From NCBI GenBank assembly GCA_002102555.1, contig MCFL01000161.1, positions 1 to 55,002 of the forward strand: a stretch of 55,002 nt of DNA, given 5' to 3'. The notes beneath the pieces were generated by a model. It was not told the origin of the DNA. It worked only from the letters and a program-made list of their open reading frames with translations, and searched no databases. The stretch's first letter is position 1; each line of letters starts with the position of its first letter. This document shows, in pieces, positions 1-55,002 of this stretch. The stretch comes from Catenaria anguillulae PL171. Taxonomy: Eukaryota; Blastocladiomycota; Blastocladiomycetes; Blastocladiales; Catenariaceae. The position numbers and the translations under genes are program-made.

Positions 1-74
1 CTCGATGTATTGCTTGGAGTTAAAGAATTACAATCATTGATTTGGCTTTGCTTTGGTCTCCACCTGAGCCAATG

Positions 75-600
75 TTGTTGATCGTCGAGAGCACCGCAGA
101 GCACACAATTTGGGGACGGCACCTGCTCTGGCCAATACTTGTGGAGTTGAGCGCGAGTTGGCAGGCGACTCGTCAAAACCTTGACGCGGAATGTGACTGA
201 TGCGTCGTCGGCAAACGACGCGGACATGGCTGATGCCTTGCGACCATTGCGAATGGCCCTGTCAAACACCATCAGGTCAGGCTGCCCAACCAACTTGAGC
301 ATATGCGAGTACAAATTGATGCGGGATTGTATCTGTGCTTGACACAGAATTGCGCGGCCCACCTGCGCATACACCAGCTCATGGCCTACCTGCACCAGCG
401 CGCCGATGTCAATTGCGTCCAGAAACCGTGGCGAAAAGGCGTACACCTCATGGCAATTCGCACCACAACGGGCAAGCTTGTCAGCCTTCTCGTTCCCTGC
501 ATTCCCATCATGGCCCTTGACCTTCACAAGATCCAGCACGAGCTTCTTTTCCTTGACCAGTGCATGAAGGACAAGTAACAAGTCGTGCAGCGGCGACGGG
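75..600 (-). mobile_element. LINE retrotransposon fragment: RNase H end plus C-terminal zinc-knuckle region
   Basis: Read on the minus strand, this stretch encodes the end of a retrotransposon RNase H domain (motif VKVKGHDGNAGNEKADKLA, typical of the last RNase H helix and its catalytic histidine/aspartate region). It continues without a stop into a C-terminal domain with VTFRVKVLTSRLPTRAQLHK and then CVLCGALDDQQHW, the first part of a C-x2-C...H...C knuckle seen after the RNase H of I/Tad-like LINEs. Similarity ends near base 75, inside the knuckle, so the 3' end is missing; the 5' side ends around base 600, so reverse transcriptase and endonuclease are absent. The same domains recur in the opposite direction just to the right. 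It is a dead fragment. The family assignment is by motif only. Confidence 0.75.
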
Positions 601-619
601 TGACGTGGCCCAATCGCCT

Positions 620-1851
620 TGGCATTGGGCAGGCCCAGAAACATGGGAACAACCTACCATAGTCAAGGTCAAAGGCCACTCAGGGGACCGCAACAACAAC
701 AAGGCTGATCACCTTGCGTCGTGTGGGACATCTGCGCCTCAGGCGTGCAGGTTTAGCAAGGAATTTCTCGCAGAGATTGACTTTGGCGCGCTGTTGCAGC
801 TTGGGCACTTGCCAGTGTACACTAGCCTCGGCAAGGCGCTCCAGGCAGCATCTTGAGCAGAAGCAAGGGTGCAGCTCGCAAGCCATGTGTACAAGCTTGT
901 CCCAGAACCCGACATGCTCATATTTGCAATGGCCATTCGCAGTGGCCGCAAGCCCGCCGCGCGTGTCACATCATTCTCCCTTGACTCTTTGGTCACTTTC
1001 CGCGTCAAGGTGCTCACGGGGCGGCTCCCAACGCTTGCCCAATTGCACATGTACTGGCCAGATTGCGCCCCGTCACCGCTCTGCACACTGTGTGGCTCTT
1101 TGGATGACCAGCAGCATTGGGTGGTGTGTCCAAGGCTGGCTGACGAGCGGTGGGAGCTTGGCATGGCGGCCCACGAATGTGTTGAGCAACTTTTGCCAGG
1201 CGCTGACACGACTCTCGCCGTCCAGGCAAGAAGTGTGCTTGCCCACTTGTTGCACCCAAGTCGCCTGCGCGCAACAGCGGCGTGCGTAGTAGACTTGGTA
1301 CTACGCAGGTGGTTCCCCGGACTTGCATCCCAGCTCCCGTGGATTGTGGCAAGTGTTTTGTTGCTCGTCTGGTGCACGGTGTGGAAGCCGCGGTGTGAGA
1401 AGGTTGGTGATTGCTCCACCAGGCCAAGACAACCGAGGCGAGACCAATTGCCTCTGCCAAGTATGCACGACCAAAGGTCAACAACAACATCAAGTAGCGG
1501 CGTCTGTGTCTGCAGCTCAAATTGCATGCCACTTCATGCACGAGTTGGCTATTGGTGCTCCACCCCTCCTTGGTGCTGCCCAAGACGACATCAGGCCGCT
1601 TCCTTGGGCGTTCTGGCATCACCTTGGTGCCATGCCAGGTCTGGCACAACCGCTTTTCCGACTCCGCCCATCGGCAAAGCGTTTTGTAAATCGTGTCGCG
1701 GTGCGCAGCTTGTCCATGCCTCACACGACTGTTGTTCCTGTCCTCTCCCTGCCCCAAACCTAGCCCCCTGACAGTCACCCTGCCTGCCTCACCCCCTCTT
1801 GTGAACTTCCATTGGAAAACGGAAACCACCTGGAAAGGGAAAAAAAAAAAA
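620..1851 (+). mobile_element. LINE retrotransposon 3' fragment with poly(A) tail
   Basis: The plus strand encodes IVKVKGHSGDRNNNKADHLA (RNase H end), a stop near 856, then the same C-terminal domain as the minus-strand fragment to its left, including VTFRVKVLTGRLPTLAQLH and a complete knuckle CTLCGSLDDQQHWVVC. The two fragments are clearly homologous but differ at many residues, so they come from separate insertions. The coding signal fades after about 1400, and a run of 12 A at 1840-1851 is a plausible 3' tail. The element is 5'-truncated, as is usual for LINE insertions, and carries at least one internal stop. No target-site duplication was identified. Confidence 0.72.
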
Positions 1852-1889
1852 CGAACTGATTGGATGTCTCACATGGACTGCTTGTTTCC

Positions 1890-2110
1890 AGGCCAAGTGG
1901 TTTTGGCACAGTGGTAACACTCCCGCCTTGCAAGGCGAAGGTTGTGGGTTCGAATCCCACCCAAGTCGCTTGGTCCTCCCAAGACAAGCATCGCATGGCC
2001 CTCCTGTGGTCATGCCTATGTCAAAGCACAAGACATCCCAAGTTCCCTTCCCATCTTCCAAGCAATTGTGTCGTGTGTGGTTGTGTGCTTGAATGTCATT
2101 AGAAGTGTAA
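1890..2110 (+). repeat. tRNA-derived SINE-like repeat, copy 1
   Basis: The head contains an A-box-like TGGCACAGTGG followed by a perfect B box GGTTCGAATCC at tRNA-like spacing, and a TTGCAA anticodon-loop-like sequence. The acceptor arms do not pair and the anticodon loop is not 7 nt, so this is not a working tRNA gene. The roughly 150 bp downstream body matches a second unit at 2512-2760 in interrupted blocks (TCCCAAGT..CCC..TCCAAG..and GTGTGGTTGT). Head plus shared unrelated body is the SINE architecture. It lies just 3' of the LINE poly(A) tail. Confidence 0.6.
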
Positions 2111-2511
2111 TTGTCTGAGGTTAAATTTTTTTAAAAAAAGGAGTGCTTGTTTCCCCCACTCCCCTGCATCGATTGTCATACGCCCATGCCTTGACCCCCC
2201 CCCACCCGCACTCTTGATGCTGCCTCCTTTGCCCTCACCATGATTACTTGCTCTTACCACCATTGGCTTACATACTCTTCCTCTCCCCCTCCCCCCCCCC
2301 CACTGTTGCCAACCGCTCCTTCCATTGTGTTGTGTGCCTGTTGCTGCCTCTGGCAGGTGTATTCTGAGTGTCTGTTTGAATTATCACCCCTTTCCCTTCC
2401 TCTTTGGGTGTTCAGATCTGATATGATTTCATAAATACATGCAACGTGGTTAACCAAAAAAAAACATTTGTGGGGTGCCACACCAAGTTCCCACCACTCA
2501 CCAATGGCAGC

Positions 2512-2760
2512 CTTCTGCCAGTGGTTTTGGCATGGTGGCAACACTGCTGCCTGGCAAGGCAAAGGTTGTGGGTTTGAACCCTGCCCAGGTCGTCTGGTCC
2601 TGCGCCTACATTGCCTGTATTCTTGCTTTGTCTGCCCACTGTGGCAGTTATACATGACAAATCTGTCGTCAGCCAAGCATGTGTATCCCCAAGTGCCCAG
2701 TCCAAGGACTTGTGTGGTTGTAGTTGTGTGGGATTGTGTCTTTGTGTAGAGACGTCAAAT
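2512..2760 (+). repeat. tRNA-derived SINE-like repeat, copy 2
   Basis: Same organisation as the unit at 1890: AGTGGTTTTGGCATGGTGG as A-box region, GGTTTGAACCC as a slightly mutated B box, then a body sharing interrupted blocks with copy 1. The two heads agree at most positions over about 80 bp, while the bodies are more diverged and carry indels. The B box has drifted from the RNA polymerase III consensus, so this copy is probably older or inactive. A run of nine A (about 2456-2464) precedes it. Bases 2111-2511 between the copies hold T-rich and C-rich low-complexity sequence and no recognisable gene. Confidence 0.57.
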
Positions 2761-2908
2761 TACTGTACATTGGTGCTTGTATGTATTTTTTATTCAATGC
2801 CAATGGTGGCCTTCTCCGTTGTTCAATGCCACCCTTACAAAATGCTGATGGAAATGGACAAAGCAACATTCCCAGCTCCAATGCGATTGAATCAAACACA
2901 AGATCACT

Positions 2909-3400
2909 TTGCCCTTGTTTTGCACAGGACCTTACAATGGTGGCGGACCTTACAGAACAGCCATTGCACATAAACTTGCAGGAACAACCATCCAAACTGT
3001 GCTGTGGAAGGAGCGTTGCAAGCTCGTTGGACCTATCGAGCGACACACGCCAGAAGACCTGCCTGCGGCCCAACAGCCCTGTCAATGTCCCCACTGTCGG
3101 GAGGCGCGCACCCCGGTGACCCAGCGGCCGACCACGGACCTTGCGCTTGTTGCCGCACATTACGTCTATGAGTGTCGCGCTGGCTGCCCACCCCTTGTTG
3201 GCTCCTCAGCCGCCTCGCATGCGCCGGTTTCCTTTGGCGAATGGCGGTTCCACGGCACCTTCCCAGGGCTCTCAACCCCCAGATTCGGGTTTGGACATTC
3301 ACGGCAACGCTTTGCTACCTGTGTCGGGGTACAGTCAGGTACACATTCTGTTTTTATTCCCTTGCTTTCTCCAACTGCTGCCTCTGCGCTTATGGCGTAA
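2909..3400 (+). other. Coding-like stretch with CPHC motif, unrecognised
   Basis: An uninterrupted 163-codon frame with a non-random composition: it carries an HKLAGTTIQTVLWKERCKLVG segment, then CQCPHCREARTP and a later YECRAGCPP, so cysteines pair up as in a small zinc-binding module. It sits inside the repeat-rich left end between SINE-like and simple repeats, so a decayed transposable-element fragment is as likely as a gene. A short stretch (ACATAAACTTGCAGGA) recurs at 3773 with small changes. I do not recognise the family. Bases 3401-4178 to its right contain a (TC)n run, A-rich tracts and no other coding signal. Confidence 0.25.
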
Positions 3401-3584
3401 TCTTCCCTTGTCCTCGTCTGCTCGCTGTTGTCTTGACGCTGTTTCCCTTTGTTTGTCTTTGAACTTTCCTGACTTTCTGTTTCATGGTGTGTATTCTTTG
3501 CATCTGTGATGTGGTTGACCGTTGACCTTGGGTCCTGTTGCTTTCCCTCTGCTTGCTTCCTCTTCTTCTTCTCCTTTTCTTTCT

Positions 3585-3607
3585 CACTCTCTCTCTCTCT
3601 CTCTCTT
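3585..3607. repeat. (TC)n microsatellite
   Basis: A short run of alternating C and T (CTCTCTCTCTCTCTCTCTC) within a pyrimidine-rich stretch. It lies in non-coding sequence of the repeat-rich left end. Confidence 0.9.
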
Positions 3608-4068
3608 GTCCCCATGGCCAAGTGCCCCTACCGCCAATTGCTTGCCGTCCTTGCTTGCTTTTGTCATTCATTGAGTGTTTGAATCCGTGACCTCCCTGCT
3701 CCTGTCTTCTTTCAGGGCTTCTGTGTTGGTTTTTCAGCTTCAATACATGTGGTAGTGACGGAAAAAAAAAAACATAAAACTTGCAGGACCTTACAACAAA
3801 AAAAACAGAGCACCAAGATTTTTCAAAAAACTCCCCACTTGCACACAAGTGACCTTATGGAGGACATTATGGTATTTTATGTACCATTCTGACACTGTGC
3901 TGCTGACATCTTGGAACAATCTGTGTGTACAGTTACTGACATGTCAGCAGTGGCAGTTCCACAACTCTCCTCCACACTGATAATGGCTAGAAGCTGAGCT
4001 TTTGGGACAGACCCCCTCAAGGGCGTGAGGCGAACGGCGAACAAGCCCATTTAATAAATAGTCATTGG

Positions 4069-4103
<35 letters not shown>
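4069..4103. repeat. Poly(A) tract of 35 bases
   Basis: An uninterrupted A run about 75 bp upstream of the tRNA-Ala gene. It could be the tail of a retroelement that inserted next to the tRNA gene, but the sequence before it is too short and featureless to name the element. Confidence 0.9.
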
Positions 4104-4104
<1 letters not shown>

Positions 4105-4178
4105 AAGCCTCAACCTCTTGACATTTTCCTTCAGTCAAGGCGGCCGGTCCAAAAGCAATGACGGAATTCGCTGCTTAA

Positions 4179-4250
4179 GGGGCTTTAACTCAGTGGTAGA
4201 GTGCTCGCTTTGCATGCGAGAAGCCGCGGGTTCGAACCCCGCAAGCTCCA
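4179..4250 (+). tRNA. tRNA-Ala (anticodon TGC)
   Basis: The 72-nt sequence folds into a full cloverleaf: acceptor GGGGCTT/AAGCTCC with discriminator A, D arm ACTC/GAGT, anticodon stem CTCGC/GCGAG with loop TTTGCAT (anticodon TGC), variable loop AAGCC and T arm GCGGG/CCCGC with loop TTCGAAC. The third acceptor pair is G-U, the classic identity element of alanine tRNAs. There is no intron. Eight T follow at 4256, a standard RNA polymerase III stop. Internal A box and B box are intact, so it should be functional. Confidence 0.96.
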
Positions 4251-4255
4251 TGACA

Positions 4256-4263
4256 TTTTTTTT
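4256..4263 (+). terminator. RNA polymerase III terminator of tRNA-Ala
   Basis: A run of eight T begins 6 bp after the discriminator base of tRNA-Ala, the usual position and form of a Pol III stop signal. Confidence 0.85.
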
Positions 4264-4523
4264 AGTTCCTCCTTAGCTCCCATTCCTTGCAAGTGTTTCG
4301 TATCCGCTGTAATCATGTCTCAACGATCAGAAGAAGTTTGCCTGTAAGCGAGCAGTCCACGATCATGAGGTTGGCGCAAAGAGTCTGGCGCAACATATGT
4401 ATATGGATTGAGTACAAAGGTAAAGGGAAAACTATATAAGGATATGTACATATTTCAGAGAGGAAGTAAAAGCGTTTCAGCTGACCATACAGCAGCAAGC
4501 ACGAATGGAGATGATATTGGTGC

Positions 4524-7500
4524 TCACTTGCGGGATTCAGAAAACAGCACATCCATAGCCATGAAGTCAGGATCCACATCTTGGCTGAGGCCAGCCGAAT
4601 CAGTGTCGCCAGTGAAGGCAAAATAGTCTTGGTTTTGGGATGGGTTTGTAATCCATTGGTCAAGGTCGATGCTCATGTCCAAGGCGGTTGAGGACCCAGT
4701 TGCATGATGAGATGTCCCTTGACTTGGAAGTTGTGAGCTTGGTTTCGGTCGAGCAGCAGTTGTGGCAGTGCCAGAGATGCGACGAGAACGACCAAGTGAG
4801 CCGCGCCGGGAGGAGTGCAAGCCTTTTCAGGGGCTGGCGGTTGGGGTTCTTCTGTACGGTCGAGTATGTCGATGGAATCGGCGGCAGAGAAGCGGCAAGC
4901 AAGGTGCTCACATTTGTTGGCCTTTGAATGCTCGATGGGGATCGGCGGGATTGGTTGACCGCAGGTCGTGGGCACGAAAGGCAGAAAAGGCGTGTGAGGT
5001 TGTTGACACTTTTCGAGCCCGCGCTTCACGCCTGTGTGGGGAACGCAACCTTCTCCGCTGGTGATGCTGTTGACCTCGGCACAGCCATCAAATCGTCGTC
5101 ATCTGAACTGGCAAACAAATCAGCGTCCACGATTTGATCGAGACCCAACATGGCAGGCGTCGTTGGCGTGTGCGGCGCACCATCCGGTCGCTTGAATGTA
5201 AAAGGAGACGTGGCCATGTCATTCGCAATGACAGTGAGCGGGTTGACCACAATGGGTGCAAGGTTGCCTGTTGGTCGACGTTGTCGCTTGGCCGGCGGCT
5301 CGTCAGTCCGTACATGTGAAGACGTAAGGAGTGCTTTTCGAGGCGGCGGCGATTCCGCTTCAAACGTTGTCGGGAGATGGTCCTCTCGAGGGCGCTTGGC
5401 AGGCGGTGCAAGAAAGCCCAGCCCAAAGTCCTTGAGGCTAATTTTGCGTGTGCGGGACACAACAGCATGTTGGGATGCAGATTGATTGTAGCCGTCTGGA
5501 TTTGAAAATCAGCGATGCGACAGAGTGAGAAACAAACCGAGACCATGTCATGTGCAACCCAAGCTCAAGGAAGCGTTTGGCCAAAAGACAAAACAGATTC
5601 GAACCTTTGTATAGCGACGGCGACGATCCGGCAACAACACCTTGGACAAAGCTGGGGTATTGCGCGTGCGAAAACTCGGTCGCTGGGTCGACAGCAAGGC
5701 ATCAAAATCCATTTCGACAACCCCACCAGAAACCTCGTCATCTACTTGCACTTGGCCGTCGCCACGGATTGATCCCTATCCTCTCGCTGGTTGGCGGTGC
5801 TGGATGGTAAACTACCATCCGGTTGGTACTCGGTAATCGAAACGTCGGTTCTGCCATTGAAACTAAACAAGGCCTCCTCATTCCGCGAATCGACTTTGCG
5901 GTTCTTTTCAAAGAACGTTCGAGCTCGTCCTCGGTCGCTTCGGCATCCGAGATACCTTGAACACTGAAGGAAACTCCTGCGCTGGAATGTTGCCGGACGG
6001 ACTGCTGAGACAGGTCCAAGGTTTCCTCATCCGTCCCATCCAAAGTACTGTCGTCTCCCGACGAAACGGTCATGTCGCTGTCACTATTTCTGCCATCGTC
6101 CCCCGAAGACGAATCCGTGGACGACAAGAGCGCGAGTGCAGCGGCCGCGAGGCCCGCAAAAGTGGACACATTGGCTCGAACCGCATCCTCCTCGTCCATC
6201 GGCTCGTGTGGGCCGGTCGGGTGAGCTGAAAGAACGCCAAGGACCTCGGATGAAAACTCGGCGTCGTCGTCGGATAGCGTGCTGTCGCCGGATGAAACTG
6301 TACCGTCTGAAAGACCCAAGGATGGCGCACGGCCGAATCGAGAGGACGAAAACTGATGTGCGGGTCTGGGAACATGAACAATGACTTCCTCCTCGTCACT
6401 CTCGGTTTCGTCTGGTGGACGAGCAGCTGGGAGTCGTGGAGGTGAAGGGAGAGGTTGCGGGCTCAGCGCAGGAGGTCGTCCAATACGCTTGCGTGGGGCC
6501 GCTGGGGGTGACATAATCGTTGAAGGAGCCATTGGGCGTAGGGGTGGCGGAGATTTGACAGGTAGAGCGGAACGCTTCTTTGACGGCGCGTTGCGGGTCA
6601 GAGCAGGCGATGACAAGGCTTGTTGAACTCGAGACACATGTCGTGACTTGATGCGGCTCGATGACGCAATAGCGGAACCATTCGGTCGGGAGGGAACAAG
6701 TGGCGGGCTAGCAGATGACGACGGCAGGGCTGGGAGAGGGGGTTTGGGATTCCCATTTGAACGAGCTGATTTCGGGGGTGGCAACGGGAGCAGATCGGCA
6801 CTTGCGGATGGTTTTGGTTTGCATGTGCAAATGGTATCACAGACAACGCACATATCGTCGTCCAACCCTTCGTCATCCTCGTCATCCTCGTCATCGTCCA
6901 CCGTTGCGTCGGCATCATCCTCTGTCTCAATGTCAGTCTCGTCATCATCAACTGTGGGCGCGCGTGGATAAATGGCCACTGATTTTGTGACTGAATCGAG
7001 GCGGCCGGATACTGCGCTGCTAGCTTGTAAGGATGACAGATTGTCACGGTTTGTTGATGATGGTGTTGGAATTGGTGGATACATGGGGAACAAGCTGAGT
7101 GGTTGCGAGGTTGGTTGTGTGGATCGAGGTGGCTTGGAGACAACGGAAGCTTTGCCGGGAAAGCGAAACTGGGACGCAGAAGCGGTTTCAGTAGCCGGTA
7201 CAGAGCCGAAGGCGCCGACAGAAGCAGGAACCCGGATGGTTCCGGACTTGTTGTTGCGCGTGCTTGAGGAGCTTGCATCAGAGTCTTCAGCCAATGAAGG
7301 GAGTAGCATGGACGAAACGGCCTGTCCAAGGCGGGGTCCGAAGGAAGTTGAGGACGACTGGTGTTGGGACGTGGAATGCGCCATCAGCTTTTCAAAGTCA
7401 GATTCGGTAATGAGAGGCTCGTCGTGGACAGAAGCTGCTGAAGAGGGGGATGGCGGCATTGGCATCTTTGTTGGGCGTTTACTCAACCCGGAGTCGGAGC

Positions 7501-8680
7501 GAGATCGAGATGTGCCGATACTTGACTTGCGTGGTCGGCCCACAGGTTTGGAGCGGATAGCGAGCGAAGCCGGGTCAGGAAGTGAAGTGGACATTCCAGA
7601 ACTTGGGATTGAGATCGGCAGCTGTGGATCTGATGGCCGCACGTGAGATTGTTCGCCCTCACTCGGGTGGTCGTCTGTGAGCGGCTGCGTGGTACGTGGC
7701 TCTTTGCGGGCAACTCGTGGAGGACGTCTTGCGGTTGGTCGGGGTGTGGAGATATCGTCATGGGTTGCTACTGGAGATCCACGTGAGCGGGCGCCCGCAG
7801 CACCCCTTCCCCTGCCTCGACCACCCCCTCGTCCGCCGCGACGAGCTGATGTCGATTCCGTTGGTGGTTCCGTGTGAATAGCGACTAGCTCGAGTCCGAG
7901 AGGCGAACTGGTCGTGCTGGAATCGGAGGGAATGGGTGCAAGTGCGGGCGAGAGAGTTTTGGTGTCTTGCAACCGCAATTCGTCAGCAGCGGTGTTGTGT
8001 ACTTGTCTGGATGCGGTCGTAGGGTCGTCGGTTTCGGAATCCGAAGAAGCGGAGGAGGAGGAAGAGGACGACGACGATGACGACGAAGGCTCGGCGTCGC
8101 TCGCTGTGTCAGAGTTATCGTCGTCGGTGGTGGAAGCAGCCATGTGGGTGAAAAGCGTCTTCTTTCCAGCAGTGCGAGTGCCACGGGGCGCTTTCCCAGC
8201 GCTGGTTGACATTTCCAAGCGAGGTGCTTTCGATGAATGAGAATGACCATTGGTTGAGGAGGTACCAGGATGGGGAGCAGTGGACTTTCGTGGCGCTTTG
8301 GATGCGGAGCGGGGTGCCTGTGCAGTATGTTGCCGAGGGGCTTTGCCCTTGTTCGGTCCTTTGCCCTTGCCAGCACCGGGCAATGAAGGGCGCGACAGGA
8401 TGGCGATGAGATCCGAGTCAGACAAAGAGTCTTCCGAGTCTTCGTCGGAGCCTGACAAGGAGTTGTCGGCATGAACGTGGCCCGAAGCGTGGTGAGCAGA
8501 GGAGCAATCCGGGCAAAAGTATTCTGTGATGTTGACGGCGTCTTGCGGAGAGAGCCCAATGCAGCTGCCGTGGAACCACCCGTCGCACATGGCACACTCG
8601 ATCATGAAGGCCGTGCCATCGTACGGCTGCTGGCAGATGCACACCCGCTTGCTCTGGCCAGAGTCGGTCAAGCCGTCCAT
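4524..8680 (-). CDS. PHD-finger chromatin protein (KDM7-type PHD), multi-exon
   Basis: The product starts MDGLTDSGQSKRVCICQQPY and has a complete C4HC3 PHD finger at about residues 11-62. Features such as QPYDGTAFMIEC, CDGWFHGSCIG and YFCPDC closely match the PHD of KDM7/PHF8 demethylases, which binds H3K4me3; the aromatic-cage tyrosine and tryptophan are present. About 900 residues follow of low-complexity Ser/Pro/Arg and acidic sequence; no JmjC domain is seen. The frame breaks near 5920 and 5756, and coding-like pieces continue through 5460-5030 (...KDFGLGFLAPPAKRPRED) to a stop near 4524, so the 3' half is assigned to the same gene tentatively. Role inferred: nuclear reader of methylated histone H3. 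Bases 4264-4523 are its likely 3' untranslated region. Confidence 0.7.
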
Positions 8681-9215
8681 TGCGTAAGCTGGGGTGGCGA
8701 CGGCGGAATCGAGACGGAGAGGATGAAGCGGTGTGGATGCCGATTTTCGATACGAACCTGGAATCGAGTCTGGTTAGCTGTCAGCCGAGGGTGATGCGTC
8801 AGAAGGATGGATGGACAAATGGGCGGATTGGTAGATGGACAAGCAGATTTTGCCTGCGACCATGCGAGAGCGGGATTCTGGCGGGCTGCTCCACATACAG
8901 TTACGGCCGGTCGATTTCCGTGATGTGATGTGCTGTGATGCGACAGGCGTGTGTGTCTTGCATGGAGTAATATCATATCAACGAGGGGAGCCAAGGCAAG
9001 GCAAGCAGGCTCACACAAGTGAAGCCAGACAATGATCGGCAATCACGGCCACGTTCAGATCGGGTCTGAGTCAGTCGTCAAGCCTCATGTGGTCGCCCTC
9101 TCAAGGCAGGCTCAAGGTCACAGTCAACTAACTTGAAATGATATATGTACTGGTATGGAGCATTAAGATACACTAGGCGGAGACACATGACAAAAAAGCG
9201 TGAACGATCTGCATG
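8681..9215. other. Intergenic: promoter side of the PHD gene, 3' side of NDC1
   Basis: No convincing coding sequence on either strand. The stretch should contain the promoter and 5' leader of the PHD gene and the 3' end of the NDC1-like gene, which run in the same direction. I see no repeat or RNA gene in it. Confidence 0.6.
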
Positions 9216-11538
9216 TTACGCTACTATGATAACCAATTCGCGAACGTCCTCCCATGGATAGCAGGGTGGCACAACAACACATTCAGACCGACATGACGCG
9301 ATGCAACAAACTCGATCCTCTTCCGACAACTTTGGCGCAACCGACTCGTGAATGTACCGTTCATACCTAACAAACATGGCCGCCAGCGACGCGGCACAGA
9401 CCTCGTACACAAACACGAGGCGAACCGCAGCCACCATTTCGGGAAAAGCCCATTCATTCGCGCGAGGCAGAGCTTGCCTAGCGGTATCCCGATTCAAACT
9501 GAATGGAAATGTTGCGTCCACCTCGTCCATGTTCCAGCCAACTTTAACGGAAAGAATGTTGGCGGAAATGGCCCGCCAATCCTTGACTCGCCCGCGGACC
9601 ACAAAGTCTTGCTCAAACCGTTTCCAATTCCATTGCGGTGTTGCTCGTTGCACGTCTTGGATCGCCCGTAATACACGCAACAGGGCAGGCACAATTGTGT
9701 GGAGATCCGGGAATACAAGTCCAAACGGGTCTTGCACATATGAATGGACGACAAGACGCGAAATGGCCATGGCGCACCAGGCGGCAAGTTGAAAGTGAAC
9801 AGTCAATGCTGCAAGGCGGAAGGCAAGGAGCATGTCGTTGCAAATGGATTTGAGAGATGCCATTGCCTGCTCCAGCTGGGTGGCCGCACGCGTTTGGCGA
9901 AGGCGATGCAGGCCAAAGCCGAAGCTTTGTCCAATGACGTTGGAAAAAGGTGGGTGGCGTCGTGGGTTTGCTGGTTGCAATGACGGGTCCAACAGTGCTT
10001 GCCCCCGCAGTGGACGTTGCAGTGGACAGCGTTTGATTCGTCGGCCATGCAAATGTAGTGGGATGGGAACTGTGGGGCTGGGCTGCGAAACCACATGTGC
10101 ATTGTTCCTTCCTCCTCGGAAGAAGAGATCTGACGCGGAGCCGACAGAGCCAGAGAACGATGATGTGGACCGCGTGGAATCAAACGCCGTAGGAATGCCG
10201 AGTGGGGCATCGCCCTGTCGAAGAAGAGTAGGTTGGTGTCCTGTCTTTGGCTCTTGTTGCTTGCGGAGCGGCAGGTCAAACATAGCCACTTGCCCCGCAA
10301 AGGTGGTCAAGCACGAAACGAGCGGTGCTTGAAGGGCGGTCCAAGACTTTGCGTTTGGCTGATCGTTATACACTTGCTCGCGGCGAATCGGGTTCGCGGT
10401 CACCGAAGTTGCCAGTTCCCAGAGGGCGTGGTGCTGATGAGAAGGGGGGATACAAGATACAACGGCCAACAGTCAGCCTGGAAGGGATTTCGTGAGGACA
10501 ACTGACTGAGACGGAGTGAACGAACCCGAGTGATGGCGCCTTTGTCAGGACCAGCGGCTTGAATGAGCTCAAGGTTGGAGTGGGAAATCGGTTTGGTCTA
10601 AAAAGCATGGACCATGGTCAAGGGGAAGGTGAGTGTACAACCGTCAACAGTTGAAACAGGGGTCAAAAATGAATACACACCCAGACAATGGCATAATCAG
10701 CAAACTTGGAAGTGAGTGCAGCGAGAATTCCAGTACCGAAGACGGTCAAAAACACAATCAACAAGTGGGTAACAGGTGCTGGTGGCAACCAAAAAATGCG
10801 GAAGACGGCCCAAGCAACCAAATATGTCGACCCAGTTGAGAATGCACTGAGGAAGGCGATGTAAGACAGGGCCGAGACAAGTGACTGAGTTCGGTAAGGA
10901 TCCCCGAGGAAAAGGGTTGCCCGCCATTGCGCAAAGTCGGCAAAGGGCGGAACGGTCGTGTAAGGCCGCAGTGCCGTCGAAAGATACCGAAACAGTGCCG
11001 CAGCCAAGGAAATACGAATGATCAACGCAATCGAGGACTTTTGGACAAGATTGAGGGCAATCGGGATGATGATTGCACAGTAAGAAAAGGCGGCACACGT
11101 GGCCAATGCGCGGTGCCCAGGGGAAGCGACGAAAACCCAAGAGAGACGAGGTGGTGGGAGAGGTTGTTTTTCTGCATACGACGACGCATGTGCGGCAGTG
11201 ACGGCAAAGATTCCTGAAAAGAGCATGGTGGTGCGCAAGAAGCACAGCGGCAGCGAGAAAGTCGACTCGCCCAACATGGCAAAGGCATAGACGAGTGCAA
11301 AAGAAACGGCAAAGGTGGAGATGACAAAGGCTGCGACAAAGCGAAGCAAGCGGTAGCCTAGCTGGATGTTGAAGGAAGGAATATGCATGGCGGCAGGTGC
11401 GGGCGTGGTGGTGGTGGCGGATGTCGGTGCCTGAAGTGAAGAGGAGGACGACGCATGGCTCGTGGGCATGGCCAAGAGGGAAGGGCCGCGCAAGGACATG
11501 GTCGGGGATAAAGTTGTGGCTGTAGTTGCGGGCGGCAT
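9216..11538 (-). CDS. NDC1: NDC1-like transmembrane nucleoporin
   Basis: The first exon (from 11538) encodes a Ser/Thr/Pro-rich start, then about six hydrophobic segments between residues 60 and 290, the topology of NDC1, which anchors nuclear pore complexes (and spindle pole bodies in yeasts) in the nuclear envelope. It runs to a donor after FADYAIVW. A short exon (SNLELIQAAGPDKGAITRV) and a second intron precede HHALWELATSVTANPIRREQ, where NDC1 proteins have the start of their soluble domain (LAF.EL....RR..lF...W). The rest to 9216 is largely helical and ends in a CVVVPPCYPWEDVRELV tail. Assignment rests on topology plus the soluble-domain start; overall similarity is low, as usual for NDC1. 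It is divergent to MED14, with a 0.5-kb shared upstream region. Confidence 0.6.
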
Positions 11539-12029
11539 GATGGTGCGTGCGTTGAAATGCTCGTCCGAGGCGCGGCCAGGCGGAAGGGTTGGTTGGTTGG
11601 TTGGGTTTGGTTTTTGATCAGCAGCGTCCGATTGTCAAGGGCGAATGTAAGATAGTTGGGTCGGCAAAGTGTCAAAGTCCCAGTCGAGGGCAAGCAAAGG
11701 CAATGATTGCGTCGAGTAAAATCACCCAAATGTGAGAGTGTGGGTTGACTATCCATGGTACATTTAATATTTCTTAATGTAAATCCATGTACAAATGATG
11801 ATGTCTCCCTGGTATAAGTCTGGCAGGCCGCCGATCCACACGCAATCCGCAATGTGCACGTCAATCACAACCATCATCACGCACAGTTTCATATAAGAAT
11901 ACATAAGTTTAGATGGGTAAACGTGGGATTGGTAAAATATTCAAGCAAGCACTCATCCCATTCCCCCCTGACCCCTGACCCTGGCCATGGAGCACGCCAC
12001 GCACTCGACGCAAACGAAACGTTGACACA
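11539..12029. promoter_or_regulatory. Shared upstream region of NDC1-like gene and MED14
   Basis: About 490 bp separate two divergent gene starts. It contains a short TTGGTTGGTTGGTTGGG run on the plus strand near 11590 and AT-rich patches around 11760-11800 and 11890-11940, but no recognisable binding site can be named. No gene seen. Confidence 0.5.
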
Positions 12030-15000
12030 ATGCATTCCCCGGGCCGGCAACACGCGCAACATCAAGACGGCCCAACTGCACGCACGCTCGCCAACCTTCG
12101 TGTTGCTGGCTCATGCTCCTGCCACCTCGCCTGCTCAAGCCACTCGGATCATGTTCCAAGTGACCATGGCGACGCAGACGCCCACCACAGCAGTCCCCAT
12201 GACGGCCCCCATCCGCCGCCGTGTCCGCACGAGCACCAACCTCACCTTGGCGACATGGTCCCTGCCTCGGCCGTCATCCGCCGAACTGCTCATCACCTTC
12301 ATCAGGCACTGACCCTCCTCGCCACCGCCGCAGCACCTCCATCGCGCCATCACAACCAGCAGCAGCTATTGCACCAACACCAACAATTCCCGCATCACTA
12401 TGCCTCCTCTGACAAGATCCGACGCGACCTCATTGGCCTCGTCCAGCTTGCCCATCGCCTTCTGGCAAAACTCGCCGCTGGTCTCTCCTGGGCACAGCAT
12501 GTCTCTTCAGCTTACGTCCTGTCCCAATCATTGTGGGCACACGTCCAGCGCGTCGATGTCGCCCTCAAGCAATCGCTTGACAAGATGCGACATCTCAACC
12601 TTCTCATCGCTGCTGCCAAGCATGCCAACCGCAATCCGGATGTGCCAACCGCCGCCGTTGTCTTATCGACGGGATGCTATCCATTCTTGCCTTCGCCCGA
12701 AGCCGTCTTTCCTGTCGCTCGAGGTGCTCATCATCACGCACCACAGCATATCTGGCAGCACAGCCGCTTGGACAAGGATGTCGATCCCCATGATCCCGAT
12801 GACATTGATCCTGTCCTCATCGATCACTTGAACGATGCTATTCGCTCTCGACTGATTCTGCACGAGTGTACAGTTCCGCCCGTCTTTATGGCTCATCATC
12901 ACATTGATGGTGGACTCGTGTCCTTCTCTGTCCCAAACGAGTTTGCCGTGACCCTTTCTTTACCTGGAGGATTCGACCCGACAATCCCATGGACGCTCGT
13001 TACTCTCGATTTATTAGATCCGTCCATCTTTCAGCACTTTGATTCTGAAAGGCGCACAAAGGTGCACGAACATTTGCAGGGTCTATGCGCGAAAAAACTG
13101 GCCGATCGTCCAGCCCAGAGCGCGACCGCCCCTGGCCCGCACGAACCACACCACCGTCCACTCCGCCCAACCTTCCCTCCCCATTCGACCTGCCATTGAT
13201 CGAACTGTACCACATGCTCCATCACATTTTTCTCTCAATGCGGCTCGAGGCACTCTATTTCCAAGCGGGCACTCGTGACCGATCATCTGGCGCGCTCGCC
13301 GCTATCGGGGACCCGGAATTTGATCTTGCTTCAAAATCCATGCACATCCGCTTGTGGTGGGGGACATTTAACGCTCAGTCAATCTTCATTTCCACCACAA
13401 CGGCTGCGCAAGAGCTCTTGTTCAACGCTTCTCAACACTCTTCCCTCAGCCCTGTACCTTTACTGTCCACAACACCCACTTTGTGTGCAGTCGGAGCCAA
13501 AAAGGCCACCTCAAGCACGCTGCACTTCCAATCCACCAATCTTGTCATGCAATTCGGGCCCTTGCGAATTTCCATTCCTCCTCGCATCTCGCTCGAATCG
13601 CTTGTTACTTGGTGCATGTCCGATTACGCACGTGAGTCGCTCTTGTCCTCCGTAACCGCCTCGCGGAGCAAAGCGTCACTTCACATCTCTTGCTTGACTC
13701 TGACGCCGATTCCATGTTCAAGCGTCCGCGCTCGTTACCCAAAATCGACTCGCTGGTGACCACATTATTCTCCCCGACCATGGCCTTGCCATCGCCATTC
13801 ATCGAACAACAGGCCAGTTTTCAGTTGTACCACTTGATCGATTCCATACCGACCTGAAGCTCGTCTTGGACATGCTCAACAAGGCGCCATGGGCCCTGCC
13901 TGAAATCTTGCACGCCCTGACAATGTCCCAGCGCCTGGGCAACCTCGAGGCGTCCTTGTCCTTTGACGGCCTTGAGCCATGCCCGCAGGACACACCCCTT
14001 ACCCCCAATAACCGCATCGTAATTGATGGTCTGGATCTCGGTCCGATTCGACTCGCGCGCGTCTTGCAACTGCCGTATGACCCAGAGTATCGACTTTACT
14101 TGAGCATGGAAACATTCCCCACGACCAAGGCTTTCATTGTTCGCTGGGGACCTGAAGAAAAGCGCATCATTCACGAGTTTTTCTACGGCCCGGCGTGCAC
14201 ATCGTCGATCTGCTTCGGTACCCACAGTGTACTCCTTGTTTACCAACGTCTCATCGTGCCACCACCGTGTACTCATTCCGCTCATGTTATCCACGATTCT
14301 CCGGCCAGATACTTTGCTCTTGTTGATCGGGTCAATCGGTCACTGTTGAAACATGGCTTTCCCGTTAGTTGGAATGGCGCCTGGCTCAAGATTGACCCTT
14401 CAGCCATTTTGCTTCGACCCGCTATCCAGCTCATGGTGTCATTCATGTCGGTGACGGTGCACGTCAATTCTCGTTTGCCGCTCACGCTCACCATCCTCTT
14501 CTCACGATCAATACCCGGGCTCTCGTCGGCACTGCTCACCAAGTCTTGCCCGTCCGTTTCGGAGCTCATCAACTACACCTTCAAGTGCTTTGGGCTCGTG
14601 TCACTCTTGGCCTTCTTGCCCACCGCGGCCACGTCCATTGGTCGGGCCAACTTTGATTCGTGCACCATCGATCTCAATTTGCCCACCGGGGATTCTGTGA
14701 CGCTTCAACCAACGGATCCTCTCGTCATCAAAACTCCATCGTCGACCGCGCTCCCCGGCGTCCGGTTCCCCCCATTTGAATCCACCAATCCGCACATTGG
14801 TGCGGTTTTGTCACTCCTGGAACAGGGTGATAATCCCTCTTTCAAGCACATATTGGTCACCTTGTCCCTTTGCTGATCATGTGGTCGCATTTTCGGGCAT
14901 CGAGTCACTCATTTCCACCGCCAGCGAGCTTGCACCACCAACCAGCGGCTATCCTCGCATTCTGGTCAAAACTGTGACATCTGGTGCCATCCTATTTGGG

Positions 15001-16226
15001 CCGACCGCAAAACTTCACATTTCCATCTCGCCAAGGAAAATTGCGTCGTGTTTCGAGGCGAGGGATGGTGCCCCTTGCCTGACGTGAGCGCGCAGCTTCA
15101 TCAGTCGATCAAATCAAGGCGAGCAGGTATAGCAGACTGGTTGATGCCGGCGAGCTCACAAGTTTGGTGTGTTCGATCAAGATGCTCGATGCGTGCACGA
15201 CAGCGATTGCGCAGGCATTTGATCGTGACCGTGTGTATGTTGGTGGTCTCGGGCGGTACGAGCCGCAACGGCAATCGGCGGCGGTGGGCAGCGAGAGGGC
15301 GGAGCGGCGAGTGGACAAAAACAGATGTTGGCCAGTGAAGCGGCGTCGTTGCCGGTCAAGCACGGCAAGGTCGTCCACGGACGGCTCATGTTTGTATGGG
15401 CATCGGTTCTGTTTGAGCTGGCGTTCGCAGATATCAAGTGCTCCAAGATTGATTCATCAACAACTCAGTCACGACGGAATGGGTCCAATCCTGAGACCTA
15501 TCTTCAGCCACAGCAGCAACTCACCATCGCAACGATGTTGACTCATTCATGGCGTCACGCTCTCGAATCGATGACCTCGCCTTCGCCCATCAAAAATGCG
15601 GGAGCCCAAGAGGGCCAAGCACACTTTGACAGCTCTTGTGCGGGCTCCTCGCGTTCTTGAATCTTCCACAAGGCATCCTTCGTTGTATTGCTCGTGCCGT
15701 CGAGGGGCTGCCTGTGCCATCTTTTCCACTTTTGCTCACCCCTCCGCCGCATATGTTACCCCCATCCATTGCCAAAGCCCTCCCCGAACATCCCGAATCG
15801 TGTCTTGTTGTCCAAGGCCCGAAATCCCCCCAAGGTCGTGACGTGGCTGTTTCATTGGTTTTTGCGATCCCGTCGCCACGTGTCGTGAGCGGTCCAGAAT
15901 ACGTCCCGCTTGTGTACAGCTGGAGCGGGAGCGTCGTGTCGCCATGGGACTCCAAGGACGGGTTTGAAGGGAGTGATGACGATGACATGATCATGAACCC
16001 GTCCGCTGTGCTGGCGATGCTGGGTATGGGAGATGCAAACTCGAGCCCGAAGGGCAGTGACGAGGCAAGCGCTGCGACCAACGGGTCTGGGTCCATGCAC
16101 GAGCTCAAGCCAACGGTCCATGAGCTTCTGGCCGAAATCAAGGGCGAGTCCATCACTCAGTCCACGTCCGAGGATAGCTTGTTGTGGAGTTTGACGCGGT
16201 TGATTCAGAGGTGGCGAGGCACGTAG
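12030..16226 (+). CDS. MED14: Mediator complex subunit 14
   Basis: MED14 (Rgr1) is the scaffold that joins head, middle and tail of Mediator. The start region reads MVPASAVIRRTAHHLHQAL (a good candidate start at 12255), then KIRRDLIGLVQLAHRLLAK and LSWAQHV, matching the N-terminal helical repeat of MED14. Next come the RM1-like strand-rich region (GGLVSFSVPNEFAVTLSLPG ... PWTLVTLDLLDPS) and the following PLIELYHMLHHIFLSMRLEA helix that introduces the next module. Coding-like sequence continues to the stop at 16226, about 1,300-1,400 residues, in the normal size range. At least five frame changes interrupt it (near 13095, 13640, 13755, 14870 and 15130), most fixable by one missing base. The C-terminal third is less conserved and was assigned by continuity. 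Confidence 0.83.
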
Positions 16227-16567
16227 GAGTTGGTGGAGCATAGTCAGGATTTGTAGCTGATATGTATACGTAAATAGTACAGGTAACAATGGGCTTCCCT
16301 TGGTTTCGTTTTCAACTCAGTCGCGCTTGTTCAGCACGAACCAAGTCTACAAGCTTGGTGAGAGCACCTTGTCCGCAACTGCTGCCGCGCGTCTGCAAGG
16401 GATTCAGCGCTTCGAGGTCGGGTGGCTTGCCTTCTCACGTCACCTCAGAATGAATCGCCTTCATGGGAATACGAGAACGCTGCAAATTGCTGCGAACAAT
16501 GAGCACGATGACTTTTTTTTGTTTGTGACATCCAAGACACCCATGCACGTTCAAGAAAACATCTTGC
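16227..16567. other. Intergenic between convergent MED14 and oligopeptidase genes
   Basis: About 340 bp between two 3' ends. No coding sequence, repeat or RNA gene recognised; it should hold both 3' untranslated regions and poly(A) signals. Confidence 0.6.
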
Positions 16568-19500
16568 TTACAACCAAGTCAACCACTGATACAACAATCC
16601 AGACCTCCTGTCTCCCCGCTGGCCAGTCTGCTTGTATGCATGGTGGTTCCTTTCTGCAACTGCCGCGGGTACCCTGGAAGACCGCTTCGTACCAGCTGTT
16701 CCGCGTGCTTCGTCATCCAACTGACCATGAGATTGAAGCGGATCCAACAACGGAATAGTAAGCGGCGTTCGATACGGGCTCTGCTCCAAACTGTCCAGCT
16801 GCTGCATTCTTTCTTGAAGCTGATACCATGGGTCTTGAACGCGCATGGCGGCTGATGGCTGCGGAGGCAACGGCGGTGGGAGTGGGCGCGTTGACGCGCC
16901 GAGCGTGTGTATAAGGAACGCATACTCGAGGGCAAGTTCGTGCAAGTGAGAGTATTGTCCAGAGCTTCCACCGTGCCCACCTTCTTCAAGCTTGAGTACA
17001 ATGAGTGAGTCGCCCAGCTTGTGTTGCCGCAGTTTCGCCGTCGTCTTGAGCAGCTCATGGAACGAGACTCGAGGGTCGTTCAGGCCGCCAATAATCATGA
17101 CATGCGGCATGACACGCTTGGAGATATTGGTGTATGCTGCACATGAAACCTTGATAAGCCTTCGTAATCAATATTGTGCCCGTTTTCAACATCAAAGGTG
17201 AACGTACGGCAATACTCCTTCATAGCCTGGTAAATGACCGGGTCAGCTGGATTTCCCCATTCCTCGTACTCAAATGGCGTCCAAGGCAGCGTTGGGTCCG
17301 ACATGGTGTTGAGGCAATCCAAGAAGGGAACCTCTGTCAAGGCAGTCTTGATCAAATGCGGGACTGTGTTGATGGCATTGCCAATGATAAGCCCACCGGC
17401 GCTGCGACCATAAATGGCAAGCAGTTCGGGCGAGGTGAAGTTCTCTGCGATGAGATAGGAAATGCAAGCGTTGAAGTCTCGAAAGGTATTGACTACACAA
17501 GGGGGGGGGGGGGGAGGGCATGAACTGTCAGCGATGCGCCTATGTACTCTTTCTACTCGACGGGTTAAATCAGGACGAACTCTTGTTCTCTTTCTTTCCG
17601 CCCAGGTACCACCCGGTCGACATTTCGCTACCACCCCTCACGTGCGCAATGCAATAGATCATCCCACGGTCCAGCAATGAAATGCGATGAGGGTTGAAAA
17701 TCGGATTGGTGCAAGTCCCGTAAGCAGCATAGCTATGAAGCAGCAGCGGCCGAGGTTCGCGCTTGCCCCTTGGTCCCATGAGGTCCTTGCGATACACCAT
17801 CGACATGGGAATGGCGGTCCCATCTTCACCAGGCGCAAACATGCGGATCGACTCATACAATGATGTGTCGTACGGCGTCGGCCCACACACACGCTCAGAG
17901 TGCACGACGGTGGACTTGCGGATGGAAGGCGAGTAATCGATCACTTGCTTTGGCTTGATGAGAGTGGTGTAAGTGAACCGAATAGTGTCCGACGCAAAAA
18001 GGGCATGCTTGGAGAGGTCCGCTAATTCCTCTGATATCGTCATTGGAAGCACCGAGTACACACGATCACCGAATGGAACGTAATGATATGTCTTGTGTGT
18101 CGCATCTTGAAGGTCAATGCAACGAATGTTTTGGACACAGTTGCTGCGCTCAAAAACCGCCAAATAGTTGGCCCGCATGACAATCTCCTCAATGAAGACA
18201 AAATCGCGAGGTGGGAGGACAGTTTCGCGCCTGGAGAAGCTGCCCGGGTCGTCGAGCGGGGTGCGGAATATCCAATTGTTGGCTTGGGGCCCCTCATTGG
18301 TGAGAATGTAGAACCACTTTCCGCGGCGTTCGGTCACGTATTGTACGCCCGAGCTGCGAGGAATGACAACAAACGGTTCGGACGTTGGGTCTGCGACATT
18401 GTGAGGCTAGTTAGGTTAACCAGTCCTTTGTAGTCTGTATTGCAAGACAGGTGTGAGGTTCGAGCAACCGCACCGATGTCCACGGGGATACAGCGAGTTT
18501 CCGAGGTGACTTGGGCTGCCGAATTGATAAGGATGAGGCTCGCGTCGGCAGTCTTGGTCAAGGTTCTGACGGAGCAGCATGGATTATGAATCATCAGTGC
18601 TCCGCTTCGCAACATGAGCAACGAGCACGGAACGCACAAGTAAAACATCGGGTCAGTTTCTTCCCACAGCAACACGTCTGGTGAAGGTGATCCGGTCATG
18701 GTGTGTCGCATGACGCGATACGCACGATCTTGCCCGTCAAGGAGAAGGTAGAATCCGTAATCGCCGCAGGTGCTAAACTCCCAATCTTCCCAGCAGTTGT
18801 GAATCCGTGGCGGCAGGATTTTCTTGGTTGCAAGTTCGAGGAACAAGAAGGTGTATTGCTGTATGACGAAAGAAGTACATGGTCAGTGTCCGTCTATGGA
18901 GACGGAGGAACGAGGTGTAAGGGGGGGGGGGGTGCAAACGTGCAAAATACCTCGTCACCTCGCGTGTCAACTCCGATTGCGACCCATCGACCACACGGTG
19001 AATGTCGAAAGCAGCCGACACGGAAACAAGGTGCACCAGAAAATTCGGGGAGCTCGGCCAGCTCATTCTCGTCGAGGTAGACCTCTCGCTCAACCTCACC
19101 AGTTGGAAGCACGCGTTCGCGAACATGTTGACGGTATTCAAGACCGGGCACCTTGGTCGAGTAATAGTCGTATCCGTGCATTTGCGCTTTGGCGGTGGAC
19201 TCGGACTCATCCATGCGTTGCACAAACTCCTTGACGAGAAGCTTTTGCAAGTTCTTGGTCGCACTGGTCGCCAGGTCCGCATACGCATTCTCTTGCTTGA
19301 TGTACTCCATTACGCCAGGGTTCTCTCGATCATGAAGCCATGCAAAGTCATCCACACATTGATCGCCGTGGGAATTCGTCCATACTTTTGGAATGGTTGC
19401 AGCAACGGGCGGGTGGATACCAACGGATGATTCCGAAGGGATTGGGAGAGATGAAGCAATGTGCGACCGTGTCCGCCGCTCGATAAATGTGAGCAAAGGC

Positions 19501-19889
19501 GCGAGAAAACGCCAAACTGTGTCGTAGGTTTCGGGAAAGTGTCGGACAAAGGTTGCTGTTGCGGTCAGCACCGTCGGCAGTCGATTGAGCAGGTCAGGTG
19601 CGTTTTCGACTGAATCAACTTCCTCCTTGTCCCAATTGAAGCTACTCGGATCAAAGAAGCTTGTCGAAGATTGGGCGGAGCCGGGCGAGTGAGAACCATC
19701 GCGACCAGCATCACGTGCGGGACCACCATGTGGCGTGTCACGGGTGGCATAGAATCCGAGCTGCTCAAGGTCGGCAAGAATTGCGGTCAAACCCATTTGG
19801 CGAGGGTGCGTGACGCGCGCAGGTCCGGACGTGGGCGCGGCAGGTCCAGAACCGCCATTCGCGACACTGTTGTTGGTTGTCGTGGGCAT
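16568..19889 (-). CDS. Oligopeptidase B-like prolyl oligopeptidase (S9A), with N-terminal extension
   Basis: A serine peptidase of the S9A family, which cleaves short peptides (oligopeptidase B after basic residues). After an unusual leader of about 165 residues comes the family start (PPVAATIPKVW, VDDFAWLHDRENPGVMEYI, ENAYADL), then the beta-propeller and the catalytic domain. The nucleophile serine is in AIYGRSAGGLI, the aspartate in GLNDPRVSF and the histidine in EEGGHGGSSGQYSH; MIYCIAHVRGGSEM and EVPFLDCLNTMSDP are also typical. At least four introns are visible: one ends after GDE and resumes QYTFLFLE; others lie near 18420, 17520 and 17170. Two contain C homopolymers. Beyond the last family motif there is a roughly 90-residue variable tail. 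Probably cytosolic, since no signal peptide is seen. Confidence 0.85.
17501..17514. repeat. G14 homopolymer in an oligopeptidase intron
   Basis: On the gene strand this is a 14-C tract, followed by TTGTGTAG at the end of an intron whose next exon begins with the family motif NTFRDF. It takes the place of the usual U-rich tract before the 3' splice site. Confidence 0.85.
18921..18932. repeat. G12 homopolymer in the first oligopeptidase intron
   Basis: On the gene strand this is a 12-C run near the start of the intron that follows the GDE codons. A second long G/C homopolymer in the same gene is notable. Confidence 0.85.
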
Positions 19890-20191
19890 GGCAAAGCCTG
19901 GCGTGCTGACTGGACGTGCTGAGCTGCTGGTTTGCGTGAAGATTGTGCGAGTTTCATGAGGTGTTTTCCCCTGGTGGGAACTTATTCATGCAGAGTACAT
20001 GAGATTGACATTATTGGTAGTAATGGCGATGTGAGACGGTTCATGTGATCAGGCATGACCGCGGCTGCAACTGCAGGCAAACGCACTGGCCTTGCAATGG
20101 TCAACGCGGCGGCGGGCAGGGCGGCGACAGGCAACGACGACAACTTGCACACCACACAGAACGGCTCCATCAATGCAAATTGCAATGCAAA
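19890..20191. promoter_or_regulatory. Shared upstream region of oligopeptidase and methyltransferase genes
   Basis: About 300 bp between two divergent start codons. It should act as a bidirectional promoter. No specific motif is named; no gene seen. Confidence 0.5.
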
Positions 20192-21125
20192 ATGGACTCG
20201 CCAAGTAGCACTTCCACCGACCAAACCACACCGGCCCGCGACCATGGAGAGGCCGTCGAGACCCTCGACGAATCCTACGTTAAGCGTGCCGAGGGCATTT
20301 TGCAGAAAGAGCACACGTCGGCATCCCAGCATTTTGGGCAGAAAAGTACCGCCGGGAAGCTTGTAAGAATTGGGACAAGTTTTACAAGCGCAACGCCAAC
20401 CATTTCTACAAACCGCGCCACTGGACGGAGCGCGAGTTTCCTGAATTGCAATTTGATGCTGATGAGCACAAGACTCTCTGCGAGGTGGGATGCGGACACG
20501 GCTCGTTCGTTGCCCCGCTGATTGCTCACGTCCCAACCTTAAGGTCTACATGTGCGACTTCAGTGCCAATGCCATCGCACTCGTCAAGAATGATACAGAG
20601 CAGTTTGACCCTGCACGGGTCACAGCGTTTGTCGCCGATTTGACCAAGGACGCGCTGACGGAAACTGTGCCAAGACAGTCGGTAGATGTTGCTTCGTGCA
20701 TTTTTGTGCTCAGCGCGATCCCTCCTGAAGACTTGGCCACCGCTGTTGCAAACGTGGCTTCGGTCGTGAAACCTGGTGGGACTGTGGTTCTCCGCGATTA
20801 CGCACGCTACGACCAAGCCGAGTTGCGCTTCAAAGCAAGCAACAATCGGCTTGAAGATCACTTGTATTGCCGCCAAGACGGTACCCTCGCGCATTTCTTC
20901 ACAAGGTTTGTATACCTGCATGTTCTGTTCACCGTTCTCGCCGAGGCAGTTGACTTGCTCACTCATTTCGACTGGTACAGGGAACAACTTGACGAACTCT
21001 TTATCGCCAACGGCTTTCATGTCAAGTCAAGTGCGTACGTGCTTCGAACGACCGTCAATCGGAAAACCAGCGACGAGTTCCAGCGCATCTTTGTCCAAGC
21101 TCGTTACGAAAAGCGGCTACAATGA
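20192..21125 (+). CDS. METTL2/6/8-type tRNA 3-methylcytidine methyltransferase
   Basis: Family members use S-adenosylmethionine to make m3C in the anticodon loop of certain tRNAs. The product starts MDSPSSTSTDQ and has the family's lead-in (NWDKFYKRNANHFYKPRHWT, REFPEL), SAM motif I in CEVGCGHGSFVAPL, VYMCDFSANAIALVKN for motif II, then VLSAIPPEDL, KPGGTVVLRDYARYD and the typical end EQLDELFIANGFHV...NRKTSDEFQRIFVQARYEK. An intron at about 20905-20980 splits FFTR from EQLDEL. Single-base frame breaks occur near 20338 and 20535; both are cured by one extra base in a homopolymer. It is divergent from the oligopeptidase gene. Which of METTL2, 6 or 8 it matches cannot be settled by eye. Confidence 0.87.
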
Positions 21126-21224
21126 GCTATTCCCCAACGCACTGGTCGCGTATCTGTACATAAACTCATTGTCACAATTTCATCCCAATTCAAGACAATT
21201 ATTGGATATATTGATCCGCATTTT

Positions 21225-22265
21225 TCACCAGGCCATTCTCTGTTCAAACTCCAGCCACTTGGTCATGTACTGACATTCAAATGGGTTCACTGCACCTTTT
21301 TCGGAGCAATCTTGCCGTACTGGGCATACTCCACATGGCATCTGCGACCATCCCGAGCCGTCGTTGCGTTCTCGCACAGCACGGTACATCCACTGCTCAT
21401 CCAAATCTTCGTCCATCCCGTCGTGGGTCAAGAGGAGTGGGAAGGCGGGCATGGGAATCTTTTCGAGCTTGTTGTCGTACACGAGCATGTCGAGGACAAC
21501 TTCATATCTTGATCCGTGAGCTCGACGTTGGCGATGCGCGAGTCTCGAATGTTGCGTGTGATCATGGACAGAGTTGGGTATCCGTTGTAATTGAGCGGGA
21601 AGACGGAGTGGGAGTCCTTGGGAAACGACTGTCAAAGAAAAGGAGATGCACGACGAAGCAGACTCGTCAGCAATTGAAGGAATCGCAAAGCAGAACATGG
21701 AAATTGCACGCACCTGTGCCGCAACAAACCGTACACACGCCCGTGCAATCGTGTCAACAAAATCCACGTCCAGCTCCTGGTCCGTAAACCATACACCGCC
21801 CGTTACCTCGCTCGACGGTTGCAGCTCGTACAACATGTACAGTTTCTTGTTGCCATGCTTGACGCTTTTGACCGTCTTGACCATGGCTCTCTGCTCCAAC
21901 TTTTTGAGTGCCTTGTTCAACACATTGGCATGCAGCGCCGTCTTGGCCTGAAGTGTCCGGATCCAAATACCCTCGGCGCCGACCGCCTTGATACAACTGT
22001 ATACGAGCCGCTCATCCTTATCCATTTCGCCAACTTTTTCCTGCTCCTCGGCCTTGATGGCACGGCACGATGGGACGCCGTCGAGGTCAAAGATTTCGAT
22101 AAAGTTTTTCCGTGTGAGCGCCTGCATGACTTTGGCGGCCTGCTCGTCGTCGAGGGTTGGGATGTTGGCCCGCACATCGTCGATTGCGCTGCCCGCCTCT
22201 GAGCCGAGTTCGGCTAGGGCATCGAGGAAGCGCTTTTCAAGGACGGACAGTTTCTTTGGGGGCAT
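21225..22265 (-). CDS. RPC6: RNA polymerase III subunit RPC6 (RPC34/C34-like)
   Basis: RPC34 helps open the promoter and contacts TFIIIB. The protein begins MPPKKLSVLEKRFLDAL with tandem winged-helix domains (KVMQALTRKNFIEI; GIWIRTLQAKTALHANVLNK; then VKHGNKKLYMLYELQPSSEV and GGVWFTDQELDVDFV). An 85-bp intron (21629-21713) follows FVAAQ and the next exon reads SFPKDSHSVFPLNYNGYP. The third winged helix ends in LDMLVYDNKLEKI, and the C-terminus has the family's iron-sulphur cysteines, PCGVCPVRQDC...FECQYMTKWLEF. One missing base near 21513 (expected GG, seen G) shifts the frame between TDQDM and EVVLDML. It is divergent from cyclophilin H. Confidence 0.93.
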   Translation of the reverse strand: MPPKKLSVLEKRFLDALAELGSEAGSAIDDVRANIPTLDDEQAAKVMQALTRKNFIEIFDLDGVPSCRAIKAEEQEKVGEMDKDERLVYSCIKAVGAEGIWIRTLQAKTALHANVLNKALKKLEQRAMVKTVKSVKHGNKKLYMLYELQPSSEVTGGVWFTDQELDVDFVDTIARACVRFVAAQVRAISMFCFAIPSIADESASSCISFSLTVVSQGLPLRLPAQLQRIPNSVHDHTQHSRLAHRQRRAHGSRYEVVLDMLVYDNKLEKIPMPAFPLLLTHDGMDEDLDEQWMYRAVRERNDGSGWSQMPCGVCPVRQDCSEKGAVNPFECQYMTKWLEFEQRMAW

Positions 22266-22731
22266 AGTTACGGTTGCATGAGTGTCACTTCGGATTGCAT
22301 CGAGTACACTGGTCTGTGTGGGCAGATAGGTGAGTTGGCATCAGCGCAAGTGGTGTCCATGCATTTGGATCGTGGAACCAGGTCGCAAGTTGATATGCCA
22401 CACGTGATGGGTTGTCACGCCGACATGCCAACCATCGAAGGGCGACGGTTGGGGTCCCTTTGCCGGGTACGTATACCCTATCGTATCATGCAAGAGTGAG
22501 GAACGGCAACGGTGTTTGTGGCCAGAGTGGCCAGGCCAACGGCTGCGAGACACTGTAGTTTCTAGTAATGCATCGTCTCGCAACCCGCTCATGAAATTTG
22601 CCCCTGCTGATCCGTGCTGTGCTCTCGCATGGGGTGCGAGGCTAGGATCAAGTGGAGCATCACGCTCGCCCTGTCTGAAAATTTCAATCCATGTACACTT
22701 GCCGACTTTGAGCATCGAATGAAAATAAACC
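22266..22731. promoter_or_regulatory. Shared upstream region of RPC6 and cyclophilin H
   Basis: About 465 bp between two divergent starts. No coding sequence of conviction and no RNA gene recognised. Likely contains both promoters. Confidence 0.5.
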
Positions 22732-23636
22732 ATGTCCTCATCTGCGACAAATCCGTCAACTGCAAAGCAGCCCAACCCGATCGTCTTCATGGACATTGCA
22801 ATCGGCGGGCAACCTGTTGGCCGGCTCAAGTTTGAGCTCTTCGCCGACACCAACCCTCGCACGGCAGAAAACTTTCGCCAATTCTGCACGGGTGAGCACC
22901 GTCGACAAGGCCAGCCGATTGGCTACAAGAATGCAACGTTCCATCGGTATTGATCTACTTTGTTTTGGGCAGCAGCCCTTATCGTCTGTTGATGTGATGA
23001 TCCTCACACACGCTTGACGGTGGTTTGCATTTTGCATTACTATTTCGCCAGAATCATCAAAGACTTCATGGTGCAAGGTTTGTTTGACGCTCTGGCCTTT
23101 CGATGAACACGGTTGATTGGAGATGATGCTCATTCTAATCGCTTTACACTTGTCTTCTGACTGTCTTAATAGGAGGCGATTTTGTCAAGGGCGATGGCTC
23201 TGGCAGGACGTGCATTTACGGAGGCGACACTTTCGATGACGAAAACTTTACGCACAAGCACACTGGCCCAGGATTACTTTCCATGGCGAATTCGGGAATT
23301 CATTCCAATGGTTGCCAGGTGCGTCTGTCGTCTATTGGGTTCCCGAATGATCACGACATTGAACGACTGTTCGAATTGTCTTTCACAGTTTTTCATCACA
23401 TGCGCTGAAGCCGACTTTCTCGACGGGAAGCATGTTGGTACGACTTCGCGCATGTCCAGCTTGTTAACCCACCTTATTCACCCACGGTTCAATGAACCTG
23501 ACATTACCCGTCTCATGTAGTATTTGGCAAGCTTATCGATGGCCAATTGGTGCTGCGCCGAATCGAAAATGTGCCATGTGGACCGAATAATCGGCCAAAA
23601 CTGCCAGTTACCATAACTGAATGCGGCGAGATGTAA
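22732..23636 (+). CDS. PPIH: Cyclophilin H (U4/U6.U5 snRNP-associated peptidyl-prolyl isomerase)
   Basis: A complete single-domain cyclophilin in five exons. The start is [20 protein letters not shown]. Exon 1 ends in NATFHR; a microexon gives IIKDFMVQ; exon 3 gives [18 protein letters not shown] through [13 protein letters not shown]; exon 4 [16 protein letters not shown]; exon 5 [18 protein letters not shown] to ITECGEM and TAA at 23634. All junctions are GT-AG and keep frame. Catalytic arginine and phenylalanine (FHR, FMVQ) and the PNNRPKLPV tail match cyclophilin H, which binds Prp4-type proteins in the tri-snRNP. The glycine-rich [13 protein letters not shown] loop replaces the usual tryptophan with histidine, as in this subgroup. 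No frame errors, so this gene is a good intron model for the genome. Confidence 0.94.
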
Positions 23637-24100
23637 GAGCAACAATGCAACATCATCGTGAGCCGGCCTGGTGCTTGATCGTGCTTGGCTGAGCTTGACC
23701 CGGCTTGTTTTCAATGTTGACCATCGTGAGATATTCTATCGTGCTAAGACTGTGTATTGAGCCCTTGTCGAACAACTGCTCTGAAACCAAGTGGGTGGAG
23801 AAAAAGGATACATTTGTAATGGGAACGATCTGGGCACAATACAACAATTGATCAACAAAAAAAGCACCTCCCACTCAAACAAATACACAAATTCCTGACA
23901 CGAAAACGAACGTGGACAGACGACAGGCAGAAGCAGTGCTCGTCAAGTGGGAACTGAAACAGCAAAAGCCGGAGTTAACAGTGTTGAAGATCCAGAGAAA
24001 CAAGAAAGAACAACGAGAAAACCATTCCAGGCAACAAGGGGCACAATGACTCTTCGCAGTCGAAGGAAGGGGCCAAGAAGTGACAGGCGCAAGTTTGGTC
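23637..24100. other. Intergenic between cyclophilin H and repeat copy A
   Basis: No gene recognised. This sequence directly abuts the end of the region shared by repeats A and B. Confidence 0.5.
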
Positions 24101-25720
24101 AAAATAGGCTGAGCGATATTGTCAGACAAGCACGACAAGGAGACAATCCTCATCCCATGCCCGACCCCTTCCACCCTCCGCACTACCAATGTTTATCCAG
24201 GCGCAGGTCAGCCTGACCGAAAGAAAAGGAAACAGCATACCTCTTCTTTGAAAAGGAAAGGAACATACCCTTGGCGATGAAAAGGACATGGGAACAGACC
24301 TTGATGAGAACGGACTGTTAGAAAAAGGAAATCAACATACCCAGATGAGCCTTGTCGGAATCCGCACATGCCTTGTCCACCCGGTCCGCCTGCCAGTCCT
24401 TGGAACCAATGTATCTGTACACAATCAATTGCATGCACCGTCAGAATAGGCAAACACAAGTCAAATGTCAAGAGCGTGAATCGCTGGACATACCTTGCAA
24501 GGACCAGTTAAGCAACTTGCCGAAACACAATGACAAAGGTGGCCACGAAAACGCAGCCCTGCTTGTCCCATGCCCGACCCAACCACCCTCCGCCTGCCTT
24601 ATTTTACCCACGCGCAGGTCAACGTCCGTCAACTCCAAAAGCTGAAGTCGAAAACCAAAACTGCACGGCCTCGATGCATACTAGGGCAATCCATCAATGT
24701 ATGCCACCGGAACAGATGGTGCACTGCCTTGTTTACCCACGCGCAGGTCAACGTGCAGACAACCTTCTTGGGTCACGAGCAAGCGAACGATCGTCGAGTG
24801 CGAGGACGACGGCGACCCATGGTGCAAACAGGGCCGATAATCCAGAAAGGCGGACGCCCATTGACCAATTGACTTGGTGTGCGAATCAAGAGACCAAAAC
24901 GGGGAGGCTCAGCATTGCCAACGGGCTCCGGATGCAGGTGTGGTTCGGGAATGGATTCAACGGTCTTTTCGAGTCGACCGGACAGGATGGTCACCATGCG
25001 CCGTGCGTGGGCCGATGAGCAACACTCCCGCTTGGGGTCGACAGGGACAAGGTGCTTTTTGAGCGTGCCCGGACCGTGGGTGCCAAAGTCGATGCGATGC
25101 ACGCGTGCAGGTCCGATAACGAAACCGATGATCCGAGTGCGGATGCGTCACGAAACCCGGGAAGATGCCTTTTGTCGGCGAGCGCAGACGGCAGTTGGTG
25201 CGTGTGTGAGACCGTGGGGAAAGAGCATGGACCACGGATGGCCAAGTGGAAGAGAAGAATGGGCCGTTCCCACAAAGAGAAAGCGGTCTGACGAATGGCA
25301 GCACCAGTTGCGACCAGATCACGGCGAGGACGAAGGCGATGCCGCTTGTGCAGATGGGCTCAAGACCGTCAAGGATACGGGTTGCGTGTTGTCGTGAATA
25401 CGGCCAAGTCGTGTACTTGGTCAAGGCAATCCAATAGTCACCAGAGGGATGGAAGGCAGCGTCACCAGGAGCAGCGGATCGCGTGCAAGGAGCGACTGGA
25501 GAGTTGGGCAGCGTGTCGGCCGGGTACGATGGAGTGGATTGCGAGGGGTCTGGGTGGGATAGAGTGTGGTGAGGGTGTGTGAAGGGAGCGGATGGATATT
25601 GTGGATGCGATGGATGGATGGGAAGAGAGAGAAGTGGTTCAGTCGGCGACGCATATTTATGTGACGCGTCCACTATGTGGAAGCGGAGTGGAAGCATGCA
25701 AGAAGCAAGGGCCTCCGATC
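24101..25720 (-). repeat. Gene-like dispersed repeat, copy A (inverted relative to B)
   Basis: About 1.6 kb that recurs at 39173-40770 in opposite orientation and, in shorter and diverged form, at 49870-51127. At least 868 bp (24530-25397) matches copy B base for base, judged from identical translations in several overlapping frames. In the sense direction (minus here) it begins GATCGGAGGCCCTTGCTTCT, has coding-like segments (HRIDFGTHGPGTLKKHLVPV; RPPFWIIGPVCTMGRRR) and ends with a series of GTATGTT...AG intron-like units. No transposase, reverse transcriptase, terminal inverted repeat or target-site duplication was recognised. It may be a recently duplicated multi-exon gene family or a non-autonomous element. 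Confidence 0.75.
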
Positions 25721-25932
25721 TTCTTCTCGACTGGTCATCGTACAGGTGTCGCATTCATTGGGTCCTGCTTCAGCAAACAATCGCTGCGATGTCGATTAAG
25801 AATTGATGGCAAGTCCATAAAAACGCATGTGTCCAAGTGAAAAAATGTGCAAGATGAATATTGATACACAAATGTATGAAATCAAGGTAAAGGTGTGAAG
25901 ACATCAAGGTGTGAAGACAAACTGCAGTCGGC

Positions 25933-27670
25933 TTAGTCTTCCTTTGGGCGCACGCGGATCGAACCAACCCAAGCGCCTGGCGGCTTCCCCGCCGCCGACG
26001 TCTCCTCGGCCAAGACCGGATCAATGTGCACAATCGGCGCCAGTCGCGACCAAATGGGGGCCAACGCCCCTCGTGACTCGCGGTCCTCGGCAGAGTCGCC
26101 GCCAGCCCTTGATGTCGCTGGACTTCCGATACTGTTGAGCTCGGACTTGAATTCGGCTTCGAGCTTGGCCAAATCCCTTGCGTACTTGGCGGAAAACACG
26201 TCAAAGTAGAATGTCGACGCGTTCCAAATCGACACGGAAAGAATGGCAATCAGGAACAGAATGTTGAGAACCATGGATCTTGCCCACAGCACGGTCGGAA
26301 GCACCGTGACCATAGAATAGACGAATTGGAGCATCATGAAGGTAACCAGCCGGTACTGGTCACCGAAAATCCCCATAGCCTTGGCGATCGCCCCATCGTC
26401 CTGCAACAACCAAGTGAACGAGGTGGCGTATCCCAGCTCGTACACTTTAAAGTGCCGGCGGTGCAAAACAAACCAGTAGTACGCCACTTGCCACACGGCA
26501 TAAATGACGGTGGCGCCAACAAGCGCCTCAACCATCCCAAGTTGAATCGGGTCCTTGAGAGGTTCCGTAACGCCCGGTCCTGCATAGTAGGGGCTCGCTG
26601 CTGTGGAATGCCGTGGGTCCAGCCACCGCAAGCAGCTGAGCGTGATTGCGGGCGCAATGTGAATGAAGCAACTTGTCATCTTGTCGAGCGAGTGAAACAC
26701 AAGCGAGTTTCGCCAGGTGACCACGGCCCATGCCAACGGGCCATGCGCGCAGACGTAGAGCACATGGAACAAGCTGCGCGACGACGGGAAGATGTAGACG
26801 AAAGCCAGAATCAAGGCATTGATGAGATAGCAAAAGTCGTTGAGAAAGTAGTGCCAGCGCTTCTTGCGGTAAATGCCCCAGCGAAGCGACAAGAGGACCA
26901 GCGCCTTGAGTGTAAACCAAGTGGGGACCCAGGTGGGGGCCATACCGATGAGAAACGCCGAGAACCAGAGGTTGGTGGCGCCGAGAAAGAATTTGATTTT
27001 ATCAGTTTTGCGAGTGACGAGCGGGTTGCGCAGCTTGGATTCGACAATGTCCCATTGCTGGTTGATCTTGGATACAAGCTTGTCGCGGATCCGTTGCCGG
27101 CGCTGCGGAAATGAAGTTGGCCACCAGGTGAGTGGCCTTGGCCTAGCGTGAGGAACGAGAGCAAACATGAACGCACCTTCCGAGCCTCTTCAGACTGGGA
27201 CAATGGGACTTCCCTGTCAATTCGCTCAATTGCTCGAGAAGCCTTGTCCAGCAACCTGTGCGCCTCCTGGGCCCATTCCGAGCCCAGCAGATCGTAAATG
27301 GATGCTCGGTCGATCGAGTCCACCCAAAAATCAAACTCGATGTCGTAAAGGTCATCGAAATCGGATCCCAGCGAGTCTGTCGGCGATTGTGGGACAGGTG
27401 CCAAAGCGCTGGTGCTGCTGGCCCGCTCTGGGCGAGTATCGACATGAGGAACAGGTACGTGGGTGCGAGGCGGGGACGATAGTGAGTTTGGGCTGTGCCA
27501 GTCACATCAAGGGCAGGCGATCGTTGACCATTTGCGACTGTTTCCTGCGGGTCTGCGGTGACGGCGACAGTGGCGGCCGTCTCTGGAGGCGCCGTTGCGT
27601 TTGCGCGCTGGCTGTCTGCTCGGCGGCGAGCTGGGGCTCATCTTTGGGTGGGTCGTGAGCGGAATGTTCA
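25933..27670 (-). CDS. GPC1: Glycerophosphocholine acyltransferase (GPC1 family)
   Basis: GPC1 acylates glycerophosphocholine to lyso-phosphatidylcholine at the ER membrane. The main exon encodes RRQRIRDKLVSKINQQWD, a positively charged lead, then eight or so hydrophobic segments. It contains the family signature around RKKRWHYFLNDFCYLINALI, with SLDKMTSCFIHIAPAITLS and YELGYATSFTWLLQD further on, and a hydrophilic tail ending VGSIRVRPKED. An upstream exon (MAPVPQSPTDSLGSDFDDLYD ... LSQSEEARK) joins in frame across a GT-AG intron at about 27120-27176. A second possible upstream intron ends in CTCGCCCAG near 27420, and coding-like sequence continues to about 27670, so the true start is uncertain. 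Confidence 0.88.
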
Positions 27671-27921
27671 TGGTGCACTTGATAAGAATGGCGCGCCTAA
27701 AGAGAGATATTGAGCCAGCTGCATATAGTTCGCAAATGTAAACATCACACATCAGTCGCCAAAGTGCGTAAAGTGGCGTCGGTCATCGATGGATCGGCCG
27801 GCACATTCACACACATCCTCTTGCAAGTCGCGACCTGCTTGGCTCGCAGCAAGTGAGAACAATCGATTGAATTAGCGATTGAAAGAAATAAATATGGTAC
27901 ACTCCATTCAAATTTGTCCAA

Positions 27922-30900
27922 TCATGACTTGCTTACCAAAACAAGCCATTCCCATCCCGGCATTGGGCGCCCCTTTCCCATCCTTGCCATCTGCAGCTGC
28001 CGCCGCTTTTTTCTCTGCTCCTCCGCAAACACCCAAGCCTCATACGCCAATCGCTCCTCCTCCGGCATGGGCGCCATGGACCGTTCCATCCTGAGCTTGC
28101 GCATCTCCCGCTCCGAGTCATCGTCCCGCCTTCGCTGCGGCAACACCTTGTCCACGTCAAACCGGTGCACCGTCGGCCCAAACACCGCTCGCCATCCGCC
28201 GCGGTCTGCTTCTCCAAGTGCCGCTTGATATTGGGCGTGCGCGACCACTCTGGGATCTGGCGCTGGTAGTACTCGTCCCATTCGCGGCCTTCAAAGATGT
28301 GGTCACCGCGGTTCAGCGTGGCGGGCGAGTATAGACTTGTTGGGCCGGACGCGGCGCCCGGTGTGGCATGCGGGGTAAAGAGGGATCGAATGCCGTGGAC
28401 GTCGCGATCCACTTGGTGCGTCGGAGTGGCTGCTGGGGCTCGGCGGGTGGTGGGGGTGTTGGAGGAGGTTGCGGCCGCGGCCACTGGGGTGGTTTTGGGT
28501 GTTGAACGGGTGCGTTATGTCCGATGGAGCCGCGGCTTTGGACGCGACGGCAGAGGAGGATGCCGCGGGATTGACAGTGGCAGATGCTGCAGACTTGGCG
28601 GCAGTCACCTTTGGCTTGCCTGCTGGCGTGCGGACAAACGAAGGTGGAGGCTGAAAACAGGAGACAAAAAAATTGGTACAGCATGAGCCAGGGGCGGTTC
28701 AAGGTAAATACTGAGGTCACGGATGAGGCATACCATGTCCGGTCTACTGAGCGCCTGGCTACATTGCTCACATTGGTATTGACACTTGTACTGCTCGGAG
28801 CTTTGAATGCCGATTGGGTCCTCGCCGCTGGTTGCTCTTCATTGGTGACACTTGCCACCGTCGGTCGCACAGGTCGCGGTGGAGGGATGGTGGTGGACAC
28901 CAATGGCGTTGGGCGAGAGCTCGTGCCAAGTGCCGCCGCTGCAATTCCAGTGATTCCAAGTCGCGGGATCCGTTTGCTGGATGCGTCGGCATTGGTCTGT
29001 CCCAAGGATATGAAATGTTCGTGCGTGAGTCAACGAGCCAAACAGCTTAACAATTGATTACACATACCGTGTTACGCACAAGTTGACGCGGCCTGAACTG
29101 GAAGCCTGCGAGCCACTCGCAGCCCTCGTTGCGGCGGATGAAGTCCCGGCCAAGGATCCTGGGGCAGACGATGCAGAACCTGACGCCTTGGGAGGTAAGG
29201 AACTGGGCGTGTCGGCGCCCCAGCCCATGTCCCGTTCGTGGCGGATGCTGGAGGCCGCAATGCTCTTGTCGAGCTACCGAATCGGCCAGACTTGGCCATT
29301 GGGACTTCTACTTGCAACCGCTTGCGTGCTGGCGCCTCGACTATTTCGTCGTGGGGACGAGCTCGCTTCGGCGGCGAGCGCACGGCCGATACGGCGTCAC
29401 TTGCCCGGACGAGTTGCCGTGATTGGTCGGAATCTGCGTGAAACAAAAGTGAGCATGGGCTGGAATCAGGGCGACCAAAAGGAACAAACCTTGGAGCGGT
29501 TTATCTCTGGTTGACGTGGCAGGGTTGGCCCGCTTGAGTGCCCCAAAATCGACTGCCGCCCTCGCTGACACGGACCGCCGCCTTTCCCTAACCACTGCCT
29601 CAAGGCGCTTGAACGCTTCGCTCTTTTCCCTTGGAGCCGATTCATGTCGTGGTTGAGCAGGAGCAGAATCATCAGCCAGTGACGATCCCTGAGTCTGCCG
29701 TTCCAGCTCCTGCTGGGACGCCGAGAGGTCATTGCCAAACAAGGGAATAGTCCGTGGCGCGGCGGGATGAGTGGTTTCGAGCGGAAAGAGAGGGTGGGTT
29801 TGGGTCAGATGACAGGCTGGGTTTCAATGGGGGAAGAGGGGAGTTGGGGATGCAGACTTGGATGGCGATGGTTCGGAGCTGTCCGCTGCAGACTGTTTCG
29901 ACCGCGCCAAACCGAAACCGATCGCAGGCTGGTTGGGGACTGGCGCGATACTGCAATGACAGCAAAGTCATTGTGTCAGCTTACACGGGAGAAAAGCAGG
30001 GGAAGAGAATGAACAAACCCGACTGCGCCTTGGCCAAGGGACTCTCAGCGACACGCTTCGAGATGGCGACGTCGACGACAATGTGCGTGAGCTCGGATTC
30101 ACCGGTGACGACACCCGCTGTGTCGGCGACTTGGAGGGAGATGATACGGGTGACTGCGATGCGGCCGAACCCAGCGGCCGCAAAAGCGTAGAGCCGGGCA
30201 CCCTTGTGAAGATCGTGCCTTGAGCTTGTTCGGAAATGAATGCACGGTGCGTGTTGGGGAACGGGTGGTAGGCGATGGCGATTTCGTGCGAAACAAGTCA
30301 TTTTCAGAAAGAGACGAGAATGATGTGAGAAGAGAAGTCTGCGAAAACGGTTTTGGAAGAGGGCTTAGGGGCACAGCCAGTTGCGAGGTAGCGTGCGACA
30401 AGGCGGCGGTGGCGGCAGCCTGACTGGAGTTTGCCAGGTAAGGCGAACGTTGAGGGGACGGGGAGAGAGATGCGGCAACAACTGATTGCGATTGCGACGA
30501 GGAAGGGAGTGGTGGTGAGACGGGCATGCGATGGGGTGAAGGCGGAGATATCGAGACGAGCTGCATATCGCTTGATGCGGAGGACGCGGCAGGCAATGCT
30601 GGGCCAAGCCGGGCGTCATGGGACGGATTGGGCGACATGGGCGGCGTATGCCCCTTGACCTCTTGAACTTGTTTGTGTCGCGATCCTTGAGCCTTGTCTG
30701 CTGGGGTCGTGCTTTGGGTGGTGGTCTTCCTTGTCTTTGTCTTCTTTTCCTTCTTTACCTTCCTTTTCTTCTTCTTCTCCGTCTCGCCGCTGCTGTTCTT
30801 GGAATAATTCTGATAAAACTGAGCTTGAAGGCGCTCGTGCCGCCGCCGAACGCGGACCTTTCGTTCAATCAACTGTTCCATCATCTCGGCGTAGCTTTCC

Positions 30901-30980
30901 TCGGCAATGGCGCGCAAAGCGTCCAAGTTTGCTAACGGGTCCACCCAGTCGATGCGAGTTTCTGGCGACGGATTCTGCAT
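27922..30980 (-). CDS. INCENP-like inner centromere protein (chromosomal passenger complex)
   Basis: INCENP links Aurora B kinase to survivin and borealin at centromeres. The N-terminal exon (from 30980) encodes RIDWVDPLANLDALRAIAEE and a basic helix, like INCENP N-termini, then a long Ser/Pro-rich region in several exons and frames. Near the C-terminus are RGDHIFEGREWDEYYQRQ, IPEWSRTPNIKRHLEKQ and, after one missing base near 28200, VFGPTVHRFDVDKVLPQR: the order and spacing of an IN-box, which activates Aurora B (IPxW..TP.L...L..Q....FGP...). The protein ends with about 80 charged residues. Joining all parts as one gene is an inference from shared strand, composition and the two ends; a split into two genes remains possible. 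Confidence 0.62.
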
Positions 30981-31454
30981 GGTTCCAGATTGCGCACGAG
31001 AGAATGAGCTGTGGGGACAAAGCCGGCGTGGACGTGGACGTGGACGGTCGGTTGGTCGCCAATGGCCGTTCGGGGGCGGCGGGCCAGATCACGCGAAAAC
31101 GGGCGGATTTGGGCGGAAAAACCAGGGGAGGCGTGCGAGTGGGGATGTCGTTGCCCACAGTTGCGTTGCCTTAATGATGGATTCATGCGTGCTGAGGTGA
31201 GCATTGACATGGATGCAGATGTAATATATGTTCGAGGCTTGGCTGCTCTGAAGAGTCACAGGCGGTCCGCCGATCCATCCCGGAATCACGAGGGAATCAG
31301 GATGACACGCCGCCTTCGCCTTCGTTTCGTCCCGACAAAAGGCAATGAAAAAGAAAAAAAAATTGCTTGTTTTGTATTCGCTCAAATTATTCAAACAGAG
31401 AGGCCCCGTTGGCCATGGACCCAAGCGGCTGATCGAGATTGCCCCCCGTGCTTT
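30981..31454. other. Intergenic upstream of the INCENP-like gene
   Basis: No gene recognised. It should contain the promoter of the INCENP-like gene and the 3' end of the first GPCR gene, which point the same way. Confidence 0.5.
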
Positions 31455-32861
31455 TCATCGTTGTTGAGGCCGACCAATTGAATACCCAAGTGGAAACGGG
31501 GCCTGACAATACTTGATGTTCCCCCATACCCGCAGCCGACACAGCTTGGCCGCCTCGATTTTGTTGGCCATGTATTTCCTGTCGCAATCGACACGCCGCT
31601 GGCGCAGATATCGTTGATTGAGATTGAAGACCAGACCAATGGCCCTGGGTACGTGCTTGGGGAGAGGCGGCTCTTGCTCGGACGAGCCGTAATAGGTGAT
31701 ACTTGGACACGCTTGCACACCTACACTCACCGCCAATTCTGTGTGACCGGTCATTGACCGGGCATCCCAGTCGCTTGAAAAGTCATTGGCCGTCCCTTGA
31801 GCTGCTGTGATGTCGCCTTGCTGATACGGAAGCTCTTTGCGGCGTGAACGGCAAGGGCAATTCCCTAAAAGCCGATGTCCAAAGTATGCAAGCGCAGAAA
31901 AGGTTCCGATGCTGGGAATCGTAAGAGCGTGAAGGACATAGAGGCTGAACTCTTCGGTGCCAAGGAAAACTGAGGCGACTCGATTGATGGAGGCGCCAGA
32001 GTAGCTCAAGAAGAAAGCTGTGAGGTACAATGCCGTTTTGGTGGAAAGGCGGTTGCGAGCTTGCATGGAATGCCTGTTTGAGGCAAGTTCAGGGACACTG
32101 TGGAGGTATGGCACATAATCACAGAGTTGTGAGAAAAAAACGTGTATGCGAGCGAGGTTTGGCTGACAACATACTCAGAAGACAACGGAAATGATTGACA
32201 AACTTGGATGCAAACGATTGCATAGACACCAAGCGTGATAAGGAACGCAATCCAGATTGGAATATAGAAGAACCACAGGCGATACTCGCTCCAATCCGAG
32301 GTTATCCAGCACCAGAGCCTACGAATTCCAAGCAAAGTTTGTGAGTATTGAACAAGTGAGCATGGCTTCATGTTTTTCATGTGACATACCGTGCGTCGCC
32401 GTAGAAAGGGTCCTTGCGAGTGGACTGTGGGTGAAAAACAAGTGGTATACCAGCAACGAGAAATGGCACTCCCCAAGCAACCAAGTGATAGACCCATTCT
32501 GCGTTCCGAATAGTAACAACGGGAGTCTTGCGCACGACAACCAGATACACATTAAGCGCCAAAAGTGTTGCCCACAGTGCAGATGCCAGGAATCCAAAGG
32601 AAAGAACGATGCTTGAAGTTGGCATGTCATACTGGGTGAATCGTTGCGACTGGTTGGGACTTGCGCTCTACCGAGAAACATGAATGGAAGAGGAATGATC
32701 ATAGAAATCATCCACCAAACGACAATACGGCTCGGCGCCAACCGAATTGTGGGCCACTTGGACGCAAGGTCTGAAAGCACGACAATGAGAGCCACGAGAG
32801 ACAGTGTTGACGTAACGCGAATCACCACCTCCAGGGTGTGAAGTTGCGGTTGTGTAAGCAT
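31455..32861 (-). CDS. cAMP-receptor-like seven-transmembrane GPCR, paralogue 1
   Basis: Start MLTQPQLHTLEVVIRVT, then seven hydrophobic helices: LSLVALIVVLSDL; APSRIVVWWMISMIIPLPF ending LGRAQVP; SFGFLASALWATLLALNVYL with VVRKT; HLVAWGVPFLVAGIPLVF; YRLWFFYIPIWIAFLITLGV after a conserved CWIT; TKTALYLTAFFLSYSG with INRVASVFLG; and VLHALTIPSIGTFSALAYFG. The pattern fits cAMP-receptor-like and Git3-like GPCRs of Dictyostelium and fungi. One missing base near 32635 and at least two introns (near 32390 and 32120) divide it. The C-tail of about 130 residues is hydrophilic. Ligand unknown. It is followed in the same orientation by paralogue 2 on its 5' side. Confidence 0.82.
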
Positions 32862-33599
32862 GCTGCGAACGTTGAGAGAGAGGTAGGGAACTTGAAGAAG
32901 TTTGCTTCGCAGCTGCCATCAGCGTATGATGAGGGCTGTCCTCAGCATTTGTGCAGAAAGCAATCGTTCCAGGGGCCGAATGATGGGAGCAACGCAGTTG
33001 TGACTATATCTGGATGTGTCCCGGTTTAGACTACGACTGTGCTCACAACCTATGAGCATGGTGTGAAGATTTCAAGTCAGCTGGTTGGTGGGTCTTGCTT
33101 TTGCACACTAGCGCATCCAAAAAAAGGCACTGTGTCGCCGCCACTGGCTAGTCAAATGTATGCACCCTTAAGCTTGGACAATGGGCAAAAATGGATCTCA
33201 CATGTTCGTGTGAGACTACCTGTGCATGCATTATTCTGTGTGCGTGCTGTGCGCGTGATTCTCCTGGCTGACACCATCGTTTGGCTTGGGCCTTGGCGTT
33301 GATCGTCCATGTGAGACAGCAGACAATAGCCAGATCCGCATCGCTTTCGATGCTCCTCCAGAAATATGTTTGGGCCGCGGGCGGTGGCAGATGACGTGGA
33401 GAAATGCCTTGGAGTCCCGCCGTGTAGATGCCGAAGACGACGGTCGCACTTCTCCCCGTTCTCAAATCATGAGCCCGCAATTGCATGAGCCCACATGACA
33501 AGCTGACGATGCAAGAGGAACCAATGCGACCAGCTGAACAAATCATTCATTTCCCCGTTCAATACAAGCCCAACGCGACGGGCACCGTTACAAGGTTGC
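32862..33599. other. Intergenic between GPCR paralogues 1 and 2
   Basis: Roughly 740 bp with no convincing gene. It should hold the promoter of paralogue 1 and the 3' end of paralogue 2. No repeat noticed. Confidence 0.5.
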
Positions 33600-34695
33600 T
33601 CATTGCACAAATCCACGCTGTTGAGCGCCGGCCACCTTCCTCGCCCTTGCAACATAGACTCGATGGAGAATGCCATCCCCGAAGTGTGCGGTGGCCCACA
33701 TGATTCCCACACTACCAACCGACATGCCGTGGATAACAAACAGGCCAAAGAACGCCCGCCCTGTTTCCATGATCACGAATCGGTTCATGAACGCCGCAAA
33801 GTATGTGAAAAAGTAGGCCAACAGGTGGATTGCCGTCCTGCGCGCGAGGCGAAGCTTGGCGGCCCGTTGACATTGCGTTTCGGCGAGCGTGAAACACATG
33901 TGTACATTCCTATTGAATCCGAAAGCCGGGTCAACTGTGAGCGTGATTGCGTTGCGCACAACATTGGAGAGGGGGAAGAAAGTGTACTCTTCAGGCTTGA
34001 ATGCATCGTTCACTTCTGCAATGACCAAACCATAAACGATGATTGTGACGAAGAAAACTACCCAAATTGGAATGTAAAACAGAATCATGCGGTATTCTTG
34101 CCACGGCTCCGAAACCCAGCACCTATGTACAGTTCAAATCAAACATCAAAAGAGTGAGTTACCCAAAGACATCCCTGCGGACGTACGTTTCAAGCAGAGG
34201 AAACGTACCATAGTCCAGCGTCGCCGTAAAACTGTTCCTTTCGACTCGAGACGCGACTGGCAACGTACGGAACGTTGATGGCCAATAGCGGCACGCCCCA
34301 TGCCAGTAAATGCACAATCCATTGACGCTCCGCAATTGACACGAGCGAATGTTTTCGCACCACAGCCAAATAAACCACGATCGCCATGCAGCCCGCCCAC
34401 ATGGACAGGCTCAGAAATCCATACGTGATCATGGTGGCTTGCAAGCGGCAGAGAAATTGGGCTTATGGAACGGCGACAGCGGAATTTGAGAGCGTCCGAG
34501 GAGGAGGAGCGGCAGAGGCAAAGAGGCGGCGATGGTGCTCCAAAGGATCATGCGGCTGGGTGCGCGGTGGATCTTGTCCCAGTTACGATACACATTGACG
34601 GCAATTGCGATAAAGCAAACGATGGAGATGCATGCGGCGGCGCGGACGATAGTTTCGAGAGTGTGAAACTGGGCTTTTGTGAAGGTCATGGACAA
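33600..34695 (-). CDS. cAMP-receptor-like seven-transmembrane GPCR, paralogue 2
   Basis: Start MSMTFTKAQFHTLETIVRAA aligns with paralogue 1. Shared landmarks are APSRMILWSTIAASLPLPLL with LLGRSQIP, ATMITYGFLSLSMW, VYLAVVRKHSL, HLLAWGVPLLAINVPYV, KEQFYGDAGLW, then after an intron CWVSEPWQEYRMILFYIPIW, TAIHLLAYFFTYFAAFMNRF and VIHGMSVGSVGIMWATAHFG. One missing base near 34440 (in CTTGCAAGCC) and two introns are needed for a full product. The C-tail after helix 7 is short (about 20 residues), unlike paralogues 1 and 3, so desensitisation or coupling may differ. The G-protein partner cannot be told from sequence. Confidence 0.82.
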
Positions 34696-35834
34696 ATGGA
34701 GGTAATGAATTCCTATGAGGGGAGCAATGCGCAGGTGGCGGATGAAGAAGAAAGGACCTAGGTCAGACTCAAGAAAACTAGGCGAGGTGGGCCGTCATAT
34801 TTGTACGGCCCCCCTCAGATAGTTCCTAAGTTGTTGGAGCCGAACGACCGAAGTACCAGGTTTAGCCCATGCTGGAAAATGCTGACAAGCGAGGTTACGC
34901 CACCCAGATGAGCTGGCTGACACGAAGTCGCACTGTAAGATGTTGGCGGAGGGTCGCTCGCTGTCACTCGAAATGGCGCCAACATCGAGTGCATCCTCGT
35001 CGTCACCGAGGAAGCGGTATCTCATCTAGGGTTCGAGTTCCAGCAACTGATGAAAGCTGACACACAAGTCTGTGTGACCTGGTACCAAATTACCAACACA
35101 TCAAACAATGAGTGCATGGGTAGAGCGCCCAGAATGACCTTTGCAACCAAAGCGACACATGTAGCAGGTGGAAACTCATGACACTATCGGGGTGCTGAGG
35201 ACTTGTTCTAAGCTACGTTTTCCGTGTAATACTACTTGCTTTCTGCCTAGCAAACCGGCGCATGTTTTAAAATACTACATGGAACATACAGTGACCCGGC
35301 ATCCGATCCCACTGGCAGTTCCCATCCCCCGCAGTGGAGCCACGGACCTCACGGACCTCACGCGCGTCACTTGAGACATATGAAGCTCAAGCCATGCAAC
35401 ATTCACCGCTAATGAAATGGAAATGAATAGGTAGCTCACCCCAGGAGGTATATGTTGTAGGACAGAGCGCGCATGCCATGCAGAATCCACCGCCGGTGTT
35501 GACATTGAGCCAAAATCTTCCCAAGCCTTCGCCGACGCTGTCCACGAGCATTTGTTGAAGTGAGGCTGAATTCCTAACGAGGTCTGGCGTTGAATGACAA
35601 ACAGCACACAGGTTGTAGGGAGGGGGGCATCTGGGCGACAATGGATGAAGGAAATCTCACAGGATCAAATTGTGTTCGATTCGGCCGAGATGTCACAAGG
35701 TCATTTTCAAATGCTTATATCCATGATGAAGCCTCAACAGATGTAATTCGCCACAAAATGCATCTCAACAATGACGAACAACGCTCCACTGGAGAAAAAG
35801 AAATGATAAAGTGGTCCTACCAAGAATATTGTTC
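34696..35834. other. Intergenic between GPCR paralogue 2 and RNA14
   Basis: About 1.1 kb without a recognised gene. It contains a B-box-like GGTTCGAGTTCC near 35031 and an isolated A-box-like GGGTAGAGCGC near 35110, but these do not belong to a foldable tRNA. A short direct duplication (CACGGACCTCACGGACCTCA) lies near 35340. Confidence 0.5.
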
Positions 35835-38800
35835 TTAATACCTTGACCTCTTGTGTACACTGGTCGAGCTTGCACCACCTGTGCTTCCGTCATGGTCCAA
35901 ACCCCGCTTCCTCCTTCCACTTGACCCACCTCCACGCTCGTCGCCTCCGCCGCTCGATCCCATCAGGTCAAGGTCGCGCTGCATCGCTTGAATGTGCTCC
36001 AGAGACGGAATCCCGCCAGCGTTTTCAATGTAACCCAGCAAGCCAATCGGATCAACCCAAAGCGGACCTAAAAATATGTCAAAGTGCACAAAGAAAGTTG
36101 GTGAACGTGTGAAATGAGGGAGGCCGCTGCAAACAAAAAATACAGGAGCGCCGAGAACAGGTCACACGCACCGTTAAACATGGCCGCCGGAGGTAACATG
36201 TTCGCATGCGCCACCACGATTTCCATGGGTGTCAACATCTTGGCTGGAGGCGGCGGCGGCGGTGGCGGTGGGTTCCCAGCTCCAGGTGGCACCGAGCCAC
36301 CCCTGCCCACCGCCACACTGCTTCCCCTCTCTCGCGCTCGCGATCCACCACCTGCTTGCCCGCTCCGCCTGCTTCACGGTCCCTCGTGGTGCGCTCCCTT
36401 TCCCGCTCGCGCTCTTCACGGATAGCCTGCGCTTGCAACTGCTTGATACGGTCATTGATGGCGCGCTCCTCGTCCTCGGACATGCGCGGTGGGCGGTAGC
36501 TGGTCCATCCGGCACCTGGCACGGGCGCGGCTGCGGGGCCCCTGGATGGCGGCACGGAATCTGAAGGCAGCTTGGGCATGACGACAGGCACACTCGGAGT
36601 CCATTCGTCCAAGATCCGCCTGCGCTCGTTTGATGAAGATGACCGGCCAATATCCTCGTCCACAGGGGCCGCCGCACTCACCTGTCGGTCGTCTCGCCGA
36701 TGATCGCCCTGGCCGCTGTTCGTGATATCGATGCCATTCAACACTTTCCTCACGGCTTCCTCGGCAACGGCCCAACCCACACTGACGCTTGGTGCACCCA
36801 AGGCAACCGCTGCTGCTACTGCGGCACTGGCTTTGCCCACTCCCAAATCCACAGGCCCAACCACATCCAAATCCATGAACGTGTACCGCCTCCTTGCTGC
36901 CTCCAACGCGGCCGCCATGGGGTCATCTGCCTGGGGCGCCTCGCCCTTACCCGTCACCATTACACCACTGACGGCCATCTCTGCCTCCCACGCCGCCAAC
37001 TGCCTCAAATCCCCTGCCTCGGCATACGCCTTTGCCAACCTCTGTCCCAGCACACTGCGTCCTTCAGCCCCCATTTCGGGCGCCTTGACTGCCTGCACGA
37101 GCGTGCTCACCAAGTTGGTCTGATCCCTCGTCAAATGCAGCCAATCTGCAAACACAAGCACGGGCGCCGGATCATGCTTGAACTGGGCACACGCATACGC
37201 AAGCAATTTCCTTGTGACTGTGGTCGGCGCATCGGGCGCCGCATGGTACTCGAGTAAGGCGGAGCACACATAGTAGTGCCAGGTGAGAAGATGCGGCGCG
37301 AGCGACGAACGCGCGCGCTTGAGAATGGTGCGGTGCGCGGCAATGCCCTGTTTGCGCGCCGTGGCACGCATATAGGTCAGGTAGGCGAGCGTCAGCGACA
37401 GTTTGGCCGAAAGTTGCGCCGGGGTCAGGTCGGCGTCCGAGGGAGGGGCGGTTGGAATGAGCGACGTGGCGCGGGCCGTCAGATGCGTGAGCAGCGAGTT
37501 GTAGGTTGATGTCCAACGCGGAATGTCGTCCTTGGCTTCGTACGTGTCAGCGAGCGAAAAATGTAAGAGGAGGCTGTTGTTTGCAGCCCATGTTGAGTCG
37601 TCGGTTCACGATCCCAAAATGCAATCGTTGTGTGTGCGCAGGCCGATGGCGAGCGGCAAGCACATGAGCGAAAGGAGAGCAAGTGTCAGGGAGTGTACAT
37701 TTGCATACAGCACACAAGCCAAAGGATGACAGGTAAACGAAGTGAAGATGGGTAGCAGAAACGATGTAGGATGGTTCGAGAAGGATGAAGCATCACTGTT
37801 AGGTACCTCATTCATTTGCTGACACTTGGCAAATGCAACGCACCTGTCGGGGCACGCCTCGCACCCTGCCCGCAAAACGGCCACGGCTTCTTCCCCACGG
37901 CTGCTCTCTGCTGACGCCGCAAATGTCGCAAACTCGTACCACAACTCGGGGTACCTTGGCAATTTCGCCACGGCCTGCCAATACATCCAGGCGACACGCT
38001 CATAACGCAGCCGGGCATCGTCAATCTTGAGCGGATTGCTGCGCTCCCAGGTGAGCATAGCGCGCCACGCCGCAAGCAGCTGGCGCTCTTCGCGTGAAAA
38101 GGTGGGCGCTTGATACATGGCAGGTGGACGGTCAAGCGGGTCCCACAGAGAGCGGAGGGTTTTCAAAGCTGTGCGTGCCGCAAGGTAAGTCGCAGAGCGC
38201 TCCGAGAGGAGTTTTTTGGCCTAGTGATCATGGCACGATTGGGGGGTCAGCATACGTGAGGGCTCGTGCTAAAGGGAGATGAGACGTTGACGTACAGTGC
38301 CCTTATTCCTGCCGTTCTCAAATACATCCCACTCGCGCCACATGCCTTCAATGTTTGCGTGAGGCACTGATACGGCCCGGATGTAAGTTGCCCTCAACTC
38401 GTCCTGCTTTGCCTGGTCCTCAAACTGGTTGGATACTGGGGCCGCCTTGAGAAAGGCTACATACTCCGCCCACAGCGGCCCGCAGTCCTTGTCGTGCATC
38501 ACATGCGACAGGACATAATCGTAGGCTTGCTTGACCACGACCCTGTTTTCGGCAATCTGCGCGGGATCCTCGTCTTTTGCCGCTGCGCCCGCGATCGGAT
38601 GAGCACGTTTCACAAACGTCAGATAAGCACGGTACACATCGAGCGACTTTGCCGTGGCCACGGCTTTGAAGAACAGAGTTTGGACCTTTGGGTCGTTGGA
38701 CGGCAAATGCGTTGTGGCAATGTCCATGTACAGTGTCCACATGCGCGGCGCCTGCGGAAACTGGGCAACCATGGCGTCAAGCAAAGCCCACAGGTCGTCA

Positions 38801-39126
38801 GGGCGGTCGTTGGCGGCACCGCCCGAAGCAAAGTCGATTGCGAGCGTGCGCCAAGCATCGTAGTCATATGGATCGCTGGCGATGCGGTCGCGCAGGCGGG
38901 CCAGGCGAGGCGGGAGTGGGTCAGGAGGCAGGCCAGGGTAAACTGGTTCGGGTTGTTGCTGATCGGCAGTCCGGTTGCCCTCGGGTGGCTGTGCGCTCTT
39001 TGGCTCCTGTGACCCTTGGTCGGTTGTTGGGCTCTTGGCGCTGCCTGTATCCATTGCTGCTAGTTGCGTGGATTGTTTGAGACGTAAAGCGGATGCGTGG
39101 GATGGAGCGAGTGGACAATTTCTCAT
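35835..39126 (-). CDS. RNA14: mRNA 3'-end processing factor RNA14 / CstF-77
   Basis: RNA14 is a HAT-repeat scaffold of cleavage factor IA, which couples RNA15 and PCF11 for cleavage and polyadenylation. The start is either at 39126 or at the internal MDTGSAKSP (39054). HAT repeats are plain: DPYDYDAWRTLAIDFASGGA, APRMWTLYMDIATTH, AKSLDVYRAYLTFVKRAHP, QAYDYVLSHVMHDKDCGPLW, AEYVAFLKAAP, NIEGMWREWDVFENGRNK, then after introns ERQLLAAWRAMLTWERSNPL, RYPELWYEFATFAAS and later HRTILKRARSSLAPHLLTWH. A proline/acid-rich linker leads to KMLTPMEIVVAHANMLPPA and a last exon PLWVDPIGLLGYIENAGG ending in a basic KRSRY tail. One missing base near 36312 shifts the frame. WERSNPL and the AYDYVLSHV block favour RNA14 over PRP39. 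Confidence 0.87.
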
Positions 39127-39172
39127 GTTTGGAGCCCAGGATGTATGAATAATTCATTAGCAAGCACGCTCA

Positions 39173-40770
39173 GATCGAAGGCCCTTGCTTCTTGCATACT
39201 TCCACTCCGCTTCCACATAGTGGACGCGTCACATATATATGTGTCGCCGACTGAGCGCGGGAACCACTTCTCTCTCTTCCCATCCATCAATCGCATCCAC
39301 AATATCCATCCGCTCTCTTCACACACCCTCAACACACTCTATCCCACCCAGACCCCTCGCGATCCACTCCATCGTACCCGCCCGACACGCTGCCCGACAC
39401 TCCAGTCGCTCCCTGCACGCAATCCCTCTGGTGCCTTTTTGCATTGCCTTGACCAAGTACACGACTTGGCCGTAATCACGACAACACGCAACCCGTATCC
39501 TTGACGGTCTTGAGCCCATCTGCACAAGCGGCATCGCCTTCGTCCTCGCCGTGATCTGGTCGCAACTGGTGCTGCCATTCGTCAGACCGCTTTCTCTTTG
39601 TGGGAACGGCCCATTCTTCTCTTCCACTTGGCCATCCGTGGTCCATGCTCTTTCCCCACGGTCTCACACACGCACCAACTGCCGTCTGCGCTCGCCGACA
39701 AAAGGCATCTTCCCGGGTTTCGTGACGCATCCGCACTCGGATCATCGGTTTCGTTATCGGACCTGCACGCGTGCATCGCATCGACTTTGGCACCCACGGT
39801 CCGGGCACGCTCAAAAAGCACCTTGTCCCTGTCGACCCCAAGCGGGAGTGTTGCTCATCGGCCCACGCACGGCGCATGGTGACCATCCTGTCCGGTCGAC
39901 TCGAAAAGACCGTTGAATCCATTCCCGAACCACACCTGCATCCGGAGCCCGTTGGCAATGCTGAGCCTCCCCGTTTTGGTCTCTTGATTCGCACACCAAG
40001 TCAATTGGTCAATGGGCGTCCGCCTTTCTGGATTATCGGCCCTGTTTGCACCATGGGTCGCCGTCGTCCTCGCACTCGACGATCGTTCGCTTGCTCGTGA
40101 CCCAAGAAGGTTGTCTGCACGTTGACCTGCGCGTGGGTAAACAAGGCAGTGCACCATCTGTTCCGGTGGCATACATTGATGGATTGCCCTAGTATGCATC
40201 GAGGCCGTGCAGTTTTGGTTTTCGACTTCAGCTTTTGGAGTTGACGGACGTTGACCTGCGCGTGGGTAAAATAAGGCAGGCGGAGGGTGGTTGGGTCGGG
40301 CATGGGACAAGCAGGGCTGCGTTTTCGTGGCCACCTTTGTCATTGTGTTTCGGCAAGTTGCTCAACTGGTTATTGCCAGGTTCGTTACCATTTCTGCTGT
40401 GGCTGTTTGGCTTATGGTCGCATATCCTGACGGTGCATGCGATTGATTGTGTACAGATACATTGGTTCCAAGGACTGGCAGGCGCACCGGGTGGGCAAGG
40501 CATGTGCGGATTCCGACAAGGCTCATCTGGGTATGTTGGTTTCCTTTTTCTAACAGTCCGTTCTCATCAAGGTATGTTCCCATGTCCTTTTCATCGCCAA
40601 GGGTATGTTCCTATCCTTTTCAAAGAAGAGGTATGCTGTTTCCTTTTCTTTCGGTCAGGCTGACCTGCGCCTGGATAATAATTGGCAGTGCGGAGGGCGG
40701 AAGGGTCGGGTATGGGATGAGGGTTGTCTCCTTGTCGTTTTTGTCTGACAATCTCGCTCAGTCCATTTTC
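39173..40770 (+). repeat. Gene-like dispersed repeat, copy B (inverted relative to A)
   Basis: Same unit as copy A on the opposite strand. It begins GATCGAAGGCCCTTGCTTCT just 47 bp upstream of the RNA14 start. A TATA-like ACATATATATGTG lies at 39231. The identical core spans 39476-40343; small indels distinguish the copies near 39255 and 39415. The unit then shows an exon-like block (40457-40530) after TGTGTACAG and four consecutive GTATG...AG units (40531-40658). Coding-like sequence continues past the shared part to about 41090 (a further acceptor TTTCCCTGTAG near 40909), so B may be the most complete copy. Function unknown. Confidence 0.75.
40531..40658 (+). repeat. Four consecutive intron-like units (GTATGTT...YAG) in repeat copy B
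   Basis: GTATG donors stand at 40531, 40572, 40603 and 40631, 41, 31 and 28 bp apart, each followed by a pyrimidine-rich TTTCC/TTTTC tract; the last ends TTTCGGTCAG at 40658. Some boundaries read AG|GTATG, so an acceptor and the next donor touch. The matching part of copy A keeps three GTATG donors; the second unit there reads GTCTG. Confidence 0.6.
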
Positions 40771-41369
40771 CTCTTTGATTCCTTTTTTATCTTTCTGTGC
40801 TGTTTACAGCGTCGGCTCAAGTTGGTTCATCCAAGGTATGTCTCCTTACCGCTCCATTCTTCAATCCACTACAAAGCTGGGGTGCTGATTTTTCTTCCTT
40901 TCCCTGTAGGCTCGTTAGCCTTGGGCATGTCGATGCGCACGAGTGTGGGAATCAAGGGATACAGGTCGCAGGGCAGCCTCACGGGGCGGTCGGTGTGCGA
41001 CCTGCTGGTTGTCGGAAGGTGTCTTCCTGTGCTGCATACCTGTTTGTCATCATTGCTTGGCCTGTTGACGTGTAGGAAGTAAATATAAATCATGCATTTT
41101 CCGATTTGATCGACATGTGTTTGTTCGTCGCAAAGAGTCTGTTGCGTCTGCATGTCACAGAACAAAACTGGGATTCAACGTGACCTTAAATGTATCGCGG
41201 GTCAAAATTGGCAGACGTCAAGTCGGCCGCTCTCGCCCAAATGATCTTGGCTTGTACCGAAACACATCGATTTTGGTACCAAAGATGTGTGTTCTCAGGT
41301 GATTTCTTATTGGATACAAATCGCTCGATTGAATCGCTTCTTCCCTTTCCACTACCCATTCGACAGACT
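40771..41369. other. Tail of repeat copy B and spacer before the ankyrin-type pseudogene
   Basis: To about 41090 the plus strand shows further splice-like signals (donor at 40836, acceptor near 40909) and coding-like sequence (GMSMRTSVGIKGYRSQGSLT), probably the end of the copy B gene. The remaining 280 bp contain nothing recognisable. Confidence 0.4.
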
Positions 41370-42171
41370 TCACTCAGCGTCAATCGTCTCATCCTCATGG
41401 GATCCATGCGGGTCAAACTCCAACCACCACTTCTTTGCCCACTTGCCAATCTTGACTTGCCCACTTGCGATCTCGTCAGGGCACTTTGTGAGCCTGATAC
41501 CAAAGTGCTCCTTCCACCAAGACAAGACATGACATCGTATTCGCTTGATTGAGTCAATATCGCCCCCATATCAGCCGTTTGCATTGGCCACGCTCGTTCA
41601 TGTACTGAAGCATAGGAACATTGTAGCTCCAGCGGCTAAATACATCTGCTGGAACCGGGCAAATGCTGAGGACCTTCTCCATGAGATGGACATGAATTGG
41701 GTTGGAAAACCAAGACCGTCGCCATCCGAGATCAAGTGGGCAGTCACATACTTCAGGCACGTTGAATCTCCACAACAGCAATGAAGGCCCGTGAAGATTA
41801 CCGATGGCAGTGCGAATCGGAAAGTTGCACATGGATGGAATTGAAGGCCTTGACAAAATATTCCCTTTGAGCCACAGTCAACAACCAGTCAAGCACATTA
41901 ATGCGGGCTTCGACACTTGACACGTGAATGCTGCGTTCGATTTGTGCCACACCGTTAGCCCATCCGGGCTATCCTGTCGGTCGGCGAGCTTCCGGTTGCA
42001 TAGGTACAAATAGTATCCCTCGCCATAGTCTGCCTCGGCCCCAAACCGCCAACTGAACCGGAGCCACCATTTGATGACAGCAACATTGGCACGCTCGCAC
42101 GCTTCCTTGAGAAAGTAGCCCAGATATTAAACCTTGTCTGGATCCATGCTTAACCCTTTAGCAGCCGGGAG

Positions 42172-42189
42172 TTGGACGCGACGGTCCAA
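42172..42189. repeat. 18-bp palindrome, left end of TTAA element
   Basis: TTGGACGCGACGGTCCAA: arms TTGGAC/GTCCAA. It lies 4 bp inside the left terminal repeat. Candidate transposase-binding or structural site. Confidence 0.75.
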
Positions 42190-42648
42190 CCATTTAAAGT
42201 TCGCGTTTTGCGGCTTACAACACGCAATCAGTTTCTTAGCGTCAGGTTTCCTGACCTGTCGATCACCCGCCTCTGAAACTGATCCGGTCGGCCATATCCA
42301 CTTGAGTTCCCTCTCTCACCATCCTTGGACAACAATCCTGAATGAAAATCTGCTCAATGACATGAACATCGCTTCGTTTGCCGGGTTGAGCGGCCGTGGC
42401 CAGCGTGGCCAATGGGGTGGTGCCGGTTGACGCGCGCCGAGTGCGCCCTGGTGCGCGAGCGCCAGAGGGATGTTGATTTTCCTTTTTTTGGTCATTTTGT
42501 GACAATTGCAAGCGATTCAAAAGGGTACTAGATGCTGTACATAGCGTATTCCGGTCAGGACAGAGAGTTTACTTGCTTCGGCTCAAGACGGCTTTTCCTT
42601 TCTGAGGTGATGGACGGACAGCGAAAACACGTCGAGCAGTGAACACGG

Positions 42649-42666
42649 TTGGACCAATCGGTCCAA
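42649..42666. repeat. 18-bp palindrome, centre of TTAA element
   Basis: TTGGACCAATCGGTCCAA: perfect 7-bp arms with a 4-nt spacer, almost exactly at the midpoint of the element. Confidence 0.75.
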
Positions 42667-43107
42667 AACCAAAGAATGGGTCATTTTTGGACCCTGTACA
42701 CACAATACATGATAAACCACCGACACCATCCAGACCAAAAATGTGCGAATTGGGACGGTTGACTGTTTCCCGCTTTCGGCTCGACGATTGGGCAGAAACT
42801 GCCCACACTACGGCAGTTTCACGTCAAAAACTTTCATCTGTTCTTGCTCTTTCAAATCAATTCCCAGCCCCTCCGGACCAATCCAGTTGATGTCAGGGGG
42901 CAATGGGCCAGCAGACTGTCGATGTTGATTAGCGTTTGGGCAGTTTTGGTTTTTTTCCGTTTTTTATTGCGCAAAACTGGCTTGATTGAATCCGTGTTAC
43001 CATCAGTAAATTGACGAAGCTACCCCTCAAGAATTGTAGTACAGACTGTCAAGGGTCTAGCATTTGTGTATGGGGAGAAAGGAATTGCGAAAGATCGCGA
43101 AAACAGG

Positions 43108-43125
43108 TTGGACCGCGCGGTCCAA
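43108..43125. repeat. 18-bp palindrome, right end of TTAA element
   Basis: TTGGACCGCGCGGTCCAA: a perfect 18-bp palindrome directly adjoining the right 14-bp terminal repeat. Confidence 0.8.
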
Positions 43126-44532
43126 CGGCTGCTAAAGGGTTAACATGTAATTGGAAAACATGACGTCCATATAGACACGGTATTGGTTAGCTGGATCGTC
43201 AAGGTAAGACGACAATTCCGGTCCATACACCCATTCCAGAATGTGAACGTGCCCGCTAATGCTGGCGGACCGGAAGTTGTCCCACAATTGATACGACTTG
43301 AATTCGTACCCGTTCGCATGAGCCAATCCACAAGGTCCAGCCGCCCGCCTTCGCAAGCGCCTTCGATCGGGTCACAATCCCGATGACTTGGTATTTCGCA
43401 ACGCGGGCCGTCTTGGCGAGGTTTAGCAGAGAGATGCTTGTGAATCCATTCCAAGGTTTCCAAACACGCATTCTTTGTCGCCAGAGACATGAGCTGACGA
43501 CGAACCCACCAGGTATCCCTTGGAAAACAACCATTTCAGTGCCCTCAAATCGCCATTCCTGCTCGCTGCTTTGGAAGCCAGCCAATACTGGTCTTCAAAT
43601 ACACGGATTCCGAGGCGGGCAATCCAATCCACAGCCGACTTTTGACAGCATATTCCAACACGTGCTCCCGCTCACCCAGCTTCAACGCATTGAGCTGCTG
43701 CACGCATTCAGGATGCTTTTTGCTCCACTGCAACACGAACCCATGCTTGCCCTTGAGCGCCCCAGACACAACCTTGGCAAGTGGAGGCATTTGAATCATG
43801 CCCGCAGAGGACTTTGAAGTCCACCACTCGATCACATGGACATGCCCTTGCTTGGCAACGCGCCCCAACATGCGTGACGAAATCGCATTGTTCGCCTGGC
43901 AAATGCTCGAGACGCCAGACCAACACATCCGTGTGTCCCGCGATACTCGCGTCCCGCATGCAAAATGGCAAGGAGATAGTCTCCAAGTGCGAGAATCCTC
44001 GTAACCCCCACCAGTTCAAGACACGCACATGATTGTGCGCACAAGCGGCCTCCAAGGAACTCGTGTTATCATGAGGACCCCTGCGGGAGATCCAGTCAAG
44101 CATCTATCCAGACTCGTCAATCCACCAATCAAGCACGTCCAGGTTGCCCACCTGCATGGCAATCGCCAGCGTTGGTGTGTTGTTAAGTGGTCGCCCGCCA
44201 GGCTGCCAACTCCACCTCATCATGAATTTGAGCAAACCGACATCCCCGACTTTGGTCGCCGTATTGAGATGCACATGCAGCAAATGTATGAGTGCGGCCG
44301 TGGTGGCCAGCGGAGCAACCGCGCGTGAAAGAACGTTGAGTGGCTGGCAAAATGGCGGCAGGTTTCCAGCTCGAAGTGACGGCCGCTTGTGCCACTGTGA
44401 GGGCGAGCAGCGCGTCATGATTTTAACGCACAGGACCGGCACGGCGGCGGCGGGTGGGGTCGCGGGCGCGGTGGCAGCTGTTAGAATGGCTGACGGTATT
44501 GCATGAAATGTAAACATGTGGTTACATGGCAT

Positions 44533-45006
44533 GACTCGCGGTGCTCATTCTGTGGCTGGATTGATTTGTTGACGCGTGTGACTAGACTCAATCTCAAACG
44601 CTCTCATGTATTTACTTGCGGACGGTGCAGGCTCAACGACTAATGCCGACATAACTACAATTCAAAGATGATCTCGAGAGTGAGACAGATCTGTATACGC
44701 TTCCGCTCACTGTTTTCCCAAGACGGGTTCACGCCCGTCTTCCACAGGTACACGGGTGAAGGAGTCAAGGGAGCAAAAGCAGAAATGCTTGTGCAGCTAT
44801 GGCCGAGGGTACATGTTTATGTGCGAAGGACAATGGTGATGAAAGTAATATACAAAATTGTGTCATCAATAAAGGAAACAGACGGATAGCGACAATACTG
44901 CTATAGTGTGGAACAGAGTCAATGTGGGATTGTAAACGCCCACGCTCTATGGATCAAGCAACTCCTCCTCGGCGACGTCATAGTACTATGGGTGCACACA
45001 CGGCTT
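44533..45006. other. Intergenic between ankyrin-type pseudogene and GPCR 3
   Basis: About 470 bp, AT-richer than the flanking genes; no gene, repeat or RNA recognised. A direct duplication of ACGGGTTCACGCCCGT type (small hairpin) is visible near 44722. Confidence 0.5.
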
Positions 45007-46445
45007 TTACTTTGTCTGTGCCCTCGGTCGCGGCTGTTGAGGCAGCGGTGGCAGCACGCCTCTTGGCACTGCAGCAGGGCGTGGTGGAATCCCGACCTGA
45101 CCCGCTTCCACTGAATCTCGCGCCACTGAATCAATTGCGTCGTATGCAGGAGGTACAATCGGATCGACGATGGGTGCGCCGAGGTACGCCTGCGACAGCT
45201 GAATGGGTCCAAGGTGCGGTGGCGGATCGGGCAAGTGGATGAGTTGGACTTGCGATGGACTTGCGCCAGGGAAGACGGCCGATGAGTCGGTTGGTGCAAC
45301 GGGAAGAATTGCGGTACCTCGTCCATATCGACCGCCGCTCCCGTCATTTCCGCTTGGGGGAGTCTGCGGGCTGTGAATGAAGGCAAATCCAGGTATTGGC
45401 GAAGCGAGATCCGACCGGCCGGCACCAGTGCCGATTCTTGACCGGTCGCTCGTCCCGCCACTTGTACTTCCACCATCGGTACTGCTCCCGAATTGGTCCA
45501 TGCCAAAGCAGGAGATGAACTGGTTGCCAAAGTAAGCGATGGCAGCAAACAGACCGACCGATGGGAATGTGAGCGCGTGCAACAGAAAGTACACAAAACG
45601 TTCCTCGCCCATGAAGATGACAGCTACGCGGTTGATGGTGAGACCAATATAGGTGAGGAAGAATGCGAGGAGGTACAGCGCCGTCTTGACGGTGAGTCGC
45701 AAGCGGGCTTTTAGATGTTGATGATATGCAAGGTGGTTGGTACGAGAACGGGCAAGGCTGTTGAGTCGGCACTCCACAATCAGCACAATGAAAACAAAAA
45801 CGATGCGGCACTGGAAGTCATGGACACGCACTCTTCGGAATTCAACGCCTTGCGCACCGTCTTTATCGCTGAATGATACACCAAGAAAGTAAAGACAAAC
45901 AAGGCCCATAATGGGACAAGCAGTGCAAACACCCGCGTCGATTGAAATGACCGCGCGACCCAGCAAAACATGCCCGCGTTCCCATAGACCGAGTTTGGCG
46001 TATGAAGCACAATGGGCCGAACCATGGGCGCGACGGCCAAGAATGAGGGAACACCCCAGGCAACGCAATGGTAAATGTACTCGCGCTTGCGTATGCGTCC
46101 GAGCGACAATTGGCGCACAATGGCCAGGTACACATTGAGCCCCATGAATGCTGACCAGAGCGCTTGCGAGAAAAAGGCGAAGGTCATTGTCGCGGCTTGA
46201 GCGAGGCAAAGTGGATTCGGGTCCTCGTCTTCGGTGAGTGGAACCTGAGAGCGCCCGAGAAGCATGAGGGGTAATGGAACGGCCGCAGAAATGGTGAACC
46301 AAAGAACAATTCGGCTGGGTGCGTTGCGCATCTTTGACCACTTTCGCCAAATGTCGCTTGCCATGATCCCAAGGCAGATCAAGGATATTGAGGCTGTGAT
46401 GCGCACAACTGCCTCAAGTGTGTCGAGCTCGGGTGGTGAAAGCAT
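45007..46445 (-). CDS. cAMP-receptor-like seven-transmembrane GPCR, paralogue 3
   Basis: Start MLSPPELDTLEAVVRITASI aligns with the starts of paralogues 1 and 2, so the upstream in-frame codons are not used. Landmarks: APSRIVLWFTISAAVPLPLM with LLGRSQVP, TMTFAFFSQALWSAFMGLNV, YLAIVRQLSLGRI, CVAWGVPSFLAVAPMV, NAGMFCWVARSF, VFALLVPLWALFVFTFLVY, then after an intron VKTALYLLAFFLTYIGLTIN, RVAVIFMGEERF and LHALTFPSVGLFAAIAYFGN. The cytoplasmic tail (about 165 residues) is rich in Ser, Gly and Pro and ends PQQPRPRAQTK. No frame error is seen before the intron. It lies about 10 kb from the tandem pair, in the same orientation, separated by RNA14, repeat B and the ankyrin pseudogene. Confidence 0.85.
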
Positions 46446-46668
46446 GTTGGGCAGCGCAAGGAACGTGGATGGAGTCTTGACAAGCAAGTACATGGAACAG
46501 ACCCCAGAGTGTCCTGTCCAGGGAAACTCGCGAGCCTTCGGAGGACTGGTTGGAATCAAGGCAGGCTACAGCGCGATTTGCTCAATGTGTTCAGACTGGA
46601 TATTCATTGACCGTTTTCATTGAGCCGGTATCCATATTCAGAGAGCAGCAAACCGGAATCCAGAGAAC
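46446..46668. promoter_or_regulatory. Upstream region of GPCR paralogue 3
   Basis: Short spacer between the GPCR 3 start and a possible divergent small gene. No motif named. Confidence 0.4.
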
Positions 46669-47110
46669 ATGAGGGTCATGGTATCGCCTGCAAAGGTTGC
46701 GAGCTTGAGCAGCAAGTTGCTAGAGGACAATGGAGGATTTGCTGGGGAAAAGTCCGTTGCACCGTCATGCTTTGTCTTCATTTTGCTTGGCCGGCAATCC
46801 CGCCAATAATCCCGCCATCAGCGGATAAATCTGTTGTCACGATTCGTATCGTCCGGTTCCTCTGTGTGGCGGCGGCTGTGGTGGGAATTCGGAAGCAAAA
46901 GTCATTGGCGGCCTTTGATTTCTTTCGCGTGTGGATGAATCAAGTGCAAGCTCAATTTGACCGTCTCACCCATCGTGATTCAGCCAATCACGAATCACGC
47001 GGTGATGCCACGGCCATTTACTCCACCAGATCGCCGAGCACTTGGCCTTCATTCGTCGCAAAGCTGCAAGCATGGACGATTTAACTCGCAGCAACCGCGA
47101 ACACAGCTGA
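46669..47110 (+). CDS. Possible small gene, unrecognised
   Basis: Two coding-like pieces point the same way: a start MRVMVSPAKVASLSSKLLED with NGGFAGEKSVAPS, and an end with FDFFRVWMNQVQAQFDRLTH, then (after one missing base near 47027) HQIAEHLAFIRRKAASMDDL and TRSNREHS before TGA at 47108. The pieces are in different frames; an intron between about 46760 and 46880 would be needed. The end is amphipathic and charged. I do not recognise a family, and the span is too short to exclude chance. It would be divergent from GPCR 3. Confidence 0.3.
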
Positions 47111-47236
47111 TTGCGAAAGACTTCGTGGTAGGTAAAGATGGGATGATGTGTCACGATGATTGGCTCCAAAACAAAACACATTCCCATTGGTCAAAGACAC
47201 ATTCCACATTCATACCACGCTTTACCTCGGACACAC

Positions 47237-49207
47237 TCACACATCAGCAACGGGCCTGACATAACTCGCCGGGAAGTACCCGCTCGCCTCGCCACCATAT
47301 CCCCTGCCCTCCAACCACTCGTCATCCACCTTGGCCACATCCACCACAAGCATACCGGCCCTCAACCCAAGCTCGCCCTCGGCAGGGTTACCCGCAAACT
47401 CAAACTCAGCCACACACGCGGCATCCGGCCGATCCAAAGCCATCACAATGTCGAGCACGCGGTCCAAGTACGTCATGGGGCACATACCGCGTGCGTGTGT
47501 GCCGATGTGTTCAACAACGGCCCACCCGTCGACCGATTCGACAATGGCGACGATGTCGCCCGGTTGAAGTGGGAGCTCGGTTGCGTCTGAGGCGGTGAAT
47601 GGGTGGGCAGCCACGTACAGGTTGGGAAGTGAGGTGTCGACAGGCAATGGGGCAGCAGGTTCGGGGGCCGGTGTGGGCTCGACAACGGGTTCGGGAGCGG
47701 CCACGGGCTCGACGTCATACACGGGGTTGCCGCGCGGGGGGAGGACAGGCGCAGGTGCGGCCGCAGCGACAATGGGTTCGGGCGTCGGTTCTGCCGGGCG
47801 GTGCACAGCGACTGGTGCAGCAGCGACTGGTGCGGCAACGGTCGATCCAGCAACATATGCGGGGCGCGGCGCCGGCGCGGGTGCGGGAGCAGCAGTAGCC
47901 GCGGGTTCCTCCATTTGTGCCGCAGAGGCGTTGACAATGGGCGCATTCGAAGGCGACGAGCCAACGGTTGGCCACTTGCGAGCCGTGCGCGGCGAGGTAC
48001 CCGGCGAGCTCGACTTTGATCCGGATCCCACGGCAAGTGACGAGAACATGGCAGACATGGCCGCGACGCCTGCGGCACCGCCACTTGCGGACGATTCGTT
48101 GGTAGATGCGGTGGATGCAGCGACGGGCGACGGCGGCTGGACTTGCGCCACGGGACGGGCAGCAGCAACAGGGGCGGGCGCTGGTGCAGGCGGCGAATAA
48201 GTTGCTGTGGATGTAGGGGCAGAGAGAATGCCGCCGAGGTTGATGGACTTTGTCATTCCTGCCGGAATCACGGGGACTGGCACAGCCGGGGTAGCGGGCG
48301 CGGCATCCTCAACAGTCACGTTTTCGCGGGACCGGCGTGCAGAGCGCATGGCCATTTCCTCTTGGTATTCTTGCTCCTCGCGCTCTTGGCGCGCCTTGAT
48401 CATGGCTTCGAGCTCGAGCTGGCGGGCGGATTTTTCGCCAGCGGATGAAGAGGCGGTGGGCCCTGCTGCATTCGCGGCGGATGGTGCAGTGGAAGATTGG
48501 AAGGCAGCGGCCGACGGAGCGAATGCCGGTTTGTAGGGGGTGCTGGGTGACGCAGTGACATGAGTAGGTTTGAAGGTCGAAGCTGCCCGTGGCGCGGGTT
48601 TTGCAAAAACGTTTGAGGCAGGTTTGGGAGCAATAACAGGCTTGGCCGTTGCCACCACCGGCGACACAACAGCGGGTTTGGTCACGGAATGGGTCGTGAC
48701 TGCTCTGGGCGTGCTGTTAGCCACCACGGGCCTTGAAACGGGCGCCTTGGGTGGTTGCGATGGTGTCTTTTGCTGATCATGGACTGAGTACTTTGCGCCG
48801 GACGAATCGGCCATCTTCTTCATGATCTGCACGGGATCCACATCGGCGTCATCGCGGGCAATGATGCGCAAGTGGTAGCCCGAAAAGAAGGCGGACGCGG
48901 CGTCGAGGTGCTGCGGGAACCGCGATTTGCGCAGGCCGGGGACGCCCTCGCCGCACCAGCAAAAGAGGACGAGCTTGGCCAGGTGTGAGTTTGGGTCCGT
49001 GAGGCGCGCAAGGGCAAACATCTCCTTGGAGTCGGCAAACTCGTCACACAGGTCGGCCAGGTCCGTGCCCGTCTCGACGAGCTTGACGTCACCGTCGGCA
49101 ATGACTTCGGTCAGGACCCACGAGACGGACGGGTCGGATCCGGCCTTGACTTTGGAGACGGCCTGGTCGAGCTGGTGAGCGTCGCGGAGAAACGAGAGCG
49201 TGGCCAT
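47237..49207 (-). CDS. ABP1: Abp1/drebrin-like actin-binding protein (ADF-H plus two SH3 domains)
   Basis: Abp1 binds F-actin at endocytic patches and recruits scission and regulatory factors. The chosen start MATLSFLRDAHQLDQAVSKV opens the ADF-H domain (about 1-135: VSWVLTEVIADGDVKLVETG, LVLFCWCGEGVPGLRKSRF, AFFSGYHLRIIARDDADVDP). A roughly 380-residue Ala/Pro-rich linker follows, with a charged helix (QEREEQEYQEEMAMRSARR) and the repeated-in-family INLGGILSAP. Two SH3 domains close the protein: NLYVAAHPFTASDATELPLQ to MCPMTYLDRV, and CVAEFEFAGNPAEGELGLRA to GYFPASYVRPV. One uninterrupted exon of 656 codons without frame errors. Two SH3 domains are found in some fungi, one in budding yeast. 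Confidence 0.92.
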   Translation of the reverse strand: MATLSFLRDAHQLDQAVSKVKAGSDPSVSWVLTEVIADGDVKLVETGTDLADLCDEFADSKEMFALARLTDPNSHLAKLVLFCWCGEGVPGLRKSRFPQHLDAASAFFSGYHLRIIARDDADVDPVQIMKKMADSSGAKYSVHDQQKTPSQPPKAPVSRPVVANSTPRAVTTHSVTKPAVVSPVVATAKPVIAPKPASNVFAKPAPRAASTFKPTHVTASPSTPYKPAFAPSAAAFQSSTAPSAANAAGPTASSSAGEKSARQLELEAMIKARQEREEQEYQEEMAMRSARRSRENVTVEDAAPATPAVPVPVIPAGMTKSINLGGILSAPTSTATYSPPAPAPAPVAAARPVAQVQPPSPVAASTASTNESSASGGAAGVAAMSAMFSSLAVGSGSKSSSPGTSPRTARKWPTVGSSPSNAPIVNASAAQMEEPAATAAPAPAPAPRPAYVAGSTVAAPVAAAPVAVHRPAEPTPEPIVAAAAPAPVLPPRGNPVYDVEPVAAPEPVVEPTPAPEPAAPLPVDTSLPNLYVAAHPFTASDATELPLQPGDIVAIVESVDGWAVVEHIGTHARGMCPMTYLDRVLDIVMALDRPDAACVAEFEFAGNPAEGELGLRAGMLVVDVAKVDDEWLEGRGYGGEASGYFPASYVRPVADV

Positions 49208-49869
49208 TGGATGCAGTGCTGATGGTTTGTGTGTTGGTGTTGAAGTGGATGTTACTTTGCGGGCCAGAGTGAGCGGGGAGCAAGCTTGCATTTGTACTGA
49301 CTTGTGCGATACGACGGAGAGAATCATTGGCGTGATGGCAGCACGACTTGGCTTGGGCCTTGGCATGGAACGCTGTGGACAATCGGTGGAAGGCCAAGGA
49401 GCAACGCCACATTCGCCGTGCCATCTCGCAATCTTCTGTTTGTCGAGGTGCCTGGAGTCTGGCCAACACCACGGCAAAACAATGGCCTTGGTCGAAACAT
49501 AATTGTGTGACATCGATCCAGCTCAAGAAAGGCACCGTACAATGAGTTTGCGCCCGCCAATCAAAAGGTTTGTCCGGTTTGCAAGGTTGCCCAAGCATGG
49601 CAGCGGAAGTGAGCACGCATGCGAGCTCCTGGAATACTCTCTTATGGGAATCATTCCTACATTCACAACAGAACACATCACGTATCGAGTATAGACAGAA
49701 CCCAACCGAAAAACATGATCCAACTCAGTCGAGCTAGCAGGAGTAGTGTGCCTGCCGATTGCTGGCAATCTTCTTGGGTCACGAGTGACCGACCATGCGA
49801 GCGAGCGAGTATCTGAACGAAAGGCCAGAAACGAGAGTAACATTGTCAGTAAATGCAAAGAGACGACAG
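49208..49869. other. Intergenic upstream of Abp1 and end of repeat copy C
   Basis: The first part should hold the Abp1 promoter. No independent gene is recognised. Near 49760 a short segment repeats sequence found inside copies A and B (TTCTTGGGTCACGAG, as at 24766), suggesting another small duplication. Confidence 0.45.
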
Positions 49870-51127
49870 AAAAGAGCGCGAAATGTTGCATGTACCTTGC
49901 AAGAACCAGTTGAGCGAATTGCCGAAACACAATGACAAAGGTGGCCACGGAAACGCAGCCCTTCTTGTCCCATGCCCGGCCCAACCACCCTCCGCCTGCC
50001 TTGCTTTACCCACGCGCAGGTCAACGTCCGTCAATTCCAAAAGCTGAAGTCGAAAACCAATCTGCACGGCCTTGATTCATACTAGGGCAATCCATCAATG
50101 CATGCCGCCGGAACAGATGGTGCACTGCCTTATTTACCCACGCGCAGGTCAACGTGCAAACAACCTCTCTTGGGTCACGAGCGAGCGAACGATCGTCGAG
50201 TGCGAGGACGACGGCGACCCATGGTGCAAACAGGGCCGATAATCCAGAAAGGCGGACGCCCAGCGACCCAATCGACTTTTGCGTGTGAATCAAGAGACCA
50301 GAATGGGATGCCCGGCATTGCCAGCGGTCCACATGCCGCCTTGAGCTTGAGAAGGGTTTCAATGGCTTTTCGAGTCGACCGGACAGGATGGTCACCTTAC
50401 GCCGTGCGAAGGCCGATGAGCAACACTCCCGCTTGGGGTCGACAGCGACAAGGTGCTTTTCGAGCGTGCCGGGACCGTGGGTGCCAAAGTCAATGCGATG
50501 CACGCGTGCAGGTCCGAAAACGAAACCGATGATCCTAGTGCGGACGCGTCACGAAGCCCGGTATAATGTCTCTTGTCGCCGAGCGCAGACGGCAGTTGCA
50601 GTTGGTGCGTGCGTGAGAGCGTGGGAAAGGATCATGGATCATGGATGGGGAAGTGAAAGAGAAGAATGGGCAGGTCCCATGGAGAAAGCGGTCCGACGAA
50701 AGGCAGCACCAGTTGCGACCAGATCACGACGAGGACGAAGGCGATGCCGCTTATCCAGATTGACTCAAGACCGACAAGGAGGATGCGGGTTGCGTGTCTT
50801 CGTGAATACGGCCAAGTCGTGTACTTGGTCAAGGCAATCCAATAGTCACCAGAGGATGGAAGGCAGCGTCAACCAAGGAGCAGCGGATCGCGTGCAAGGA
50901 GCGACTGGAGAGTTGGGCAGCGTGTCGGCCGGGTACGATGGAGTGGATTGCGAGGGGTCTGGGTGGGATAGAGTGTGGTGAGGGTGCGTGAAGGGAGCGG
51001 ATGGATATTGTGGATGCGATGGATGGATGGGAAGAGAGAGAAGTGGTTCAGTCGGCGACGCATATTTATGTGACGCGTCCACTATGTGGAAGGAGTGGAA
51101 GCATGCAAGAAGCAAGGGCCTTCGATC
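49870..51127 (-). repeat. Gene-like dispersed repeat, copy C (diverged, shorter)
   Basis: Same unit and orientation as copy A. It shares the start boundary (GATCGAAGGCCCTTGCTTCT in sense) and the coding-like segments, for example RIDFGTHGPGTLEKHLVAVD against RIDFGTHGPGTLKKHLVPVD in A and B, and RPPFWIIGPVCTMGRRR. It lacks the GTATGTT series and what follows. Small substitutions and indels separate it from A and B throughout, and a stop interrupts one frame (CCGCACTAGGATC near 50538), so it is an older copy, probably non-functional. Confidence 0.72.
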
Positions 51128-51461
51128 CCTCTTATCCGTCTTGCTTGTTTCTTCGCTCTGATAGTCGCTGGCTCGGTCACGGTTGGAGTGTAAGCGGTAC
51201 ATAAGAGGTTATGCAAGTCCACATCATGTGGAACCGTTGCGGAAGTTGGCAAAAAACCAGGGCTCCCGATCCCCGGTGACTCGGATTGGAAACGAATCTG
51301 GCCAATGCACGGAACGGACAAAGGCGAGTCCAAGGCGTTTCCTGGAACAAAAGGACTCGATACAGAGATGAGGTATGCCAACAGGGACACACGGATACAA
51401 AAAACTGGAATATAAATAAAGGGCAAACACAACCAACTGCAAGACGCAGAATCCGACTGGT
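51128..51461. other. Spacer between repeat copy C and the response-regulator gene
   Basis: Around 330 bp. Probably includes the 3' untranslated region of the response-regulator gene. No other feature recognised. Confidence 0.4.
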
Positions 51462-54400
51462 CTACTCCTCCACCGACTCTGAACTGCTCGACCGAATGAC
51501 CTCATTTCTTCGCCAATTGTTGGCGTTTCCTGTTGCTGCTTGTCCTCTTCGACGCACACAGGCAACAAACCCTGATACGAACTCGTCCGCGCACGCGCGC
51601 CAGCCCGACGATCCATCATCAATTCACCACCCCACGGGTCGACGTTTCCCAAATCCCTCTCGGCACTCGGGACTTGCACATCGGCACTCACGGACCTACG
51701 CCGCTGAATGCTTGGCTTAAGCACCTCATATCCGAGTCCATCCTGACCAGCCATCTGCGCGTCACGGCCCACATCACGCATGACCTGGTCGGCCCACGTA
51801 CTTGCCCGATCTCGGTGCCCGTGCAATTCCTCTGCCTCCTGCCTCAAACTTTGGTCACTGCCGCCAACCACTGCCGCCAACTCGCGCATGGCCATGGCGG
51901 GCTGCACCAACCCCATCAACGCAGCCACCTCGACCAACTTGTCTGCAATCCACGTCAACCGTACAGGCTTGACCGCCACATCGTTACACCCAGCAAGTAG
52001 CGCCGCCCGATGCGTTTCGGCACTCGCATCCGCCGTCAGGGCAATGATGACTGCGGGCGGCATGATCCCGTGCGCACCATCGCCGCCGCCGCCGTGCTCG
52101 TGCTCAAACTGGCGCATGGCACGCGTGCATTCGAGCCCGTCCATATCGGCTTGGCCGGGCTGTTGCGCAAGTCCGAGGTTCATGAGCACGACGTGAAACG
52201 GGCCCGAGTGTGCAAAGTGGTCGATGGCTTGTGGGCCCGTGGTCACGGTGACGTGCTCAATGGACCGGCGGGCGAGGAAAATGGACAGGATGCGGGTTGC
52301 GATCGGGTTGTCTGGCATGACAGAAACACAGACAAACAAACAAACAAACAAACAAACACGCAAAGTGAGTCCTTGGAAATGTGAGCAGATCAGAGTCGAG
52401 AAACACGCACCTTCAACCACAAGCACACGCACAAGCGGAAACAATCCCCTCAAACTGTCATCCATTTTGCGTTTCAATACACTCTGCCTCCTACCCGTTC
52501 CACTCAACCCGACCTGTACATTTTGAGGACCGATGGACGGTGGCGGCGGCCGCAAGCCAGCGCCCACGCTCGGTAACTGCAGCTCTTGCACGCCGCCCTG
52601 GTACATGCCCGGCGGAACCATGGTTAGGCTGCGCATGGGCACGAGCGGCGACCAAAGCCGCTGCGCATCCGACACGCCCGCCGCGGGCGACGCGGAAGAG
52701 ATGGGCGTATTGGCGGCCATGTGTACATATGGCGACAGAAGCTTGGACCCAAGCGCGGAAATGGATTCGGGAATATTGGACAGAGTGATGCGTCGGTGAA
52801 TTGGGGTATCCGCAGGGGGCGGCGACAACGGGACGGACATGTGGGTTGCTGGCTCGAGTTTCGAGGACTGACGCACGGGCGCGGGCGTTGGCGGTGATGT
52901 GGCTGGATCTGTGGCGAGGGACTCATGACGCGCGAGCTTTGACCACGGGCAACCGAGCTCGACCCGGACGATGACGACACTGACTGTGGCAGAGGCGGCG
53001 GCGCCACGGGTGCTGGGACTTGCTTGACCCTTCCAAATCTCGCACTGTCCATGGACCCGTCGTCGATTTCGCTGCCCACACCGCACGCCTCGGCGAGCAA
53101 TTCCATGGTCCGCTCCCACTCTGCAATTGCGGGATCCGGCGGCGGAAACAACTTGGGGCTCGCCAAGGGCGATACAGTGGCCAACGCAGGCGCAGGCGCA
53201 GGTGCGCCCCAATGTCTGACGCCGCTTGTGGTCGCAGTCACCATTGCAGGCGGCGGGTCGGGCTTTGCCGTGGCAGCACCCGCCATGGCCGGTGTTGCAC
53301 TCGTGACGCCGGCAGCTCCGCGCACGCCTCGAAACACATGCATCGTTGCATTCAAGACAATGAGCGACTCGAGGAGCAAGAGCGTGCACGGCGGATTGGG
53401 CGCAATGTGCAAGACCAAGTTGTGCGACCGTCAAGATGCGTATGCAGGCGCTCGCTGTCGACGGACCCGGCAGCAGCAAAGGCAGACGTATCGAGCCACT
53501 CAAACACATCCACAACATCGTCTTCAGAGTCCAAGATGGCGAGTAACAATGGGATCGTGCCTTGGCAGCCTTTCAAGGCAGTCACGAGGAGTTTGAGCAG
53601 GTGCGATGGAAGGTGCACCACGGATAGGCGCGGAAACTGCGACACGCTGCGCATTGGGTGTGGGACTACGCCCAGGGCGCGCAGCGAATGCAGGACGGCG
53701 GCCGAAGGAAAACACCCAATTGGATGCCCGTTGAGCGACGACGCAAATGCTTCAAGGATATCCGTGCGCGTTTCGAATTGGTGCCCTGGTCGGCGGCGCG
53801 TGGCGAATCCGTGAGATCTGGGTTGATGGAAAGGGAGGGGAGGGTTGGCGTCGGTGAGAAGCTTGAATGCGCAAACTGAGCTGGGTCGAGCAGCGCGTTG
53901 GATTGGGTGCCGACGGACCGCGGGACGGAAGTGAGAGGCAATTGGATTTCAATGAAGAACGAGCAATGTAGATCGGATGGAGCAGTCGAGACAGTGGTCA
54001 CGTCGTTCCACTCGGAGTGCCGGGGACCGGGCAATGGAATCATCCTGGATCTCGTTGAGCGGGTCGTGAACAGCCAAAGGTCGAACATCTAGAGGAGATG
54101 CCTGAGCAGGATCTCGAGAGTCCGGGGGCGAGGGCGATGATGTTGGAATCGGAGCCATGGACGAGGGGCGTCGCGCGTCCAGGGGAGCAGTTGCAGAACG
54201 TGGGGGGCGTTGGGATCCGGGTTGATTCACTCGGCAGCGCATGCGGACGCTCGAAACAAATGGTGTTGGTAAATCGGCGACCGTGGGCACATGCTGCTGA
54301 TAGTAGGGCAGCACCGGGCGGCGCGAATGCACACGATCGGATGCTGGTTTTCAGGATCCAACTCTTGCGTCCCAGCAAAGGATCCAATGTTGACGCCCGT

Positions 54401-55002
54401 GTTGTTTTCGCCATCCGTTGTTTCCCGCGCTTCCGTCTCAGGATGCTCAGGTGACTGATGCTCCCCCATGCGCATGACCGTGTCTGCGCTCCACCCGGTT
54501 GGCCAATGCAGCGAAATGGCCACATGTCCATGGTCGGCAATCACACCCAAACAATATCCGGTGACGAGGATCAACTGCCGCGAAGAGAGTAAATGTGGGC
54601 CACGGAACGGTAAAATGACATTGGGACAGTCGAGCGACACGGTGATATGGCGCGTATTGGCAAGGTCGCACAGCAGGCTCGCAATGGCGGCCACATCTTC
54701 GGCCAAGTTCCGGACCTCATCTGGGTTGTCACCTTGTTCTTGAGCACCGTCGAGTTGGGCTTGCGTTTCGCATGTGTGGGATGGGGCGGTCAATAGGATT
54801 GCCGGTGAAGATAAATGAGTCCGTGGGAGTTGGGGCGGCACCTGTGTTTGCATGGCGAGAATGGAGGGACCGTTGCCATGAACATGGTGCGACTGGTGCG
54901 ACTGGTTGCGCTGGATTTGTTGCATGTGCTGCCGGTGCGACGACACGTGCTGGCCGGAGCCCACGGGCGCAGACTTGAGAACGGCAAGCGAGAATTGAGC
55001 GA
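51462..55002 (-). CDS. Ssk1/Mcs4-like response regulator with atypical receiver; 5' end outside window
   Basis: Ssk1-type regulators receive phosphate from the histidine phosphotransfer protein and control the Hog1/Sty1 stress MAPK cascade. The receiver begins VRVLVVED-NPIATRILSIF; a 99-bp intron (52312-52410) splits the GAC codon. The switch threonine is in VIIALTADASAE and the conserved lysine in NDVAVKPV. The phospho-acceptor position, normally LMD, reads LMN (AAC at 52178-52180), and the following loop is longer than usual (QQPGQADMDGLE). Upstream are Ser/Pro-rich sequence and, near 54500-54800, a helical region (LAEDVAAIASLLCDLAN ... VAISLHWPTGWSAD) reminiscent of the Ssk1 N-terminal domain; that link is tentative. 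A one-base break is likely before the end; the alternative C-terminus EVIRSSSSESVEE stops at 51462. Confidence 0.75.
52332..52358. repeat. (ACAA)n microsatellite inside the receiver intron
   Basis: Six to seven tandem copies of the 4-bp unit (TTTG on the gene strand), within the 99-bp intron that interrupts the receiver domain. Confidence 0.9.

Follow-up and report, generated by a model that had tools for sequence, protein, structure and literature searches.

The window, which is the whole 55,002-nucleotide stretch analysed here from Catenaria anguillulae PL171, represents contig C70 of a 41-Mb genome in 457 contigs. Its minus strand carries a decayed ankyrin-type gene (41584-44583, the outer limits of the tblastn matches of a paralogue on contig C140), and this gene holds a 986-bp element lying between two copies of TTAA at 42150-43143. 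Elsewhere in the window, a protein encoded at 25933-27189 (minus strand) identifies the host as a blastocladiomycete: among named sequences, its nearest matches are in Blastocladiella emersonii (60%), Blastocladiella britannica (58%) and Allomyces (56-61%). At 857-1771 lies a frame whose end resembles, by eye, a non-LTR reverse transcriptase in its C-terminal part.

The element is characterized by a regular layout. A first TTAA (42150-42153) is followed by a 14-bp terminal inverted repeat, CCCTTTAGCAGCCG (42154-42167, plus strand; the transposase 3' side), by 958 bp of internal DNA, by the identical repeat in inverted orientation (43126-43139, minus strand; the transposase 5' side) and by a second TTAA (43140-43143). 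The window contains three copies of the 18-bp palindrome TTGGAC-N6-GTCCAA, all inside the element: at 42172-42189 (bp 19-36 from the left tip), at 43108-43125 (bp 15-32 from the right tip) and internally at 42649-42666 (bp 474-491 from the right tip). An Rfam search of 42000-43300 gave no match at gathering score. Coordinates and sequence confirm what the preliminary description had reported, namely TTAA on both sides, identical 14-bp inverted ends and a length of 986 bp; as it also stated, the window copy contains no transposase. The longest stop-free run inside 42150-43143 is 101 codons.

This arrangement is not a product of chance. The 39 TTAA sites in the window form 67 pairs spaced 100-2500 bp apart, and only the pair at 42150 and 43140 has inverted ends that match at 14 of 14 positions, with the runner-up reaching 8 of 14; base composition predicts about 3e-7 such pairs. 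The low number of TTAA sites initially resembled a special avoidance of this motif, with 39 observed against 141 expected from base composition, but a second-order model also gives 39.

The ankyrin-type gene offers a further view of the insertion. Its C140 paralogue has a 712-aa open frame with an Ank_4 match (E 6e-7), whereas the alignment of the window gene to it is fragmented, spread over at least two frames and interrupted by in-frame stops; two pieces of the window gene gave no Pfam match. When the element and one TTAA are removed, the minus strand reads continuously through FSNYM-L-SMDPDKV, with one TAA before YLGYFLKEACERANVAVIKWWLRF. The joint is therefore in frame, as proposed earlier, but the gene is also broken elsewhere. 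Given this decay, a single in-frame joint says little about the insertion, as one joint in three would be in frame by chance. That the frame runs on after removal could also be expected if the 986 bp were an ordinary intron or segment of the gene with an accidental likeness to an element. This explanation is exceedingly improbable: it conflicts with the chance figure of about 3e-7 and is refuted by dispersed copies, in which the same DNA lies at unrelated places with TTAA at its ends. The paralogues on C140 and C135, moreover, match a flanking piece only and not the 986 bp, so the preliminary description passes its own test of looking for that DNA as ordinary paralogue sequence.

Searches of the genome for further copies with the same ends and TTAA, which had been suggested as a check, recovered a family of related insertions. 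The exact 18-bp combination of TTAA and terminal repeat occurs 8 times in 41 Mb, in TTAA-bearing copies, against 0 occurrences of a reversed control. Once up to 3 mismatches are allowed, the control (55 sites) outnumbers the end itself (20 sites); approximate matches to the end are therefore uninformative by themselves, and only exact or near-exact ones carry weight. The copies on C28, C70 and C187 have the exact 18 bp at both ends, whereas those on C373 and C413 have them on the left only, their right ends differing by one base. Six copies (C70, C28, C187, C401, C223 and C112) have TTAA on both sides; C373 and C413 have TTAA on the left and TTCA on the right.

These family members differ in length and in their distance from the window copy. 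The C28 copy (45814-46808) is 96% identical to it, and the C187 copy (16377-17165) is 96-98% identical, with an internal deletion that makes it about 200 bp shorter. The copies at C413:129675-132572 and C373:9374-12271 are 98% identical to the window copy, and each is interrupted at the same place by another element, about 1.9 kb long. More distant are a 1183-bp copy on C401 (73622-74804), TTAA-flanked and about 80% identical at its ends, which start CCCTTT, with one end CCCCTT; a 4093-bp copy on C223 (843790-847882, including both TTAA), also about 80% identical at its ends and starting CCCTTT; and a 1305-bp, TTAA-flanked copy with unequal ends on C112 (819355-820659), 65% identical to C70 over 406 columns. 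C380 and C132 each appear to hold part of a further relative of the C112 copy, and isolated ends or fragments of the family lie on C334, C29, C433, C79 and C403. To judge from these alignments, this is a small but genuine family, in which shortened copies that retain both ends accompany a longer relative.

The C373 and C413 copies are probably alleles or duplicates, because they are 99.8% alike and share the 30 bases to their left, although only 148 bases match when the left 300 are compared without gaps. The 1.9-kb element nested in them (C373, L048:2413-4307, and the matching L049 stretch of C413) has 149-bp inverted ends that are 97% complementary, a 7-bp duplication (TCGGTCC) and, as its longest listed stop-free frame, 181 aa, features that would perhaps fit a Mutator-like element.

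Related sites that lack the insertion are consistent with duplication of the target. The stretch C379:168946-169846, 98% identical to the sequence on either side of the C187 copy, has one TTAA where C187 has two. One T is missing beside this TTAA, so an uninserted site and an excised one are indistinguishable there. About 120 bp beyond the site, C379 contains about 480 bp that are absent from C187, after which the two are again 99% alike; the two stretches thus differ by the 785-bp element and by this additional segment. The C28 copy lies in a dispersed repeat (L051:1000-3700). All five other copies of this repeat that were compared lack the insert; in place of the two TTAA of C28 they have a single GTAA (four copies) or ATAA (one copy). 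On either side of the C28 element, in opposite orientation, lies a sequence of about 150 bp that recurs at many places. The C187/C379 and C28/repeat cases both show a 4-bp duplication. Empty counterparts of the window site and of the C401 site were not found in the genome assembly. The C187/C379 difference may represent a heterozygous or polymorphic insertion, and the presence of the element on only one of two contigs with flanks 98-99% alike suggests fairly recent movement.

The copy on C223 provides the link to a transposase. A 344-aa frame within it matches the Pfam profile DDE_Tnp_1_7 (E 3.2e-67), and its only PDB matches are the piggyBat transposase 9c0f (E 2e-29) and the piggyBac transposase 6x67 (E 8e-14). 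The three catalytic aspartates are present, with gaps of 81 and 118 residues between them. The first gap equals the figure that PMC10813416 gives for clade E and Pokey, and the second exceeds the range of 98-113 given there. A likely 62-bp intron is followed by a downstream frame with paired cysteines, and this cysteine-rich C-terminal piece gave no match to a Pfam transposon zinc finger. By comparison with P0001, an open relative of 436 aa with 95% identity, the N-terminal part of C223 lies in shifted frames; there is therefore no clearly working copy in this assembly. A longer relative with a DDD transposase, of the kind that the preliminary description proposed to look for, is thus present, with the same kind of ends but with a broken frame and at 74-80% identity; the C223 copy is a cousin of the window copy. 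A transposase associated with the window subfamily's own type of palindrome was not found in the genome assembly. The transposase profile search returned 286 proteins; among the 120 listed, 13 carry an organism name, and all of these are animals.

DDE_Tnp_1_7 matches occur on seven of the genome's contigs searched. The six besides C223 (C323, C406, C16, C405, C453 and C116) were considered as parents and rejected, because no TTAA pair with inverted ends lies in the 6.5-8 kb around each match and none of these contigs is among those with the TTGGAC-N6-GTCCAA palindrome. We read these loci as old remnants or domesticated genes.

Alignment with C223 also suggests how the window copy arose. Under loose scoring, the minus strand of the window matches C223 in two blocks. 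Positions 42451-43143 correspond to C223 1-703 in the sense direction (74% over 709 columns; for the inner part, none of 500 shuffles reached the score), and positions 42150-42366 correspond to C223 3870-4093 (70% over 227 columns, E 4e-27). Between them, about 84 bp at the joint (42367-42450) have no convincing C223 match. The larger block takes in a relic transposase start codon (42493-42495, minus strand), read from 42495 within an ATGACCA context common to C223. These two matches, the start codon included, show that the window copy is an internal deletion of a C223-like element, of which about 693 bp remain from the 5' end and about 217 bp from the 3' end. Two earlier readings of the alignment were dropped. 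Foreign DNA in the middle of the element was an effect of default scoring, which stopped at base 523, while looser scoring extends the C223 similarity to base 693. A common 5' breakpoint at 515-523 in three lineages likewise disappears for C70 and C28 under looser scoring, and is still visible for C401 and C112.

Taken together, we consider 42150-43143 to be a non-autonomous, internally deleted DNA transposon of the piggyBac superfamily, with a probability of roughly 0.95. The same classification in the preliminary description gains support from the sibling copies, the longer relative with its DDD transposase and the two sets of related empty sites. TTAA stands on both sides of six copies, with TTCA at the right of C373 and C413, and the target site is single in C379 (TTAA) and in the five empty C28-repeat copies (GTAA or ATAA); the short inverted ends start with CCC on both sides; and a DDE_Tnp_1_7 domain with three aspartates is present in C223, with none in the window copy. 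The window copy also has the form of a MITE or internal-deletion derivative, in that both ends of an autonomous-type relative are kept and the transposase is absent. A TTAA duplication alone is not specific to piggyBac, and similar ends might belong to another TTAA-targeting superfamily such as Sola3. This alternative is very improbable, since the longer relative has ends of the same kind and they enclose a piggyBac transposase, the surroundings of a C223-type start codon survive in the window copy, and the ends begin with CCCTT. PMC10813416 describes CCCTT as the most conserved piggyBac end motif.

The pattern TTGGAC-N6-GTCCAA has 25 sites in the 41-Mb genome against 1 for the reversed pattern; 19 are in family members, 1 is in a further TTAA plus CCCTT end on C29, and 5 lie elsewhere (C1, C46, C198, C290 and C452). 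The C1 site, the only one of these five that was read, has a TTAA about 100 bp away and no CCCTT end. In C70, C28, C373, C413, C223 and C401, the third palindrome begins at bp 473-475, counted from the right tip, some sites having a changed outer base. Its distance upstream of the transposase start codon is 154-162 bp, and in the window copy 154 bp separate it from the relic codon.

When the arms, as first defined from the window copy, are followed through other copies, arms and centres behave differently. Between C70 and C223, 36 of 36 arm positions agree but only 2 of 18 in the centres, against 438 of 550 in the rest (P 4e-4 for arms, P 2e-9 for centres), while the TTAA and terminal repeat, at 28 of 36, are no better conserved than the rest. 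C70 and C401 agree at 34/36 arm, 0/18 centre and 383/509 other positions. C401 and C223 agree at 34/36, 12/18 and 414/519, respectively, with no excess of change in the centre. Within the C70 subfamily, C70 and C28 agree at 24/24, 10/12 and 885/921; in this count the internal site coincides with the boundary separating the two halves, and the centre excess is not significant. At both the right and the internal site, the arm-adjacent pair reads C..G in C70 and C28 but G..C in C223 and C401, whereas C373 and C413 have T..G at the internal site; in the left palindrome all five C70-type copies have G..G, and C401 has A..C. On this comparative evidence, palindromes at three fixed places, with conserved arms and a centre that appears to be replaced between subfamilies, are what is new here.

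By analogy with piggyBac and piggyBat, the palindromes are predicted binding sites of the transposase C-terminal domain. They might instead form hairpins or be recognized by a host protein, an explanation that we consider rather unlikely. The C187 copy lacks the third palindrome and the C112 copy has only one, yet both are TTAA-flanked, and two of the three between-subfamily comparisons show a centre that has diverged faster than the background, as hairpin loops could. Against this, the subfamilies agree in the arms and in the position and spacing of the palindromes, and that position resembles the one of known C-terminal-domain sites of piggyBac and piggyBat. For transposase binding sites, a more speculative and equally doubtful extension is that the centres form a changing address code, such that each subfamily's transposase would read its own ends only, with the third palindrome acting as an operator that limits the element's own gene. 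The paired palindromes provide comparison material for the co-change of transposon ends and DNA-binding domain.

In the mechanism that we propose, the transposase of a full-length relative would bind the inverted ends together with the neighbouring 18-bp palindromes, excise the element and join it to a TTAA, which would become duplicated. The window copy has lost the transposase gene from between its retained 5' and 3' portions, and may have been mobilized by a transposase of this lineage. Hairpin cut-and-paste chemistry may likewise be expected for this family from the piggyBac and piggyBat systems.

By the features tested, the element is of a well-known kind, piggyBac, with a C-terminal domain that is unproved. 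The suggestion that few piggyBac-like elements are known from early-diverging fungi proves too strong, as PMC7928374 records piggyBac in all sequenced Mucorales. PMC3864998 names piggyBac-1_Mcir of Mucor and describes a piggyBac-like element in Tuber, and PMC8773270 reports one in Umbilicaria. These elements from Mucorales, Tuber and Umbilicaria share the superfamily assignment and fungal hosts with the family described here; unlike it, the Tuber element is given 52-bp ends and TA rather than TTAA duplications (PMC3864998). Judged by title, none of the papers listed in searches of open-licence literature deals with piggyBac in Blastocladiomycota, and the passages searched in PMC6416283, PMC3627910 and PMC10085805 contain the word piggyBac and report no such element from this group. 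It is plausible that the family is new to databases. Our analysis adds to Blastocladiomycota a piggyBac family whose structure is well defined and which comes with a longer relative bearing a transposase, deletion derivatives and related empty sites.

Among characterized systems, piggyBac of Trichoplusia ni (6x67/6x68) resembles this family in its TTAA target and DDD transposase. It also shares the CCC ends; its palindrome differs in sequence from TTGGAC-N6-GTCCAA. The family here has, in addition, a third palindrome about 474 bp inside, and the window copy is without a transposase. In both systems, near-tip palindromes occur at the two ends with unequal spacing, here at bp 15-32 and 19-36; PMC7351741 places the palindromic repeat at bp 17-33 on the piggyBac left end, bound by two C-terminal domains. 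The closest solved transposase to that of C223 is piggyBat of Myotis lucifugus (9c0f, E 2e-29). According to PMC11707139, the piggyBat left end has a palindrome at bp 19-30, bound by two C-terminal domains, and further ones inside, as in this family, whereas its right end has no such palindrome; the family described here carries one at both ends.
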